Origin: Sulfuricurvum sp.
GTDB lineage: Bacteria; Campylobacterota; Campylobacteria; Campylobacterales; Sulfurimonadaceae
Assembly (NCBI GenBank): GCA_003245815.1
Contig: QKCD01000113.1
Coordinates: forward strand, 1 to 59,625
Reading direction: 5' to 3'
Length of the DNA stretch: 59,625 nt
A program made the position numbers and the translations under genes. The notes beneath the pieces were generated by a model that was not told the DNA's origin, did not search any database, and worked only from the letters and a program-made list of their open reading frames with translations. Positions 1 to 59,625 of this stretch are shown in pieces (position 1 is the first letter of the stretch; the number at the start of each line of letters is the position of its first letter).

Positions 1-617
1 TAGGCGAGCACGCCGGGATTGAGCGCCATGCCGCGGCTCTCCCCCAGGCGGTAGACGGCGGGGAGGAACATCGCCCCGAAACTGAAGCCGGCGAAGGTGA
101 CGCGCCCGCGCTCCGCCCAGGGCTGGCGCGCTGCCCATTCGTAGAGGGTCACGGCCTGCGCGGGGACCCGCATCGCCGCGCGCCGCACCGCGGGAATCTC
201 CGTCAGCGGGGTACCGCGGTACCAGTACTCCGGAGCGTAGGGGTAGGTGTAGAGGAGGTAGATGTTCGCCCCGGGATCGGGAATGTGGCGGAAGTCCCCC
301 GCCTCCGCCTCCGCACCGCCGAGGATGATGACGACGGGCAGCCCCTCGGCCGGCAGGCTCTCGGGTATCGAAAGAAACGCCTCGATCGTGCCGATCTCCT
401 CCGTCTCCAGGACGACACGGCGGTAGCGGCGCCCCGTCCCTTCAAGCCCTACGATTCGGCAGGGAGCCTCCTCCGCAAGCGTCACCCTTCCCGCGTCCAG
501 GTCGATCGCACCGAGGGCGTCACGGCTGCGCTCCCAGGTCGCCCAGCTGATGAAAAGCAGCAGGAATCCTACGGTGCAGAGAGCGAACAGCACGATACTC
601 CTTTTCACTCCCACCAC
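1..617 (-). CDS. alpha/beta-hydrolase-like serine hydrolase (partial, C-terminus off window)
   Basis: The gene runs off the left edge, leaving about 205 N-terminal codons. The start is a GTG at 617, chosen because GGAGG lies 7 nt before it. The protein opens with one hydrophobic segment (residues about 8-24, VLFALCTVGFLLLFISW), so it is probably membrane-anchored or exported. A hydrolase-like core follows: VVIILGG near residue 93 and the nucleophile elbow G-F-S-F-G with Ser179. The catalytic Asp and His would lie in the missing part. Substrate cannot be inferred; a dienelactone-hydrolase or esterase-type enzyme is plausible. It is divergent from the MFS gene at 707, with an 89-bp shared upstream region. 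Confidence 0.75.
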   Translation of the reverse strand, partial: MVGVKRSIVLFALCTVGFLLLFISWATWERSRDALGAIDLDAGRVTLAEEAPCRIVGLEGTGRRYRRVVLETEEIGTIEAFLSIPESLPAEGLPVVIILGGAEAEAGDFRHIPDPGANIYLLYTYPYAPEYWYRGTPLTEIPAVRRAAMRVPAQAVTLYEWAARQPWAERGRVTFAGFSFGAMFLPAVYRLGESRGMALNPGVLA

Positions 618-672
618 GGCGATTCCTCCGGTTTCCTGGATATCAAACGATTATAGCGCTATTTCCAGCTGC

Positions 673-678
673 TATAAT
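673..678 (+). promoter_or_regulatory. -10 element of the MFS gene
   Basis: TATAAT at 673-678 contains the first in-frame ATG (677), so that ATG cannot be the start. A transcript from here begins near 685 and includes the AAAAGGAG that precedes the ATG at 707. No convincing -35 hexamer is seen. Confidence 0.55.
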
Positions 679-706
679 GTTCACAACGTCCGGGAAAAGG
701 AGTCCA

Positions 707-1885
707 ATGCCCCGAGGGATCGACCGCAACGTCCTGCTGCTGGGCTGGGTCAGTTTCTTCACCGACATGGCATCGGCCATGGTCACCCCGCTGCTGCCGC
801 TCTTCGTCGTCACCGTGCTGCACGAAGGCGTCGACAAACTCGGTTTCATCGTCGCCGTCGCCACCTTCTTCTCCTACACCCTCCGGCTGCTCTCGGGCTA
901 CATCAGCGACCGTTTCGGCTATGTCAAGCCCCTCGTCGCCGCCGGTTACCTCCTCTCGGCCCTGAGTAAACCGCTGCTGGCCCTCGCCGGCAGCTGGCAG
1001 AGCGTCGCCCTGCTGCGCGGCGCCGAACGCATCGGCAAGGGGATACGCTCCGCCCCCAAGGACCTGCTCATCGCCCGCTACAGCAGGGCTAACCGCGAGG
1101 GGACGACCTTCGGGTTTCACAAAACCCTCGACATCGCCGGGGAACTGAGCGGTTCGCTCCTGCTCTTCGGGCTCCTGCTCTGGCTCGGTTCGGACGCGGA
1201 GGTCCTGCGCACCCTCTTTATGGCGACACTGCTTCCCGGCCTCGTAGGGCTCCTGCTGCTCGGTTTCGTCAAGGATGCCCCCCGGCCCGCCGCCGCAGCG
1301 CCGCGCTTTCTGCTGACGCCCGCCGACCGCGCCGTTATCAAAGGACTTGGATTCTATTTCGGTTTCGTCTTCTTTCTTTTCAGCGATGCCTTCTTCACGA
1401 TGCGGGCCGTCGACACCGGCTTTGAAGCAGCGTTCATCCCGCTGCTCTTCATCATCTCAACGGCGGTGCAGACCCTCTTCAGCTACCCCCTGGGAAGCCT
1501 CGCCGACCGCATCGGGGAGCGGCGGATCATGATGGGGGCCTTTCTCTGCGGCGTGGCTGCCCAGGCACTGCTGCTCGAGGGGAGCGCTGCGGCCCTCTGG
1601 GGCGCCTACGGATTCCTCGGCCTCTTCACCGTCGCCTCCCTCAACGCCAACCGCGCCCTTATCGCCCGGGAGGCGGAGCAGCGGGGTTCCGTATACGGCG
1701 TCTTCTACGCGGGTGTCGCTCTCTTCGCCGCGGCGGGAGCCGCCCTGAGCGGGGTACTCTGGAACCGTTTCGGCACCGATGCAGCCCTGCTCTTTTCCGT
1801 GACGGGCACGCTGCTCGTCGCCCTGGCCTACCTGGTCGTGGCGATGCGGCGTTCCCCGGCCGCGCCTGCGGACCGCTTCAGCTGA
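707..1885 (+). CDS. MFS transporter
   Basis: A 392-aa polytopic membrane protein with about 12 hydrophobic segments, of the major facilitator superfamily. The signature D-R-F-G (loop 2-3, in YISDRFGYVK) and the segment GAERIGKGIRSAPKDLLIA match the MFS subgroup with the conserved R-x-G-K-G-x-R-x-A-P-R/K-D motif. The second half repeats the loop motif as LADRIGERR. The substrate is not predictable. The start at 707 is preferred over 677 because AAAAGGAG precedes it by 5 nt and a -10 box covers 677. The 3' end overlaps the convergent cyclase gene by 8 nt. Confidence 0.9.
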   Translation: MPRGIDRNVLLLGWVSFFTDMASAMVTPLLPLFVVTVLHEGVDKLGFIVAVATFFSYTLRLLSGYISDRFGYVKPLVAAGYLLSALSKPLLALAGSWQSVALLRGAERIGKGIRSAPKDLLIARYSRANREGTTFGFHKTLDIAGELSGSLLLFGLLLWLGSDAEVLRTLFMATLLPGLVGLLLLGFVKDAPRPAAAAPRFLLTPADRAVIKGLGFYFGFVFFLFSDAFFTMRAVDTGFEAAFIPLLFIISTAVQTLFSYPLGSLADRIGERRIMMGAFLCGVAAQALLLEGSAAALWGAYGFLGLFTVASLNANRALIAREAEQRGSVYGVFYAGVALFAAAGAALSGVLWNRFGTDAALLFSVTGTLLVALAYLVVAMRRSPAAPADRFS

Positions 1886-3044
1886 ACAGCCTGTTGCGTC
1901 CGCTGGACTTCGCTTCGTAGAGCTTGACGTCGGCGCGCTGCAAGACGGCTTCGAAAAGCTCCCCGGGTTCACGGAAAGCGACCCCGCCGCTCATCGTAAC
2001 GGAAAACTCCTCTTCCCCTTTCCTGAAAGCGATCGCCGCGACCGCCGCACGGATCCGTTCCGCCACCTGCAGCGCCTCTTCTTTACTGTTGCAGAGCATG
2101 GCGACGACGAACTCCTCCCCCCCGTAACGCACAGCGACGTCTTCGCTGCGGATAACCTGCAGAATGGAGCTCCCGACCATGGAGATCACCCGGTCGCCGT
2201 ACTCATGCCCGTAAATATCATTGATCTGTTTGAAATAATCGATGTCGAAGAAGATCACCGCGAGGTTATTTTTCAGGGCCCTGTCGTGGCTGGAGATGAG
2301 CAGAGGGATCTCCTCGAAGAGGGAGCGGCGCGTCATCAGCGACGAAAGGGGGTCGCGGACCGCCAGCTCCGCCAACTGGCGGAAAAAACGGGAGGAGAGC
2401 CAGAGCGAGATCAGGATCAGCACCAAGGAGACCGCGGCCGTTACCATGACCGCATGGAGGGTGATCGATGCGATCTCGGCTTCCATATCGTCAAGGTAGA
2501 TGCCGGTGCCGATCACCCATCCCCAGGGCGCGAAAAAGAGAACGTAGGAGATTTTGCGGTGGGGTTGCTGCCCGACCGGCTTGGGCCAGTGGTAATCGAC
2601 CCAGCCGCCGCCGCGTTTTGCCTTGTCCACGAATTCACGGTAGATATATTCCCCGGCGTAGTCCGTCGTGTCAAGCGTCGACGTCCCGATCAGCTCCTTC
2701 ATGTAGGGATGCATCAGGATAACACCGTCGGTGTCGTTAATCCAGAAATAGCCCGAATCGCCGTACGTCGCCTCTTCGAGGGCTCCCATCGCCTCGGCCT
2801 GTGCCTCCTCGCGGCTCAGGGTGCCGCTGCGTTCGAGTTCATAGAAGTGCCGCACCACCCCCAACCCCGTCTCCGTGAGCTGCTGCGTCTGCACTTTCCG
2901 TTCATGGTAAAGCTCGCGGCTGATCGCGTTGAAGAGCAGCAGCTGAATCAGTACCAGCCCCATAAAACTGCCGAATGCCAGCAGGAGCATTTTCGGTTTG
3001 ATGCTGAGACGGCCGAGTTCCTTGTCCGTAAGACTGCGTAACAT
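1878..3044 (-). CDS. diguanylate cyclase with extracytoplasmic Cache domain
   Basis: 388 aa. A short N-terminal cytoplasmic part, TM helix about residues 18-38, a periplasmic single-Cache domain (about 40-185, with the typical GYFWINDTDG and APWGWVIGTGIY segments), a second TM helix (about 200-220) and a C-terminal GGDEF domain. The active site reads R-Y-G-G-E-E-F, so it should make c-di-GMP from two GTP. R-S-E-D five residues before it is an intact I-site for product inhibition. The start at 3044 is chosen because GGGGG lies upstream of it; the ATG at 3089 lies only about 9 nt after the predicted transcription start and has no ribosome site. It probably senses a small organic ligand outside the membrane. 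Confidence 0.9.
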   Translation of the reverse strand: MLRSLTDKELGRLSIKPKMLLLAFGSFMGLVLIQLLLFNAISRELYHERKVQTQQLTETGLGVVRHFYELERSGTLSREEAQAEAMGALEEATYGDSGYFWINDTDGVILMHPYMKELIGTSTLDTTDYAGEYIYREFVDKAKRGGGWVDYHWPKPVGQQPHRKISYVLFFAPWGWVIGTGIYLDDMEAEIASITLHAVMVTAAVSLVLILISLWLSSRFFRQLAELAVRDPLSSLMTRRSLFEEIPLLISSHDRALKNNLAVIFFDIDYFKQINDIYGHEYGDRVISMVGSSILQVIRSEDVAVRYGGEEFVVAMLCNSKEEALQVAERIRAAVAAIAFRKGEEEFSVTMSGGVAFREPGELFEAVLQRADVKLYEAKSSGRNRLFS

Positions 3045-3347
3045 TCCAAGCGCCCCCTTCCCGAATCGAAGCCCAAGCAAGCCAGGCATGAATCATTATC
3101 ATATATTATAATACTTTTCGCTTAACAGCAACCCGGGAAGCGGTTTTTCCGCTCCTCGGGGCGAACCTGCCGCCATCAGGCGGCCCCGCATCGCCTGCAC
3201 TCCTCCGGCACACTTGAAATGCGTACACAACCGGTGTAAAATGTGTTATACTCCCGTCACTTTTTCAACCCCTGTCCCAACCGTCTTTCGCAGGATTGTC
3301 GGCGGTATTTCATCAGCAGATCGTGATTATATTTTTGGAGCATGCCA
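3045..3347. other. intergenic region with divergent promoters and short hairpins
   Basis: A 303-bp gene-free stretch. Minus-strand TATAAT at 3105-3110 fits the cyclase; plus-strand TATACT at 3247-3252 fits the ATP-grasp gene. TACAC-N5-GTGTA at 3224-3238 lies just upstream of that -10 and could be an operator. Two short hairpins are present: AGCGG/CCGCT around a T5 loop at 3139-3153 and GCCGCC/GGCGGC at 3169-3184. No small ORF with a ribosome site is seen. Confidence 0.5.
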
Positions 3348-4826
3348 GTGATTCGGCAGATCATCGTGGTCGAACACCGTTCGGACCTGAACATCGAAGG
3401 CTTTAAAGGGGAGGTCGTCCACGTCGACGACTACCTGACGGGACAGGACTACATCGAGCAGAAGCAGATCCAGGTCGTCAATCTCTGCCGCAAACACAGC
3501 TACCTGAGCGTCGGCTACTACTGCTCGCTCCTCGCCGAAGCGCGGGGGCACCGGGTACTGCCGTCGGTCAAGACGATGCTCGACCTCAGCCGCAAATCGA
3601 TGTACAGTCTCGACACGGAGAACATCGACTCACGGGTCCAGAAGGCGCTCAGCCGCTACACCCGCGACAGCGCGGCGATCCTCTTCGACATGGACGTCTT
3701 TTTCGGGCGCTGCCAGTCCGAGCCCCTCTCGGGCATCGCCCGGCAGATCTTCGAGGCCTTCCCTTACCCGCTGCTGCGCGTCACCTTCCAGCGCCACGGC
3801 CAGTGGCGCATCGGCGCCATCAAGCCCGTCGCCATCCACCGCCTCGACGCCCTTTCGCGCACCTTTTTCCTCGACGCCTTCGACGCCTACCGGAAGAAGC
3901 AGTGGCGCATTCCCAAGGGCAAAACGGCGTCGCGCTACGACCTGGCGATCCTGCACGATCCCAACGACCCCATGCCCCCCTCCAATGCCAAGGCCCTCAA
4001 CCACTTCATCAAGGCGGGCAAGGCGCTGGGCATCGAGGTGGAGCTGATCGGGAAAAAAGATTACGCCCGCCTCGCCGAGTACGACGCCCTCTTCATCCGG
4101 GACACGACCCGCATCGACCACTACACCTACCGCTTCGCCAAAAAGGCCGAGAGCGAGGGGATGGTCGTCATCGACGACCCCAAGTCGATCCTGCTCTGCA
4201 CCAACAAAGTCTACCTCGCGGAACTGCTGCGCGCCAAAAAGATCCCGACGCCCAAGACCGTCATCGTCGGCCGCAACGACCTCAAGGCGGCGGAGGAGAT
4301 TATCGGCTTTCCGATGGTCCTCAAGGTCCCCGACGGCTCCTTCTCCCAGGGGGTATTCAAGGTTGAGAACAGCGACGCGCTCCGCGACATCAGCGCCCGC
4401 CTCTTCAAGGAGTCGGAGCTGATTCTCGCCCAGGAGTTCCTCTACACGGAGTTCGACTGGCGCATCGGCATCCTCAACAAGAAGCCCCTCTACGCCAGCC
4501 AGTACTTCATGTCGAAAAAGCACTGGCAGATCGTGCAGTACGACGGCAAGGGGGGCTTCAAGGAGGGGAACTTCCGCACCATCCCCGTGGAGGAGGTCCC
4601 GAAAAAGGTCGTCGATGTCGCCCTGAAAGCGGCCAAGCTCATCGGCGACGGGCTCTACGGCGTCGACGTCAAACAGAACGAGAAGGGGGTCTACGTTATC
4701 GAAATCAATGACAACCCCAACCTCGACGCGGGCGTCGAGGACGTCCATCTGAAAGAGCGCCTCTACCGCACCATCATGGAGGAGTTCGCCCGCCGCCTCG
4801 ACAAGCAGACGGCATCGGCGAAATAG
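3348..4826 (+). CDS. RLAN-type RimK-family ATP-grasp protein
   Basis: 492 aa. The N-terminal about 150 residues match the RLAN domain (RimK-like ATP-grasp N-terminal domain): opening IIVVEHRSDL, then HSYLSVGYYCSLLAEARGH. The C-terminal half (about 270-480) is an ATP-grasp fold with lysines in VLKVPDG, the acidic E-F-L-Y-T-E-F-D-W-R-I-G strand and the metal-binding V-I-E-I-N-D-N-P-N. The family ligates an amino acid, probably glutamate, to a carboxylate by way of an acyl phosphate; the acceptor is unknown. GTG 3348 is preferred because GGAG (3337-3340) is 7 nt before it, whereas the ATG at 3342 is only 1 nt after GGAG. It stands alone and is distinct from the RimK at 25592. Confidence 0.88.
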   Translation: MIRQIIVVEHRSDLNIEGFKGEVVHVDDYLTGQDYIEQKQIQVVNLCRKHSYLSVGYYCSLLAEARGHRVLPSVKTMLDLSRKSMYSLDTENIDSRVQKALSRYTRDSAAILFDMDVFFGRCQSEPLSGIARQIFEAFPYPLLRVTFQRHGQWRIGAIKPVAIHRLDALSRTFFLDAFDAYRKKQWRIPKGKTASRYDLAILHDPNDPMPPSNAKALNHFIKAGKALGIEVELIGKKDYARLAEYDALFIRDTTRIDHYTYRFAKKAESEGMVVIDDPKSILLCTNKVYLAELLRAKKIPTPKTVIVGRNDLKAAEEIIGFPMVLKVPDGSFSQGVFKVENSDALRDISARLFKESELILAQEFLYTEFDWRIGILNKKPLYASQYFMSKKHWQIVQYDGKGGFKEGNFRTIPVEEVPKKVVDVALKAAKLIGDGLYGVDVKQNEKGVYVIEINDNPNLDAGVEDVHLKERLYRTIMEEFARRLDKQTASAK

Positions 4827-4851
4827 CACCCCTAAACCCCGTAATTTGCGC

Positions 4852-4857
4852 TATAAT
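4852..4857 (+). promoter_or_regulatory. -10 element before the DEAD-box-like remnant gene
   Basis: TATAAT preceded by GC, 95 nt upstream of the ATG at 4952 and just after the stop of the ATP-grasp gene. It implies a leader of roughly 88 nt. No -35 consensus is seen. Confidence 0.5.
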
Positions 4858-4951
4858 TGCGCCACTGTTTTCATTCCCGGAGCGCGGGGCCGCTGCAGGC
4901 TTTCGAGCGTTCACCCCGCCCCTTCCGGGGCCCACCGAATCAAGGACTCCC

Positions 4952-5875
4952 ATGTCAGCCATCTATGCCATCAAACGCCAGAACCACCGTCTCCACCCCT
5001 GCGATGCGCAGCGCAAACCCGAACTGCTTGCACACCTGATCGCGCAGCACACCGACAAGCGTGTCCTCGTCGTCACCTCCGGTGATCCGGCCCTCCTTGC
5101 GCCCTTCGCTTCTGAAACGGTCACCGTCGCCGAAGACACAGCGCTCAGCGCTACGGCCAAAGCGGCCTACGACCTCGTCATCAGCTACGACATCCCCGAG
5201 AGCGCCATCGCCTACATGACCCGTCTCGCCCAGGCGAAACAGTTCGCCCTGGCGCTGCTCGACCCCGCCGAGCAGCCCCGCCTCTACCCGATCGAAACCC
5301 TTCTGGGACGTACGATCCTGCAGGAGACACTCCCGGAATTCGCACCCGAAGCGCCGGCCGCCGCCTCCAAAAGCTTTAAAAAGCCCAAGGGACACAAACG
5401 CCCCGACCGACCGACCGACGGAACGGAAAAAACCGACAAGTGGGCGAAGCAAAAGCGCAAGCCTTCCCGCCCCGCCGACGGGTCGGAAAAAACCGAAAAG
5501 TGGTCGAAGCAAAAGCACAAGCCTTCCCGTCCCACCGACGGGTCGGAAAAAACCGACAAGTGGGCGAAGCCGAAGCCCAAGTCCTCCCGCTACCTCGGCA
5601 AAGACGCCGACGGCAAGGCGATCTTCTCCGGCAAGAGCGGCGAGCGCAACCACCGCTACGACGGCACCCCGAAAAGCGATGAGGAAAAAGCGGCGGGCAA
5701 AAAACCGGGCAAACCGAAATCCTACGCCGGCAAAAAAGCCCCGCAGGGCAACAAGCCCCGCAACGCCAAACCTGCCGCTGCGAAAAGCTCCCGCGACGAG
5801 AGCGCGAAGGCCGCTCCCAAGCGCCCGCCGCGCCGCATCGTCCTGCCCCCCAAAAAGCCCTCCGAACAGGAGTGA
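4952..5875 (+). CDS. DEAD-box helicase RecA2-like remnant with repetitive basic tail
   Basis: 307 aa. Residues about 20-130 read like the second RecA domain of a DEAD-box RNA helicase: KRVLVVTSGD resembles the KVLVF strand, DLVISYDIPESAIAYMTRL the motif V/VI region, and ALLDPAEQPRLYPIETLLGR the helix after it. The first RecA domain (Walker A, DEAD) is absent, and the motif VI H-R-x-G-R-x-G-R is replaced by MTRLAQAKQ, so ATPase activity is not expected. Residues 154-213 are three 20-aa repeats of the type P-T-D-G-S-E-K-T-D-K-W-A-K, followed by a Lys/Pro/Arg-rich tail resembling helicase RNA-binding tails. It is probably an RNA- or ribosome-binding protein. The family assignment is by pattern only. 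Confidence 0.8.
   Translation: MSAIYAIKRQNHRLHPCDAQRKPELLAHLIAQHTDKRVLVVTSGDPALLAPFASETVTVAEDTALSATAKAAYDLVISYDIPESAIAYMTRLAQAKQFALALLDPAEQPRLYPIETLLGRTILQETLPEFAPEAPAAASKSFKKPKGHKRPDRPTDGTEKTDKWAKQKRKPSRPADGSEKTEKWSKQKHKPSRPTDGSEKTDKWAKPKPKSSRYLGKDADGKAIFSGKSGERNHRYDGTPKSDEEKAAGKKPGKPKSYAGKKAPQGNKPRNAKPAAAKSSRDESAKAAPKRPPRRIVLPPKKPSEQE
5411..5590 (+). repeat. three 60-bp tandem coding repeats
   Basis: Three in-frame copies of a 60-bp unit (5411-5470, 5471-5530, 5531-5590) encoding a 20-aa module with the core D-G-S/T-E-K-T-D/E-K-W-A/S-K. The copies are nearly identical at the DNA level (shared GACGGGTCGGAAAAAACCGA in copies 2 and 3), which indicates recent expansion. Confidence 0.9.
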
Positions 5876-5948
5876 CCCCCGCGCTTTGCTAAAACTTCCC
5901 GCCGATTGACCGATATATCCAATTAAATCCGTCGGAGGGGAGGCACCC

Positions 5949-6956
5949 ATGAAGATCGCATCGAGCCAGCTGACACTCAGCGTCCTGCAGCAGCGCAGCG
6001 TCTCTATCGAAGAGCGCAGCAGCCTGAGAATGTGGGACGACCGCATCGGGGGAAAGCGCGCCGCAGCACGCCCCCTTCCGGCAACCGCACCCAAAACGGA
6101 GTGCGTCCCTGCGGAAACGGCCGAGAGCGCCGACACGGTCCTGGCCGACCCGAAACTGCGCGCCATGGTCCGCGCCCTGGAGGCGCTCACGGGGCGCAAG
6201 ATCCGTATCGAAACCTTCCAGGCCTGGACCCGTTCCCACGACCTGACGACCCCAGAGCCCGACACGACAGAAACGGCACCGCAACGCGAAGGGTGGGGCA
6301 TCGACTTCTCCTATGAGAAGAGCACCGCCGTAACGCAATCCCTCGATTTCGCCGCCAAAGGGCGCGTCACCCTCGCCGACGGCAGCCGGATCGACCTTGC
6401 CGTCGCCTTCTCCATGACGCAGGAAAGCATCACCCGCGAGAGTCTCAGCTTCAAGGCCGGCGACGCCCTCATCGACCCCCTGGTCGTCAATTTCGACGGC
6501 GGTATGCTCGAACTCGGCAGCGTCCGCCGCAACTTCGACCTCGACCGCGACGGGAAGCTCGAGGAGATCGCCTTCGCCGGCAGCGGCAGCGGTTTTCTCG
6601 CCCTGGACAAAAACGGCGACGGGCAGATCAACGACGGCGGCGAACTCTTCGGGCCGACGGAGGGGAACGGTTTTACCGAGCTGGCCGCCTACGACGGGGA
6701 CGGCAACGGCTGGATCGACGAAGGCGACGCCATCTTCGAGAAGCTGCTGATCTGGACGAAAGATGCCGACGGTACCGAGACCCTCTACACGCTGCGCGAC
6801 AAGGGGGTCGGCGCCATCTACCTCGAGAACCTCGCCACCGCCTTCGACTACGGCAGCAGTCTCGACGGCTACGACGGCAGGCTGCGGGCCACATCCCTCT
6901 TCCTCGGCGAAAACGGCGGCGTCGGGACGGTCCAGGAGGTGGACCTGAAGGTGTGA
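5949..6956 (+). CDS. EF-hand-type calcium-binding protein of unknown function
   Basis: 335 aa. No signal peptide is obvious. The C-terminal half carries Asp-rich loops of the EF-hand/dockerin type: DLDRDGKLEE, DKNGDGQINDGGELFG and DGDGNGWIDEGD (about residues 195-260), which should bind Ca2+. The N-terminal 110 residues are low in predicted structure, with a Pro/Thr-rich linker. The loop-plus-GELFGP arrangement recurs in uncharacterised proteobacterial proteins. The start is fixed by GGAGGGGAGG 5-15 nt upstream. The gene is followed by a folded element and the MtfA-like gene. Function is unknown. Confidence 0.85.
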   Translation: MKIASSQLTLSVLQQRSVSIEERSSLRMWDDRIGGKRAAARPLPATAPKTECVPAETAESADTVLADPKLRAMVRALEALTGRKIRIETFQAWTRSHDLTTPEPDTTETAPQREGWGIDFSYEKSTAVTQSLDFAAKGRVTLADGSRIDLAVAFSMTQESITRESLSFKAGDALIDPLVVNFDGGMLELGSVRRNFDLDRDGKLEEIAFAGSGSGFLALDKNGDGQINDGGELFGPTEGNGFTELAAYDGDGNGWIDEGDAIFEKLLIWTKDADGTETLYTLRDKGVGAIYLENLATAFDYGSSLDGYDGRLRATSLFLGENGGVGTVQEVDLKV

Positions 6957-6960
6957 CGCC

Positions 6961-7017
6961 GCGAAGAGGGTATACTGTTACCCAAAGACCTCCAAGGAGG
7001 GGTCTACGACTCTTCGC
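6961..7017 (+). other. three-way-junction-like inverted repeat between two genes
   Basis: The outer arms GCGAAGAG (6961-6968) and CTCTTCGC (7010-7017) are perfectly complementary. Between them are two further hairpins: GGTA/TACC (6969-6972 with 6979-6982) and AGACC/GGTCT (6986-6990 with 7001-7005), the latter extended by a G-U and a C-G pair with AAGGA in its loop. There is no T-run, so it is not a standard terminator. A TATACT (6971-6976) lies inside hairpin 1. Confidence 0.5.
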
Positions 7018-7029
7018 TGCGGAAAGCTG

Positions 7030-7881
7030 ATGACCTATTCGATCGTTCTTCTCTGGCTCTTCGGAGCGCTCTTCGCCGCCTACCTGCTCTTTCAGGGGTG
7101 GCGGCAGCTGCGCGAAAGGCGGCTGCAACGCCGCCTCGCCGCCATGCCCTTCCCCGCTGAATGGCGCGCCGAGCTGCAGCGCATCCCCCACTACAACGCC
7201 CTGAACACGGAAGCGCGTGCCCGCGTCGAACGTGCGGTACTGCATTTCATCTATACCAGGAGCTTCCGGGGGATCGGCCTGGAGGTGACAGAGGCGATGA
7301 AACTGCCCGTCGCCTTCTACGCCGCCCTGATGACCCCCGGCGGAGAGGATGACCGCTTCGCCCCTCTTGCCGAGATCCTCTACTATGCCCGCGGCTTCGT
7401 CGCGGAAGAGAGCGTCAACGACGGCGGCATTGTCAGCAGCGGGGAGTACGAACTCGACGGGCAGTCGAGCATCGACACCATCGCCCTCTCCTGGGAGGAC
7501 ACCGCATACGAGAGCCATACCCTTACCCCCGACAACATCATCGTCCACGAACTCGCCCACGTCCTCGATTTCCTGGAGGGAGAACGCGACACGGCATGGC
7601 TGGAGGCCTTCGAGCGGACCTACGACGCCTGCCGCGACGCTGCCGGAGCGGACGAAACCTCCATGCTGTGGGAACTGTTCGACGACTACGCCTTCTCCAA
7701 CGAAACGGAGTTCTTCGCCGTCTCCAGCGAACGCTTTTTCCAGAGCCCCGACCGGCTGCATGCCGATCACCCCGGACTCTTCGGCCTGCTGCGGCACTTT
7801 TACGGGGTCGATCCCCGGGAGTGGGGCGTGGAAGCCCCCTACGATGCGCCATGTGACCGTGATACGCACGCCGCCTTTTAA
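7030..7881 (+). CDS. mtfA: MtfA-like zinc metallopeptidase (M90)
   Basis: 283 aa. One N-terminal TM helix (about 3-22) and then a cytoplasmic peptidase domain with the zinc motif H-E-L-A-H at residues 173-177, followed by LDFLEGE and a downstream Glu in SNETEFFAV. This matches the MtfA/Peptidase_M90 family; in E. coli MtfA titrates the repressor Mlc and has aminopeptidase activity. The TM anchor is retained as in many family members. An Mlc partner is not in the window, so the regulatory role is not implied here. The start ATG at 7030 has only a weak GGAAAG upstream and follows a folded element (6961-7017). Confidence 0.88.
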   Translation: MTYSIVLLWLFGALFAAYLLFQGWRQLRERRLQRRLAAMPFPAEWRAELQRIPHYNALNTEARARVERAVLHFIYTRSFRGIGLEVTEAMKLPVAFYAALMTPGGEDDRFAPLAEILYYARGFVAEESVNDGGIVSSGEYELDGQSSIDTIALSWEDTAYESHTLTPDNIIVHELAHVLDFLEGERDTAWLEAFERTYDACRDAAGADETSMLWELFDDYAFSNETEFFAVSSERFFQSPDRLHADHPGLFGLLRHFYGVDPREWGVEAPYDAPCDRDTHAAF

Positions 7882-7903
7882 ACAGAATCGGACGTCGGTT
7901 GTT

Positions 7904-7932
7904 TTGACACTTTACCCTTCGCGTGGTAAAAT
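7904..7932 (+). promoter_or_regulatory. sigma-70-type promoter of the histidine kinase gene
   Basis: TTGACA at 7904-7909, a 17-bp spacer, then TAAAAT at 7927-7932: the clearest two-box promoter in the window. The -10 sits inside GTGGT-N7-ACCAC (7923-7939), a possible operator. Predicted start near 7939, about 20 nt before the GTG start. Confidence 0.75.
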
Positions 7933-7959
7933 TAACCACCCACTCGTGCAAGGAGCCAC

Positions 7960-9396
7960 GTGACACTGACCTCCCCCCTGCTGCGGAACTATCTGACCAG
8001 CGGCCACGCCTTTTCCGACGCGGAAGCCCCGACAGAGTACCAGTTCAAGGTCCTCAACGGTTTTATGTTCATCGTGGTCATCTCCGCCCTGATGTTCTCG
8101 TTCCTGGGGTGGAGCGGCATCAACCCGATCGGGGAAGTTCAGACCGTCGTCAATTTCTTTTACGCCCTCATCACCTTTGTGCTGATCTTCGTGCTGCGCA
8201 CCGCCCGCGAGCGCTACACGCTCGTCGTCCACGTGCTCCTCGCCTCCTCCATGCTGACCTGCATCTCATTGCTGATCTATGTCCCCCACGACGAATCGCG
8301 CGTGATCTGGTACTACCTGCTCATCGTCGTCGCCTACATGATCGGCGGCGTTTCGGTCGGGACCTTCTACACCCTCTTCTCCATCGGCCTTATCCTCGTC
8401 AGCCGCCTCTTTTTCGACCTCCACCTCTCTGCCCTGGGTCTCAATACCTCCCTCTTCGGTCTGGTGATTCTCAGCATGCTGATCCGCCTCTACCGCCAGA
8501 AGGTGACGGAGTACGAAGAGACCCTGCAAAAGCAGAAGCAGATGCTCGAAACCTTCAACTCCGCCCTGGAGATGGAGGTGACCCGCAAAACCGCCGAACT
8601 GCGTGAGCTCAACAACTCCCTGGAGGACAAGGTCCGCGAAAAGGTCAACGAGGTGAAGGAGCAGGAGGAGATGCTCATCGCCCAGTCGCGACTGGCCGCC
8701 ATGGGGGAGATGCTCAGCATGATCGCCCACCAGTGGCGTCAGCCCCTGGCCACGATGAGCCTGATGATCACCAACGCCAAAATCAAATCGATGATGCAGG
8801 GCGGCAGCGGCGAGCAGGAGGCCCTGCTGGATGAGATTTCCCATACTCTGGGTTACCTCTCCGACACGATCGACGACTTCCAGACCTACTTCGAACCCCA
8901 GAAGAGCAGCGAAATCGTCCCCCTCGACTCCGTGATCGAACGGATCACCCAGTTCACCCACTCGCGCTTCCGGATCGACGGCATCAGCCTCACCGTCAGG
9001 GGGGACACGGCCGTCACCATCGAGACCTATCCCAGCGAACTCGTGCAGATCTTCATGAACCTGCTCAACAACGCCGTCGACGCCATCGCCGAAAACCGGA
9101 GCAGTGAGCGGGAGGTTGTCATGGACACCACCAGCAACGCTAAAACGGTCACCGTCGTCGTCGAGGACAGCGGCGGCGGGATCGATCCCGCGGTCATCAC
9201 CAAGATCTTCGAGCCGTACTTCAGCACCAAGTCCAAAAACGGCACCGGCCTGGGGCTCTATATGGCGAAGATGATCATCGAAAACCATATGGGCGGCACG
9301 ATACGGGCGGAGAACGGGACCAGGGGAGCCCGCTTCACCCTGACCCTGCCCCGGAAGATCGCCGGCAACGGCCGCCAACGCGCCGAAAAGGCCTGA
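7960..9396 (+). CDS. membrane sensor histidine kinase
   Basis: 478 aa starting at GTG 7960, with AAGGAG 5 nt upstream. Six hydrophobic segments between residues 31 and 176 form a membrane sensor without a large periplasmic domain. A coiled coil (about 178-240) follows. The H-box is M-I-A-H-Q-W-R-Q-P-L with His257, the variant typical of Campylobacterota kinases. The ATPase domain (about 345-470) has DSGGGID and GTGLGLYMAK. No response regulator gene is adjacent, so the partner is elsewhere. The signal is unknown. Confidence 0.92.
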   Translation: MTLTSPLLRNYLTSGHAFSDAEAPTEYQFKVLNGFMFIVVISALMFSFLGWSGINPIGEVQTVVNFFYALITFVLIFVLRTARERYTLVVHVLLASSMLTCISLLIYVPHDESRVIWYYLLIVVAYMIGGVSVGTFYTLFSIGLILVSRLFFDLHLSALGLNTSLFGLVILSMLIRLYRQKVTEYEETLQKQKQMLETFNSALEMEVTRKTAELRELNNSLEDKVREKVNEVKEQEEMLIAQSRLAAMGEMLSMIAHQWRQPLATMSLMITNAKIKSMMQGGSGEQEALLDEISHTLGYLSDTIDDFQTYFEPQKSSEIVPLDSVIERITQFTHSRFRIDGISLTVRGDTAVTIETYPSELVQIFMNLLNNAVDAIAENRSSEREVVMDTTSNAKTVTVVVEDSGGGIDPAVITKIFEPYFSTKSKNGTGLGLYMAKMIIENHMGGTIRAENGTRGARFTLTLPRKIAGNGRQRAEKA

Positions 9397-9413
9397 AGCA
9401 GTGCGGGGTCGGT

Positions 9414-9419
9414 TATAAT
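9414..9419 (+). promoter_or_regulatory. -10 element 6 nt before an ATG (leaderless candidate)
   Basis: TATAAT at 9414-9419 is followed by exactly 6 nt and the ATG at 9426, so the ATG falls at the expected +1. There is no Shine-Dalgarno sequence. Confidence 0.6.
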
Positions 9420-9425
9420 ACGGCG

Positions 9426-10937
9426 ATGAAACCGATTGTACTGACGACCCTCAACGCCCGCTACTCCCACGCCTCCATCGCCCTGCGCTACCTCAAGGCC
9501 AACCTCAAGGAGCTCGTCGACGACGCCGTGATCCGCGAATTCGTCATCAACACCAACGTGCAGACTATCGCCGAGGAGATCCTCGTCCATGAGCCGCGCA
9601 TCGTCGGCGTCGGCGTCTACATCTGGAACGCCTCGGATGTCTCGGAGCTGATCCAAGTCCTCAAGAAGGTCGCCCCCGAGACCCTTATCGTCCTCGGCGG
9701 TCCCGAGGCGAGCCACTTCCCCTTCCGGGTCGACCTCGACGCCGCCGACTATATCATTCAGGGAGAGGGGGAGGTCGCCTTCTACGAGCTCTGCCGCGAC
9801 CTCCTGGCGGAAAAACGTCCCGAACAGCGCATCATCCGCTCCTCCATGGTCGACCCCGAACAGCTCGTGCTCCCCTACGCGCTCTACGACGACGAGGACG
9901 TCGCCCACCGCCATATCTACGTCGAGTCCTCCCGGGGCTGCCCCTTTCTCTGCGAGTTCTGCCTCAGCGCCATCGACGAGAAGGTGCGCTACTTCCCCCT
10001 CGAACCGCTTTTGGAACAGTTCGAGACCCTCTGGCGGCGCGGGGTCCGCAACTTCAAGTTCATCGACCGCACCTTCAACCTCAACATCCGTTTCGCCAAC
10101 GCTTTGATGGACTTCTTTCTGAGCAAGGAGCCCCCCTACTTCGCCCACTTCGAAGTGATCCCCGACCACTTCCCCGAAAGCATCAAGGAGCGCATCGCCC
10201 ATTTCCCGCCGGGCTCGCTGCAGCTCGAGGTCGGCATCCAGACCCTCAACCCCGAGATCGCCGACAATATCAACCGCCCCCTGCGCATCGAGAAGATCAA
10301 GCGCAACCTCGCCTTCCTCGAAAACGAGACACAGGCGCACATGCACCTCGACCTGATCGTCGGGCTGCCGGGGGAACCCCTGGAGAGTTTCGGCGCGAAC
10401 CTCGACGCCCTCTGCGCCATGACCCGTTCGGAGATCCAGATCGGCATCCTCAAAAAGCTCTCGGGCACGACCCTCTCCCGCCACGACGCGCTGCACGGCA
10501 TGATCTACGCGGACACGCCCCCTTATGACGTCCTCAAAACGGACAAGGTCTCCTTCAAAGAATTGCAGCAGATGAAGCGCTTCGCCCGATTCTGGGACCT
10601 CTACTACAACAGCGGCAACTTCAACGCCGGCGTCCGGCTGCTCTGGCCGAACGGCGACGTCTTTGCGCGTTTTTTTGCCTTCAGCGACTGGATCTACGGC
10701 CGCACCGCCGCCACCCACAAGATCGCCCTGGAGCGCCTCGCCGCCCTGCTCTTCGAATACCTGACGGCCGTTTCGGGCGTCGCCGAGGAAACGGCGGGAA
10801 CGGCCCTGGCCGTGGATCTGGGCAAGATGAGCGGCCGCCGCCTCCCCGCCTTTCTCAGCCCCTATGCCCCCTCCGGGGAGCAGCAGGAACAGCGCAGCGC
10901 ATCCGGTGCCACCAAGCGCCAGGCCCGGCACACCTGA
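9426..10937 (+). CDS. B12-binding-domain radical SAM protein (DUF4080 type)
   Basis: 503 aa. N-terminal cobalamin-binding-like Rossmann domain (about 1-130, with GVGVYIWN and VLGGPEASHFP), then a radical SAM barrel with the [4Fe-4S] motif C172-x3-C176-x2-C179 in GCPFLCEFC. The C-terminal region (about 370-460) corresponds to the DUF4080 extension. These enzymes use S-adenosylmethionine, often with cobalamin, for methylation or other radical chemistry; the substrate is unknown. The start NARYSHASIALRYL matches the usual N-terminus of the family. The ATG is preceded only by a -10 box, so the mRNA may be leaderless. Confidence 0.9.
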   Translation: MKPIVLTTLNARYSHASIALRYLKANLKELVDDAVIREFVINTNVQTIAEEILVHEPRIVGVGVYIWNASDVSELIQVLKKVAPETLIVLGGPEASHFPFRVDLDAADYIIQGEGEVAFYELCRDLLAEKRPEQRIIRSSMVDPEQLVLPYALYDDEDVAHRHIYVESSRGCPFLCEFCLSAIDEKVRYFPLEPLLEQFETLWRRGVRNFKFIDRTFNLNIRFANALMDFFLSKEPPYFAHFEVIPDHFPESIKERIAHFPPGSLQLEVGIQTLNPEIADNINRPLRIEKIKRNLAFLENETQAHMHLDLIVGLPGEPLESFGANLDALCAMTRSEIQIGILKKLSGTTLSRHDALHGMIYADTPPYDVLKTDKVSFKELQQMKRFARFWDLYYNSGNFNAGVRLLWPNGDVFARFFAFSDWIYGRTAATHKIALERLAALLFEYLTAVSGVAEETAGTALAVDLGKMSGRRLPAFLSPYAPSGEQQEQRSASGATKRQARHT

Positions 10938-10990
10938 TCGTTCTATCCAGCTACTTCTCCCGTATAACCTCCCTTTATGCTTCGCTCTGT

Positions 10991-10996
10991 TATACT
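10991..10996 (+). promoter_or_regulatory. -10 element of the DUF4382 lipoprotein gene
   Basis: TATACT, 32 nt upstream of the ATG at 11029, with AAGGAG (11017-11022) correctly placed in between. No -35 consensus is seen. Confidence 0.5.
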
Positions 10997-11028
10997 CACA
11001 CCTTAAAGCTAAGCACAAGGAGTAACGT

Positions 11029-11955
11029 ATGGGTACTATGAAATGGATTTCAGCGGCACTGCTGGGCGGCATGATGACCTTCGGATTCGTCGGCTGCGGC
11101 AGCAGTAGCAGCAGCGGGGACTCGGGCACCCTCGCACTGGCACTTACGGACGCACCTCTGGCAGGTGTTGAGAATGTGAAAGAGGTGAATGTCACGATCA
11201 CCTCTATCGAATACAGCGTCAGCGGCGACTCCTGGCAGGACTTCGGCGGTTTCGAAGGGCCGCAGATGTTCAACCTTCTCGAACTGCAAAGCGGCAATAT
11301 CGCCGAACTCGGCGAAACGAACCTGACGGCGGGCCACTACACGCAGATCCGCCTCCACCTCGACGCCACGGAAGAGCACGGCAACGCTGCCAGCAATCCG
11401 GGCTGTTTCATCACCTATACGGACAGTGACAAAGTCACCCCGCTCTACATCCCGAGCGGCAGCCAGACCGGCATCAAGCTGATCGGCGAATACGACGTCC
11501 CGGTGAACGGCGTCATCTCCCTGACCATCGACTTCGATATCCGCAAGTCCGTCGTCGTTCCCGGCAACGTGGACAAACTCGACGACAACGCCAGCTTCAA
11601 ACTGAAGCCGACCCTGCGCCTGATCGTCGACAACGAAGCGGGTGAAATCAACGGTTCCATCGACTATACCGGAGATTACAATCTGACGGTCTACGCCTAC
11701 GAAGACGGAACCTACGACGACAACGAGTCCAACACGAGCGCCGAAATCATGTTCTCGCACGCGGTCACCAGCGCCGACGTCCACCCCGACGGTAACTTCA
11801 AACTGCCGTTCCTGGCGGCGGGCGCCTACGACCTGGTCGTTACCGAGAATAACACAAGCGGCTTCGTCGATGTCTACGGCTACATCAACAATGTCATCGT
11901 CAATGCCGGCGAAATGACCAACCTCGGCACCGCGACGGTCGAAGCGACCTACTAA
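11029..11955 (+). CDS. DUF4382 lipoprotein
   Basis: 308 aa. An N-terminal signal peptide ends in a lipobox (GFVGC, Cys at residue 23) followed by a Ser/Gly linker, so it is an anchored lipoprotein. Residues about 35-200 match DUF4382: LALTDAPLAGVENVKEVNVTITSIE and a C-terminal strand set ending in LKPTLRLIVDN. The last about 100 residues form a beta-rich module (GSIDYTGDYNLTVYAYEDG) like carboxypeptidase-regulatory folds. Function unknown. AAGGAG 6 nt before the ATG fixes the start. It is monocistronic, with its own -10 and a terminator. Confidence 0.87.
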   Translation: MGTMKWISAALLGGMMTFGFVGCGSSSSSGDSGTLALALTDAPLAGVENVKEVNVTITSIEYSVSGDSWQDFGGFEGPQMFNLLELQSGNIAELGETNLTAGHYTQIRLHLDATEEHGNAASNPGCFITYTDSDKVTPLYIPSGSQTGIKLIGEYDVPVNGVISLTIDFDIRKSVVVPGNVDKLDDNASFKLKPTLRLIVDNEAGEINGSIDYTGDYNLTVYAYEDGTYDDNESNTSAEIMFSHAVTSADVHPDGNFKLPFLAAGAYDLVVTENNTSGFVDVYGYINNVIVNAGEMTNLGTATVEATY

Positions 11956-11969
11956 GCGCGATCCGAACG

Positions 11970-12012
11970 ACCCGTACTCTCGCGGTACGGGTTGCCCCTT
12001 TTCCCCCTTTTT
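11970..12012 (+). terminator. intrinsic terminator after the DUF4382 gene
   Basis: ACCCGTAC (11970-11977) pairs with GTACGGGT (11985-11992) around a 7-nt loop, followed by T-rich sequence with runs of 4 to 6 T. Confidence 0.8.
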
Positions 12013-12078
12013 TACCCTCTACCCTCTGGTAAACCCCCGCAATATCTGCTATAGTAAGCTCTTCAACAAGGGAGCTGC

Positions 12079-13407
12079 ATGGAATCACTTGACCAGATGG
12101 TATCGACCGCGTCATCCTTCGTCTGGGGCGTGCCGATGCTCGTCCTGCTCGTCGGCACCGGCCTTTTTCTCACGATCCGCCTCAAGGGGCTTCAGTTCCG
12201 GGCCCTCTTCCACGCCTTTAGCCTGATCTTCAAACACGAGGATGACGCCAAGGGCGAGGTGAGCCATTTCGCCGCGCTGATGACGGCGCTGGCCGCCACG
12301 GTGGGAATCGGCAACATCGTCGGGGTCGCCACGGCGATCACCTTCGGCGGACCCGGGGCGGTCTTCTGGATGTGGATCACCGGCCTGGTGGGGATGGCGA
12401 CGAAATACTCCGAGGCGGTCCTCGCGGTAAAGTACCGCCGGGAGGGGGCCAACGGCATGAAGGGGGGTCCGATGTACTACCTCCTGCACGGGGCCAAGAT
12501 GCCTCGCCTCGCCCTGGCCTTCGCCCTCTTCACCGTTATCGCCTCCTTCGGCATCGGGAACATGACCCAGTCCAACGCGGTGGCCAACGTCCTGCAGCTG
12601 CAGCTGGGGATGCCGACATGGGTCTCCGGGCTGATTCTGCTGACGCTGACCTCCTTCGTCATCCTCGGGGGGATCAAGTCGATCGGGCGCGTCGCATCGC
12701 TGCTCGTGCCGTTCATGATCGCCATCTACGTCGCCACCGCGCTGCTGATCATCGTGATGAACCTCGGCAGCGTTCTCGACGCCCTGGGACTGATCTTCCA
12801 CCACGCCTTCAACCCCATCGCCGCGGGGGGCGGATTCGCCGGTGCCGCCGTCGCGGCGGCGATCCGCTACGGTATCGCCCGGGGGGTCTTCTCCAACGAA
12901 TCGGGGCTCGGTTCCGCACCGATCGCCGCGGCGGCGGCAAAAACGGACGACCCCGTCAAGCAGGCGCTGGTGAGCATGACCCAGACCTTTATCGACACCC
13001 TCGTCGTCTGTACGATGACGGCGGTGATCATCCTCATCTCCCCGCAGTGGTCCCAGGGAGTCGCGGCCGGCGACCTGACCCTGCTCAGTTTCGAGCACCA
13101 CCTCGGCACCTTCGGCGGCGTTATCGTCGCCGTCGCGACGGTCCTCTTCGCCTACTCCACCCTGCTGGGATGGAGCTACTACGGCGAACGCGCCTTCGAA
13201 TTCCTCTTCGGGGAGCGCTCCGTGCGGCTCTACAAGGTGATCTTCGTCAGTGCCGTACTGATCGGCGCCATGACGGAGCTGACCTTCGTCTGGAACTTCT
13301 CCGACCTGGCCAACGGCCTGATGGCCCTGCCCAACCTTATCGCCCTGCTGCTGCTCTCCAAGGTCGTCGCCGCGGAGAGCGACCGCTACTTCTCCCAGCG
13401 GCCATAG
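12079..13407 (+). CDS. sodium:alanine symporter family protein (AGCS)
   Basis: 442 aa with about 10-11 TM helices. Family signatures are visible: GLFLTIRLKGLQFR at the N-terminus, AATVGIGNIVGVATAI, MKGGPMYYL, and GVFSNESGLGSAPIAAAAAKTDDPVKQALVSM (quoted in parts: FSNESGLGSAP, then KTDDPVKQ). It imports alanine or glycine with Na+. AGGGAG lies before the ATG and TATAGT upstream. It stands alone between two terminated or promoter-bearing units. Confidence 0.93.
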   Translation: MESLDQMVSTASSFVWGVPMLVLLVGTGLFLTIRLKGLQFRALFHAFSLIFKHEDDAKGEVSHFAALMTALAATVGIGNIVGVATAITFGGPGAVFWMWITGLVGMATKYSEAVLAVKYRREGANGMKGGPMYYLLHGAKMPRLALAFALFTVIASFGIGNMTQSNAVANVLQLQLGMPTWVSGLILLTLTSFVILGGIKSIGRVASLLVPFMIAIYVATALLIIVMNLGSVLDALGLIFHHAFNPIAAGGGFAGAAVAAAIRYGIARGVFSNESGLGSAPIAAAAAKTDDPVKQALVSMTQTFIDTLVVCTMTAVIILISPQWSQGVAAGDLTLLSFEHHLGTFGGVIVAVATVLFAYSTLLGWSYYGERAFEFLFGERSVRLYKVIFVSAVLIGAMTELTFVWNFSDLANGLMALPNLIALLLLSKVVAAESDRYFSQRP

Positions 13408-13438
13408 GGCGCGCCCCTCCCCTTTTACGTTTCCGTGA

Positions 13439-13444
13439 TATACT
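13439..13444 (+). promoter_or_regulatory. -10 element of the HD-GYP gene
   Basis: TATACT, 51 nt before the ATG at 13496, which has its own GAAGGAAG ribosome site. No -35 consensus is seen. Confidence 0.45.
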
Positions 13445-13495
13445 AAAAACGCTTTTCCGTCCTACACGGCGGATTCCCACAGAGAAGGAAGTGCC

Positions 13496-15379
13496 ATGCT
13501 CAAATGCGATCCGACGATCCGAAGGGCGATGCTGCTGATCATCTTCGCCGGCATGGTCTGGACCTTCGGCATCAAGCATCTACTGATCGAAGAGCAGCTG
13601 CGCTTCCTGGAACCGGGCCACACCCTTACCTCCGACCTCCTCAGCGACCATCTTCCCGACTTTCTCTTTATCGTTCTGGTGACCTGGGTCCTCTACCGCA
13701 TTGTCTACCGCAGCTACCTCCACCTCAGCGAAGTCAACGAACGGCTCAGCAACCATGAGCTGCAGATCCAGGAGCTCTACGAAAAGGAGCACTATCTCCG
13801 GGAGATCATGGCCGTCGTCCGCGACGTCAACAGTTACCTGATCAGTGCGAAGAGCATCGACGAACTGGGCAAAAAGTGTTGCCAACGCCTCGCCCGCCAC
13901 AGCGACTACCGCCTCGTCTGGATCGGCCGTATCGAAGCGGGAAGGATCGTCGTCAAATATTACTCGACGGATCTCACCGGCTACCTTGATTTCAAATCGC
14001 TGCCGCTCCCCGAAGAACGGGGAAAGTCAAACTGTCCCATCTGCTGGGCGATCGAAGAGGACCAGGCGATCATCATCAACGATGTCGACGACCCCACCCT
14101 GCCCGAAAAGCTGCGCGCGGCCGTCGACGACGGGATGTACTCCCTCGTGTCGCTGCCCCTGAAATCCCGCAACGGCGACAGCGTCTTCGGGGCGATCAAC
14201 ATCTACTCGGCAAGCAAGGGGGGCTTCCGCAGCGAAGAGGTCGCGATGCTCGAAGAGCTTGCCGGCGACATCGGCTTCGCGATTCACGCCTTCGAAGAGG
14301 AAGTGGAGCGCGACAGACTCGAACGGGAGCGGCTGCGAAACTTCGAACAGACCCTCTTTTCGATGATCGACCTGATCGAAAGCCGCGACTCCTACACGGC
14401 GGGCCATACGCAGCGCGTCGCCCGCTACAGCGCGATGATCGCCGAAGCGATGGGCTACGGCAGCGACGACGTGGAGCGGCTCCGCACGGCGGCGATGCTC
14501 CACGACATCGGCAAGATCCAGACCCCCGACGCGATACTGCTCAAGCCCGGCCGCCTCAGCGACTACGAGTACGAACTGATCCAGGAGCATGTCAGCGTCG
14601 GCTACACGATGCTGCGCCGTATCGACATGTACAGGGAGCTTGCGGAGATCATCCGCTACCACCACGAGCACTACGACGGCAGCGGCTATCCCGACGGTCT
14701 CAGGGGCGAAGAGATCCCGCCGCTCTCGCGGATCATGATCGTCGCGGACGCTTTTGACGCCATGACGACGAGCCGCATCTACAAGCCCCGGATGCACCTT
14801 GAAGAGGCCATCGCCGAACTGAAACGCTGTTCGGGCACCCAGTTCCACCCCGAAGTCGTCGCCGCGGCGGTAGAGGTGCTCTCCCGGGTCACCCTCGACC
14901 CGGCGCACCAGCTCCCGACCAACCGTATCGACAACGAACGCTTTGCCTACTTCTACAAGGACCGGCTCACCGCTACCTTTACCTACGACTACCTCCACGT
15001 CGTCCTGAACAACGGCGAAGTCTTCGGCACCTACCGCTACGCCTGCGGCCTCTTTCTCCACGGGTTTACCCAGCTCAACCGGGAGCAGGGGTGGTCCTAC
15101 GGAGACTGGCTCCTGCAATCCTTTGGGAACTATCTCGTCAAAACCTTCAGAGAAGCCCTCGTGTTCCGCCGTTTCGGCGACGACTTTTTCATGCTCTCCA
15201 AAGTCCCCTTCCCCTGCACCCCCGATATGGTGAAGCACGAGAGCCCGATCGCCGATGCGAATATCGCCGTTTCACTTATCCCCATCGATCTCGAAAAAGA
15301 GGGGATCAAAAGCGTTGAAGGGATCGACGCCTACTTTGCGGCACGCTTGCCGACCGGCGGGGCAGTCGCCGCCTCCTAG
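13496..15379 (+). CDS. GAF - HD-GYP c-di-GMP phosphodiesterase with degenerate GGDEF-like tail
   Basis: 627 aa. Two N-terminal TM helices (about 10-28 and 55-72), a coiled linker, a GAF domain (about 115-265) with a C-P-I-C-W motif, and an HD-GYP domain (about 285-465). The metal and catalytic residues are present: H-D-I-G-K at 336-340, paired His389-His390 and G-S-G-Y-P at 395-399, so it should hydrolyse c-di-GMP. The last 140 residues resemble a GGDEF fold, but the active loop reads R-R-F-G-D-D-F instead of R-Y-G-G-D-E-F, so it is likely a nucleotide-binding or silent regulatory domain. The 3' end overlaps the convergent deaminase gene by 4 nt. Confidence 0.9.
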   Translation: MLKCDPTIRRAMLLIIFAGMVWTFGIKHLLIEEQLRFLEPGHTLTSDLLSDHLPDFLFIVLVTWVLYRIVYRSYLHLSEVNERLSNHELQIQELYEKEHYLREIMAVVRDVNSYLISAKSIDELGKKCCQRLARHSDYRLVWIGRIEAGRIVVKYYSTDLTGYLDFKSLPLPEERGKSNCPICWAIEEDQAIIINDVDDPTLPEKLRAAVDDGMYSLVSLPLKSRNGDSVFGAINIYSASKGGFRSEEVAMLEELAGDIGFAIHAFEEEVERDRLERERLRNFEQTLFSMIDLIESRDSYTAGHTQRVARYSAMIAEAMGYGSDDVERLRTAAMLHDIGKIQTPDAILLKPGRLSDYEYELIQEHVSVGYTMLRRIDMYRELAEIIRYHHEHYDGSGYPDGLRGEEIPPLSRIMIVADAFDAMTTSRIYKPRMHLEEAIAELKRCSGTQFHPEVVAAAVEVLSRVTLDPAHQLPTNRIDNERFAYFYKDRLTATFTYDYLHVVLNNGEVFGTYRYACGLFLHGFTQLNREQGWSYGDWLLQSFGNYLVKTFREALVFRRFGDDFFMLSKVPFPCTPDMVKHESPIADANIAVSLIPIDLEKEGIKSVEGIDAYFAARLPTGGAVAAS

Positions 15380-15948
15380 CGGCCGTTGTAGATGATGCCG
15401 CCGGTTGCGGCGTAATCACGCAGCACCGCGACCGCCTCGTCTCGGCAGAACTCCTCGCGGACCTCGATCCCGCGGCTGCGCAGCGCCTCCGCCCAGTTCT
15501 CGGGCTTAGGCCCTTCATCGAACCCGATCCGCCGCGCATCCGCGTCCCGCGCGGCGGAGACGACGCGCCGTACCCCCGACCAGAGAATGCCGCCCAGGCA
15601 CATAACGCAGGGTTCGCAGGAGGTATAGAGGGCGTAGGGGCCCGCCTCAAGATCCGCCAGGCTGTAGCTGCCCAGCGCCTGCTCCGCCAGGGCGATCGCC
15701 ACCATCTCCGCATGGGCGTGGGAGCAGTTGCTCGTGACCACCAGGTTGACGCCGACGGAGATGAGCCGCCCGCCCTGCGCTTCGAAGAGCGCCGCCCCGA
15801 AGGGACCGCCCGTCCCTTCGTCGACGTTGCGCCGCGCCAGGGCGATGGCGTAGCGCATCCGCGCCTCCTCTGTCTCGAACCGGGTACCGCTTTGGGTCAT
15901 CTCCTCCTGCAGCCAGGCGGGCAGGAGGGCGTTTATCGTTGCAATCAT
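15376..15948 (-). CDS. nucleoside/guanine deaminase family protein
   Basis: 190 aa, single cytidine/deoxycytidylate-deaminase fold. Zinc ligands and catalytic Glu: H-A-E in CSHAHAEMVA, and C-E-P-C-V-M-C. Length and the SYSLADLEAGPYALYTSCEPC context fit the guanine deaminase/TadA-like group that deaminates free bases or nucleosides; guanine deaminase is most likely. The ATG at 15948 has no ribosome site, but minus-strand TATAAT lies exactly 6 nt upstream, which predicts a leaderless transcript. Confidence 0.88.
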   Translation of the reverse strand: MIATINALLPAWLQEEMTQSGTRFETEEARMRYAIALARRNVDEGTGGPFGAALFEAQGGRLISVGVNLVVTSNCSHAHAEMVAIALAEQALGSYSLADLEAGPYALYTSCEPCVMCLGGILWSGVRRVVSAARDADARRIGFDEGPKPENWAEALRSRGIEVREEFCRDEAVAVLRDYAATGGIIYNGR

Positions 15949-15954
15949 GCAGCC

Positions 15955-15960
15955 ATTATA
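15955..15960 (-). promoter_or_regulatory. -10 element 6 nt before an ATG (leaderless candidate)
   Basis: On the minus strand TATAAT (15960 to 15955), then GGCTGC, then ATG at 15948. No ribosome site is seen. Confidence 0.6.
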
Positions 15961-16016
15961 ACCGAATTCACCCGGTTGCGCCGGATGACGTGGCGGGAGG
16001 GTTGCGATCTTTCTGC

Positions 16017-16022
16017 TATACT
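16017..16022 (+). promoter_or_regulatory. -10 element of the Lon-like protease gene
   Basis: TATACT, 59 nt before the ATG at 16082. It lies 57 bp from the divergent -10 of the deaminase gene (15955-15960). Confidence 0.5.
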
Positions 16023-16081
16023 AGGCATATTCGTAATTTTGCTCCGGGGTGCCCCGCGCATCCTGCCACGAAGGATCAAAG

Positions 16082-18499
16082 ATGGCCAAGCCTCTGGAAC
16101 CCGCCGAGCTCTACCACGCCTGTGACCCCGACCGCTTTACGTTCACGACCACCGACGAACTCGAACCCCTCAAAGAGGTGATGGGGCAGCGCCGCGCCAT
16201 GGACGCCGTCGCCTTCGGCACCGATATCCGCCGTGACGGCTACAACCTCTATGCCATGGGCCCCTCGGGGAGCGGCAAACACTCCATCATCTCCGAACTC
16301 CTCGAACACAAGGCCCTCGACGAGGCCCCGCAAAGCGACTGGGTCTACGTCAACAACTTCAAAGACAGCCGCAAACCGATCGCCATCGAGCTCCCCTCGG
16401 GCCAGGCACGGGAGTTCAGCGACGACATCGAGGAGCTTCTCGAACTGCTCAAGACAATCATCCCCACCGTCTTTGAAAGCAACGAATACCGTAACGAGAA
16501 GGAGGCGATCAACCAGCGCTACCTCGACGAGCAGGCGGCGATCTTCAATTACCTCCAGCAGGAGGCCGAACGGCATGAGGTCTCGATGAACACCGCCTCG
16601 ACGACGCGGGTCACCTTTGTACCGATGAAGGAGGGCAAGGTCCTCTCCCGGGAGGATTTTGACGCCCTCGACGACGATACCAAGCGGGAGATCCAGAAAA
16701 AATTGACCGCCTTCGAACGCACCGTCAAGGAGGGGCTGCGGGAGATCAGCCGCCTCAACAAGCAGCAGCAGCAGGAGTTCAAGGCCTTCGACAAGAAGAT
16801 CACGACCCAGGCCGTCGAGACGATCATGGAGGAGCTGCGCCAGAAGTACAGGGAGCACGAGAAGGTGGTCGACTACCTCATCGCCTTCGAGGAGGACGTG
16901 ATCAACCACGTCCACGACTTCACGGCCAAGCCCGAGGAGGCGGGGATGCCCCCCTTCATGCAGGAGTACTACGCCCCCTCCTTCAAGCGCTACGCCGTCA
17001 ACGTCTTCATCGGCAACGGCCCCAAGGAGTGTGCCCCCGTCGTCTACGAAGACAATCCCACCCACCAGAACCTTATCGGGCGCATCGAGCATATCTCCCA
17101 GATCGGTACCCTGATCACCGACTTCACGATGATCAAGCCCGGCGCCGTCCACAAGGCCAACGGCGGCTACCTCCTCCTCGATGCCCGCAAGGTGCTGATG
17201 AATCCCTTCTCCTGGGAGGAGCTCAAGCGCACCCTGCGCTCGAAAGAGGTGCGGATCGAGTCGCTGGCCCAGCAGTACTCCCTGATCAGCACCGCGACCC
17301 TCGAGCCCGAACCGATCCCGGTCCACCTCAAGGTGATCCTTATCGGGGAGCGGATCTTCTACTACCTCCTCTACCACTACGACCCGGAGTTCAAGGAGCT
17401 CTTCAAGGTGAGCGCCGACTTCGAGGACGACATGCCCCGCGACGACGACGCGATGCTCCACTACGCGAAGATGATCGGCACCATCACCGACAACGACGGG
17501 CTGCTGCCCCTCTCCCGCGACGCCGTCGCCCGGGTGATCGAACACGCCTCCCGCAAGGCGGAGCATACGGGCAAGATGACGACCCACCTGCGCACCCTCT
17601 CGGACCTGCTCAAAGAGGCGGACTACTGGGCGGTGAAAGCGGGCCGCAGCGTCACGGAGCGCGAAGACGTCGAGACGGCCCTCGACGCCCAGGAGGAGCG
17701 TATCGCACGGGTCCGCGAGCGCCTCTACGACCAGATCGAGGAGGGGACGGTGATGATCCGCACCTCCGGCAGCGCCGTCGGGGAGATCAACGCCCTCACC
17801 TACCTCTCGCTCGGGCCGAGCCGTTTCGGGATGCCGACGCGCATCACCGCCAAGAGCCGCATCGGCAAGGGGGAGATCGTCGATATCGAGCGCCAGGTGG
17901 AGCTCAGCGGCCCCATCCACTCCAAGGGGGTGATGATCCTCGGCGGCTATCTCAGCGCCCGCTACGCCCGCGAAGCGCCCCTGAGCCTCTCGGCCACCCT
18001 CGTCTTCGAACAGACCTACGGCAAGGTCGACGGCGACAGCGCCTCCTCCACCGAGCTCTACGCCCTGCTCTCGTCGCTCAGCGGCCTGCCGATCATACAG
18101 CACTTCGCCGTCACCGGTTCGGTGAACCAGCACGGCGAAGTCCAGGCCATCGGGGGGGTCAACGAGAAGATCGAGGGGTTCTTCGACATCTGCATGCGTC
18201 TCGAACCGGAGCAGTTCCACGCCGTGCTCATCCCCCGCAGCAACGTCAAGCACCTGATGCTCAAAGAGGAGGTGATCGAAGCCGTCAAGGGGGGAACTTT
18301 CGCGATCCACGCCGTCTCCACGATCGACGAGGGGATCGCCCTGCTGACCGGCGTCGAGGCCGGTGACGCGGACGCGGCGGGGAACTACCCCCCCGAATCT
18401 GTCAACGGGCGGGTCGTCGCGCAGCTCGAACGCTTCACCCAGAAGGCCCTGGAGCTGCGTCGTGCGGGACGCAAAGAGGAAGAAGAGGAGAAGGAGTAG
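16082..18499 (+). CDS. Lon-like ATP-dependent protease (S16, COG1067 type)
   Basis: 805 aa. An N-terminal AAA+ region with P-loop AMGPSGSGKHS (about residue 58) is interrupted by a long coiled-coil insertion (about 140-290), followed by the rest of the ATPase (about 310-530) and a C-terminal Lon protease domain (about 545-760). The catalytic Ser lies in DGDSASSTELYALLS and the Lys in GGVNEKIEGFF, the expected Ser-Lys dyad. It lacks the LAN domain of true LonA. It is presumably an ATP-dependent quality-control protease. ATG 16082 is preferred over the in-frame GTG at 16049 because AAGGA is 7 nt before it. Confidence 0.92.
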   Translation: MAKPLEPAELYHACDPDRFTFTTTDELEPLKEVMGQRRAMDAVAFGTDIRRDGYNLYAMGPSGSGKHSIISELLEHKALDEAPQSDWVYVNNFKDSRKPIAIELPSGQAREFSDDIEELLELLKTIIPTVFESNEYRNEKEAINQRYLDEQAAIFNYLQQEAERHEVSMNTASTTRVTFVPMKEGKVLSREDFDALDDDTKREIQKKLTAFERTVKEGLREISRLNKQQQQEFKAFDKKITTQAVETIMEELRQKYREHEKVVDYLIAFEEDVINHVHDFTAKPEEAGMPPFMQEYYAPSFKRYAVNVFIGNGPKECAPVVYEDNPTHQNLIGRIEHISQIGTLITDFTMIKPGAVHKANGGYLLLDARKVLMNPFSWEELKRTLRSKEVRIESLAQQYSLISTATLEPEPIPVHLKVILIGERIFYYLLYHYDPEFKELFKVSADFEDDMPRDDDAMLHYAKMIGTITDNDGLLPLSRDAVARVIEHASRKAEHTGKMTTHLRTLSDLLKEADYWAVKAGRSVTEREDVETALDAQEERIARVRERLYDQIEEGTVMIRTSGSAVGEINALTYLSLGPSRFGMPTRITAKSRIGKGEIVDIERQVELSGPIHSKGVMILGGYLSARYAREAPLSLSATLVFEQTYGKVDGDSASSTELYALLSSLSGLPIIQHFAVTGSVNQHGEVQAIGGVNEKIEGFFDICMRLEPEQFHAVLIPRSNVKHLMLKEEVIEAVKGGTFAIHAVSTIDEGIALLTGVEAGDADAAGNYPPESVNGRVVAQLERFTQKALELRRAGRKEEEEEKE

Positions 18500-18502
18500 C
18501 CG

Positions 18503-19573
18503 TTACTCCCCGTCGAGGTAGAGGGCGCGCATCAGGTCGAGCATCTTCGCCACGGCTCCGACGCAGACCGTTTCGGAGGTGGTGTGGTAGCCCGTTGTCG
18601 GCACCTGCAGGGTCGTTCCCTGGATCGTTCCGCCGCTGGAGGCCACCAGCCTTCCCATCTCCGTACTTCCCAGCGACGATGTCTTCTCACCCGCCGCCGC
18701 CAGCTTTTTGTTCTCCTCCTCCAGGTAGCGGTCTTTGAAACTGTAGTTGATCCCCAGCTCGCCGCAGAGCCGCTCGATCCGCGCCGTCAGCGGCGAATCG
18801 AAGGCGGCGTTGGCGTCGCGGTGGCGCAGTACGATGTGCTGGCGGTCCGCGTGTTCGCGGTTCGGGTAGGGACTCGTATCGAGCACCAGGAGCTCATTGG
18901 TCGTCTTGTCGAAACGACGGAACCACTCCAGCAGAAAGCGCCAGCTCTTGCCTGCCTCCTCCTGGGCGGTGAAGAAGGCCGTCCCCTCGTAGCCGCAGCG
19001 GTAGAGGTAGACGATCACCGCGGCACTGAAAACGTTATCGAGCTGGGCGGAAAGAAGCCCACTGCGGCTGCTGAGGGTATCGACGAAGGCGACGGGGGTC
19101 CCCGGCATCAGGTGTTCGAGTCCCTTCACCTCGAAGACGAGGTTCTTGCGCCGTTCGCAGATGTAGGCGTTGTCGATGGTCCCCATCCCCAGGTAGCTCC
19201 CCGACCACGGCTCATAGGCCAGGACCGACTGTTCCCGGAACCGTTCGGCGATCACCATGTAGGTCTGCTCGGAGACGGAGTCCCCCGTCAGGTCGGCGCG
19301 GTTCTGGGTCAGGAAGGCCGCGTACTGGAACTCGTTGGGGCCGGTGCAGATCAGGCCGTGGCGGTCGATGTGGGCCGAGAGCATTCCCCGGTCGGGGTTG
19401 CGCCCTTCGGCGACGAGCAGCCCCTCGTAGAGGGTCGTCTTCACACCAAGTTCGTCGAGCTCCCGCTTCAAAGAGAGAAAGAAGGGGTGCTCCGCACCGA
19501 CGACAGAGGGGCGGCGGATCAGGTGTTTGAGGGTGTCGAGGAAGCCCCGGTAGGGGCGCAGCGTGCTACTCAT
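18503..19573 (-). CDS. M42 family metallo-aminopeptidase
   Basis: 356 aa. Peptidase M42 (tetrahedral aminopeptidase/glutamyl aminopeptidase) pattern. Metal ligands are recognisable as His in SAHIDRHGL, Asp in SAQLDN, the Glu pair in TAQEEAG, Asp in VLDTSPYP and a C-terminal His in TTGYHTTSE. It cleaves N-terminal residues from peptides in the cytosol. It is translated after PPK2: the start overlaps the PPK2 stop region by 8 nt, so the two are one operon. Confidence 0.88.
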   Translation of the reverse strand: MSSTLRPYRGFLDTLKHLIRRPSVVGAEHPFFLSLKRELDELGVKTTLYEGLLVAEGRNPDRGMLSAHIDRHGLICTGPNEFQYAAFLTQNRADLTGDSVSEQTYMVIAERFREQSVLAYEPWSGSYLGMGTIDNAYICERRKNLVFEVKGLEHLMPGTPVAFVDTLSSRSGLLSAQLDNVFSAAVIVYLYRCGYEGTAFFTAQEEAGKSWRFLLEWFRRFDKTTNELLVLDTSPYPNREHADRQHIVLRHRDANAAFDSPLTARIERLCGELGINYSFKDRYLEEENKKLAAAGEKTSSLGSTEMGRLVASSGGTIQGTTLQVPTTGYHTTSETVCVGAVAKMLDLMRALYLDGE

Positions 19574-20384
19574 GGCCGCTCCGTTCCCGCCGCTGATCCA
19601 TCAGGTGGATCTCCTGCTCGGCGGAGAAGACCGTCTTGGGGTCGGCAGCGAACTCCAGGGCGCGACAGCGGCCGTCGTAATCGAAATGGTTGAGGATCAG
19701 CTTCATCGTCTCCAGCCGCGCCTTGTGCTTGTCGCTGGAGCGGATGACGTGCCACGGCGCCTTCGGGTGGCTCGTCCGCATCAGCATGTCGTACTTGCGG
19801 TCGGTGAACTCCGTCCACATGCTCTGAGCCTGCAGATCGATCTCGCTCAGTTTCCACTGGCGCAGCGGGTCGGTCCGGCGCTGTTCAAAGCGCAGTGCCT
19901 GCTTCTCCTTGCTGACGCTGAAGTAGAGCTTGATCAGCACCGTGCCGTGGTCGACGAGGGACTCCTCGAAGGGGACGACATGCTTCATGAAGAGCTCGTA
20001 CTCCCTCGGGGTGCAGAAGCCGAAAATCGGTTCGACCATGGCGCGGTTGTACCAGCTGCGGTCGAAGAGCACCACCTCCCCGCCGTGGGGGAAGTGCTTG
20101 ATATGGCGCTGGAAATACCACTGGGTGCACTCCTCCTCGGTCGGGCGCCCCAGGGCGACGATCCGGTAGTGCTTGGGGTTCATGTAGCGGCTGACGCTGC
20201 CGATGACGCTCCCCTTCCCCGCCGCGTCGCGTCCCTCGAAGAGGATGATCAGCTTGAGGCCGTAGCGCTCGATGTGCTGCTGCAGTTTGACCAGTTCCGC
20301 CTGGTAGGCCTCCAGGGCAAGGTTCTCCTCGTAGGTCTGGAGCGCTTCGGCGATCTGGACCTCGGAGAGTTGTGCATGTTTCAT
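19566..20384 (-). CDS. ppk2: polyphosphate kinase 2 (PPK2)
   Basis: 272 aa, single-domain PPK2. Walker A F-E-G-R-D-A-A-G-K-G, the lid region with R-P-T-E-E-E-x-x-Q-W-Y-F-Q-R, Walker B V-L-F-D-R-S-W-Y-N-R-A and the substrate segment KLSEIDLQAQSMW. It transfers phosphate between polyphosphate and (d)NDP/NTP in the cytosol. Length fits class I. It leads an operon with the M42 peptidase gene. The ATG at 20384 has no strong ribosome site. Confidence 0.93.
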   Translation of the reverse strand: MKHAQLSEVQIAEALQTYEENLALEAYQAELVKLQQHIERYGLKLIILFEGRDAAGKGSVIGSVSRYMNPKHYRIVALGRPTEEECTQWYFQRHIKHFPHGGEVVLFDRSWYNRAMVEPIFGFCTPREYELFMKHVVPFEESLVDHGTVLIKLYFSVSKEKQALRFEQRRTDPLRQWKLSEIDLQAQSMWTEFTDRKYDMLMRTSHPKAPWHVIRSSDKHKARLETMKLILNHFDYDGRCRALEFAADPKTVFSAEQEIHLMDQRRERSGHE

Positions 20385-20477
20385 TGCGGTTCCGTGTTAA
20401 AGTATCGTATATGAAAATATACCCCCTTTTGCGGCCGTTTGCATGCAGAAAAACCGGGCCGGGCCGAAATTGTGCCC

Positions 20478-20498
20478 GCAGCCCCGCCGCGGGGCTGC
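20478..20498. other. GC-rich perfect hairpin in the divergent PPK2/GNAT intergenic region
   Basis: GCAGCCCCG (20478-20486), loop CCG, CGGGGCTGC (20490-20498): 9 perfect GC-rich pairs. No T-run follows on either strand. The 295-bp intergenic region also holds TTCCTGC/GCAGGGAA arms near 20550-20572 and TAGAAT at 20579-20584, a possible -10 for GNAT. Role unknown. Confidence 0.45.
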
Positions 20499-20679
20499 TG
20501 CCAAGCGGCGTAGAAGCCCCTGAAAAAGGCTGTTTTCCGGGCTTTGAAAATTCCTGCCGCAAAGCAGGGAAAAAGGAGTAGAATGCCGCCGCAAATCCAC
20601 CCTGTGAGCCGCCCATGCCAACGCTATGCACCGGCACCGCCTCCGCCATCTCGCTGACCGCCCGCGCGGCCGAACCGTC

Positions 20680-21144
20680 ATGACAATTCGTCACGCCGTC
20701 GCATCGGACGCCCTGCCGCTCTCGGAGCTGGAAGCGCGGCTTTTCGACACGGCGAACTACCCCCTCTCCCGGCGCGCTTTCCGCTACCATATCCCCCGCA
20801 GCCTGCTGCTCGTCGCCGAGTCGGAGGGGGAGATCGCCGGCTACGCCCTGGCCCTCGTGCGCGGGCGCCGCGCCGCGAAGCTCTACTCCCTCGGCGTCGC
20901 GCCGGAGCTGCGCGGCCGCGGCATCGCCGCCGCGTTACTGCGGGCGCTGCTCGATGAGCTGGAGGTGCGCGGCTTCGAACGGGTCGTGCTGGAGGTGCGC
21001 AGCGACAACGCAGGCGCCATCGCCCTCTACCGGCAGCTCGGGTTCGATCTGCTCAAGCGTCTCGAGGCCTTCTACCGCGACGGCTGCGACGCCTACCTGA
21101 TGGAGGTGTGCCTTGCCCCTGCGACACTACCTCGGACTCTTTAG
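20680..21144 (+). CDS. GNAT family N-acetyltransferase (RimI-like)
   Basis: 154 aa. GNAT fold with motif A (acetyl-CoA pyrophosphate loop) as L-R-G-R-G-I-A-A-A-L-L, motif B VLEVRSDNAGAIALYRQLGF and a C-terminal Tyr-containing strand. The arrangement resembles RimI protein N-alpha-acetyltransferases, but the acceptor is unknown. The ATG at 20680 lacks a ribosome site. It overlaps (ATGA) the stop of a possible 22-codon upstream ORF at 20615-20683, so translation may be coupled. Its 3' end overlaps the next gene by 32 nt. Confidence 0.85.
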   Translation: MTIRHAVASDALPLSELEARLFDTANYPLSRRAFRYHIPRSLLLVAESEGEIAGYALALVRGRRAAKLYSLGVAPELRGRGIAAALLRALLDELEVRGFERVVLEVRSDNAGAIALYRQLGFDLLKRLEAFYRDGCDAYLMEVCLAPATLPRTL

Positions 21145-21763
21145 CGAGGTGCGCCGAAGCCGCCTGCTCCGGCTGCAGGCTTCGGTCCTCTTCCTGACGA
21201 CCTATATCGACTGGGTGCTGATGCCCTACGTCACCAAGCTCGAGGGAACGCACCTGCCGGTCTTCATGATCAGTTTTTACATGCTGCTGGGAGCGTCGGA
21301 CGGTTTCATCCAGCCCTTTTTCAAGCAGGTGAAGATCTACCGCATCTACCTTTTCGTCATGCTCCTGGACCTGGTGCAGATCGGGGTCTACACCCTCGCC
21401 GAGGTCAACATCATGCTCTTCACCTATGCGATCCTGAGCATCTTCACCCTCCAGGCGGTCACCTTCGAGATCTCGCGGGTCCATACGATCGACTTTATGA
21501 AAGAGGAGATCGAACTCAAGGAGTACCTGATGCTGCGATCCTTCATCGTTTCGGGGGCCATCATTGCCGGAAGCCTCACCGCCATGGTACTCGACTATCT
21601 CGGGACGGAGCGCTCCGCGATGCTGAGTTTTCTCGCCCTGCTCGGCGCCTTCGCGATCCTGATCGAATACCGTCTCTACGCGAAATTCCGGCGTATCGTT
21701 CAGCAGGATGAGACGATCATCTCCCGCCAGAAGAGCCTGCTCAATGAGAAGATCAACCTCTGA
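21113..21763 (+). CDS. polytopic membrane protein of unknown function
   Basis: 216 aa starting with TTG at 21113, chosen because GGAGGT lies 5 nt before it. About five or six hydrophobic segments (around 20-38, 48-65, 75-93, 98-115, 135-155, 160-178), a conserved-looking acidic loop (HTIDFMKEEIELKEY) and a charged C-terminal helix. No family recognised. It overlaps the GNAT gene by 32 nt, so the two are co-expressed and may be functionally linked. Followed by a hairpin (21767-21786). Confidence 0.8.
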   Translation: MPLRHYLGLFSEVRRSRLLRLQASVLFLTTYIDWVLMPYVTKLEGTHLPVFMISFYMLLGASDGFIQPFFKQVKIYRIYLFVMLLDLVQIGVYTLAEVNIMLFTYAILSIFTLQAVTFEISRVHTIDFMKEEIELKEYLMLRSFIVSGAIIAGSLTAMVLDYLGTERSAMLSFLALLGAFAILIEYRLYAKFRRIVQQDETIISRQKSLLNEKINL

Positions 21764-21766
21764 AAC

Positions 21767-21786
21767 AAGGCCGGATAAGCGGCCTT
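21767..21786 (+). terminator. weak intrinsic terminator
   Basis: AAGGCCG (21767-21773), 6-nt loop, CGGCCTT (21780-21786) and a short T3. It separates the GNAT/membrane pair from mgtE. Confidence 0.45.
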
Positions 21787-21824
21787 TATGCCCCGCCGAA
21801 GTAAGCTAACAGCAAGGAGCTGCC

Positions 21825-23186
21825 ATGAAGATGATCCCGAACGAACTGACTGACGCCCTGCAGAACAGCACCCGTCGCTACATGGAGGGATTCGACACGA
21901 GCGTGCACCCCTACGAGATCGCCGAACTGCTCCTGGAAGTGCGCGACCTCGACGAAGAGCACTACCTCGACGAGCTCTCCCGGCTCCCCGAGGAGTTGCG
22001 GGCGCTGGTTCTCATCGAACTCCCCCGGCACTGTCACGAGGAGGTGTTCGAACACTTCACCCCCGAAGAGATCGCCGACCTGACCCACAGCCTCGATACC
22101 GACGACGCGGCGGAGCTGATCCGGAACATCGAGGAGGTGGACGAGGAGATCGCCGGCGAAGTCCTCCAGAGCCTGCCCGAGGAGGAGCGCCAGAACCTCG
22201 AAAGCCTCATCGCCTACGGCGACTACGAGGCGGGCGCTTACATGCAGACGGAGCTCTTTTCCGCCCACCCCGAGGAGCAGATCGGCGACTCCATCCGCCG
22301 TCTCAAGGCGCTCAAGGCGGCCAAGGAGCTCGACAACGTCTACCAGGTCTACGTCATCGACGCCGAGCAGAAGTTCCTCGGCTCCATCCCCCTGGAGGAC
22401 CTGATCCTGCTGGGACCGCGGGAGCGCTACGCGGAGCTGCTCAAGGAGGGGGTCAGCACCGTGACGGTCAAAGCCCGCGACGACATCCACGACGTCGTCG
22501 AGGTGGCCTCGAACTACGACCTTACCGTCGTTCCCGTCGTCGACGACGAGGGGGTGTTGCTGGGACGCATCACCTCCGACGACATCTATGACATCATCGA
22601 GGAGCGGGCGACCGGGCAGCTTTACAACCTCGCCGGTGTCAGCGAAGAGGCGGAACAGGAGGAGAGCCTGCTGCATATCGGACGGCACCGCGCCCTCTGG
22701 CTGGGGATCAACCTCATCACCGCCATCGCGGCCTCGGTGGTGATCGGCCTCTTCGACGCCACGATCCAGTCCCTCGTCGCCCTGGCGATCCTGATGCCCA
22801 TCGTCGCCTCGATGGGGGGCAACGCGGGCACCCAGACGCTGACGGTCACCGTACGCCAGATGGCCCTGGGCGAGATCAGCGGTGAGGATGCCCGCGAGAC
22901 CGTTCTCAAGGAGGTCTACCTCGCCCTGATGAACGGGATGCTCTTCGCGGCGCTGATCGGCATTATCGCCTGGCTCTGGTTCGCCATGCCGATGCTTGGG
23001 GTCGTCATCGCCCTGGCGATGGTGATCAACCTCTTCTCCGCCGGCTTTTTCGGTACCGTCATCCCGCTGCTGCTGCAGAAGGCCGACATTGACCCCGCCG
23101 TCGGCTCCTCCGTGTTGCTGACGACCGTTACGGACATTGTCGGCTTTTTCAGCTTTCTCGGCCTCGCCAGCGTTATCCTGCTCTGA
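21825..23186 (+). CDS. mgtE: magnesium transporter MgtE
   Basis: 453 aa. The order is the standard one: N-terminal helical MgtE_N superhelix (about 30-130), paired CBS domains (about 135-260, with VTVKARDDIHDVVEVAS and VPVVDDEGVLLGRIT), a connecting helix and five TM helices (about 285-453). The pore segment MPIVASMGGNAGTQTLTV holds the G-N-A-G-T-Q motif. It forms a Mg2+-gated inner-membrane channel for Mg2+ uptake. AAGGAG precedes the ATG. A second Mg2+ transporter (CorA family) is encoded at 26535-27326. Confidence 0.95.
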   Translation: MKMIPNELTDALQNSTRRYMEGFDTSVHPYEIAELLLEVRDLDEEHYLDELSRLPEELRALVLIELPRHCHEEVFEHFTPEEIADLTHSLDTDDAAELIRNIEEVDEEIAGEVLQSLPEEERQNLESLIAYGDYEAGAYMQTELFSAHPEEQIGDSIRRLKALKAAKELDNVYQVYVIDAEQKFLGSIPLEDLILLGPRERYAELLKEGVSTVTVKARDDIHDVVEVASNYDLTVVPVVDDEGVLLGRITSDDIYDIIEERATGQLYNLAGVSEEAEQEESLLHIGRHRALWLGINLITAIAASVVIGLFDATIQSLVALAILMPIVASMGGNAGTQTLTVTVRQMALGEISGEDARETVLKEVYLALMNGMLFAALIGIIAWLWFAMPMLGVVIALAMVINLFSAGFFGTVIPLLLQKADIDPAVGSSVLLTTVTDIVGFFSFLGLASVILL

Positions 23187-23221
23187 GGCCCCCTACCCTT
23201 GACGCTACAGGAGTGTCACCC

Positions 23222-24022
23222 ATGAAACCGGAAATGCAGCTGCTCTCCTTCTACCTCCCCCTTGAACTCAGCCGCGGCGACGTCGAAACGGCGCTGGAAG
23301 TCACCTTCAAAAAAGGGATCGAGGCGACCTACTACGCCGAGGTGGACGAGGCTCTCGTCACCTACACGCAGTTCAACGTCCTCACCCTGATCAACTGGCC
23401 CCGCGGCACGGTGACACAGACCCTGGAGGACCTCGGCGTGCCCGACGCCGATACCTTCGATTTCGAGGGCCACAGCCAGGACTACCCGATCCGCATCGAC
23501 CCGAAGCTGCCGACGGGCTTTGGCGTCAGTAACGAGAAGATCACCCTGCAGCGTTATTCACGCATCAACCTGATCATCATCGCCCACGTCGTCTCCCAGA
23601 GCGTGGCCCTGGAGCGCTACGAAGCGAAACTCGCCGACTACTACGAGCGCAGCCGTCGCCTTATCGACGCCTCGGACACCTTCTCCCTCTCCAAGCGGAC
23701 CCGGCTCGCCCGTTTCGCCAAGCAGCTCGTGCTGATCCGCCACGACATGCTGATCGACCTCCACCTCCTGGACAAGCCCAACATCCTCTGGGACAACGAG
23801 GAGGCGGAAATGCTCTACAACAGCCTCGCGTCACAGCTGGAGCTCAAGGACCGTTTCGACGTCGTCGCCTACAAGCTCAACAGCATCAAAGACGACATCG
23901 TCATGGTAATGGACCTCACCAACCACAACCACAGCTCCTTCCTCGAATGGATCATCATCGCCCTTATCGGCGTCGAGATCGCCATGGGACTTATGGAGTG
24001 GTTCGGACTCGCCCACCCCTGA
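23222..24022 (+). CDS. RMD1/YagE (DUF155) family membrane-anchored protein
   Basis: 266 aa. Matches the RMD1/YagE family: a soluble alpha/beta N-terminal domain (about 1-100), the central helical SDTFSLSKRTRLARFAK segment, WDNEEAEMLY and a C-terminal TM helix (WIIIALIGVEIAMGLM). Yeast members act in mitochondria and meiosis; bacterial function is unknown. Start 23222 is taken because AGGAG is 8 nt upstream; the in-frame GTG at 23213 overlaps that site. It follows mgtE by 35 nt and is likely co-transcribed. Confidence 0.85.
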   Translation: MKPEMQLLSFYLPLELSRGDVETALEVTFKKGIEATYYAEVDEALVTYTQFNVLTLINWPRGTVTQTLEDLGVPDADTFDFEGHSQDYPIRIDPKLPTGFGVSNEKITLQRYSRINLIIIAHVVSQSVALERYEAKLADYYERSRRLIDASDTFSLSKRTRLARFAKQLVLIRHDMLIDLHLLDKPNILWDNEEAEMLYNSLASQLELKDRFDVVAYKLNSIKDDIVMVMDLTNHNHSSFLEWIIIALIGVEIAMGLMEWFGLAHP

Positions 24023-24028
24023 GCGGGG

Positions 24029-25075
24029 TCACTCGATCGGGAACTCCTCGTGAAGGCCGTGAATGTCGCTGCGTTCGAGGGCATCCTCCTGGAAGTAACC
24101 GATCCGTTCCTCGGCCGCCTCGAGATTGTCGGAGCGGGCAATGTGGAAGACGGCGTCCCCCTCCTGAACGAGGGGAATCTGGCTCTTGCCGATGATGACG
24201 CCGTCGAAGGCGGATCGCAGTTCGAAGCTCCGCTCCCCCAACGGTTCGTCGATAAAGGCGATCACGTCACCCTTCTTGACCGTGTCCCCGAGGGCCCGCA
24301 CCGTCCGCAGCATCCCGCTCTCCGGGGCGCGGAGCCAGCTGCTCTGCTTGAAGATCAGGGGGTTGCGGTAGCGCCGCTTCACGTTCGACGGCAGCATCTC
24401 CAGCGCCTTGAGGACATTGACGACCCCTTTGACCCCGATCTTGATCGACATCTCGTCGAAGCGCAGCGCCTCCCCCGCTTCGTAGAGCAGAATCGGCACC
24501 CCCTCCTCCTGGGCCACCGCCCGCAGCGAGCCGTCGCGCAGCTCCGAGTGTAGGATCACCGGCGCCTCGAAGGCCTTGGCGAGGCGCAGGGTCGCGTCGT
24601 TGTTGATGTTGGTGCGGATCTGCGGCAGGTTGGAGCGGTGGATCGCCCCCGTATGGAGGTCGATCCCGTAGTCGCTTTTGCGGACGATCTCGTCGAAGAA
24701 GAGCTTGGCGATCCGCGCCGCCAGCGACCCCTTCGGCGAGCCGGGGAAGCTGCGGTTGAGATCGCGGCGGTCGGGGAGGTAGCGCGAGAGGGTGTTGAGG
24801 CCGTAGACGTTAACGACCGGTACGAGGATCAGCGTGCCGCGAAGCTTCCTGAGGATGGCGAGGCGTTTGAGGCGCCGGATGATCTCGATCCCGTTGAGCT
24901 CGTCGCCGTGCAGGGCCGCGCTGATGAAGAGGACAGGTCCCTTCCGCCGCCCCCGGATCACCTGTACGGAGATGGAGGCGGGAAGGTTGTAGAGCTTGGG
25001 GAGCTCGATCTCGAGGTTTTCCGTAGAGCCTGGTTTGATGGAGACGCCGCAGATCGTCAGAGGGGGGTTCGGCAC
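24029..25075 (-). CDS. succinylglutamate desuccinylase/aspartoacylase family protein
   Basis: 348 aa. AstE/AspA-type zinc carboxypeptidase fold: the metal site G-D-E in ISAALHGDELNG, the helix NRSFPGSPKGS and the later His in DLHTGA. The C-terminal about 90 residues form a biotinyl-like hammerhead (APESGMLRTVRALGDTVKKGDVIAFI). The family removes acyl groups from amino acids. GTG 25075 is chosen as start because AAGGAG is 4 nt upstream; a longer in-frame extension would cross the divergent gene. It is divergent from the RimB- and RimK-like genes, with 51 bp between, and this trio often co-occurs. Confidence 0.87.
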   Translation of the reverse strand: MPNPPLTICGVSIKPGSTENLEIELPKLYNLPASISVQVIRGRRKGPVLFISAALHGDELNGIEIIRRLKRLAILRKLRGTLILVPVVNVYGLNTLSRYLPDRRDLNRSFPGSPKGSLAARIAKLFFDEIVRKSDYGIDLHTGAIHRSNLPQIRTNINNDATLRLAKAFEAPVILHSELRDGSLRAVAQEEGVPILLYEAGEALRFDEMSIKIGVKGVVNVLKALEMLPSNVKRRYRNPLIFKQSSWLRAPESGMLRTVRALGDTVKKGDVIAFIDEPLGERSFELRSAFDGVIIGKSQIPLVQEGDAVFHIARSDNLEAAEERIGYFQEDALERSDIHGLHEEFPIE

Positions 25076-25126
25076 AGGGCTCCTTTGGCAGTTTTGGTAC
25101 CGCGATTTAGGCAGTTCTGTAGTACA

Positions 25127-25588
25127 ATGGTAGCACATCTTTGCCATCAAGGACGCCCCATCGAAAAGCTGATCATCGGTCGAAACGAATACGTCTCCCT
25201 CCCCGATCTGCACTTCTCCGACATCAACGCGAAGATCGATACCGGGGCCTTCTCCTGTGCCATCCACTGCGACGACATCCGCCTCGAGGGGAGCGAGCGG
25301 GTCCACTTCAGGCTGCTCGACGACTCCCACCCCGACTACCACGACAAGGACATCGTCATGCCGGTCCACGAGATCCGTCACGTCAAGAGCTCCAACGGTA
25401 CGGTCCAGGAGCGCATCTTCATCAAAACGACAATCGAACTCGGCGGCCGTGCCTACGAAGCGGAGCTCTCCCTGACCGACCGCGCCAACATGAAATTCCC
25501 GATGCTCATCGGCAGGAAGTTCCTCGAAGAGCGTTTCCTCGTCGACGTCGCCCTCACCTACCACTCCAACAACACCGACAAGGCCTGA
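25127..25588 (+). CDS. RimB-like retropepsin-type protease (PF05618)
   Basis: 153 aa. Matches the family once called ATP-dependent zinc protease (DUF785/PF05618), whose members have a retropepsin-like fold. The catalytic loop is I-D-T-G-A near residue 43, and FPMLIGRKFL near the end is the conserved flap/strand partner. In pseudomonads the homologue RimB works with RimK on ribosomal protein S6 glutamylation. It lies 3 nt before the RimK gene, supporting the same partnership. The start is uncertain: the ATG at 25127 lies inside a TACAAT box and has no ribosome site. Confidence 0.85.
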   Translation: MVAHLCHQGRPIEKLIIGRNEYVSLPDLHFSDINAKIDTGAFSCAIHCDDIRLEGSERVHFRLLDDSHPDYHDKDIVMPVHEIRHVKSSNGTVQERIFIKTTIELGGRAYEAELSLTDRANMKFPMLIGRKFLEERFLVDVALTYHSNNTDKA

Positions 25589-25591
25589 TCC

Positions 25592-26518
25592 ATGAAAGTC
25601 TACGTCCTCTCCCGCAACCCGACACTCTACTCCACGAAACGGCTGGTCGAAGCCGCCAAGGAGCGGGGTTGGGAAGTCCGCGTGATCGATTACCTCAAGT
25701 GCAGTATCGAGATCATGAAGAATGAACTGAAGATCAACTACAAGGGCGAATCCCTCGACGCCCCCGACGCGATCATCCCCCGCATCGGGGCGAGCCGCAC
25801 CTTCTACGGTACGGCGATGGTGCGCCACTTCGAGATGATGAACGTCTTCAGCGTCGCGGGGTCGCTGGCGATCAAACGCTCCCGGGACAAGCTGCGCAGC
25901 CTACAGATCCTCTCCAAAAACGGCGTCGATATGCCCAAGACCGTCTTCGCCTCCAACAAGTCCGACGCCAAGGACGTCATCAAGCTCAGCGGCGGCACGC
26001 CGCTGGTGCTGAAGATCCTCGAGGGCACCCAGGGGGTCGGCGTCGTTCTCGTCGAGACCCAGAAGGCCGCGAAGTCGGTACTTGATGCCTTCTACGGGAT
26101 GGACGTCAACCTGCTGGTGCAGGAGTTCATCGAGGAGGCGGGGGGCGCGGACATCCGCGCCATCGTCGTCGACGGCGAGGTCGTCGGCGCCATGAAGCGC
26201 CAGGGGGCCGAGGGAGATTTCCGCTCCAACCTCCACCAGGGCGGCAGCGCCACCCTCTACAAACTCTCCCGCAAGGAGAAGGCGACGGCCATCGCCGCGG
26301 CCAAAGCGATGGGCCTGGGGGTCTGCGGCGTCGACATGATCCCTTCCGAGCGGGGCCCTCTGGTGATGGAGGTCAACTCCTCCCCGGGCCTCGAGGGGAT
26401 CGAGAAGGCCACGGGCATCGACATCGCGGCCAGGATCATGGACTATATCGAACGCAACGTCAACCCCGCAGTGCCCAAGAAGCGGCGCCGCAGCCCGAAG
26501 GACAAAATCGGCGCATAA
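25592..26518 (+). CDS. rimK: RimK, alpha-L-glutamate ligase
   Basis: 308 aa. Classic RimK: N-terminal domain (about 1-95) then ATP-grasp (about 100-290) with [43 protein letters not shown] and the metal-binding [12 protein letters not shown]. RimK adds glutamates to the C-terminus of ribosomal protein S6, or makes poly-alpha-glutamate. It is coupled to the RimB-like gene (3-nt gap). Whether S6 of this organism has a glutamate-accepting tail cannot be seen here. Confidence 0.93.
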
Positions 26519-26534
26519 GCGCCCCCCTGTTACG

Positions 26535-27326
26535 CTACTTTTCCACCTTACGGCGCCAGAAATAGACAATCCCCGACGTCAAAGCCATCAACGAAACCAT
26601 CAGCAGGACCGCGTAGATGGTCCCCCCGCTTCCCTCGGAAAAGGGGAGTCCCCCCGTGTTCATCCCGAAGAAGCCAACGACGAGGTTGAGGGGGAGGAAT
26701 ACGGCGGAGATGATCGTCAGCAGGTAGATCATCCGGTTCATCTTCTCACTCGTACGGACGTTGTAGAAGTTGTAAAGATAATCGAGCTTGGAGAGCTGCA
26801 GCGTCGCGTTGCGCATGATCCGTTCCATGTGCTCAAAGATGTCGGCGTAGTGGTTGACGGGGAAACTCTCGAGCTCTTCGTAGGCTTCGATCACCCCCTT
26901 GATCGCCTCGGAGCTGCGCATCAGTACCCGCTCGATCCGCAAGATGTCGCGCTTGTACTCCAGCCAGCGGGTCATAAACCCCTCGCTTGCCCGGTCCCCG
27001 TAGAGGGTGTCTTCCATGTCGGCAATCCGTTCCTGGTACCGCATAAAGCCCTTCATCAGGCGGTCGGTCATCGCGTCAACCATCCGGTGCGGTCCCTCGA
27101 AGCGGTCGTCGAACATCTCGAAGCGACTTCGCTCCCGATCATAGAAGTAGGCCGTTTCATGAGTCAGCACGAAACCTACCGAGCGTACTTCCAGCACCCG
27201 TCCGATCTCCGGTAACCGGACGATCAGCATGTCGTACCCGGGGTTCCGGTCAAAGATCGCGGGATGGCTTTCGTTGCGCAGGTCCTCCATGTGGAGCACG
27301 TCTATCAGTTCTTCCGGCGATTGCAT
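26535..27326 (-). CDS. CorA family divalent-cation transporter
   Basis: 263 aa, shorter than typical CorA (about 315) because the N-terminal alpha/beta domain is compact. A long helix region (about 70-200) leads into TM1 with the selectivity motif G-M-N (FFGMNTGGLP, about residue 222) and TM2 (VLLMVSLMALTSGIVYFW), ending in a basic tail. It is a Mg2+ (or Co2+/Zn2+) channel as a homopentamer. Start 27326 is selected by AAGGGAG upstream; the frame stays open to 27740 but the extra sequence is the antisense of MarC. Convergent with rimK, 16 bp apart. Confidence 0.9.
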   Translation of the reverse strand: MQSPEELIDVLHMEDLRNESHPAIFDRNPGYDMLIVRLPEIGRVLEVRSVGFVLTHETAYFYDRERSRFEMFDDRFEGPHRMVDAMTDRLMKGFMRYQERIADMEDTLYGDRASEGFMTRWLEYKRDILRIERVLMRSSEAIKGVIEAYEELESFPVNHYADIFEHMERIMRNATLQLSKLDYLYNFYNVRTSEKMNRMIYLLTIISAVFLPLNLVVGFFGMNTGGLPFSEGSGGTIYAVLLMVSLMALTSGIVYFWRRKVEK

Positions 27327-27444
27327 GGCCTGCTCCCTTGCGTCGCGGCGGTACGTTGCATGCCAAAATCCGGCACTGACCCCGCTCCCATTTTGATGTC
27401 TTTCGGTCCCTATTGTAGCGCAATACGCCTCATGACGTACCCTG

Positions 27445-28068
27445 CTAGAAGTAGGCCCGGACCCCTTCGAGGATGAATTTGACGGCGATTGAGGCGAGGA
27501 TGAGTCCCATGATCCGTACGGCGATGTTGATGCCGGTATGGCCGATGCGTTCCCCCAACCTCCGCGAGAGCAGCAGAATCGGCCAAAGCGTCGCCGCGAC
27601 AACAAGGATGATGCCCAGCAGCACCCCTTTCGAAGCGAGCGTCGGCATCGAAGCCGAAAAAACGATGACCGTGCTGATGGTGCCGGGGCCGGCCAGCAAC
27701 GGCATTGCGAGGGGAACGACCGAGACGTCCTCCTTCTCAATCGCCTCTTCCCGTTCCATGGAAGTCGTTTTGATAAGGGGGCCCTTGGCCTGGAGCATAT
27801 TGAGCGCGATCAACAGCAGCAGTATCCCCCCCGCCGTCTGGAAAGCGTGGATGTCGATCCCGAAAAAAGCGAGGATGCGGTTACCCGCCAGCGCAGCGAT
27901 CAGCAAGATCAGCGCCACCGCAATTACGGTGCGGCGGACGATCTTCCGCCGCTCCTCCTCGCTGTTGGTGTCGGTCAGCAGCAAAAACACCGGGATCGCG
28001 CCCAGCGGGTCCAGGATCGTGAAAATCGCCACGGCGATCTGCAGATAAAAGGTGAGTTCCGCATCCAT
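27445..28068 (-). CDS. MarC family integral membrane protein
   Basis: 207 aa, six TM helices. The family motif DPLGAIPVFLLLT lies in the first helix pair and the matching half-repeat MPLLAGPGTISTVIVF in the second. UPF0056/MarC proteins are of unknown transport function; the old link to multiple antibiotic resistance has not held up. AAGGAGAG precedes the ATG. Confidence 0.92.
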   Translation of the reverse strand: MDAELTFYLQIAVAIFTILDPLGAIPVFLLLTDTNSEEERRKIVRRTVIAVALILLIAALAGNRILAFFGIDIHAFQTAGGILLLLIALNMLQAKGPLIKTTSMEREEAIEKEDVSVVPLAMPLLAGPGTISTVIVFSASMPTLASKGVLLGIILVVAATLWPILLLSRRLGERIGHTGINIAVRIMGLILASIAVKFILEGVRAYF

Positions 28069-28106
28069 CTGCTCTCTCCTTATTCCGGTTCAAAAAAGCG
28101 TCCCCC

Positions 28107-29504
28107 CTAAAAAGTGACGCTCTCTCCCTCTTTCATAATATGCGTTTCCAGCCCAAGCCGCTCGCGGACCATTCCCGCGAAGCAGGCCATCTTCTCCGCT
28201 TCGCCGTGGATGAGGTAGACCCCTTCGAGTCCCCGTATCGCGCCGATCCAGCCGATGAGGTCCTGCTGGTCCGCGTGGGCAGAGAAGCCGTTGATCGTAT
28301 GGATCGCCGCGCGGACGATAATTCCCTCGCCGTAGATGCCGACATACTCCGTCCCGTCGACGAGCGCGCGCCCGAGAGTCCCTTCCGCCTGGTATCCGAC
28401 GAAGATCACCGCGTTGTGGGGGTCCCAGAGGCGGTGCTTGAGGTGGTGCATGATGCGACCGCCGCTGCACATCCCGCTGCCGGCAATAATGACGGCGCGC
28501 TCCTCGATGCGGTTAATCGCGCGGGAGTGTTCCCGGTCCGGGGTCGCCTCGAGCCACGGGAAGGCGAAGGGATCCTGGCCTCCCAGGGCCTGCAGCTCCA
28601 CTTCGGCGCTGAGGTGGATCGGGTACTTGTTGTAGAGCTCCGTCGCCCGGATCGCCAGGGGGCTGTCAAGGAAGACCCGGCACTTTGGCAGCTCCTGTTC
28701 TTCGTACATCTCGTGCAGCAGCCAGAGGATCTCCTGGGTCCGTTCCAGGGCGAAGGAGGGGATAAGGACGTTACCGTCGCGCTCGAGGGTCTCGATGACG
28801 ACGCGCTTGAACTCCGCCACGCTCTCGGGCAGCGGTTTGTGGTTGCGGTCGCCGTAGGTCGACTCGATGAAGAGCGCGTCCGCCTCGGCGACCCTGTCGG
28901 CGGCGTCGATGATAAGCCGATGGGGGCTGCCCAGGTCCCCCGAAAAGACGATCCGCCGCGACCGCCCCCGCTCCTCGCACTCCAGAGTGACGAAAGCGCT
29001 GCCCATGATATGCCCCGCGTTGCCCAGCGTCACGCTGACGCGGTGGCGCAATGTGTAGGTCTCGCCGTACTCCAGAGTGTGCCAGGGAGAGTCGAAGAGG
29101 CGTTCGACATGCTCCTCGGCGTAGAGCGGCTCGGCGACCTGCGCCTCCTCGCCACGGCGGCGCGCCTTCGTCTGCAGGGTCCGGTACTCCTCCTCCAGGA
29201 TCCGCGCGCTGTCGAGCAGCATCACCTTCGCGATGTCCCGTGTCGGCTCGGTGCTGACGATCTCCCCCCGGAAGCCCTCTTTCACCAGTTTCGCAACGCG
29301 GCCGATGTGGTCGATATGGGCATGGGTAAGGATCAGGTAGTCGACCGTGGCAGGGTCGAATCCGAAGGGGCGGTAGTTCTTCAGCCCCGTCTCCTCCCCC
29401 TGGAACATGCCGCAGTCGATAAGGATCCGCAGCGTGCCGACCTCGAGGAGGTGGCACGACCCCGTGACCGTCTCCGCCGCACCGAAGGAGGTTACGCGTA
29501 CCAT
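28107..29504 (-). CDS. beta-CASP metallo-beta-lactamase RNase-like protein
   Basis: 465 aa. Metallo-beta-lactamase domain with T-H-A-H-I-D-H-I-G and a split C-terminal half (HGEAEKM), enclosing a beta-CASP domain and a C-terminal RNA-specificity segment (VGYQAEGTLGR, GFSAHADQ). This is the CPSF73-like/RNase J-like group; the closest class is the YSH1-type bacterial MBL-fold exonuclease, so an RNase role is likely but not proven. ATG 29504 follows AGGGAG; the MscS stop is 10 nt upstream, so it is the third gene of a glsA-mscS-MBL operon. Confidence 0.9.
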   Translation of the reverse strand: MVRVTSFGAAETVTGSCHLLEVGTLRILIDCGMFQGEETGLKNYRPFGFDPATVDYLILTHAHIDHIGRVAKLVKEGFRGEIVSTEPTRDIAKVMLLDSARILEEEYRTLQTKARRRGEEAQVAEPLYAEEHVERLFDSPWHTLEYGETYTLRHRVSVTLGNAGHIMGSAFVTLECEERGRSRRIVFSGDLGSPHRLIIDAADRVAEADALFIESTYGDRNHKPLPESVAEFKRVVIETLERDGNVLIPSFALERTQEILWLLHEMYEEQELPKCRVFLDSPLAIRATELYNKYPIHLSAEVELQALGGQDPFAFPWLEATPDREHSRAINRIEERAVIIAGSGMCSGGRIMHHLKHRLWDPHNAVIFVGYQAEGTLGRALVDGTEYVGIYGEGIIVRAAIHTINGFSAHADQQDLIGWIGAIRGLEGVYLIHGEAEKMACFAGMVRERLGLETHIMKEGESVTF

Positions 29505-29514
29505 CGCGCGCTCC

Positions 29515-31344
29515 CTACTGCTCCCCTTCCCGCGGCAGCTCCTTGACGTAGAGGTCGAGCTGCGGGAAGGGGATCGCGATGCCGTTCGCGTTGAGCGTAT
29601 TGTAGACGAGGATGAGGAAGTCGGATTTGATGGCACTGGGACGCACCTTGTTGTCCCACTCCACCCAGACCAGCAGCTCGAAATCGACGCTGCTGCTCCC
29701 CATGCCGACCATCCACACCTGCGGGGCCTTCTCCTCGTCGTGGCGGATGTAGTTCAGCCCGCTCTGTTCCAGCGCCTCCAGGATGACTTTTTTCACCAGC
29801 TCGGCATCGGTCCCGTAGGCGACGCCGAAGGGGATGTGCAGGCGCCGGATACGATCTTCGAGGGTCCAGTTGATAACGTTGTTCTGGATGAACGAGGAGT
29901 TGGGGACGACAATGTCGATATTGTCGAAGGTGCGCACCGTTGTCGAGCGGATCCGCATATCCGTCACCCGCCCGCGCAGGATGTCGCTGATCTCGATCGT
30001 GTCCCCGATTCGGATGGTGCGCTCGAACATCAGGATGATCCCCGCGATGAGGTTCGAAACGACAGTCTGCAGCCCGAAACCGATACCGATGGAGAGGGCG
30101 CCGGCGATCAGCGAGATGGAGGTCATGTCGATGCCGATGCTGCTGAGTGCGATCATCAGTGCGACGATGACAATCAGATAGTAGCCGATGTTGGAGGCGA
30201 GCCGGATGGACATCTGGCTCATGTCGGGCCACCGTACCGCCATGCGGGAGACCCAGCGCTTGTAGAAGCGCCCCAGGGCAAAACCGAGGATGATCAGGAT
30301 CAGCGCCTTGAGCAGGCTCAGCAGGCTTACCGGGTGTTCGTTGAAGACGAAGAGCGGCGAAACGAGGTACTCCTTGACGTTCCCGAGGAGTTCCGACCAT
30401 TGCTGGGCCGTGGCACCGACCAGCAGCCCTGTCGTGCCGAAGGCCTTTTTCGCCAGCTCCCGCAGCACCGCCTGCTGCTCGCCATAGAGGGAACGCATCT
30501 CCCCCGGCAGCTCTGCCACCGCCGACTCAAATGTCCCGAGCTCTCCGAAGAAGGCCTTGTTCTGCTGCCGGTGCAGCAGGCAGAGTGCCTGCTGCGCTTC
30601 CACCGCCAGCTGGCCGGCAAGCGCCTTGCGATAGCTTCCCTCCGCCTCTTCAAGCTTTTTCGAAAGCTGCTCTTTGCGGGGGTTCTCCTCGATCTCCGCC
30701 CGCTCGAGGTCGATCTGCAGCGCGACCCGGCGCTGCTGCGACTTGTCGATCGCCTCCTGGCCGCGGGCGAGTTTTGCCTTGAAATCCTCCCCCTTGTTGC
30801 ACTCCATCAGCGCCAGTGCGCCGCTCAGGGCACCGGTCACCTCCGCTTCGTGCTCGGCCAGCAGCGCCTTTTTCGTCTCGACGTTTTTCTGCTGCAGCTT
30901 GTAGTAGGCGAACTGCAGCTGCAGCGAAAGCAGACGGGGCTTCTCCTCTTCCGTGATCCGGTCGATCGCCTGCTTCAGGAAGCTCAGTTTCGACTGCACC
31001 TCCTTCAGGATCTTGCGCTGCGCCTCCTGCTTGATCCGCAGTGTGGCCGCAGCGCTGACGCCATCGTAGTAGCTCTCAAGCGATACCGGACCGCCGGTGA
31101 AAGCCTTCAGGTCATAGCGTTCGATGGTGACCGTCTGGGCGGCGGCGCTGCGAACCCGTTCGAGGAAACGCTTCTCTTCCTGGAGGATCTCGGCGGGACG
31201 CTGGCCGTTTTTCGCCGCTTCATCGATCTGCTGGGCAATCTCCTGGTAATGCGCCTCTTTCTGATCCCCCTCGTAAAGGGCCGTGTCGACGGAAGCCCCA
31301 AAGACGAGACCCGCCGCAAGCAGCAAAAACATCAACCGTTTCAT
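29515..31344 (-). CDS. large MscS family mechanosensitive channel
   Basis: 609 aa. N-terminal signal sequence (MKRLMFLLLAAGLVFGAS), then about 300 residues of periplasmic helical/coiled-coil region, then TM helices (about 335-450) and the MscS core with the pore-lining helix SIGIGFGLQTVVSNLIAG and the beta domain IRIGDTIEISDILRGRV. MscK-like architecture without the full eleven TM helices. It releases solutes upon hypo-osmotic shock. It lies between glutaminase (12-nt gap) and the beta-CASP gene (10-nt gap), one operon. Confidence 0.92.
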   Translation of the reverse strand: MKRLMFLLLAAGLVFGASVDTALYEGDQKEAHYQEIAQQIDEAAKNGQRPAEILQEEKRFLERVRSAAAQTVTIERYDLKAFTGGPVSLESYYDGVSAAATLRIKQEAQRKILKEVQSKLSFLKQAIDRITEEEKPRLLSLQLQFAYYKLQQKNVETKKALLAEHEAEVTGALSGALALMECNKGEDFKAKLARGQEAIDKSQQRRVALQIDLERAEIEENPRKEQLSKKLEEAEGSYRKALAGQLAVEAQQALCLLHRQQNKAFFGELGTFESAVAELPGEMRSLYGEQQAVLRELAKKAFGTTGLLVGATAQQWSELLGNVKEYLVSPLFVFNEHPVSLLSLLKALILIILGFALGRFYKRWVSRMAVRWPDMSQMSIRLASNIGYYLIVIVALMIALSSIGIDMTSISLIAGALSIGIGFGLQTVVSNLIAGIILMFERTIRIGDTIEISDILRGRVTDMRIRSTTVRTFDNIDIVVPNSSFIQNNVINWTLEDRIRRLHIPFGVAYGTDAELVKKVILEALEQSGLNYIRHDEEKAPQVWMVGMGSSSVDFELLVWVEWDNKVRPSAIKSDFLILVYNTLNANGIAIPFPQLDLYVKELPREGEQ

Positions 31345-31356
31345 ACCTGTTCCTCC

Positions 31357-32280
31357 TTAAAAGATCGATAATCCCGTTTTCGACGTGAAGCGTTCAAGAG
31401 CCAGGGTGCCGACAAGGGAATTCCCCTGTGCATTGAGCCCCGGTGACCAGACCGCGATCCCCATCACTTTCGGGACCACGGCCACGATACCGCCCCCGAC
31501 ACCGCTCTTTCCGGGGAGTCCCACATGGAAGGCGAAATCCCCCGAAGCGTCGTAGTGGCCGCATGTGAGCATAACGGCATTGATCCGTTTCGCCTGCGAC
31601 GGGGTGATATACTCCCTCCCGTTGATCGGGTCGACACCATGGTTGGCCAGGTAGAGCATGGAGCGCGACAGCATCGCCGTGCTCATCTCGATCGCACAGT
31701 GGTTAAAATAGTTTTGCACGACTTCAAGCACGTCATTGTCGATATTGCCGAAACTCTTCATCAGGTTCGCCAGCGCCCGGTTGCGGAAGCCGTGTTCCAT
31801 CTCTGATGCAGCGACGGTGCGGCTGTAATCTACGCTCATATCGTCGGCAATTGCCCGGATAAACTCCAGGAGTGCATTCAGCATCCGGTCGTGATCGCCG
31901 TAATGGCTCAGCAGGACATCGGTGATGACGATCGCGCCGGCATTGATAAAAGGATTGCGCGGGATCCCCTGCTCATATTCAAGCTGTACGAGGGAGTTGA
32001 AAGGGTTCCCTGAAGGCTCGCGGCCGACACGCCGATAGAGGTCCCGGCCGGTAAATTTCAGTGCCAGCGTAAAGGTGAAGAGTTTGGAGATGCTCTGGAT
32101 GGAGAAGCGTTTATCGGCATCTCCGACACTGTAATGCGTCCCGTCGAAAAGCGTCAATGACATCCCGAACTGTCTCGGGTCGACCGATGCCAGGGCGGGA
32201 ATGTAATCGGCGACCCTCCCCGATTCCAGAAAGGGTACGATCTCATCTGCAATCTCGTGGAGAATCGCCTGGTAATCCAT
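31357..32280 (-). CDS. glsA: glutaminase A
   Basis: 307 aa, serine-dependent beta-lactamase-like glutaminase: active-site S-x-x-K in FSIQSISKLF (about residue 70), then EPSGNPFNS, NPFINAGAI, SRTVAASEM and GKSGVGGGI. It hydrolyses glutamine to glutamate and ammonia in the cytosol. GGGAGG precedes the ATG and TATAGT lies further upstream. First gene of the operon with MscS and the beta-CASP protein. A pairing with an osmotic channel fits glutamate as an osmolyte counter-ion (inference). Confidence 0.94.
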   Translation of the reverse strand: MDYQAILHEIADEIVPFLESGRVADYIPALASVDPRQFGMSLTLFDGTHYSVGDADKRFSIQSISKLFTFTLALKFTGRDLYRRVGREPSGNPFNSLVQLEYEQGIPRNPFINAGAIVITDVLLSHYGDHDRMLNALLEFIRAIADDMSVDYSRTVAASEMEHGFRNRALANLMKSFGNIDNDVLEVVQNYFNHCAIEMSTAMLSRSMLYLANHGVDPINGREYITPSQAKRINAVMLTCGHYDASGDFAFHVGLPGKSGVGGGIVAVVPKVMGIAVWSPGLNAQGNSLVGTLALERFTSKTGLSIF

Positions 32281-32518
32281 TGCCTACTACCTCCCGGGAG
32301 ATATCCCCATACTATAACGTAAAAATTTCGCATTCAGACACAGCTCAGTCGGCGATCGGAACACAGAACATCTGGGAAAGGCGGGTCATGGGGAGTATGC
32401 CGCATCCATCATGGCGCGGACCGGGACGAAACGCCCCTGCATCGCCGGTCCCTGCGAACCGGCGTGAAGTGCAGCTCAAAGCCGCGGAATGGTAGTTAAT
32501 CGGATAGAACCGGGGATA

Positions 32519-32734
32519 TTACTCGTTTTCCTGCGCGAGGGAGAGGCACTTTTCGTAGGCCTTCTCACATGCCTCGTAACACTCTTCGGAACCGTTTTCA
32601 GCCTGTTCGCATTTCTCCAGGCAAGCATCGTAAGTCTGGTCGCATTTGTCTGCGGCGGTAATCTCTTCGGCAGCCAGCGGGCTCAGGATCACTGCTGCCA
32701 GCAGCAGGGGTTTGAAAAGGGAGATCAAACTCAT
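32519..32734 (-). CDS. small exported Cys-rich helical-hairpin protein
   Basis: 71 aa. Signal peptide about residues 1-22 (LLLAAVILSPLAA, cut near AAEE). The mature part has six Cys at 31, 38, 42, 52, 56 and 63, arranged C-x6-C-x3-C-x9-C-x3-C-x6-C, a mirror-symmetric pattern that suits two antiparallel helices tied by disulfides. Highly charged otherwise. Function unknown; a periplasmic redox, metal-binding or chaperone role is possible. An AT-rich region with a perfect palindrome (32795-32812) lies upstream. Confidence 0.8.
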   Translation of the reverse strand: MSLISLFKPLLLAAVILSPLAAEEITAADKCDQTYDACLEKCEQAENGSEECYEACEKAYEKCLSLAQENE

Positions 32735-33070
32735 CTAAGACAATTCTCCATGCGTCGTTAATATTGCAATAAGATTGTTTTGTTAGGATGCAGCTTACAG
32801 TTTTTACTGTAACCTTCCTGACAAGACGACATTCGCGTGTGGTCAATCGGGCGTACATCGATGCGAACCGCCAAGCAGCATCGGTGTACAAAATGCCGAA
32901 ACATTTTCTATCCGCACAGAAATTATACTCCCAAAAAATTCGTTTGCAGCTAAAAGATTCCTTAAGGCTAAATTCGCCGGAAACCCCCTAAAAACAGGGC
33001 TTTCCGGGGGATTCCGACAGGGGTGAAGCGACCGGGGGAGTCACTGTTTCACCGCTCCCAGGAAGTGCCC
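32735..33070. other. AT-rich intergenic region with palindrome, promoter and leader hairpin
   Basis: 336 bp. TTACAGT-TTTT-ACTGTAA at 32795-32812; TATACT near 32925-32930 as a -10 for the oxygenase gene; CCGGAAA (32977-32983) pairing with TTTCCGG (33001-33007) around a C5...G3 loop, in the predicted 5' leader. The part before 32950 is distinctly richer in A/T than the surrounding coding DNA. No convincing ORF. Confidence 0.5.
32795..32812. promoter_or_regulatory. 18-bp perfect palindrome, operator-like
   Basis: TTACAGT (32795-32801), TTTT, ACTGTAA (32806-32812). It is 61 bp upstream of the small Cys-rich gene (minus) and about 258 bp before the oxygenase gene (plus), a position suited to a dimeric regulator. 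No terminator-type T-run. Confidence 0.5.
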
Positions 33071-33790
33071 ATGACCCAGATCAGCAACCACGTTTTCTGC
33101 GACGACCATATCGCCGCCATGAAGCTTGACAACCGGCTTATGCCCAATCCCTATTACGACTATCCCTATCTTCTCATCGAAGGGTTCATTCCGCCGGAAC
33201 TCTGCGACCGAATCGTCGCCTACACCCGTGCCGCTTCCGACGCGGAGCAGGCAATGGTCAAAAGCACCCTCCACGGCGTCGTGGATCCCGACGTCGACGA
33301 GCAGATCCGCAAGACGGCCATCCACAAGCTGCCCGATGCACTGCTGGAGGAGTACCGGCGCGCCTTCCTGCGTAACCAGCAGCGGATCGAGGAGTTCTTC
33401 CACATCGCCCTGACCACCGCTACCGAAGTTCAGGCCTTGGAGTACACCGAAGGCGCGTTCTACATCAAGCATGCCGACGACTCCAACGAACTCCTCGACG
33501 CGGAGGGGGAGACGGCCGGTTTCGTACAGGTCGCGCCGCAGCGCAAGATTACGACCGTCCTCTTCGCCACCTCCCACGTCCCGGCGGGGGGCGACGCAAC
33601 CCACTTCAGCGGCGGGGAGCTCTGCTTCAACTACCTCTGTGACGCCGACGGCACGCCGATCGTCTTCCGGCCCCAGGCGGGGGATATGGTCGTCTTTCCG
33701 AGCAACCCCCTCTTCAGCCACGAAGTCCTGCCCGTGACAGCGGGCTACCGGCTCACCCTCGTGCAGTGGCACAACGGCATCACCGCCTGA
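33071..33790 (+). CDS. 2OG-Fe(II) oxygenase family protein
   Basis: 239 aa. Double-stranded beta-helix dioxygenase: iron-binding H-A-D (in IKHADDSNELL), a distal His in FSHEVLPV and the 2-oxoglutarate Arg in GYRLTLVQW. The N-terminal IEGFIPPELCDRIV resembles prolyl-4-hydroxylase-like P4Hc proteins. It couples 2-oxoglutarate decarboxylation to hydroxylation of an unknown substrate. Start 33071 follows AGGAAG; the in-frame GTG at 33023 has no properly spaced site. A hairpin lies in its leader. Confidence 0.87.
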   Translation: MTQISNHVFCDDHIAAMKLDNRLMPNPYYDYPYLLIEGFIPPELCDRIVAYTRAASDAEQAMVKSTLHGVVDPDVDEQIRKTAIHKLPDALLEEYRRAFLRNQQRIEEFFHIALTTATEVQALEYTEGAFYIKHADDSNELLDAEGETAGFVQVAPQRKITTVLFATSHVPAGGDATHFSGGELCFNYLCDADGTPIVFRPQAGDMVVFPSNPLFSHEVLPVTAGYRLTLVQWHNGITA

Positions 33791-33832
33791 TGCCGCCGCG
33801 ATATTACGACTGCAATTTTAAAAAAATCGGTA

Positions 33833-33838
33833 TATAAT
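33833..33838 (+). promoter_or_regulatory. -10 element upstream of the structured RNA candidate
   Basis: TATAAT in an A/T-rich context. Transcription from about 33845 would read through the candidate RNA and on towards the 82-aa gene. Confidence 0.5.
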
Positions 33839-33975
33839 TTCTTACTCAGATAGACGGCCCGATTTCTGCAAGAAACGCCTGTGAGTTCATTACGGAATGC
33901 CGCTCGGTGTTCCCCGGTTTTTTTCGGCTGTGTTTGATACCTGCGATCAAACGTTTCCTGACCCCAGGATCATAG

Positions 33976-34163
33976 TAGAACCCAACATGAACACCCGAAA
34001 GGATGGCCGTGGGCACAACCGCCCAGGCCCTGCCGGCCCAGAGCCCGCCCCTTCGGGAACAGGAAAGCGCACCGCACCCTACGGCAACCGCCGCAGCGGT
34101 GTGCTTGGCACCTTTGCAGCAGACGCTCCCGGAGCCGTACCGTCCATCCCATGGCGGGTTCTA
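33976..34163 (+). ncRNA. candidate structured RNA, class unknown
   Basis: About 188 nt with a closed, multi-branched fold. The ends pair as TAGAACCC (33976-33983) with GGGTTCTA (34156-34163); inside that CATG (33986-33989) with CATG (34150-34153); then GGATGG (34001-34006) with CCATCC (34144-34149), all nested. Interior hairpins: TGGGC/GCCCA (34010-34025), CCCG/CGGG (34044-34057) and a 10-bp stem AAGCGCACCG/CGGTGTGCTT (34065-34074 with 34097-34106) capped by CGGC-AACC-GCCG. I do not find motifs of RNase P, tmRNA, SRP RNA or any riboswitch I know. It could be a 6S-like RNA, a cis leader of the next gene or a new class. Confidence 0.45.
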
Positions 34164-34180
34164 AAAACACCATATTTCTA

Positions 34181-34186
34181 TATAAG
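34181..34186 (+). promoter_or_regulatory. -10 element of the 82-aa gene
   Basis: TATAAG, 20 nt before the ATG at 34206, giving a short leader with GAGG. If active, the small gene is transcribed independently of the RNA candidate. Confidence 0.4.
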
Positions 34187-34205
34187 TTTGTTTATCGAGG
34201 ATCCG

Positions 34206-34454
34206 ATGAAAATTTCTGATTTGGTATTGGAAATGGAACTGAACGGCGTCGACGAGGCGGATATCGCCGAGATCGTAACCCTGTGCCACGCCAAAGGCTT
34301 GAACAGCGAAATGATTGACGAAGAGCTTGTCAAGCGTGGCTACGAGAAAATTTTCACCGTCGACTACGACGGCTACGAAGGCTACGACGACTGGGAAGAC
34401 GACGAGTACAGCACGATCGAAAAATTCCCCCACAAACAGCACTACCGGGAGTAG
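34206..34454 (+). CDS. small acidic protein of unknown function
   Basis: 82 aa. The N-terminal about 50 residues look like a small helical domain (KISDLVLEMELNG, then MIDEELVKRGYEKIF); the C-terminal part is Tyr/Asp-rich (YDGYEGYDDWEDDEY). No family recognised. ATG 34206 follows GAGG; an open frame extends upstream to 33897 but through the structured RNA region without coding character. It is 6 nt before the SnoaL-like gene, so the two form an operon. Confidence 0.75.
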   Translation: MKISDLVLEMELNGVDEADIAEIVTLCHAKGLNSEMIDEELVKRGYEKIFTVDYDGYEGYDDWEDDEYSTIEKFPHKQHYRE

Positions 34455-34460
34455 GGAGTA

Positions 34461-34862
34461 ATGGACAACAAGGAACTGCTCAGCGCCTATTACGAGATGT
34501 GGAACGACCACGATTTCAGCAAAGCCGACCGGCTGCTCGATTCCGACGTCCGTTTCCACGGTTCCCTGGATATCGTGGCCAACGGCATCGAGGGGTTCAA
34601 GGAGTACGCCGCCATCTTGATGACCGCCTTCCCGAACCTCTACCACGCCGTGGAGATCACCGTGCATGAGAACGACAGGGCTGCCGCCTATGTCACCTAT
34701 ACCGGGACACACGAGGGACCGCTATTCAACTACAAGCCCTCGGGTAACCGTATCTGCTACTCCGGCGCATCGTTTTTTCATTTCCGCAACGGGAAGATCG
34801 CCAGTATCAACGTGCTCGGGGACCTCAACGCCCTGCACAAACAGCTCAGCAACGACGCCTAG
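34461..34862 (+). CDS. SnoaL-like (NTF2-fold) ester cyclase family protein
   Basis: 133 aa, single NTF2-like cone fold. Typical segments: [49 protein letters not shown] and a C-terminal [14 protein letters not shown]. Family members cyclise polyketides or serve as small enzymes or ligand-binding proteins; no substrate can be assigned. Second gene after the 82-aa protein (6-nt gap, GGGAG start signal). Its 3' end overlaps the convergent glycerophosphodiesterase gene by 4 nt. Confidence 0.82.
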
Positions 34863-35662
34863 AGCCGGTCCGCAAAGACCGCGTTGACCCCCCAGCCGAA
34901 GAGCTCCGCGCTCCTGGAGGGGTCGTTGACGGTAAACACCCCCACGAAAAACCCCGCTTCACGCACCCTTTTCACCAGCGCTTCGGTTACGATGGAATCC
35001 TCCGTATGGTAGGCGGCCACGCCGAGCTCCCGGAGATAGTCGACGACCCCCGGAGGGTGGGAGCCCTCCTGCAGGGCGGCCGTCACCAACTGCGGGCATC
35101 GTATTCTGCAGCGCTTGAGATAGTCGTGGTTGAACGAGGAGATAAACACCAGTGACGTACACCCCGCCGCTTCGATCGTCCCGATGATGCGATCGATGAC
35201 AACCGCTGCCTCGAACGATCCGCGCATGTCCTTGATCTCGACGTTGAGCAGCAGCTCCTCGGCGGCAGCGAAACGCAGCACCTCCTCCAGCGTCGGTATC
35301 CGCACGATCTCTTTGCGCACGGGCAGGGCCGTGCCCGCGGCCACCGTCCCGAAAGGATCGTCGCGGTAAAACCAGCTTCCGGCATCCAGCGCGCGGAGCT
35401 CCTCCAGGGAAAACGCCGCCACACGCCACGGTGCCCGCCCCGAGAAGCGTTCAAGGAAGAGCACGTCGGTTGTCCGCAGGAGCGTTTCGTCATGGATAAC
35501 GACAGGGATGCCGTCACGACTGAGCTGAACGTCGAGCTCGACGAAGCTGAAACGCCCCGATGCCGCTTCGAACGCCGGCAACGTGTTTTCGGGGGCGACC
35601 GCACGGTATCCCCGGTGTGCCGCTCTCATTCCGATCTGCTGCCATAGTGCTGCAATTTCCAT
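34859..35662 (-). CDS. glycerophosphodiester phosphodiesterase
   Basis: 267 aa, GDPD TIM barrel without signal peptide, so cytosolic (UgpQ-like). Active-site His and Arg in [18 protein letters not shown], the metal ligands E-L-D-V-Q-L, the second His in [12 protein letters not shown], and Glu/Lys in NVEIKD. It converts glycerophosphodiesters to glycerol-3-phosphate and an alcohol. ATG 35662 has no ribosome site, but minus-strand TACAAT is 6 nt upstream, so the transcript may be leaderless; the longer in-frame start (35740) lies above that box. Confidence 0.9.
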
Positions 35663-35668
35663 GCAGCC

Positions 35669-35674
35669 ATTGTA
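35669..35674 (-). promoter_or_regulatory. -10 element 6 nt before an ATG (leaderless candidate)
   Basis: Minus-strand TACAAT (35674 to 35669), then GGCTGC, then ATG at 35662. The 6-nt spacer is identical to that of the deaminase gene at 15948. Confidence 0.55.
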
Positions 35675-35742
35675 GCATGCTCTGCACAAATGGAGTAATG
35701 CCGGGAAATAATCCATTTTTAATGATACTCCCGCTACCATAC

Positions 35743-35764
35743 AAACCGACTAATCGGTCGGTTT
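35743..35764. promoter_or_regulatory. 22-bp perfect inverted repeat, TetR-type operator candidate
   Basis: AAACCGAC (35743-35750), TAATCG, GTCGGTTT (35757-35764). A second, overlapping pairing ACCGA/TCGGT (35745-35758) gives three half-sites. The ACCGAC-type half-site and overall length resemble TetR/AcrR-family operators. It lies just downstream of a possible -10 (GATACT near 35724), a repressing position for the Mla-RND operon. Confidence 0.6.
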
Positions 35765-35802
35765 CTTGATAACGACTGAAACGTCACAACGGAAATGTCC
35801 AA

Positions 35803-35857
35803 CAGCCCGGTGGCAAGAGGCCCGATGATGCCTCGGTACGACATTCCTTTCGGGCTG
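35803..35857 (+). other. nested stem-loop in the MlaA upstream region
   Basis: CAGCCCG (35803-35809) pairs with CGGGCTG (35851-35857); within it GAGGC (35817-35821) pairs with GCCTC (35830-35834). No T-run follows. It would be part of the mRNA leader if transcription starts near the inverted repeat. Confidence 0.45.
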
Positions 35858-35892
35858 CGGACCGGATTATAGTTTACTTTATAGAGACATAG

Positions 35893-35898
35893 TATAAT
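35893..35898 (+). promoter_or_regulatory. -10 element of the MlaA-MlaC-RND operon
   Basis: TATAAT, predicted start near 35905, about 100 nt before the TTG start codon of the MlaA gene. Confidence 0.5.
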
Positions 35899-36007
35899 TT
35901 GGGATGAATTTTGTCCCGATGGCACCGACAACGTCCGCTGCAATGCGTCAGCAGGGGGTTTTGGCGCCTTCGATCATGTACCCGCGGCGGTACCTCAAGG
36001 ATGGCGA

Positions 36008-36844
36008 TTGACACGTATCGTACTGATTACGGCACTGCTGACGGCCCAGATGCTGTATGCCGACATCAACACCACCACGCCTGACATCAATAGCAGCGTG
36101 ATTGACATCAATACCACCGCAACTGCCGGCGACGCCCCGACGGCGGAGTCCGGCGACGCCTTTGCCGATGAGTTCGAAATGAGCCTGGAAGAGGAGTTCG
36201 CCGCGGAAACCCCCGTCGACGATTTCGATCCCCTCAGCGGCTACAACCGGGCAATGACCGCCTTCAACGACATTCTCTTCACGGGGGTTATCTTCCCCGT
36301 CGCCAAGGGGTACGAGTTTATCCTGCCCGAACCGGTCCGAAACGCCGTATCCCGTTTTTTCAGCAACCTCTACTTTCCGATCCGTTTCGTCAATAACGTA
36401 CTGCAGTTCAAGATCAAGAATGCCGGGGAAGAGCTGGCCCGTTTCGGGATCAACACGACGCTGGGTCTTGGCGGTCTTTTCGATCCGGCCAAAGCGTGGT
36501 TCGAACTTGATGCCCACCCCGAGGACTTCGGACAGACCCTGGGCTATTACGGTGTGGGCAGCGGCTTTCACATTGTACTGCCGCTCTTCGGCCCCTCGAA
36601 CCTGCGCGACATGTTCTCCATGGCGCCCGATCTGTATGTCGACCCGCTGAACTACTGGCCCGGCCGGGGCTACAACCTCTTTAGCAATATCGGCCAGAGC
36701 TACAGCTCCCAGTCGTTCAAGATTCTTAATGAAAGCTCGCTAACCTACGAACAATATGAAAGTTTGAAAAAAGATGCGGTAGACTTATACCCGTTTATGA
36801 AAAACATCTATGAACAATCCCGTCAAAAGGCGATCGAAGAATGA
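36008..36844 (+). CDS. mlaA: MlaA/VacJ family outer-membrane phospholipid protein
   Basis: 278 aa starting at TTG 36008, with AAGGA 7 nt upstream. Signal peptide (MTRIVLITALLTAQMLYA) without a lipobox Cys, so unlike E. coli MlaA it is not a lipoprotein. Three 7-aa repeats beginning D-I-N follow (residues 19-39), then an acidic linker and the MlaA domain (about 75-265: DPLSGYNRAMTAFND, GVGSGFHIVLPLFGPSNLRD, YVDPLNYW). MlaA removes phospholipids from the outer leaflet. It overlaps the MlaC gene by 4 nt. Confidence 0.92.
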   Translation: MTRIVLITALLTAQMLYADINTTTPDINSSVIDINTTATAGDAPTAESGDAFADEFEMSLEEEFAAETPVDDFDPLSGYNRAMTAFNDILFTGVIFPVAKGYEFILPEPVRNAVSRFFSNLYFPIRFVNNVLQFKIKNAGEELARFGINTTLGLGGLFDPAKAWFELDAHPEDFGQTLGYYGVGSGFHIVLPLFGPSNLRDMFSMAPDLYVDPLNYWPGRGYNLFSNIGQSYSSQSFKILNESSLTYEQYESLKKDAVDLYPFMKNIYEQSRQKAIEE

Positions 36845-37443
36845 AAAAACACTCCCTTTTTGTCCATCTGGCTGCCCTCTTCCTTTTGGGCTCCCTGACC
36901 CTCAGCGCTGCATCTGCAGACGCCGATCAGCTCTATAAAGTCGTCGATACGAAGGTCCACAACATCACCGAAATCCTCAACGACGCCTCCATCGCGAAGC
37001 CGGATAAGGATACGAAGATCATGGACATCGCCGAAGAGATGATCGACTTCGAGATCATGGCAAAACTGAGCCTCGGCAAAGAGGGCTGGATGCAGCTCAA
37101 ACCGGAACAGCGCAGCGAGTTTATCGCCCTCTTCGTCACCCGGATCAAGAACTCCTACCTCGAAAAACTCTACCTCTACAACGGCCAGAAGGTCCGCATC
37201 GCCCCGGCACAACAGACCAAATCAACCCGCATCGAGGTGCCCTCCTTTATCATCAGCAACGACGGCGAAACAGAGATCCTCTACAAGTTCTACCGCAACG
37301 ACGACGGCGCCTGGTTCATCTACGACATCAACATCGCCGGGGTGAGCATCATCCAGACCAACCGCGCCCAGTTCGCGGAATTCCTCAAGAGCGCATCGGT
37401 CACCGACCTTATCGGCAAACTTCGCAGCGAACAGCAGCTCTAA
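36841..37443 (+). CDS. mlaC: MlaC/Ttg2D family periplasmic phospholipid-binding protein
   Basis: 200 aa. Signal peptide about 1-22, then the MlaC fold (DTKVHNITEILNDA, MDFEIMAKLSLGKEGW-like segment, FIALFVTRIKNSYLEKL, WFIYDINIAGVSIIQTNRAQFAEFL). It shuttles phospholipids between MlaA in the outer membrane and an inner-membrane partner. ATGA overlap with mlaA; 3 nt before the RND gene. No MlaFEDB genes are nearby. Confidence 0.92.
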   Translation: MKKHSLFVHLAALFLLGSLTLSAASADADQLYKVVDTKVHNITEILNDASIAKPDKDTKIMDIAEEMIDFEIMAKLSLGKEGWMQLKPEQRSEFIALFVTRIKNSYLEKLYLYNGQKVRIAPAQQTKSTRIEVPSFIISNDGETEILYKFYRNDDGAWFIYDINIAGVSIIQTNRAQFAEFLKSASVTDLIGKLRSEQQL

Positions 37444-37446
37444 TCG

Positions 37447-39921
37447 ATGCTCGACGCCTTCTACAGCCGGCTGGTACTCGCCTACCCGCGCCTGACCCTC
37501 CTGGTCGTCCTGCTTCTCGTCCTCGCACTCGGCAGCCAGGCCTTCAAGGTGGAGATCGACGCCTCCTCCGAGACACTGCTGCTGAAAGAAGACAAGGACC
37601 TCGCTTTCACCCGGGAGGTCGGACAGCGCTACTTCAACCCCGATTTCCTCGTCATCACCTACACGCCTGAGAAGGGGCTGCTCGACGACGCGACCCTGGC
37701 CGACATCAACGCCATGAGCGCCGAACTGGAGCAGCTGGATCTGATCGATTCCGTCGTCTCCGTACGGAACATCCCCCTCCTCCAGAGCCCGCCAAGACCG
37801 CTGGCGGACCTGATCGCCGACATCCCGTCGCTGGCAAAAAACCCCGACATCAACAGGTCGATGGTACGCGAGGAGCTGCTGAGCAGCCCCATCTACAGCG
37901 ACAACATCGTCAGCCCCGATTTCAAGACGACCGCCGTACTGGCCTACTTCAAGGAGGACCCGCGCTACTTCGAGCTCCTCTACAAGCGTAACGATCTCCT
38001 GAAAAAGCAGGAGAAAGAGGGGCTCAGCGCCGCGGAGCGCCAAGAGCTCGCCGAAGTGCGTAAAGCCTTCAAGGCGCACCGCGACGTCATGCGCGGCGAG
38101 AACCACCGGACCATCCGCGGCGTACGCGCCATCATGGACCGCCACCGCGCCCATGCCGACCTCTTCCTCGGCGGGGTCAACATGATCGCCGACGACATGG
38201 TCACCTACGTCAAGAACGACCTCTCCACCTACGGCAGCGCCGTCTTGCTGCTGCTGATCGTCATCCTCTACATCGTCTTCCGCCAGAAGCGCTACATCCT
38301 CCTGCCCGTCCTCGTCTCCCTTCTCTCCGTCATCGCGACGACGGGGGTACTGGGCGTCTTCGGCTGGGAAGTGACCGTCATCTCCTCGAACTTCATCTCG
38401 CTGCAGCTGATCGTCACGATGTCCCTGGCGATCCACCTCAGCGTACGCTACCGGGAGCTGCTGCAGGATGAGCCCGAGGCTGACCACCGCGACATCATCC
38501 GCGACGCGACGGTCTCGATGTTCAAACCCTGCTTCTACGTCATTATCACCACCGTGGCGGGCTTCAGTTCCCTTGTCGTCAGCAACATCCTCCCCGTCAT
38601 GAACCTCGGCTGGATGATGAGCGCGGGGATCTCGATCTCCCTGCTCATCACCTTCCTCGTCTTCCCCGCCGTGATGATGCTCACCTCGAAGCAGCCCCCC
38701 AACATCGGCTTCGAGCGCCACTTCACCCTGACCAAGCACCTGGGGCACTACGCCGAGCACCACGGCAGGCTCATCATCATCGTCAGCGCCGCCCTGGCGA
38801 TCTTCAGCGTCAGCGGCGCGTCGCGGCTGATCGTCGAAAACAGTTTCATCGACTACTTCAACAAGAGCACGGAGATCTACAAGGGGATGGAGGTGATCGA
38901 CAAATCCCTCGGCGGCACGACCCCCCTCGACGTCATCGTCGATTTCCCGAAGAGCGAAACCGCACCGGCGCAACCCGCCGCCGCTAAGGGCGAGAGCGAA
39001 TTCGACGACTTCGAGGCGGAGTTCGCCGAGGACGCCGACGCCGCCCAGTACTGGTTCACCTCCGAGAAGATGAAGACGATCGAGACGATCCACGACTACC
39101 TCGACGCCCTCCCCGAGAGCGGCAAGGTGCTCTCCTTCGGTACGATGCTGAAAGTCGGGCGCATCATCAACGGCGGCGAAGACCTCGACAACCTCGAACT
39201 GGCCCTGCTCTACAACAAGCTCCCCGACGAGTTCCGTTCCATCATTCTCACCCCCTACCTCGACGTCGAGCACGACCAGGTCCGTTTCAACATCCGCATC
39301 GTCGACTCGATGCCGAACCTGCGCCGCGACGAACTGCTCAAGCGGATCATGCGCGAACTGCCGGAAAAGGCGGGCATTCCCGCCGAGAACGTCCGGCTTG
39401 CGGGGATGATGCTGCTCTACAACAACATGCTCCAGAGCCTCTTCAACTCCCAGATCCTCACCCTGGGCCTCGTCGTGCTGATCCTCGGGCTGATGTTCTT
39501 CGCCCTCTTCCGTTCGGCCAAGGTCGCCTTCATCGCGATGGTAACCGACGTCATCGCCGTCGGTGTCGTCTTCGGCTTCATGGGGTGGGCCCACATCCCT
39601 CTGGACATGATGACGATCACCATCGCCGCCATCAGCCTCGGTATCGCCGTCGACGACGCCATCCAGTACCTCCACCGCTTCAAGCTGGAGGTCGCCAGGG
39701 ACGGCGACTATGTCGCGGCGATGCACCGTTCCCACGCGACGATCGGCTACGCCATGTACTACACCTCCATCGCCATCATCGTCGGCTTCTCCGTCCTGGT
39801 ACTCTCCAATTTCACCCCGACGATCTACTTCGGCCTTTTAACCGTCCTGGCGATGCTGATGGCCCTTATCGCCAACCTGCTGCTGCTTCCCGTCCTGATC
39901 CGCTGGATCCGCCCCTTCTGA
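37447..39921 (+). CDS. RND/MMPL family lipid transporter
   Basis: 824 aa with two halves of six TM helices each (TM1 about 15-35, TM2-6 about 255-430, TM7 about 450-470, TM8-12 about 665-820) and two large periplasmic loops: MMPL/HpnN-type RND architecture. The proton-relay helix SLGIAVDDAIQYLHR carries the paired Asp of the family. The second loop has an acidic Phe-rich segment (about residues 515-537) similar to one in MlaA. In the operon with MlaA and MlaC it plausibly replaces MlaFEDB as the energised inner-membrane partner (inference). Confidence 0.9.
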   Translation: MLDAFYSRLVLAYPRLTLLVVLLLVLALGSQAFKVEIDASSETLLLKEDKDLAFTREVGQRYFNPDFLVITYTPEKGLLDDATLADINAMSAELEQLDLIDSVVSVRNIPLLQSPPRPLADLIADIPSLAKNPDINRSMVREELLSSPIYSDNIVSPDFKTTAVLAYFKEDPRYFELLYKRNDLLKKQEKEGLSAAERQELAEVRKAFKAHRDVMRGENHRTIRGVRAIMDRHRAHADLFLGGVNMIADDMVTYVKNDLSTYGSAVLLLLIVILYIVFRQKRYILLPVLVSLLSVIATTGVLGVFGWEVTVISSNFISLQLIVTMSLAIHLSVRYRELLQDEPEADHRDIIRDATVSMFKPCFYVIITTVAGFSSLVVSNILPVMNLGWMMSAGISISLLITFLVFPAVMMLTSKQPPNIGFERHFTLTKHLGHYAEHHGRLIIIVSAALAIFSVSGASRLIVENSFIDYFNKSTEIYKGMEVIDKSLGGTTPLDVIVDFPKSETAPAQPAAAKGESEFDDFEAEFAEDADAAQYWFTSEKMKTIETIHDYLDALPESGKVLSFGTMLKVGRIINGGEDLDNLELALLYNKLPDEFRSIILTPYLDVEHDQVRFNIRIVDSMPNLRRDELLKRIMRELPEKAGIPAENVRLAGMMLLYNNMLQSLFNSQILTLGLVVLILGLMFFALFRSAKVAFIAMVTDVIAVGVVFGFMGWAHIPLDMMTITIAAISLGIAVDDAIQYLHRFKLEVARDGDYVAAMHRSHATIGYAMYYTSIAIIVGFSVLVLSNFTPTIYFGLLTVLAMLMALIANLLLLPVLIRWIRPF

Positions 39922-39986
39922 TCGGGCGGCATCCAATCCTATAAGTTTTCCGAATATTATTTAACTTTAGAATCAGTCTGTTTCCC

Positions 39987-39992
39987 TATAAT
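39987..39992 (+). promoter_or_regulatory. -10 element of the lipoprotein gene
   Basis: TATAAT, 60 nt before the ATG at 40052, which has an AAGGAA site. The 130-bp gap after the RND gene is A/T-rich. Confidence 0.5.
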
Positions 39993-40051
39993 CTGATGCT
40001 TCTGTAGGAGCGCAATAGCGCTGCTGCGGCATACACGTATAAGGAACGAAC

Positions 40052-41110
40052 ATGATCAGATTTTTGAAAGCGTCCGCCATTTCGCTGGCTGCCATGGTGG
40101 CGCTTACCGCATGCGGCGGCTCCGGTGGAGGTACGACCGAGCCCCCCGCATCACTGCTGGAGGCCCTAGCCGATGTCAACCTCTCCGCGGTCGAAGCGAC
40201 ATCCGGCGCTTTCAGTGCCGACGACTACATCGCCAACGCCGCCCTCTTTTACCTGTGCGACATCGACGATGACAATACCACCGTCCTCTCGACGGACGGA
40301 AAGCGCTTTACCTCGGCCGACCTGAATGTTACGATCAGCGATCACAACATCACCTACGTTGCGGGCAACGTGGATTTCACGACCTCCTACGCATTCGGGC
40401 TCGTCGGCCTCGACAGCTACGGGCGTTCGCTGGAGCTCAACGCGACCTTCCAGATCACCGACGAACTCGATGATGCGGCGACCCTGCTCGGAAATATCGC
40501 CGTACCGTCGGCCGTATCGCTTTTCGACTCGAACTTCACCGTCACTGCCACAGCGACCGACCCCGACGGGATGCTCGAAGTGGTCGTCCTCCTCTCCAAG
40601 GACGGCACGCTGCTCGACACCCGCACCGCCGTTCCCGAGGGCAACCTGAGCCGCGTCGACGTCAACGAGACTTTCGCCAACGCGGGTGAGGGCAACTACA
40701 CCGTCACCTTCACGGCACTGGGACTTATCAGCGGTGAAGGAAACAACTCCTTTGCAACGGCGAGCCGTACAGTCGAGATCAGCCTCGCCAACGACCTGGC
40801 GGCCCTGTTCAGCGAGCTTAACACCACGCTTAACGACCTCAACAGCACCCTCACCAGTCCCGAGCTCGAGAGCCTACTCGGTGACCTTAACACGACGCTC
40901 AACAACTATGCTTCCACCCTGGGGGACCTCAACAGCTCCATCGGCGAAGCGAATGTCACCACCCTGCTCGTCGAGCTCAATACCACGATCTTTGATTCCG
41001 GTCTGCCCCTCACCACCGAGGAGATCGGCACCGTGATCGACGAGCTCAATGCAACACTCACGGACAATGCGGGGAGCCTGCTCGACATCCTTCCGACGCT
41101 CGGCCTCTAG
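40052..41110 (+). CDS. lipoprotein of unknown function with Asn/Leu repeat tail
   Basis: 352 aa. Signal peptide with lipobox (VALTAC, Cys at 21) and a Gly/Ser linker. The middle (about 60-250) is beta-rich with Ig-like strand patterns (NITYVAGNVDFTTSYAFGLVGLD; SNFTVTATATDPDG). The last about 100 residues repeat L-N-T-T-L-N-D-L-N-S-T-L motifs with Leu spacing fit for a coiled coil. No known family. Monocistronic: its own -10 upstream and a GC-rich hairpin after the stop. Confidence 0.8.
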   Translation: MIRFLKASAISLAAMVALTACGGSGGGTTEPPASLLEALADVNLSAVEATSGAFSADDYIANAALFYLCDIDDDNTTVLSTDGKRFTSADLNVTISDHNITYVAGNVDFTTSYAFGLVGLDSYGRSLELNATFQITDELDDAATLLGNIAVPSAVSLFDSNFTVTATATDPDGMLEVVVLLSKDGTLLDTRTAVPEGNLSRVDVNETFANAGEGNYTVTFTALGLISGEGNNSFATASRTVEISLANDLAALFSELNTTLNDLNSTLTSPELESLLGDLNTTLNNYASTLGDLNSSIGEANVTTLLVELNTTIFDSGLPLTTEEIGTVIDELNATLTDNAGSLLDILPTLGL

Positions 41111-41227
41111 CCCGAGTGACGCTGCCGGGGGGCTGCCCGGTGCGTTATCCCTCTCTTTACCATCATTTTCCATTCATTACTCAATCACAACTCATCCCAT
41201 TACATTGCGCTTTGCGGCGAACTAAGC

Positions 41228-41233
41228 TATAAT
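41228..41233 (+). promoter_or_regulatory. -10 element of the PhnA gene
   Basis: TATAAT, 26 nt before the ATG at 41260, with GAAGGA between. Confidence 0.55.
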
Positions 41234-41259
41234 TCGCCCAAAAAACGAAGGACCCTGAT

Positions 41260-41829
41260 ATGAGCGTAGAACAGACGTTGATGGAACGCAGCGGCGGTAA
41301 ATGCGAACTCTGCGGCGCGGAGCATGACCTGAGCGTTTACGAAGTCGCCCCGAGCGACGGATCGGCGGAGCAGTCGATCCTGCTTTGCGGCACCTGCAAA
41401 GGCCAGATTGAAAACCCGGAGACCACGGTCGCCGACCACTGGCGCTGCCTCAACGACAGCATGTGGAGCGAACAGACCGCGGTCCAGGTGATGGCCTACC
41501 GTCTGCTCCACGCCCTGCGCTCCGAAGGGTGGCCGCAGGACCTGCTCGATATGATGTACCTCGAGGACGACGCCAAGGCGTGGGCCGAAGCGGGCATGCC
41601 CAAAACCGATGAGAATGCCGTCGTCCAGCGCGACGCCAACGGCAACATCCTTCAGCAGGGCGATACCGTCAGCCTGATCAAGGACCTTGACGTCAAAGGC
41701 GGCGGCTTTACCGCCAAGCGCGGTACCGTCGTCAAGAACATCCACGTCACCGACGACCCGAAATTCATCGAAGGCAAGATCAACGGCCAGACGATCGTTA
41801 TCGTCGCCGAGTACGTGAAAAAGGCGTAA
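41260..41829 (+). CDS. PhnA/YjdM family protein
   Basis: 189 aa. N-terminal zinc ribbon with C-E-L-C (about 15-18) and C-G-T-C (about 43-46), a helical middle, then the PhnA domain (DANGNILQQGDTVSLIKDLDVKGG, KRGTVVKNIHV, KINGQTIVIVAEYVKKA). Despite the name, the family is not the phosphonoacetate hydrolase and its function is unknown. Own promoter and a terminator. Confidence 0.92.
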   Translation: MSVEQTLMERSGGKCELCGAEHDLSVYEVAPSDGSAEQSILLCGTCKGQIENPETTVADHWRCLNDSMWSEQTAVQVMAYRLLHALRSEGWPQDLLDMMYLEDDAKAWAEAGMPKTDENAVVQRDANGNILQQGDTVSLIKDLDVKGGGFTAKRGTVVKNIHVTDDPKFIEGKINGQTIVIVAEYVKKA

Positions 41830-41834
41830 GCCTC

Positions 41835-41851
41835 CGCCGCGTCACGCGGCG
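41835..41851 (+). terminator. probable terminator after the PhnA gene
   Basis: CGCCGCG (41835-41841), loop TCA, CGCGGCG (41845-41851), then CTTCTCCCC. A second palindrome CCCGAA-ACG-TTCGGG (41878-41892) could serve the convergent CYTH gene. T-runs are weak. Confidence 0.45.
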
Positions 41852-41899
41852 CTTCTCCCCCGACCTGTACCGACACTCCCGAAACGTTCGGGTGCGATA

Positions 41900-42370
41900 C
41901 TATGCCCACGTTTTGAAGGGGTGCAGCAGCAGCTGTGCATTCAGGTAGCGCGGGTTATGCGTCACCTCTTCGCCCGCCCAAAACGGCTTCTCGAAGGGTT
42001 CATCTTCCGACGCGAGCTCGATCTCCGCGACGATCAGCCCAAGATTCTCCCCCTCGAAAACGTCCACCTCCCAGGTGTGCCCCGCAATCTCGAAGTAGTA
42101 GCGCGTCTTCTCGATAAGCCGGCCGTCGGTCAGCCGCAGCAGTCCCTCGGCGTCTTCGACGGGGATGGCATACTCATATTCGGGACGGGTGATCCCCTCG
42201 GCTTTCCCCTTGATCGTCAGGAACGCCCGCGTGCCGGCGATGCGCACCCGGATATTGCGCCCCTTTTCGTTGAGCAGGTACCCCTGCCGCATCCGTTCGC
42301 GCCCCGAGGCCTCTTCCCAGTCGATTGTGCCCGTATCGACGAGGAATTTCCGTTCGATCTCCTGCGCCAT
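41900..42370 (-). CDS. CYTH domain protein (triphosphate tunnel enzyme)
   Basis: 156 aa. Opens with E-I-E-R-K-F-L, the E-x-E-x-K signature of CYTH/TTM proteins, followed by alternating charged strands (RVRIAGTRAFLTIKGK, TRPEYEYAIP, KTRYYFEIAGHTWEVDVFEG, VAEIELASEDEPFEKP). Single-domain members are mostly inorganic triphosphatases; class IV adenylate cyclase activity is a minority function. GGAGGGGG is upstream of the ATG at 42370; the frame extends to 42418 without coding character. Confidence 0.9.
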   Translation of the reverse strand: MAQEIERKFLVDTGTIDWEEASGRERMRQGYLLNEKGRNIRVRIAGTRAFLTIKGKAEGITRPEYEYAIPVEDAEGLLRLTDGRLIEKTRYYFEIAGHTWEVDVFEGENLGLIVAEIELASEDEPFEKPFWAGEEVTHNPRYLNAQLLLHPFKTWA

Positions 42371-42433
42371 ATCCGCCCCCTCCGCGCCCCGGCAGCGTCC
42401 GGGGAGATTTCCCCACATCGTAGCGCGTCCGGG

Positions 42434-43885
42434 CTAAAACTTCCTCCAGAAGGTCGGCGCGAGCATCAGGAAGAAGGTGTAGAACTCCAGCCTCCCCAGG
42501 ATCATCCCCGCCGAGAGCACCGCAATGTCGAGGTCTCCGAATGCGCCGTAATTGCAGGCCGGGCCGACATCACCGAATCCCGGGCCGACGTTCGTGACGC
42601 AGGCGACCGATGCCGAAACAGCTGTCAGGGCGTCGTACCCCGCCGCATAGAGGTAAAAAACGATGAGCGCGTTCGTCACCGCAAAGAGCATCATAAAGCC
42701 GTAAGTCGCCGAAACGATCGTCTCCGAGAGGGGGGCGCGGTCGACGAAAAAGGTCACGACCGCGTTGGGATGGAGAATGCGCTTGATCTCCGCGCCGATC
42801 ACCTTCGCGCTGACGACATAGCGGATCACCTTCGGCCCGCCCGCCGTCGACCCGCCGTTACCGCCGATCAGCATCGCGACGAGGCAGAGGACGACGGCCG
42901 TCGGTCCGAACTGCTCGTAATCGAGGGAGGCAAACCCCGTCGTCGTCAACAGCGACGCGATGCTGAAAAAAGAGTGTGTCGCGGCGCTGCCGAGCGTATG
43001 TTCCCCATGTTCGAAACTGACGATTGTCAACGAAGCGGAGAGGAAGAGGAAAAGCAGCAGGTACCAGAGGGTCTCTTCGGAACGGTACCCCTGGAGATCC
43101 CCGTAAAGCAGCTTCAGGTGCGCGAGGAAGTTGATCCCCGACAGGATCATAAAAAGCGTCGTCGTCCAGAGGATCGCCGGCGTGGCGAAGGCCCCGAAAG
43201 AGGTGTCCTTCGTCGAAAAACCGCCGGTCGAGATTGTACTGAAGGCGTGGTTGAGGGCATCGAACGCCCCCATCCCCTCCCAGTGCAGTAGCAGCGCGTC
43301 GACGACGGTGAGCAGGAGGTAGATCGCCCAGAGGCGCAGGGCGGTATCCTTGATCTTCGGGGTCACCTTCTCCAGGCGGATGCCCGGCGCCTCCGCTCTG
43401 AAGAGGGCCAGCGACCCGCTGGGGTTGATCAGCGAGAGCAGTCCCACGCCGAGTACCAGTACCCCCATCCCCCCGAGCCAGTGCATAAGGCTGCGCAGCA
43501 TCAGCACCATCTTCGGCAGGGACTCGATATTGCCGTAGACCGTGGCCCCCGTCGTCGTAAAGCCGCTGATCGCCTCGAACACCCCCTGCATCAGGGTGAT
43601 GTCGCTGTAGAGCCAGAGGGGGATCCCCCCGGCGGCTCCCAGAAGCAGCCAGACGAGGTTGACCGAGAGGATCCCCTCCTTGAGGGAGAGCTCCATCCGG
43701 TGGCGGTAGAGGAGCAGGAACATGACGCCGTTGAAACTGCCGAAGAGAAGGTCGAACCAGGCGAAGGGGAGGACATCCTCTCCGTAGTAGATGCCGACAG
43801 CGAGGGGGAGCAGGAAAAAGGCGCTGATCCCCGTCCCGATCGCCGAGAGCAGCTTCAGGATGTTTTTCAGAGATCGTTGATCCAC
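42434..43885 (-). CDS. trkH: TrkH family potassium uptake protein
   Basis: 483 aa. Four-repeat K+ channel-like membrane protein: the P-loops contain T-T-T-G-A-T-V, S-T-G-G-F-S-T, G-G-N-G-G-S-T-A-G-G and T-N-V-G-P-G-F-G. TrkH conducts K+ and is gated by the cytoplasmic TrkA ring. It overlaps the 3' end of trkA by 19 nt, so it is translated after TrkA in one operon. Confidence 0.95.
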   Translation of the reverse strand: MDQRSLKNILKLLSAIGTGISAFFLLPLAVGIYYGEDVLPFAWFDLLFGSFNGVMFLLLYRHRMELSLKEGILSVNLVWLLLGAAGGIPLWLYSDITLMQGVFEAISGFTTTGATVYGNIESLPKMVLMLRSLMHWLGGMGVLVLGVGLLSLINPSGSLALFRAEAPGIRLEKVTPKIKDTALRLWAIYLLLTVVDALLLHWEGMGAFDALNHAFSTISTGGFSTKDTSFGAFATPAILWTTTLFMILSGINFLAHLKLLYGDLQGYRSEETLWYLLLFLFLSASLTIVSFEHGEHTLGSAATHSFFSIASLLTTTGFASLDYEQFGPTAVVLCLVAMLIGGNGGSTAGGPKVIRYVVSAKVIGAEIKRILHPNAVVTFFVDRAPLSETIVSATYGFMMLFAVTNALIVFYLYAAGYDALTAVSASVACVTNVGPGFGDVGPACNYGAFGDLDIAVLSAGMILGRLEFYTFFLMLAPTFWRKF

Positions 43886-45183
43886 CGGCGGACCTCCTCC
43901 TCGCGGTAGCGGGCGCAGAACGTGATGATGACGCTGCGCTCATTGATGTAGAGCGGCCTATCGAAACGCTGCACCCCCTCCGAGGAGACGATGCAGGAGA
44001 GGACGCTCTGCTTCTCAAAGGGGGCGATCGTTCCCCGGAAGCCGTTCAAATCGCGCACGAAGGAGATGGCGGCGCCGCCGCAGAAGCGCCGTTCATTGAC
44101 GGCCTCGTTCGAGCCGATCGTCTCCATGATCGAGTAGTAGGCATTCGTCTTCGGGCCGCGGACGATGACGAGGCCGAGGGAGTGCATCAGGTTGTAGTAC
44201 TCGATATCGTTGTTGATCGCCACCACCTTCTCGATGCCGTGCTCTTTCGCCTCGATGCACTTGATGATGTTCTCCTCGTCGTTGGAGGTCGCGGCGATCA
44301 GCATCTGGGCGTTCGTCAGCCCCTCGTCCCGGTAGAGGCGGAAGTCCCCGTACTTGCTGTTGATCACCGTCGCCTTGTCCTGCAGGGTCTCCGCCGCCCG
44401 GCGGCACTTCTCCAGGTCCTTTTCGATCAGCTTGATCGTCGCGTTGTGGACCGAGAGGGCTTTGGCGATCTCGATCCCGAGGGTGTCAGCCCCGAGGACG
44501 ACGATTTTGCGGATCTTCTTGGGAAGTTTGTGGTCGAAGCGCCGGCAGAGCTCCTCGATCGCCGCCGCCTCCCCGAAGAGGTAGACCATGTCGTCCTGGC
44601 GGATGGCATCGTGATCCGTAGGGACATGGAAGTTCTTTTTCCGTTCGATCCCCACGACCACGACCCGCCGCGAATTGATCTGAACGATCGGGACGTCCTC
44701 CCCGCCGTGGTGGAAATTGACACGGACGGAGATCAGCTTCATCGGCGTTTCCGAAAAACTCTTGACGTTGTTCGCCTTGGGGTAGTCCAGCAGCGCCTTG
44801 ACCGACGCGGCGGTGAGGCTGTAGGGAAAGACGGCGTCGGTAATGGCGATCTTCTCCGCGATGCCGCTGCGGGCGAAAAAGTCGTTGCGCAGGCGGATGA
44901 TCTTGCGCTTGACCCGGATCTTCTCGTCGGCGATGATACAGGAGACGAGGTTGACCTCGTCGACGTCGGTGACGGCGATGAAAAGGTCGACCTCCCGTCC
45001 CCGCAACGCTTCATAGCTGTCGGGGTCCTGAACGTTTCCCGCCAGTGTCATGACGTCGATGCTCTCCTGGATCTTGCCGAGGGCTTCGGCGTTGCGGTCC
45101 ATGATGGTGATGTTGTGCTTGGCGCTGAGCACCTGGGCCAACCGGAAGCCGACGCGTCCCGCGCCGGCGATGATGATATCCAT
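43867..45183 (-). CDS. trkA: Trk system potassium uptake regulatory protein TrkA
   Basis: 438 aa. Tandem RCK modules: the first NAD(H) site is G-A-G-R-V-G at residues 7-12, followed by RCK_C (about 135-215); the second begins at IVVLGADTLGIEIAKAL and has its own RCK_C. TrkA binds NADH/ATP and gates TrkH. GAGGGGG precedes the ATG. It is 80 nt downstream of a 34-codon membrane peptide gene, which is probably part of the operon. Confidence 0.95.
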   Translation of the reverse strand: MDIIIAGAGRVGFRLAQVLSAKHNITIMDRNAEALGKIQESIDVMTLAGNVQDPDSYEALRGREVDLFIAVTDVDEVNLVSCIIADEKIRVKRKIIRLRNDFFARSGIAEKIAITDAVFPYSLTAASVKALLDYPKANNVKSFSETPMKLISVRVNFHHGGEDVPIVQINSRRVVVVGIERKKNFHVPTDHDAIRQDDMVYLFGEAAAIEELCRRFDHKLPKKIRKIVVLGADTLGIEIAKALSVHNATIKLIEKDLEKCRRAAETLQDKATVINSKYGDFRLYRDEGLTNAQMLIAATSNDEENIIKCIEAKEHGIEKVVAINNDIEYYNLMHSLGLVIVRGPKTNAYYSIMETIGSNEAVNERRFCGGAAISFVRDLNGFRGTIAPFEKQSVLSCIVSSEGVQRFDRPLYINERSVIITFCARYREEEVRRWINDL

Positions 45184-45263
45184 AATGTTGATTCCCCCTC
45201 TTTGGGTGACATCCCGCTGCAGCCAGGGCAGAGCGTACGATCAGAAATCCGAGAGTCACTATT

Positions 45264-45368
45264 TCATCGGTTGAGGGCAAAGGCCAGCTGGATGAACAGG
45301 AGCGCGACCAGAAGAATGATCACGACGTTCTCCGCTATCGACGACCAGGAGATGCCGGACGCGTGCAT
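45264..45368 (-). CDS. 34-aa single-TM small membrane protein upstream of trkA
   Basis: The ORF starts at ATG 45368 with AAGGTG 7 nt upstream and ends at TGA 45264-45266. The peptide begins MHASGISWSSIAENV, continues as one hydrophobic helix (VVIILLVALLFIQLAFAL) and ends in Asn-Arg. Length and layout resemble small subunits such as KdpF or bioenergetic-complex peptides. It is 80 nt before trkA on the same strand, and minus-strand TACAAT at 45456-45461 could drive all three genes. The family is not recognised; the ORF is too short to be certain without conservation. Confidence 0.6.
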   Translation of the reverse strand: MHASGISWSSIAENVVIILLVALLFIQLAFALNR

Positions 45369-45700
45369 AGATTCACCTTCGTGAAGTAGTGCGTACCCCT
45401 TCCCGGTTTTACCGGTGGCGCAGCCGCAAAGAAGTCCGCACGGGAGCTTTCTATGATTGTAGGACCAAACATATCAAAAGGAGATCAAAATTCCCCCGCC
45501 GACGGTACTGGGGGCGGTTGTGCGCATCATGGCACACTTTCAACGCCGCTTGGTTACAATAAAAAGCTGTCGCCGGAAGGTTCCGCATGATCTCCCGCGC
45601 CAACTTCCACCCAAAGGTTTTGCGTGCCGCCGATCCCCCCACTCCGTGCCGCTTCGACAACTTCCCTCAGCCAATGCATGAACCGTTCCGGAGGCCCGGC
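45369..45700. other. divergent intergenic region, trk side and MFS side
   Basis: 332 bp. Minus-strand -10 TACAAT (45456-45461) for the trk side; plus-strand -10 TACAAT (45555-45560) for the MFS gene. From 45587 a frame is open into the MFS gene, but the encoded N-terminal 38 residues lack TM character and the family match begins after 45701. A short CCGGT-TTT-ACCGG hairpin lies near 45403-45415. Confidence 0.5.
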
Positions 45701-46996
45701 ATGAAGCCCGTCGCTGACCGTCCCCTCTATTCTTGGGCCCTTTACGACTGGGCCAACTCCGCCTACGCGACCACCGTGATGGCCGGCTTCTTCCCCCTCT
45801 TCTTCAAGGAGTACTACAGCGCCTCCGCCGACGTCACCACCTCGACGGCACAGCTGGGCTTCGCCAACGCCCTCGCCAGCCTCCTGATCGTCCTCGTCGC
45901 CCCGCTGCTGGGCGCCATTGCCGACGCCGGCGGCCTGAAGAAGCGCTTTCTCTTCCTCTTCGCCTACCTCGGCATCCTGATGACGGTCGGACTGGCGATG
46001 GTGGAGCAGGGAGCGTGGGAGGCGGCGGCCCTGCTCTACGTCGCGGGAAGCATCGGTTTCATGGGCTCCAACATCTTCTACGACGCCCTCCTCCCCTCCG
46101 TGGCAGAGGAGTCGGCCTTCGACCGGGTCTCGGGACTGGGCTTCGCCCTGGGCTACCTCGGCGGGGGGCTGCTCTTCGCCCTGAACGTCTGGATGGTCCA
46201 GGCGCCGGAAAGCTTCGGCATCTCCGACGCAGCGGCGGCGGTGAAGCTCTCCTTCGTCTCGGTGGCGCTCTGGTGGGCCCTCTTCTCCCTGCCGCTGCTG
46301 CTCTTCGTCGAGGAGCGGCGCAACCACGCGGCTTCCCAAAGTGCCGCGGCCATCGTCCGGGAGGGGTACGGCCGCCTGGCGAAGACCCTGCGCAGGATCG
46401 CCGGACTGCGCGGCCTGCTGCTCTTTCTGGCCGCCTACTGGCTCTATATCGACGGGGTTGATACGATTATCCGTATGGCCGTCGATTACGGCATTGCCAT
46501 CGGTTTTGCATCCTCGGACCTGATCCTCGCCCTGCTGATCGTGCAGTTCGTCGGCTTCCCCGCCACCCTGCTCTACGCCCGGCTCGGCGAGCGCTGGGGC
46601 ACCAAGCGCGCGCTGCTGCTGGCCATCGGCGTCTACCTGCTGATCGTCCTTTTCGCCACGGCCATGACGGAAGTCCGCGAGTTCTACCTCCTTGCCGTGA
46701 TGATCGCCCTCGTGCAGGGGGGTATCCAGGCGCTCAGCCGCTCCTACTACGCCCGCATGATCCCCAAAGCCTACGCGGCGGAGTTCTTCGGCTTCTACAA
46801 CCTCCTGGGCAAGTTCGCCGCCATCCTCGGTCCGCTCCTGCTGGCCGTCGTCGCCCTCTACACCCAGAGCTCCCGGATCTCTATCGCCTCCGTCGCCCTC
46901 TTTTTCATTCTCGGCGCGCTCCTGCTGACGCAGGTTGATGCCGAAAAAACCGCCAAAGAGGTGCGTGAAAGCCTGAAAAACTCCGAAAATTTGTAA
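45701..46996 (+). CDS. MFS permease of the UMF1 type
   Basis: 431 aa, about 12 TM helices. The N-terminus LYSWALYDWANSAYATTVMAGFFP is the hallmark of the UMF1/Atg22-like family, and LSRSYYARMIPKAYAAEFFGFYNLLGK lies near the penultimate helices. The substrate is not known; Atg22 exports amino acids from the vacuole. ATG 45701 is preferred: GGAGG is 6 nt upstream and it begins exactly where family similarity begins; the upstream ATG 45587 also has a GGAAGG. Confidence 0.88.
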   Translation: MKPVADRPLYSWALYDWANSAYATTVMAGFFPLFFKEYYSASADVTTSTAQLGFANALASLLIVLVAPLLGAIADAGGLKKRFLFLFAYLGILMTVGLAMVEQGAWEAAALLYVAGSIGFMGSNIFYDALLPSVAEESAFDRVSGLGFALGYLGGGLLFALNVWMVQAPESFGISDAAAAVKLSFVSVALWWALFSLPLLLFVEERRNHAASQSAAAIVREGYGRLAKTLRRIAGLRGLLLFLAAYWLYIDGVDTIIRMAVDYGIAIGFASSDLILALLIVQFVGFPATLLYARLGERWGTKRALLLAIGVYLLIVLFATAMTEVREFYLLAVMIALVQGGIQALSRSYYARMIPKAYAAEFFGFYNLLGKFAAILGPLLLAVVALYTQSSRISIASVALFFILGALLLTQVDAEKTAKEVRESLKNSENL

Positions 46997-47049
46997 AAAA
47001 CCTCCAAAAAACATTAAATTCTGTTTAATTTTCATCGGGATACAATGGT

Positions 47050-47055
47050 TATAAT
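47050..47055 (+). promoter_or_regulatory. -10 element of the Lap secretion operon
   Basis: TATAAT at 47050-47055, with a second box TACAAT at 47041-47046. The ATG at 47086 follows with AAAGGGG. The region is the most A/T-rich near the operon. Confidence 0.55.
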
Positions 47056-47085
47056 CTCTTCATAAACCATTTCAAAGGGGAAGTT

Positions 47086-48369
47086 ATGCAACGGAGACTC
47101 TCATTGGCACTCGTGCCGCTGCTGATACCGGTACTGGGATTCGGCCTGACGCTGGATGAGGCGGTACAGCATGTCACGGCGACCAACCCGGTCGTCAACG
47201 AATCGGTCCAGAACTACAGGGCGACGACCCAGGATGTCTCCATGGCGGGGGCAGCCTTCTTGCCCCGCATCGACGTGGCGATCTACGGCGGCCGGGAACG
47301 GACACGCAATGCAACTTTCCCCGTAAATAGAGATCTCTACCGGCGCGGCAAAACGTTGACCGCCCGCCAGAACCTCTTCAACGGTTTCGGCGACGAATAC
47401 AACATGGACCAGCAGGAAGCACGCGTCGAAGCGGCCCGCCAGAACGTCGACTTCCGGGTCAACGCCCTGAGCCTCGAAACGACGGAGGCCTACCTGGCGC
47501 TGATGAAGCAGTACGAGTTCCTGGCGATCGCCCGGAAGAATCTGAAGACCCACGAGTCGATCCACGCCCGCATCCAGGAGCGGACCGAAAGCGGTTTCGG
47601 CGCCAAGTCCGAACTCGACCAATCCAAAGGGCGCCTCTCGCTGGCCCGCTCCAACCTCGTCGTCCAGATGAGCAACTACCAAGACGCCCTGACGACCTTC
47701 GAACGGATCTACGGCCTGAGCGTCGATCCCGCGACACTGCAGAAGCCGGTCTTCGCCGAACAGCTTCCGGCCACCCTCGAAGGGGCCGTTGAAGCAGCGA
47801 AACAGCACCACCCCGCCCTGGCGGTACAACAGCGCAACATCGTCGCGGCCGAGGCGCGTCTCGGCGTCGTCAAACAGGCCTTCTACCCCAAACTCGACTT
47901 AGAGCTCGCCATCGACGACTCTTACAACGTCTCCGGCATCGACGGCGAGGACTACTCCAGCCATGTGTTCTTCACCCTCTCCTACAACCTCTTCAACGGC
48001 GAGTTCGACATGGCCAGGAAAGAGCAGCAGCAGATCGTCATCCTCAAAGAGGAAGCGATCCAGGGCGACCTGCTGCGCCGGGTCAGGGAGAATCTGGGCT
48101 TCGCCTGGACCGCCTACACGGAGATCGGCAAGCAGATCCCCTACCTCAAGGAGCACCGGGACTACAGCGTCACGACCCTTGAAGCCTACAACCAGGAGTT
48201 CGCCCTCGGGCGCCGGACCCTCGTCGACATCCTCAATACGGAGAACGAACTCACCAGCGCCGAGAAGGAGGTGGTCAACGCCGAGTACGACCTGCTGCTG
48301 GCCCAGTACCGCCTGCTTGAGGGGATGGGGATGCTCGCATCGAGCCTGAGCGCCAACAGCAGCTACTAG
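47086..48369 (+). CDS. TolC-family outer-membrane channel of the Lap type I system
   Basis: 427 aa. Signal peptide (about 1-22), two outer-membrane-efflux-protein repeats with long coiled-coil helices, LTARQNLFNGFGDEYN and FFTLSYNLFNGEFD as the paired strand segments, and GRRTLVDILNTENEL near the C-terminus. It is the outer-membrane conduit (LapE role). It leads an operon with the LapG-like, LapB-like, LapC-like and regulator genes (gaps of 9, 13, -4 and -1 nt). Confidence 0.92.
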   Translation: MQRRLSLALVPLLIPVLGFGLTLDEAVQHVTATNPVVNESVQNYRATTQDVSMAGAAFLPRIDVAIYGGRERTRNATFPVNRDLYRRGKTLTARQNLFNGFGDEYNMDQQEARVEAARQNVDFRVNALSLETTEAYLALMKQYEFLAIARKNLKTHESIHARIQERTESGFGAKSELDQSKGRLSLARSNLVVQMSNYQDALTTFERIYGLSVDPATLQKPVFAEQLPATLEGAVEAAKQHHPALAVQQRNIVAAEARLGVVKQAFYPKLDLELAIDDSYNVSGIDGEDYSSHVFFTLSYNLFNGEFDMARKEQQQIVILKEEAIQGDLLRRVRENLGFAWTAYTEIGKQIPYLKEHRDYSVTTLEAYNQEFALGRRTLVDILNTENELTSAEKEVVNAEYDLLLAQYRLLEGMGMLASSLSANSSY

Positions 48370-48378
48370 GAGCAGACC

Positions 48379-49038
48379 ATGCGCCGCACGATCGTCAGGC
48401 TGAGTCTCGTACTGAGCACCCTCTTCGTCGCCCAGAAACCGCTGCACGCCATGGAAAGTGCACCGGCGCCCAAAAGGACGGAGAAGGAGCTCGGCGATGC
48501 CTCCGCACAGCAGCGGCGCAACGCCCTCTCACAACTGGTCGAGAGCCACAAAACGGCCCCCGTCACCGAGAAGCTCTCCCGCGTCAACGACTTCTTCAAC
48601 CAGGTACCCTACCAATCCGACATCGCCAACTGGGGCACGAAGGATTACTGGGCCGCCCCCCTGGAGATGCTCAGCCGCGGCAGGGCGGACTGCGAAGACT
48701 ACGCCATCGCCAAGTTCTTCACCCTGCTGCAGATGGGGCTGCCGCAGGAGAAGCTCTACCTCACCTTCGTTCGGCTGCCCGGAAGCGGGGAGCTGCACTT
48801 TGTCCTGACCTATTATGAAACGCCCGACGCCGTTCCCCTCGTCCTGGACAACCGCAGCCTGCAGATCCGTCCCAGCCTCTTCGGCGAAAGCCTGCAGCCC
48901 GTCTACCGCTTCAACCTCAAGGAGTTCGTCTCCTATCACGAGGACGGCACGCAGCGCCACCGTGCCATGGAGGGGATGCCCTTTCGGAAATGGCAGGAGC
49001 TGACACGGCGGATGCGCCTGGCGAAGCAGTCGACTTAA
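48379..49038 (+). CDS. lapG: LapG-like periplasmic cysteine protease (BTLCP)
   Basis: 219 aa. Signal peptide about 1-25, then a transglutaminase-like cysteine peptidase domain (about 75-200). The catalytic triad is visible: Cys in RADCEDYAIAKF, His in GELHFVLTYY and Asp in LVLDNRS. LapG proteases cleave the retention module of LapA-type adhesins and release them from the cell; they are held inactive by LapD when c-di-GMP is high. A matching TAAG target is in the adhesin at 53315. No lapD gene is in the window. Confidence 0.92.
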   Translation: MRRTIVRLSLVLSTLFVAQKPLHAMESAPAPKRTEKELGDASAQQRRNALSQLVESHKTAPVTEKLSRVNDFFNQVPYQSDIANWGTKDYWAAPLEMLSRGRADCEDYAIAKFFTLLQMGLPQEKLYLTFVRLPGSGELHFVLTYYETPDAVPLVLDNRSLQIRPSLFGESLQPVYRFNLKEFVSYHEDGTQRHRAMEGMPFRKWQELTRRMRLAKQST

Positions 49039-49051
49039 GAAAAGGAATCCT

Positions 49052-51214
49052 ATGCGCAGCGATGACCGTGTCGACCCCCTGCTCGTCTGCCTCTCCCTTT
49101 ATACGCGGCGGTACGGGAAATCCTTTACGATCGAAGCGCTGACCGCCGACCTGCCCGTCGCCCCGGGCAAGGCAACGGCGGAGATGTTTTCGCCGCACAG
49201 AAGCAAGGCCGTCTTCTCCCGGGCCGCGGCCCGGGCCGGGTACAAGTCGCAGCTCGTCCGTCGCCCGCTGGAGCAGATCTCGCCGCTGGTGCTGCCCTGC
49301 ATCCTCGTCCTGCGCGAACAGAGTGCATGCATCCTCGAGTCCCTCGACCGGGAGCGCGGGGAGGCGCAGATTATCATGCCCGACGATGAGGGAACGGAGG
49401 TGACCGTCACCCTCGATACGCTGAAGCACGAATACCTCGGCTACGCCTTCTACCTCAAACGCGAAGCGGAGTACCGGGAGCACCGCGATCCCCTGATCCA
49501 CACCCGCAAGGAGTCGTGGTTCTGGGACTCCCTCCGCCACTCCCGCAAGATCTACGCCGATGTCCTTATCGCCTCCTTCATCGTCAACCTCTTCGTGCTG
49601 GCCAGCCCCCTCTTTACGATGAACGTCTACGACCGCGTCGTCCCCAACAACGCCATCGAGACCCTCTACGCCCTGGCGATCGGGGTCACCGTCGTCTACG
49701 TCCTCGACATCCTCCTGAAGCTGACCCGCTCCTACTTCCTGGAGCTGGCGGGGCGCAAGAGCGACGTCATTATCTCCTCGCTGCTCTTCCAGAAGGTGAT
49801 GAACCTCAACTTCGCGGCGGTCCCCGAGTCCGTCGGCTCCTTCGCCAACAACCTCAAGGAGTTCGACAGCATCCGTTCCTTTCTCGCCGCCTCCACCCTG
49901 GCCCTCGTTATCGATCTCCCCTTCACCGTCATCTTCCTGGGGGTCATCTACATCATCGGCGGCACGATCGTCCTGATCCCGATCCTCTTCCTGCTGCTGA
50001 TCGTCATCTACGCCTTCAGCGTCAAGGGGCCGCTGCAGCGCAGCGTCGAGAGTACCTACCATGCGAACTCCTACAAGAACGCCGTGCTCATCGAGAGCCT
50101 CAACGCCCTGGAAACGATCAAGACCCTGGGGATCGGGAACCACTCCCAGTACGCCTGGGAGGAGGCGACCGGGGACGTCGCTTCCAAGGGGCTGGCGTCG
50201 CGCCTGCTCTCCAACTCCATCGGCAGCGTCACCGCCTTTTTGATGCAGATGAGCAACGTCGCGATCCTGATCGTCGGCGTCTACATGATCCGCGACCTGG
50301 AGCTCTCGATGGGGGGACTGATCGCCACGGTCATCCTCGCGTCGCGCGCGCTGGCACCGATGGGACAGGTGGCGGCCCTCTCAGCCAACTACGAGCATAC
50401 CAAGACCGCCTACCACACCCTCAATAACATCATGCAGCTCCCCGAAGAGCGCCCGATCCACAAGGAGTTTCTCCACCCGCCCCGCTTCGTCGGCAGCATC
50501 GAATTCCGGGACGTCACCTTCACCTACCCCGACGAGAGCAAACCGATCCTCCAGAACGTCTCCTTCGTCATCAGGCCGGGGGAACGGGTCGGTTTCATCG
50601 GCAGGATGGGCTCGGGCAAAACGACCCTGCTCAAGCTGCTGCTGGGGCTCTACACTCCCGACAGCGGCTCGGTCCTCATCGACAACATCGATATCGGGCA
50701 GATCGACCCCGCCGACCTGCGGCGCCATATCGGCTACGTCGCCCAGGAAGTGACCCTCTTCCGGGGGACAGTGAAATCCAATATCGTCGCCAAGGCCCCC
50801 TACGTCGACGACGGCACGATCCTGCGCGCCGCGAAGATCGCCGGGGTCGACACGTTCGTCCAGTACCACCCCAAGGGGTTCGAGATGCCGGTACGCGAAC
50901 GGGGCGACGGTCTCTCCGGCGGTCAGCGCCAGAGCATTGCGGTCGCCCGCGCCTTTCTGCTCGACGCCCCCGTCATCGTGCTCGACGAGCCGGTCAAGTC
51001 GATGGATGAGGCCTCGGCGCGGAAACTCCTGCAGCGTATCGGAAAAAACGTCGAGGGCAGGACGATGCTGCTCTCGACCCATAACACCGCCGCCCTGCAG
51101 ATCGTCGAGCGGATCATCGTCCTCGACGGAGGCAGGATTGCCGCCGACGGGCCCAAGGCAGAGGTCCTCGCCCAACTGGCACCGCGCAAACGCGTCCAAG
51201 TGAGTCCCCGATGA
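49052..51214 (+). CDS. lapB: type I secretion ABC transporter (LapB-like)
   Basis: 720 aa. N-terminal C39-like domain (about 1-130) that lacks the catalytic Cys of true bacteriocin peptidases, i.e. a degenerate CLD; six TM helices (about 155-420, FTMNVYDRVVPNNAIETL is typical); ABC ATPase (about 480-710) with Walker A near 517 (GRMGSGKTT), signature LSGGQRQ near 621 and Walker B VIVLDEP near 641. It energises export of the adhesin. The stop overlaps the HlyD start by 4 nt. Confidence 0.94.
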   Translation: MRSDDRVDPLLVCLSLYTRRYGKSFTIEALTADLPVAPGKATAEMFSPHRSKAVFSRAAARAGYKSQLVRRPLEQISPLVLPCILVLREQSACILESLDRERGEAQIIMPDDEGTEVTVTLDTLKHEYLGYAFYLKREAEYREHRDPLIHTRKESWFWDSLRHSRKIYADVLIASFIVNLFVLASPLFTMNVYDRVVPNNAIETLYALAIGVTVVYVLDILLKLTRSYFLELAGRKSDVIISSLLFQKVMNLNFAAVPESVGSFANNLKEFDSIRSFLAASTLALVIDLPFTVIFLGVIYIIGGTIVLIPILFLLLIVIYAFSVKGPLQRSVESTYHANSYKNAVLIESLNALETIKTLGIGNHSQYAWEEATGDVASKGLASRLLSNSIGSVTAFLMQMSNVAILIVGVYMIRDLELSMGGLIATVILASRALAPMGQVAALSANYEHTKTAYHTLNNIMQLPEERPIHKEFLHPPRFVGSIEFRDVTFTYPDESKPILQNVSFVIRPGERVGFIGRMGSGKTTLLKLLLGLYTPDSGSVLIDNIDIGQIDPADLRRHIGYVAQEVTLFRGTVKSNIVAKAPYVDDGTILRAAKIAGVDTFVQYHPKGFEMPVRERGDGLSGGQRQSIAVARAFLLDAPVIVLDEPVKSMDEASARKLLQRIGKNVEGRTMLLSTHNTAALQIVERIIVLDGGRIAADGPKAEVLAQLAPRKRVQVSPR

Positions 51215-52563
51215 AACAGCCGAGCGAACCGATCCGCCCGAATGACGCCTACAGCGCCGAAGACCTCGAGTACATGTCCAGCCTCAGCGCGGCGGTCCTG
51301 GAGCAGCAGACGCCCAAATCGCACCTTGCCGTCTGGCTCGCCTTCATCGGGATTCTCTGGCTGCTCGTCTGGAGCGCCTTCGCCGAACTGGACGAACGGA
51401 CCCGCGGCGTAGGCAAGGTGATCCCCTCCCAGAAGATCCAGAGCGTCCAGAACCTCGAGGGGGGCATCGTCGAGCAGATCCTCGTCAAGGAGGGGGACCG
51501 GGTCACGCAGGATCAGCCGATCGTAAAGATCAGCGACGTCAACTTCGCCGGTTCCTTCAACGAGAACCGCCTGAAGATGAACGAACTGATCGCCCGTTCC
51601 TACCGTCTCCAGGCCGAAGCGGAAGGGACCCCGTTCCAAACGCCCGAACCGGCGGCCGAAGAGATGTCCAAGCTGATCGAACACGAGCAGAGCCTCTATG
51701 TCGCCCATATCAAGCAGCTCAAGAACGCCCAGGCGATCATCGACAAGCAGATCGCCCAGCGGCAGAACGAACTGCTCGAGACCCGGGCCAAACGCACGGA
51801 GCTCAAACAGGCCAAGGAGCTGATCGAGAAGGAGATGGCCATCACCGAGCCTTTGACGAAGAACAACGTCGTCTCGGAGGTGCAGTTCCTGCAGCTCAAG
51901 CGCCAGGCAAGCTTGATCACCGGGGATTACAAGGCGACGGCCCATGCCATCGCCCGGATCAAAGCAAGTATCGAGGAGCTCGAGAAGAAGCGCAACGACC
52001 TCACCTTCGAGTTTCAGAACCGCTCCAAGCAGGAGTGGAACAAGGTCGTCGCGGAGATCGACCGCATCAGGGAGGAGCAGTCCGTCCTCGCCGACCGGGT
52101 CCGGCGCACCGTTGTACGTTCTCCCGTCGACGGCGTCGTGAAACAGATCCTCGTCAACACCGTCGGCGGAGTGATCCGACCGGGGATGAGCCTGATGGAG
52201 ATCGTCCCCGACGACGACACCCTCCTCGTCGAAGCGAAGATCAACCCCGCCGACATCGCCTACATCTACCCCGGCCAGAGCGCAATGGTCAAGTTTACCG
52301 CCTACGACTTCTCCATCTACGGCGGCCTCGAGGGGGTCGTCAAGCACGTCAGCGCCGACACCATTACCGACGAGCGCGACCAGAGCTACTACCTCGTGCA
52401 GATCGAAACCCGCAAGAAACACCTCGGCAGCGACGAGAAGCCGCTGAGCATCATGGTCGGGATGACCGTCAACGTCGACATCCTCACCGGCAAGAAGACC
52501 GTGCTGGACTACCTGCTCAAACCGATCCTCAAAGTGAAACAAAACGCGCTAAGGGAGCACTGA
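51211..52563 (+). CDS. lapC: HlyD-family membrane fusion protein (LapC-like)
   Basis: 450 aa. A single N-terminal TM helix (about 33-52), a lipoyl-like segment (VQNLEGGIVEQILVKEGDRV), a long coiled-coil hairpin (about 120-290), a second lipoyl half (VVRSPVDGVVKQIL) and a beta-barrel ending in VGMTVNVDILTGKKTVLDYLLKP. It bridges the ABC transporter and the TolC-like channel. Stop and next start share one base (TGATG). Confidence 0.94.
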   Translation: MKQPSEPIRPNDAYSAEDLEYMSSLSAAVLEQQTPKSHLAVWLAFIGILWLLVWSAFAELDERTRGVGKVIPSQKIQSVQNLEGGIVEQILVKEGDRVTQDQPIVKISDVNFAGSFNENRLKMNELIARSYRLQAEAEGTPFQTPEPAAEEMSKLIEHEQSLYVAHIKQLKNAQAIIDKQIAQRQNELLETRAKRTELKQAKELIEKEMAITEPLTKNNVVSEVQFLQLKRQASLITGDYKATAHAIARIKASIEELEKKRNDLTFEFQNRSKQEWNKVVAEIDRIREEQSVLADRVRRTVVRSPVDGVVKQILVNTVGGVIRPGMSLMEIVPDDDTLLVEAKINPADIAYIYPGQSAMVKFTAYDFSIYGGLEGVVKHVSADTITDERDQSYYLVQIETRKKHLGSDEKPLSIMVGMTVNVDILTGKKTVLDYLLKPILKVKQNALREH

Positions 52564-53192
52564 TGCAAACCGTACTGCTATTTTCCAACCGCGATACGAT
52601 CTGCCGCTACTGGAGCGAGGTCCTGGAGGGGCGCTACAGCATCAGGCTCTGCCGGGATGAATACGACTGCATCCGCCACCTCCACGACGCCCCCGAAAGC
52701 ACGATTCTGCTGCACATCAACTCCTTCGAGGGCGAGATCGCGCGCTTCATGAAGAAGGTCCGATTCGAATACCCGCAGGCGCACCTGCTGCTGCTCAGCG
52801 ACGTCCCCCACTTCCAGGAGGGGATCGGCCTGCTGCGGATGGGGGCCAGCGGCTACGGCAACAGCCACCTCAACGGCGACCACCTCGAGCACGCCCTCTC
52901 CGTCATCGCCGACGGCAACATCTGGCTCTACCCGAAGTTCCTCGACATCCTCATCAAGGAGAGTTTCGCCCCGACGGCGACGCAGGAGGAACGTAAGAGC
53001 CTCAGCAAGCTGAGCCCGCGTGAGCGGGAGATCGCCGCCTTCGTCGCCCAGGGACTGAACAACCACGAGATCGCCGAACGCACTCAAATCACGGTGCGGA
53101 CCGTCAAGGCCCACATCACCTCCATCTTCGAGAAACTCCACCTCGCCGACCGCCTCTCCCTCGCCCTCTATATGCGCCAGACCACCCCCTGA
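52563..53192 (+). CDS. LuxR-type regulator with degenerate receiver domain
   Basis: 209 aa. The N-terminal about 120 residues look like a receiver (VLLFSNRDTICRYWSEVL; LLLLSDVP), but the phospho-acceptor position after the third strand reads L-L-H-I-N-S rather than L-L-D, so ordinary phosphorylation is unlikely. A LuxR/GerE helix-turn-helix follows (about 145-205: LSPREREIAAFVAQGLNNHEIA, VTVRTVKAH-like). Last gene of the secretion operon (1-nt overlap), 122 bp before the adhesin. It probably controls the adhesin gene by a phosphorylation-independent route (inference). Confidence 0.9.
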   Translation: MQTVLLFSNRDTICRYWSEVLEGRYSIRLCRDEYDCIRHLHDAPESTILLHINSFEGEIARFMKKVRFEYPQAHLLLLSDVPHFQEGIGLLRMGASGYGNSHLNGDHLEHALSVIADGNIWLYPKFLDILIKESFAPTATQEERKSLSKLSPREREIAAFVAQGLNNHEIAERTQITVRTVKAHITSIFEKLHLADRLSLALYMRQTTP

Positions 53193-53244
53193 TGGTTCCG
53201 GCATTGGACCACGGGACAATATAAAATCCCGAATTTGAACCATC
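53191..53244 (+). terminator. nested hairpin between the regulator and adhesin genes
   Basis: GATGGTTC (53191-53198, overlapping the regulator stop) pairs with GAACCATC (53237-53244); inside it CGGGA (53212-53216) pairs with TCCCG (53227-53231). No T-run, so it may be an attenuator, a processing site or an operator rather than a simple terminator. Confidence 0.4.
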
Positions 53245-53273
53245 GTACAATAGCATTCCCCCGCCGAAGCTCC

Positions 53274-53279
53274 TACAAT
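53274..53279 (+). promoter_or_regulatory. -10 element of the adhesin gene
   Basis: TACAAT, about 36 nt before the ATG at 53315 with CAAGGAG in the leader. An alternative TACAAT sits at 53246-53251, next to the hairpin. Confidence 0.45.
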
Positions 53280-53314
53280 AGTAGTATCTATCAACCTACA
53301 TCAAGGAGTACGTC

Positions 53315-56089
53315 ATGGCAAAGGTAGTTGGAACCGTCAAAGAAGCAAGCGGAAACGTCGCCGTCACCAAAGAGGACGGTACGATCAAGGTCCTTCAAGC
53401 CGGTGACGTGATTGAAGAGAATGATGTGGTCCAGACGCTGAGTGCCGAGGCGTCACTCGTACTGGAACTGGATGGGGGGCGTGTTCTGACTCTCGGCGGC
53501 GACGAGGAGGTTCTGATCGACCACTCCGTCTTCGCCGCCGTCGAAGAGGGTACGAGTATCGACGTCGAAGCACTGCAGGCCGCACTGGCAGAAGGGGGTG
53601 ATCCCTCCGACCTCGGCGAAACCGCGGCCGGTGAAGAGACCCCGGGCGACCCGGCGCAGATGGACGTCCCCTACGAGGTGCGCGGCGATGCCCGCGGTAA
53701 CGTCGACGTCTCGCTGCGCCCGACCGCCTTCGGTGCGGCAGCCATCGCCTCCGAACTGCAGGACAACGAGGACTTCAACGAGCCGCCGGTAGCGGCACCC
53801 GACGCCGCGGAGCTCGACGAAGACAGTACCGTGACGATCAACGTCCTCGCCAATGACAGCGATCCCGACTACGGCGATACGCTGAGCGTCGTCGGCATCA
53901 CCCAGCCCGCACACGGCGTCGTCGCGATCAACGAGGACGGCAGCGTCACCTACACCCCCGTTGCGAACTACAACGGGCCCGACAGCTTCACCTATACGGT
54001 AAGCGACGCCGACGGCGAGACCGACACGGCCCTCGTCTCCGTCACCGTCAACCCGGTGAACGACGTGCCGGTCGCCGTCGATGACGTCGCCTCCCTCGAC
54101 GAGGACAGCAGTACCGTCATCGACGTGCTCGCCAACGACAGCGACATCGACGGCGACGTGCTGAGCGTCGCCGCCGTCACCCAGCCCGCGCACGGTGTCG
54201 CCGTCGTCAACGCCGACGGCACCGTCACCTATACGCCGGTCGCGAATTACAACGGCGCCGACAGCTTCACCTACACGGTGACCGACCCCGACGGCGCGAC
54301 CGACACGGCCCTTGTCTCCGTCACCGTCAATCCCCTCAACGACGCGCCGGTGGCCGTCGATGACGTCGCCGCCCTCGACGAGGACAGCAGCACCGTCATC
54401 GAAGTGCTCGACAACGACAGCGACATCGATGGCGACGTGCTGATCGTCACCGCCGTCACCCAGCCGACCCACGGCGTCGCCGTCGTCAACGCCGACGGTA
54501 CCGTCACCTATACGCCGGTCGCAGACTACAACGGCCCCGACAGCTTCACCTATACGATCAGTGACGGGGCGGGAGGCACCGATACGGCGACGGTCAGCCT
54601 CACGGTCAACCCCCTCAACGACGCCCCGGTGGCGATCGACGACACGGCTGCGACCGATGAGGACGTCGCCCTTGTCATCGCCGCGGCGGACCTGCTCGCC
54701 AACGACAGCGACATCGACGGCGATACGCTCACCATCACGAGCTTCACCCAGCCGGCCCACGGCAGCGTGGTGGACAACGGGGACGGTACCTTTACCTATA
54801 CCCCCGATGCCAACTACAACGGGGACGACAGCTTCACCTATACGGTGAGCGACGGCAACGGGGCAAGCGATTCGGCGACGGTCGACATCACCGTCGCTCC
54901 GGTCAACGACGCGCCCGAAGCGCTCGACGATGCCGGTGTGACGACGGCGGTCACCTACAGCTCGACCTGGAACTATGACCTCAATGCCGGTAACGACTAC
55001 ACGAACGAGCACGTCACGATCACGCCGATCAACGGCCTCTCCGTCGACGGCAGCGGACCGACGATGGGGGTCGACGGCTACCCGACGAACGACTCGTCGC
55101 AGATGGTCAACCCCGGCGAGGGGATCACCTTCGTCTTTGACGCGACGATCAAGCTGGCCCATATCGACTTCGGCAACTTCGGCAAATGGGATACGGCGGA
55201 GTGGGTGATCAAAAACGGTGACACGATCATCGACAGCGGCACCTACACCAACAGCGGCAACCCGAACGACTCGATCCTCGTCCTCGACTACGCCACCGAG
55301 TTCGACACGATCGAGATCTACAACCCGGTGCCCGCCGATCCCGACGCGCAGGAGTACGCCTTCTCCGTCGACCAGGTGCTCGCTTCCAATCACGGTACGG
55401 ACTCCTTTACGGTAGGCTCCCCGCTCTACTTCACCGTCGACGACCTGATCGCCAACGACAGCGATCTCGACGGCGATACCCTGAGCATCACCGGGGTAAG
55501 CGATTCCGAAAGCGGCAGCTTCGCGAGCAGCATCACCCTCGCCTCCGGAGCGGTGGTGAGCGTCGACGACGAGGGCAACATCCTCTACGATCCCAGCGGC
55601 GTCACCTCGTGGGACGGCGATGCGCCGACGACGGACAGCTTCGCCTACGAGCTCAGCGACGGCAGCGGCGGCACGACGACGGCGACCGTCGACGTCGACA
55701 TCAGCCATATGGCGGGAGGCACCTATGACGGCGACACCCTCTACGTCGACGACTACCTGGCCTCCGGCGATACCCAAAGCGTCGATTTCGACAATCTCGC
55801 CGCCATGGCCAGCGACATCACCCACATCGACCTCAGGACGGGCGATGCCGGCAAATACCTGCAGACCCTCTCCCCCGAGAACGTCCGCGGTGTGCTGGGT
55901 GACAGCTACGACATCCTTCATATCGACGGCGACGCCGGCGATACGGTAGCCCTTGACGGCTTCACCTACGATGCCGACATGTCGGCGGGGCTGGAGGGCT
56001 ACAACGCCTACACCGGCTCCTTCGGCGGCGAGGAGGTGATCCTGCATATCGACACCGACATCGATGTCGAAGGCGCCATCATCCCCTGA
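53315..56089 (+). CDS. LapA-like retention-module adhesin, type I secreted
   Basis: 924 aa. N-terminal retention module (about 1-95, MAKVVGTVKEASGNVAV, GDEEVLIDHSVFA), then T-A-A-G at residues 103-106, the LapG cleavage motif. Four cadherin-like Ca2+-binding repeats of 93-96 aa (155-530, each with LDED and NDSDIDGD-type sites). A fifth repeat starts at 531, is interrupted by a non-repeat domain (541-695) and resumes at 696. The C-terminal about 120 residues hold the secretion signal (DGFTYDADMS to DTDIDVEGAIIP). It is short for the class (LapA is thousands of residues) and should be held at the surface until LapG cuts it. Confidence 0.93.
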   Translation: MAKVVGTVKEASGNVAVTKEDGTIKVLQAGDVIEENDVVQTLSAEASLVLELDGGRVLTLGGDEEVLIDHSVFAAVEEGTSIDVEALQAALAEGGDPSDLGETAAGEETPGDPAQMDVPYEVRGDARGNVDVSLRPTAFGAAAIASELQDNEDFNEPPVAAPDAAELDEDSTVTINVLANDSDPDYGDTLSVVGITQPAHGVVAINEDGSVTYTPVANYNGPDSFTYTVSDADGETDTALVSVTVNPVNDVPVAVDDVASLDEDSSTVIDVLANDSDIDGDVLSVAAVTQPAHGVAVVNADGTVTYTPVANYNGADSFTYTVTDPDGATDTALVSVTVNPLNDAPVAVDDVAALDEDSSTVIEVLDNDSDIDGDVLIVTAVTQPTHGVAVVNADGTVTYTPVADYNGPDSFTYTISDGAGGTDTATVSLTVNPLNDAPVAIDDTAATDEDVALVIAAADLLANDSDIDGDTLTITSFTQPAHGSVVDNGDGTFTYTPDANYNGDDSFTYTVSDGNGASDSATVDITVAPVNDAPEALDDAGVTTAVTYSSTWNYDLNAGNDYTNEHVTITPINGLSVDGSGPTMGVDGYPTNDSSQMVNPGEGITFVFDATIKLAHIDFGNFGKWDTAEWVIKNGDTIIDSGTYTNSGNPNDSILVLDYATEFDTIEIYNPVPADPDAQEYAFSVDQVLASNHGTDSFTVGSPLYFTVDDLIANDSDLDGDTLSITGVSDSESGSFASSITLASGAVVSVDDEGNILYDPSGVTSWDGDAPTTDSFAYELSDGSGGTTTATVDVDISHMAGGTYDGDTLYVDDYLASGDTQSVDFDNLAAMASDITHIDLRTGDAGKYLQTLSPENVRGVLGDSYDILHIDGDAGDTVALDGFTYDADMSAGLEGYNAYTGSFGGEEVILHIDTDIDVEGAIIP
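53777..54904 (+). repeat. tandem cadherin-like coding repeats, about 279 bp each
   Basis: Four consecutive units (53777-54058, 54059-54337, 54338-54616, 54617-54904) encoding 93-96 residues. Units 2 and 3 are the most alike at DNA level, sharing long identical stretches, a substrate for copy-number change by recombination. Confidence 0.9.
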
Positions 56090-56094
56090 CGGCA

Positions 56095-56110
56095 GGCGGG
56101 ACTCCCCGCC
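56095..56110. terminator. hairpin between convergent genes
   Basis: GGCGGG (56095-56100), 4-nt loop, CCCGCC (56105-56110) in the 24-bp gap between the adhesin and the acyltransferase genes. It could serve both directions. Little T-run on either side. Confidence 0.4.
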
Positions 56111-56113
56111 CCG

Positions 56114-57340
56114 TCACCCTCTTAACGCCTCCATCTCCCCTTTGATTACCCGTTTTACCCGCGCACTCAACATCTCCGCACTTTCGCCCCTTTCCGGATA
56201 GATCGGTTCGAGATACTCCACCACGACCTTTGCCGGACGGGGAAAAAGCATCCCCGCCCGCAACGCCTCGAAGGTACCGTCGAGCACAACCGGCACGATC
56301 GGCACCCCGAACTCGATGGCGAGCATCGCGAAGAGGGGGCGGAACTCCAGCAGTTCGCGGTCGCGGCTGCGGGCCCCTTCGGGGAAGACGACGAGGTTCT
56401 TTCCCTGCATCAGCGGCACGGCGCTCATCTCGACGGAGGCCTTGAGGTCGTTGTTGACGTCGATCAGCACGAGCTGGCCGTAGCGGGCCACCGGCGTCAT
56501 CCACCCCCGCCCGAAGACGAGGTCGAAGGCAAGGGTGAAGGTCTCCTCCAGCACCGGCGACGGCAGCGAGGCGATGATGATAAAGCCGTCGAGCATGCTC
56601 TGGTGCGAAGGGGCAATGATGCAGGGGCCTTTGGGGATCTTCTCCCTGCCGCCGACACGCAGGCGGAAATAGAGCCGGAAAAGCGGCAGGGCGAGCCATC
56701 GGAAGAGACGCAGCGCCCAGGGCGAAGCCTGTAGCGGCGTCCCCGCCCTTCTGCGCAGCAGCTCGGACCAGCCGACCGGCCGCGGGGAAGTGCGGCGCTG
56801 GTGCGCCCTGACGTAGCGCCAGAGCGCTTCGGGGGTCATCATCGCCGCGAATTCCCGGTCATGGATGACGACCCCGAAACTCTCCTCTACGAAGGCGAAG
56901 AGCGCTACGTGGTCGAGCGAATCGAGGCCAAGGTCGAATTCGAAGTGCGAGGCGGGGTAGACGGGGCGCTCCGTCAGATGCGCGATCTCCTCTTTGAGCA
57001 GGCGGTAGGTCGCGTCGTCGATGTCGGGTGCAGCGTTCCCTGGATGTGCCGCCGCGCCGCGCCACGCCGCCAGCGCCGCCGCGTCGACCGCTTCGGGGAG
57101 AGGATACGGCGCGACATGGTAGCTTGTGACCTTGAGCGCGTCGGGGGCATGCATGTTGTAGAGCTCCACGGCGTACCAGCGGATCTCCTCGGTCAGGTTG
57201 ACGATCCCCAGGCGCGCCGCTTCGGCGAGGTCGGGGGTGATATAGGCCTCAAGCCGCCCCGCCTCTTCGACGACGGCGATCTCCGCCACCAGGCTGCTGA
57301 GGGAACGGATCGCGGCTTCGACCGACGGGTAGCGTCTCAC
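56114..57340 (-). CDS. truncated AMP-binding C-subdomain / acyl carrier / PlsC acyltransferase fusion
   Basis: 408 aa. Residues about 1-95 resemble only the small C-terminal subdomain of an acyl-adenylating enzyme (ALKVTSYHVAPYPLPEAV where full enzymes have P-R-T-A-L-G-K), so its catalytic Lys is lost and the large adenylation domain is missing. Residues about 105-180 are an acyl carrier domain with the phosphopantetheine Ser141 in GLDSLD. Residues about 225-405 are PlsC: H-Q-S-M-L-D (246-251) and EGARSR (321-326). The start GTG at 57340 overlaps the upstream stop (GTGA). It probably acylates lysophospholipid or glycerol-phosphate, perhaps from its own carrier domain. Confidence 0.88.
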   Translation of the reverse strand: MRRYPSVEAAIRSLSSLVAEIAVVEEAGRLEAYITPDLAEAARLGIVNLTEEIRWYAVELYNMHAPDALKVTSYHVAPYPLPEAVDAAALAAWRGAAAHPGNAAPDIDDATYRLLKEEIAHLTERPVYPASHFEFDLGLDSLDHVALFAFVEESFGVVIHDREFAAMMTPEALWRYVRAHQRRTSPRPVGWSELLRRRAGTPLQASPWALRLFRWLALPLFRLYFRLRVGGREKIPKGPCIIAPSHQSMLDGFIIIASLPSPVLEETFTLAFDLVFGRGWMTPVARYGQLVLIDVNNDLKASVEMSAVPLMQGKNLVVFPEGARSRDRELLEFRPLFAMLAIEFGVPIVPVVLDGTFEALRAGMLFPRPAKVVVEYLEPIYPERGESAEMLSARVKRVIKGEMEALRG

Positions 57341-58854
57341 CCCAACGCCTTGACCAGGTCCACCGCCGTCCCCTCGTGCGTCGTGCCGTCGATGCGGCGC
57401 GCACAGGCGCGTTCGCCCGCCTCCAGGGGCTCCGCGGCGGCCAGCTGCAGCCGCAGTACCTCCGTGTCCGCCTCGGAGGGGTCGCTCCCCTCCTTCAGCC
57501 GCGCCTCCACCCGCGCACGCGACAAGGAAACATCGCAGGCCATGTCAAGAATGCACCAGCGCACCCCGCACTCCCGGGCGAGGGTTTCGAACCGTTTACG
57601 CTGCCACCGTTTCAAGAAAGCCGCGTCGACGACGACGCTGCGGTGCTCCAGCACTGCGCCCCGCGCCAGATCGGCCAGGCGTGCATAGGTCGCCTCCGTC
57701 GCTTCCGCCCCGTAGCGCCCCTCTTCCCCGTCGGGAAAGAGCCGACGGCGTTCGACGTCGGAGCGGATCCGCAGCGCCCCGAAACGCTCCACCGCCTGCA
57801 GCGCCGCGACGCTCTTGCCCGAACCGGAGCAGCCGTGCATGATCGCCAGAAACGGTTTCGGCCGCCCCGTATAGCTCTGCGCCAGGGCGATATAACGGCC
57901 GATCTCGCCGTAGAGCGCCGCCTGCGCATCGGCATCGGGGGTCTGATCAAGCTGCAGCGCCGCCACCTTGGCCCGGACCAGCGCCCGGTAGCTCTTGTAA
58001 AGGTTGAGCGTTCCGACGCTTTCATAATCCCCCGTCCACTCGAGGTAGGCGCTCAGCAGGCGGTGACTGCACGCACGCAGGCCGCGGTACTCCAGGTCCA
58101 TCAGCAAAAAGGCGAGGTCACTGATAACGTCGATGTGGCTGAGGAAGGGGTTGAACTCGATGGCGTCGAAGAGCAGCAACTCCCCTTCGAAGTAGGCCAT
58201 GTTGTGCAGGTGCATGTCGCCGTGGCACTCCCGCACCTTCCCCTGCGCCTTGCGCCGCTTCAGCAGCGGCTTCAGCCGGGCGTGGGTCTCCAGGGTCCAG
58301 GCCCGGAGGTCCTCCAGTACGGCGAGGCTCCCCTCGTCGTCGAGCAGACGCTCCAGGAGGGCGAAGTTCTCCAGCATCGGGGCGAGGACCCGCTCGGGGG
58401 TGCCATACTCCTCCCCCGCTTCGGCCACTTCGGCGTCGCGGTGGAAGTCGGCGATCGTCGCCGCGACAACGTCCATCGCCTCGGGGGCGAGCCCGCCCCG
58501 CTCGGCGACGTGGTCGAGCTGCTGCGCCTCGTCGAAACGGCGCATCTTCACCGCATAGTCGATCACCTCCTCCTCCCCCTCGATGACGGGCTCTTCCGGC
58601 GTACCGGTGATCGTCACGATCCCCAGGTAGAGCGGCGCGGCGAAACGGCGGTTGCTGCGCAGCTCTTCGAGGCAGCAGTGGTGGCGCTTCTGCAGGGTCG
58701 AGTAGTCCAGGAAGCCGAAATCGACCGGCTTCTTCAGCTTGTAGACGACATCCCCGTTGAGGATGACGGTGGAGATGTGCGTCCGGACCGCCTTCGCATC
58801 GGGAAGGGCCTCGAGCAGGGCGGCGACGAGCTGTTCGTGTGCTTGCAGTGTCAT
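57337..58854 (-). CDS. fusion of APH-like kinase and P-loop kinase (COG2187/COG0645)
   Basis: 505 aa. N-terminal part (about 1-320) is aminoglycoside-phosphotransferase-like: catalytic H-G-D-M-H-L-H-N (about 215-225) and D-A-I-E-F-N metal loop. C-terminal part (about 335-505) is a P-loop kinase with G-C-S-G-S-G-K-S (about 345). The fusion is widespread but its substrate is not known. It overlaps the DUF72 stop (ATGA) and the next gene start (GTGA). A minus-strand TATAAT 6 nt before the ATG may also give an internal leaderless transcript. Confidence 0.88.
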   Translation of the reverse strand: MTLQAHEQLVAALLEALPDAKAVRTHISTVILNGDVVYKLKKPVDFGFLDYSTLQKRHHCCLEELRSNRRFAAPLYLGIVTITGTPEEPVIEGEEEVIDYAVKMRRFDEAQQLDHVAERGGLAPEAMDVVAATIADFHRDAEVAEAGEEYGTPERVLAPMLENFALLERLLDDEGSLAVLEDLRAWTLETHARLKPLLKRRKAQGKVRECHGDMHLHNMAYFEGELLLFDAIEFNPFLSHIDVISDLAFLLMDLEYRGLRACSHRLLSAYLEWTGDYESVGTLNLYKSYRALVRAKVAALQLDQTPDADAQAALYGEIGRYIALAQSYTGRPKPFLAIMHGCSGSGKSVAALQAVERFGALRIRSDVERRRLFPDGEEGRYGAEATEATYARLADLARGAVLEHRSVVVDAAFLKRWQRKRFETLARECGVRWCILDMACDVSLSRARVEARLKEGSDPSEADTEVLRLQLAAAEPLEAGERACARRIDGTTHEGTAVDLVKALG

Positions 58855-59621
58855 AGCGTCATTATACCTTCCGGCCTCTTCGTTTCCCCCTCCCCTTCGA
58901 GCAGCGTCCGGAGTTTCCGGGCGTTCTCCCAGGCGAACCCCTCCATGTCGTTGTTGAAGTAGCAGAAGAGCTCTTTCCCCGCCTCATGCAGGGTCCGGAT
59001 CTCGGCGGCGAGGCGCTGCAGCGCCCCCGTGTCGTAGCGGCCGCGGTAGCGCCCCTGCGCTCCGTGCATCCGGATGTAGGCGTGTTCCGCCGTGGCGGCC
59101 CACGGTGTCTGGATGCGGTCGAAGTCGTTGATGCAGAAGCCGATGCCGCGGCGCGTCAGCAGTTCGAAGAGGGCGTCGTCGATCCAGGAGCCGTGGCGGA
59201 ACTCGAAGGCGTAGCGGTACCCCGGCGGCAGCTCCGAGAGAAAGGCCTCGAGCATCGGCAGGTCCCGCTCCCGCGAGGAGGGAAGCTGAAAGAGAATGAC
59301 GCCGAGCTTCGGCCGCAGCGGTGTGATCTGGTGCATGAAGGCGTGCAGCGCGTCACCGGCATGGTCGAGCCGGCGGAGGTGGGTGATGCCGCGGTGCGCC
59401 TTGAGGCTGAAACAGAACTCCTCCGGCGTCACCTCCAGCCAGTGTTCGAGGGTGCCGGTACGGGGGAAGTGGTAGAACGTACTGTTGATCTCCACCGTCG
59501 CAAAGGTGCCGGCGTAGAGGGGGAGCAGCGCTTTTTTCGGGCTCCCTTCGGGATAGCATCGGCCGATCCAGTGATCGTAATAGAATCCGGAGGTGCCGAT
59601 GTGTACCTTTTCCATAGCCAT
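58851..59621 (-). CDS. DUF72 family protein
   Basis: 256 aa, TIM-barrel-like DUF72: HIGTSGFYYDHWIGRCYPEG at the N-terminus, NSTFYHFP, FQLPSS, YAFEFRHGSW and the C-terminal FCYFNNDMEGFAWENA. Function unknown. Two in-frame ATG codons (59621 and 59615) lie near the window edge and the ribosome site is out of view, so the start is not decided. First visible gene of the operon with the kinase fusion (ATGA overlap) and the acyltransferase. Confidence 0.88.
   Translation of the reverse strand: MAMEKVHIGTSGFYYDHWIGRCYPEGSPKKALLPLYAGTFATVEINSTFYHFPRTGTLEHWLEVTPEEFCFSLKAHRGITHLRRLDHAGDALHAFMHQITPLRPKLGVILFQLPSSRERDLPMLEAFLSELPPGYRYAFEFRHGSWIDDALFELLTRRGIGFCINDFDRIQTPWAATAEHAYIRMHGAQGRYRGRYDTGALQRLAAEIRTLHEAGKELFCYFNNDMEGFAWENARKLRTLLEGEGETKRPEGIMTL
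58861..58866 (-). promoter_or_regulatory. -10 element inside the DUF72 gene, 6 nt before an ATG
   Basis: Minus-strand TATAAT (58866 to 58861), then GACGCT, then ATG at 58854. It lies within the last codons of the DUF72 gene. Confidence 0.45.
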
Positions 59622-59625
59622 AGTC

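Follow-up and report, generated by a model that had tools for sequence, protein, structure and literature searches.

Comparison with related genomes indicates that the conserved structured RNA at this locus is a stretch of about 114 nt (33843-33956) lying just before the closed, multi-branched fold originally predicted at 33976-34163 of the window, the 59.6-kb stretch of Sulfuricurvum DNA analyzed here. The claimed closed fold does not itself appear to be a conserved RNA. On the same comparison, it belongs to an insert of about 200 nt, GC rich and specific to this lineage, within a candidate cis-regulatory leader. A testable, conserved, covarying leader, specific to one operon in free-living Campylobacterota of the sulfur-oxidizing type, replaces a striking fold that is not conserved.

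Layout of the locus

The intergenic region has the predicted length of 415 bp. It is preceded by a 2OG-Fe(II) oxygenase gene and followed by a gene for an 82-aa protein, which has a good Shine-Dalgarno sequence, and then by a SnoaL-like gene. The features discussed below are the following.

33791-34205: intergenic region, 415 bp
33833-33838, plus strand: TATAAT, the putative -10 element of the leader promoter, assigned by sequence; relatives keep GAGTATAATTTC(T/C)TACTCA
33844-33886, plus strand: H1, the 5'-terminal hairpin, with an outer stem of 33844-33848 (ACTCA) and 33882-33886 (TGAGT)
33856-33858 (GGC) with 33877-33879 (GCC), plus strand: inner stem of H1
33894-33913, plus strand: H2, hairpin GGAATGCC-gctc-GGTGTTCC, a terminator-like scan match with the U-run after it
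33914-33931, plus strand: CCGGTTTTTTTCGGCTGT, conserved U-run and then GGCUGU box, near-invariant in the alignment
33932-33952, plus strand: H3, hairpin GTTTGAT-acctgcg-ATCAAAC, with covariation
33956-33969, plus strand: H4, small hairpin TCCTG-accc-CAGGA; relatives have a hairpin unrelated in sequence at the same place
33970-34180, plus strand: lineage-specific GC-rich insert, boundaries approximate, holding the fold 33976-34163 and 14-nt imperfect terminal inverted repeats
34197-34200, plus strand: GAGG, putative Shine-Dalgarno sequence of the small gene, assigned by sequence; TTTATCGAGGATCCGATG is conserved
34206-34454, plus strand: 82-aa gene behind the leader, encoding three predicted helices and an acidic tail
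34461-34862, plus strand: SnoaL-like gene (PF07366)

Within 33843-33956, the leader comprises hairpins H1 and H2, the U-run, and the GGCUGUGUUUGAU hairpin H3. Relatives share, in order, GAGTATAATTTCTTACTCA, the ACTCA..TGAGT hairpin, a second hairpin, the U-run with GGCTGTGTTTGAT, its partner ATCAAAC, a small hairpin, and then TTTATCGAGGATCCGATG; all of these parts are present in the window, at 33833-33970 and 34191-34208. The TATAAT, expected about 140 nt upstream of the fold, was found 138 nt upstream, and about 20 relatives have it at the same site ahead of the leader. The Shine-Dalgarno block is identical in one relative (L033) and similar in two more (L034 and L080). A separate promoter had been proposed for the downstream small gene; a consensus scan, which misses promoters lacking a -35 box, found none.

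Of 150 relatives, 35 encode a homologue of the 82-aa protein, as do 66 of the 228 genomes of the family; in the relatives, the homologues begin at the same methionine as the 34206 start. The SnoaL gene adjoins the 82-aa gene in most relatives, a conserved pairing, and probably follows it as second gene of one operon. The 82-aa family has no Pfam or NCBIfam assignment, and its similarity to RecX_HTH2 is weak and limited to 2 of 18 members. An AlphaFold model shows three helices (pLDDT, 66), and a PDB search returned no match at an E value of <1. Across the family, the acidic tail is rich in Asp and Tyr and the gene is paired with a SnoaL-like gene.

Conservation and covariation of the leader

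We built a covariance model, R1, from a 12-sequence alignment of 33843-33956. Searching 228 family genomes with R1 recovered the 12 sequences used to build it (85 to 105 bits) and 4 further genomes (39 to 44 bits). Each of the 16 strong matches immediately precedes the 82-aa gene, and no genome has more than one of them. Similarly, the U-run and GGCUGU box occur once per genome, at the 82-aa gene, in leader-bearing genomes. The weaker R1 matches that were inspected at other sites appear to be chance, and several fall inside coding sequence; one match in another family (G308; E value, 3e-5) is probably chance as well.

Across the 16 sequences, 94.4% of cells in the leader pairing are paired, compared with 28 to 40% for slid versions, and both sides have changed in 13 of 23 pairs (0 of 500 shuffles). 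The outer stem of H1 is 100% paired, and its inner stem shows GC, AU, and CG types. All four inner pairs of H2 have changed on both sides; the H2 hairpins of relatives differ in sequence yet remain paired, closed by GUC(A):(U)GGC. In H3, 99% of cells are paired and four pairs carry compensatory changes. The 16-sequence alignment had been fitted to the structure, and H3 was therefore also read directly, without gaps. This reading shows compensatory changes among GUUUGAU/AUCAAAC, GUUCGAU/AUUGAAC, GUUCGGU/AUCGAAC, GUUUAAU/GUUAAAC, and GUUUAGUA/UACUAAAC. H4 has no conserved sequence; spacer hairpins at its position in 21 relatives are more stable than shuffles (summed P < 1/300).

The leader thus holds a conserved position between the promoter and the start codon of one gene, and its base pairs covary. 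No Rfam family matches the leader window, and a literature search found no description of this leader. Folded alone, the conserved leader of the window (H1 to H3, 126 nt) is barely better than shuffles (z, -0.94), so that its support is comparative, not thermodynamic, and a search by energy would have passed it over. In many Sulfurimonas-like relatives, the 82-aa gene sits behind a different leader, indicating that the H1 to H3 leader is not essential to this gene. A second possible structured leader of the 82-aa gene, TAGTTGCTTTTATGC ... ATTAATCCAC..GTGGA ... TATTTGTTAAGAGGGCAAATATG, is seen about 140 nt before the start codon in five same-family homologues (L094, L101, L102, L103, and L109).

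The insert and its fold

The box and the start codon are 278 nt apart here versus 45 to 78 nt (median, 67 nt) in 23 relatives. No insert DNA was found in 100 relatives and 228 family genomes, apart from a 32-nt chance match, and searches of plasmids, phages, and IMG/VR gave no match. Covariation among homologues of the fold was to have been the test of the original prediction; there are no homologues at all in the genomes searched, which leaves the functional status of the fold to be judged by energy.

The inverted repeats and hairpins of the reported fold are present in the sequence. Two of its three nested helices, TAGAACCC/GGGTTCTA (33976-33983 and 34156-34163) and CATG/CATG, form a 14-nt arm that is 86% complementary; the third, GGATGG/CCATCC, has a pair probability of 0.01 even in isolation. 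The inner 10-bp stem is borne out by a strong hairpin of about 9 to 10 bp starting at 34067 (pair probability, 0.93 to 1.0 over 9 pairs). The isolated sequence 33976-34163 has a minimum free energy of -82.5 kcal/mol and a z score of -3.82; all 200 shuffles are less stable, and a z score of -3.8 was not reached by any of 400 random 188-nt stretches from the window. However, the end repeat alone is not rare: among the 14-nt inverted repeats in the window that span 150 to 230, 57 have 12 or more pairs, and 13 of these have 8 contiguous outer pairs.

The predicted meeting of the two ends does not persist in context. In the full transcript, predicted to cover 33846-34208, the outer closing helices, whose pair probability is near 1.0 in isolation, drop to 0.0, as 33918-33931 (the U-run and GGCUGU box) pairs with 33991-34003 instead (-129.8 kcal/mol versus -125.3 kcal/mol for the closed form). 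Forcing closed ends costs 4.5 kcal/mol. This modeled difference does not exceed the error of the model, and the transcript may adopt either the closed insert or the pairing of box and insert. The conserved box is nearly complementary to 33991-34003, a match that may be accidental or may interfere with the leader.

In our view, the insert is most likely tolerated rather than functional and probably does not constitute a conserved functional RNA in its own right. It may have originated as a MITE-like remnant, as a local expansion, or as an artifact of assembly, the genome being fragmented into 133 contigs, with 81% completeness and 6% contamination. That the insert is a nonautonomous MITE-like mobile element or its remnant, with the inverted repeat as its end and its stability stemming from a palindromic build, is a possibility that we regard with some doubt. 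The imperfect terminal repeats, the GC content (66% versus 50% in the preceding leader), and the clean presence or absence against relatives are all consistent with such an element. However, the 81%-complete assembly holds no second copy, where several copies would be expected of a MITE, and no collection searched holds a related one. No target-site duplication was seen either (no direct repeat of at least 10 in 33780-34260 and none by eye at the insert ends), and inverted repeats of this kind are, as noted, common in the window.

An independent structured noncoding RNA of about 188 nt with closed ends is considerably less probable. Its case is the isolated fold, with z scores from -3.8 to -4.1 that no control window matched and firmly paired closing helices. 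Against it stand the absence of homologues from the family genomes, the source genome, plasmids, phages, and IMG/VR, the loss of closure in the predicted full transcript, and the lack of any promoter or terminator found on the plus strand within the insert. Further, the minus strand folds as strongly as the plus strand (-96.3 kcal/mol; z, -3.1), and stability therefore cannot tell whether either strand is functional, or which. Of the two options first offered, an independent RNA or a long leader, the latter fits, although the conserved leader is the upstream part (33843-33970), outside the claimed fold.

An open frame of 185 codons (33897-34454) crosses the leader and the insert in frame with the 82-aa gene. 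A coding insert, either as an N-terminal extension of the 82-aa protein open from 33897 or as a small minus-strand open reading frame, is nevertheless very improbable, as neither translation has a homologue in 60 genomes or a family match, the Shine-Dalgarno sequence and the start at 34206 are conserved, and relatives use the same methionine.

A divergent 6S RNA at 33976-34163, suggested by size and closed ends only, can be dismissed with near certainty: neither RF00013 nor RF01069 matches in the window at the gathering threshold or in the region at an E value of ≤10, and the source genome has its own RF01069 copy (73 bits) upstream of purD on another contig (L145 1262-1390, contig C6). In Campylobacter and Helicobacter, the region preceding purD, for which a purine riboswitch had earlier been suggested, encodes the 6S RNA (PMC3847290). 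Of 11 Campylobacterota regions tested upstream of purD, 10 score above the gathering threshold for RF01069. RF00013 gave a single subthreshold match across 60 relatives, directly upstream of purD; in G064, a weak RF00013 match falls at the same purD-upstream place as RF01069. From this shared place and the one relative matching both models, we infer that RF01069 probably represents the 6S RNA of Campylobacterota. As originally stated, the fold is of no recognizable class. Across the window, no Rfam family exceeds its threshold, and the region yields no credible match at an E value of ≤10.

Proposed function and relation to known systems

The region is probably a 5' untranslated leader acting in cis on the mRNA of a small operon. 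Transcription would start about 6 nt after the TATAAT at 33833, giving an mRNA with the leader followed by the coding sequences of the 82-aa three-helix protein and the SnoaL-like protein. The first 114 nt or so would form H1, H2, the U-run with GGCUGU, and H3, followed by H4, and would act in cis.

Our preferred mode, put forward tentatively, is attenuation at H2 and the U-run, which together are terminator-like and at which read-through could be switched. The GUCA that closes H2 through pairing to UGGC includes part of the 3' strand of H1 (the shared GU of GAGUCA), so that H1 and an extended H2 would compete and could switch read-through. A terminator scan matches H2 (33894-33913), with CCGG between the stem and the U-run; the gap from H2 to the U-run is 2 to 4 nt and often ends in GG, an arrangement ill suited to an intrinsic terminator. 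A test did not support sequestration of the Shine-Dalgarno sequence by the 5' strand (native versus swapped pairs, P = 0.59).

In the source genome, about 200 nt of GC-rich, self-complementary sequence would have been gained as an insert between H4 and the Shine-Dalgarno sequence. Its self-pairing would fold it away and keep the leader and the ribosome site close, and it would therefore probably be tolerable. A more elaborate reading, in which the leader is a true regulatory switch of the 82-aa/SnoaL operon and the folded 200-nt expansion rewires its output through the 33918-33931/33991-34003 pairing, seems to us improbable.

Energy and conservation point to different elements here: a z score of -3.8 marked an unconserved insert, and one of -0.9 belongs to the conserved RNA alongside it. 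Comparison, not energy, found the real element.

Like MITE-like palindromic elements and other lineage-specific insertions, the insert is self-complementary, has terminal inverted repeats, and occupies a site that is empty in relatives; it differs from MITE-like elements in being single copy, without a target-site duplication or related copies found. The RF01069 purD motif (the Campylobacterota 6S RNA) resembles the leader as a structured RNA directly upstream of a coding gene in the same genome, but it sits at another locus, purD, and has no match in the window. The closest likeness is to structured cis-regulatory leaders (Rfam Cis-reg; candidate motifs of PMC2864571). The leader of the 82-aa gene differs from these in matching no Rfam entry and in having one copy per genome, at one operon. 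It resembles them in that conserved, covarying hairpins lie between the promoter of one gene and its start codon, within one bacterial lineage, and is plausibly a new candidate structured cis-regulatory leader.
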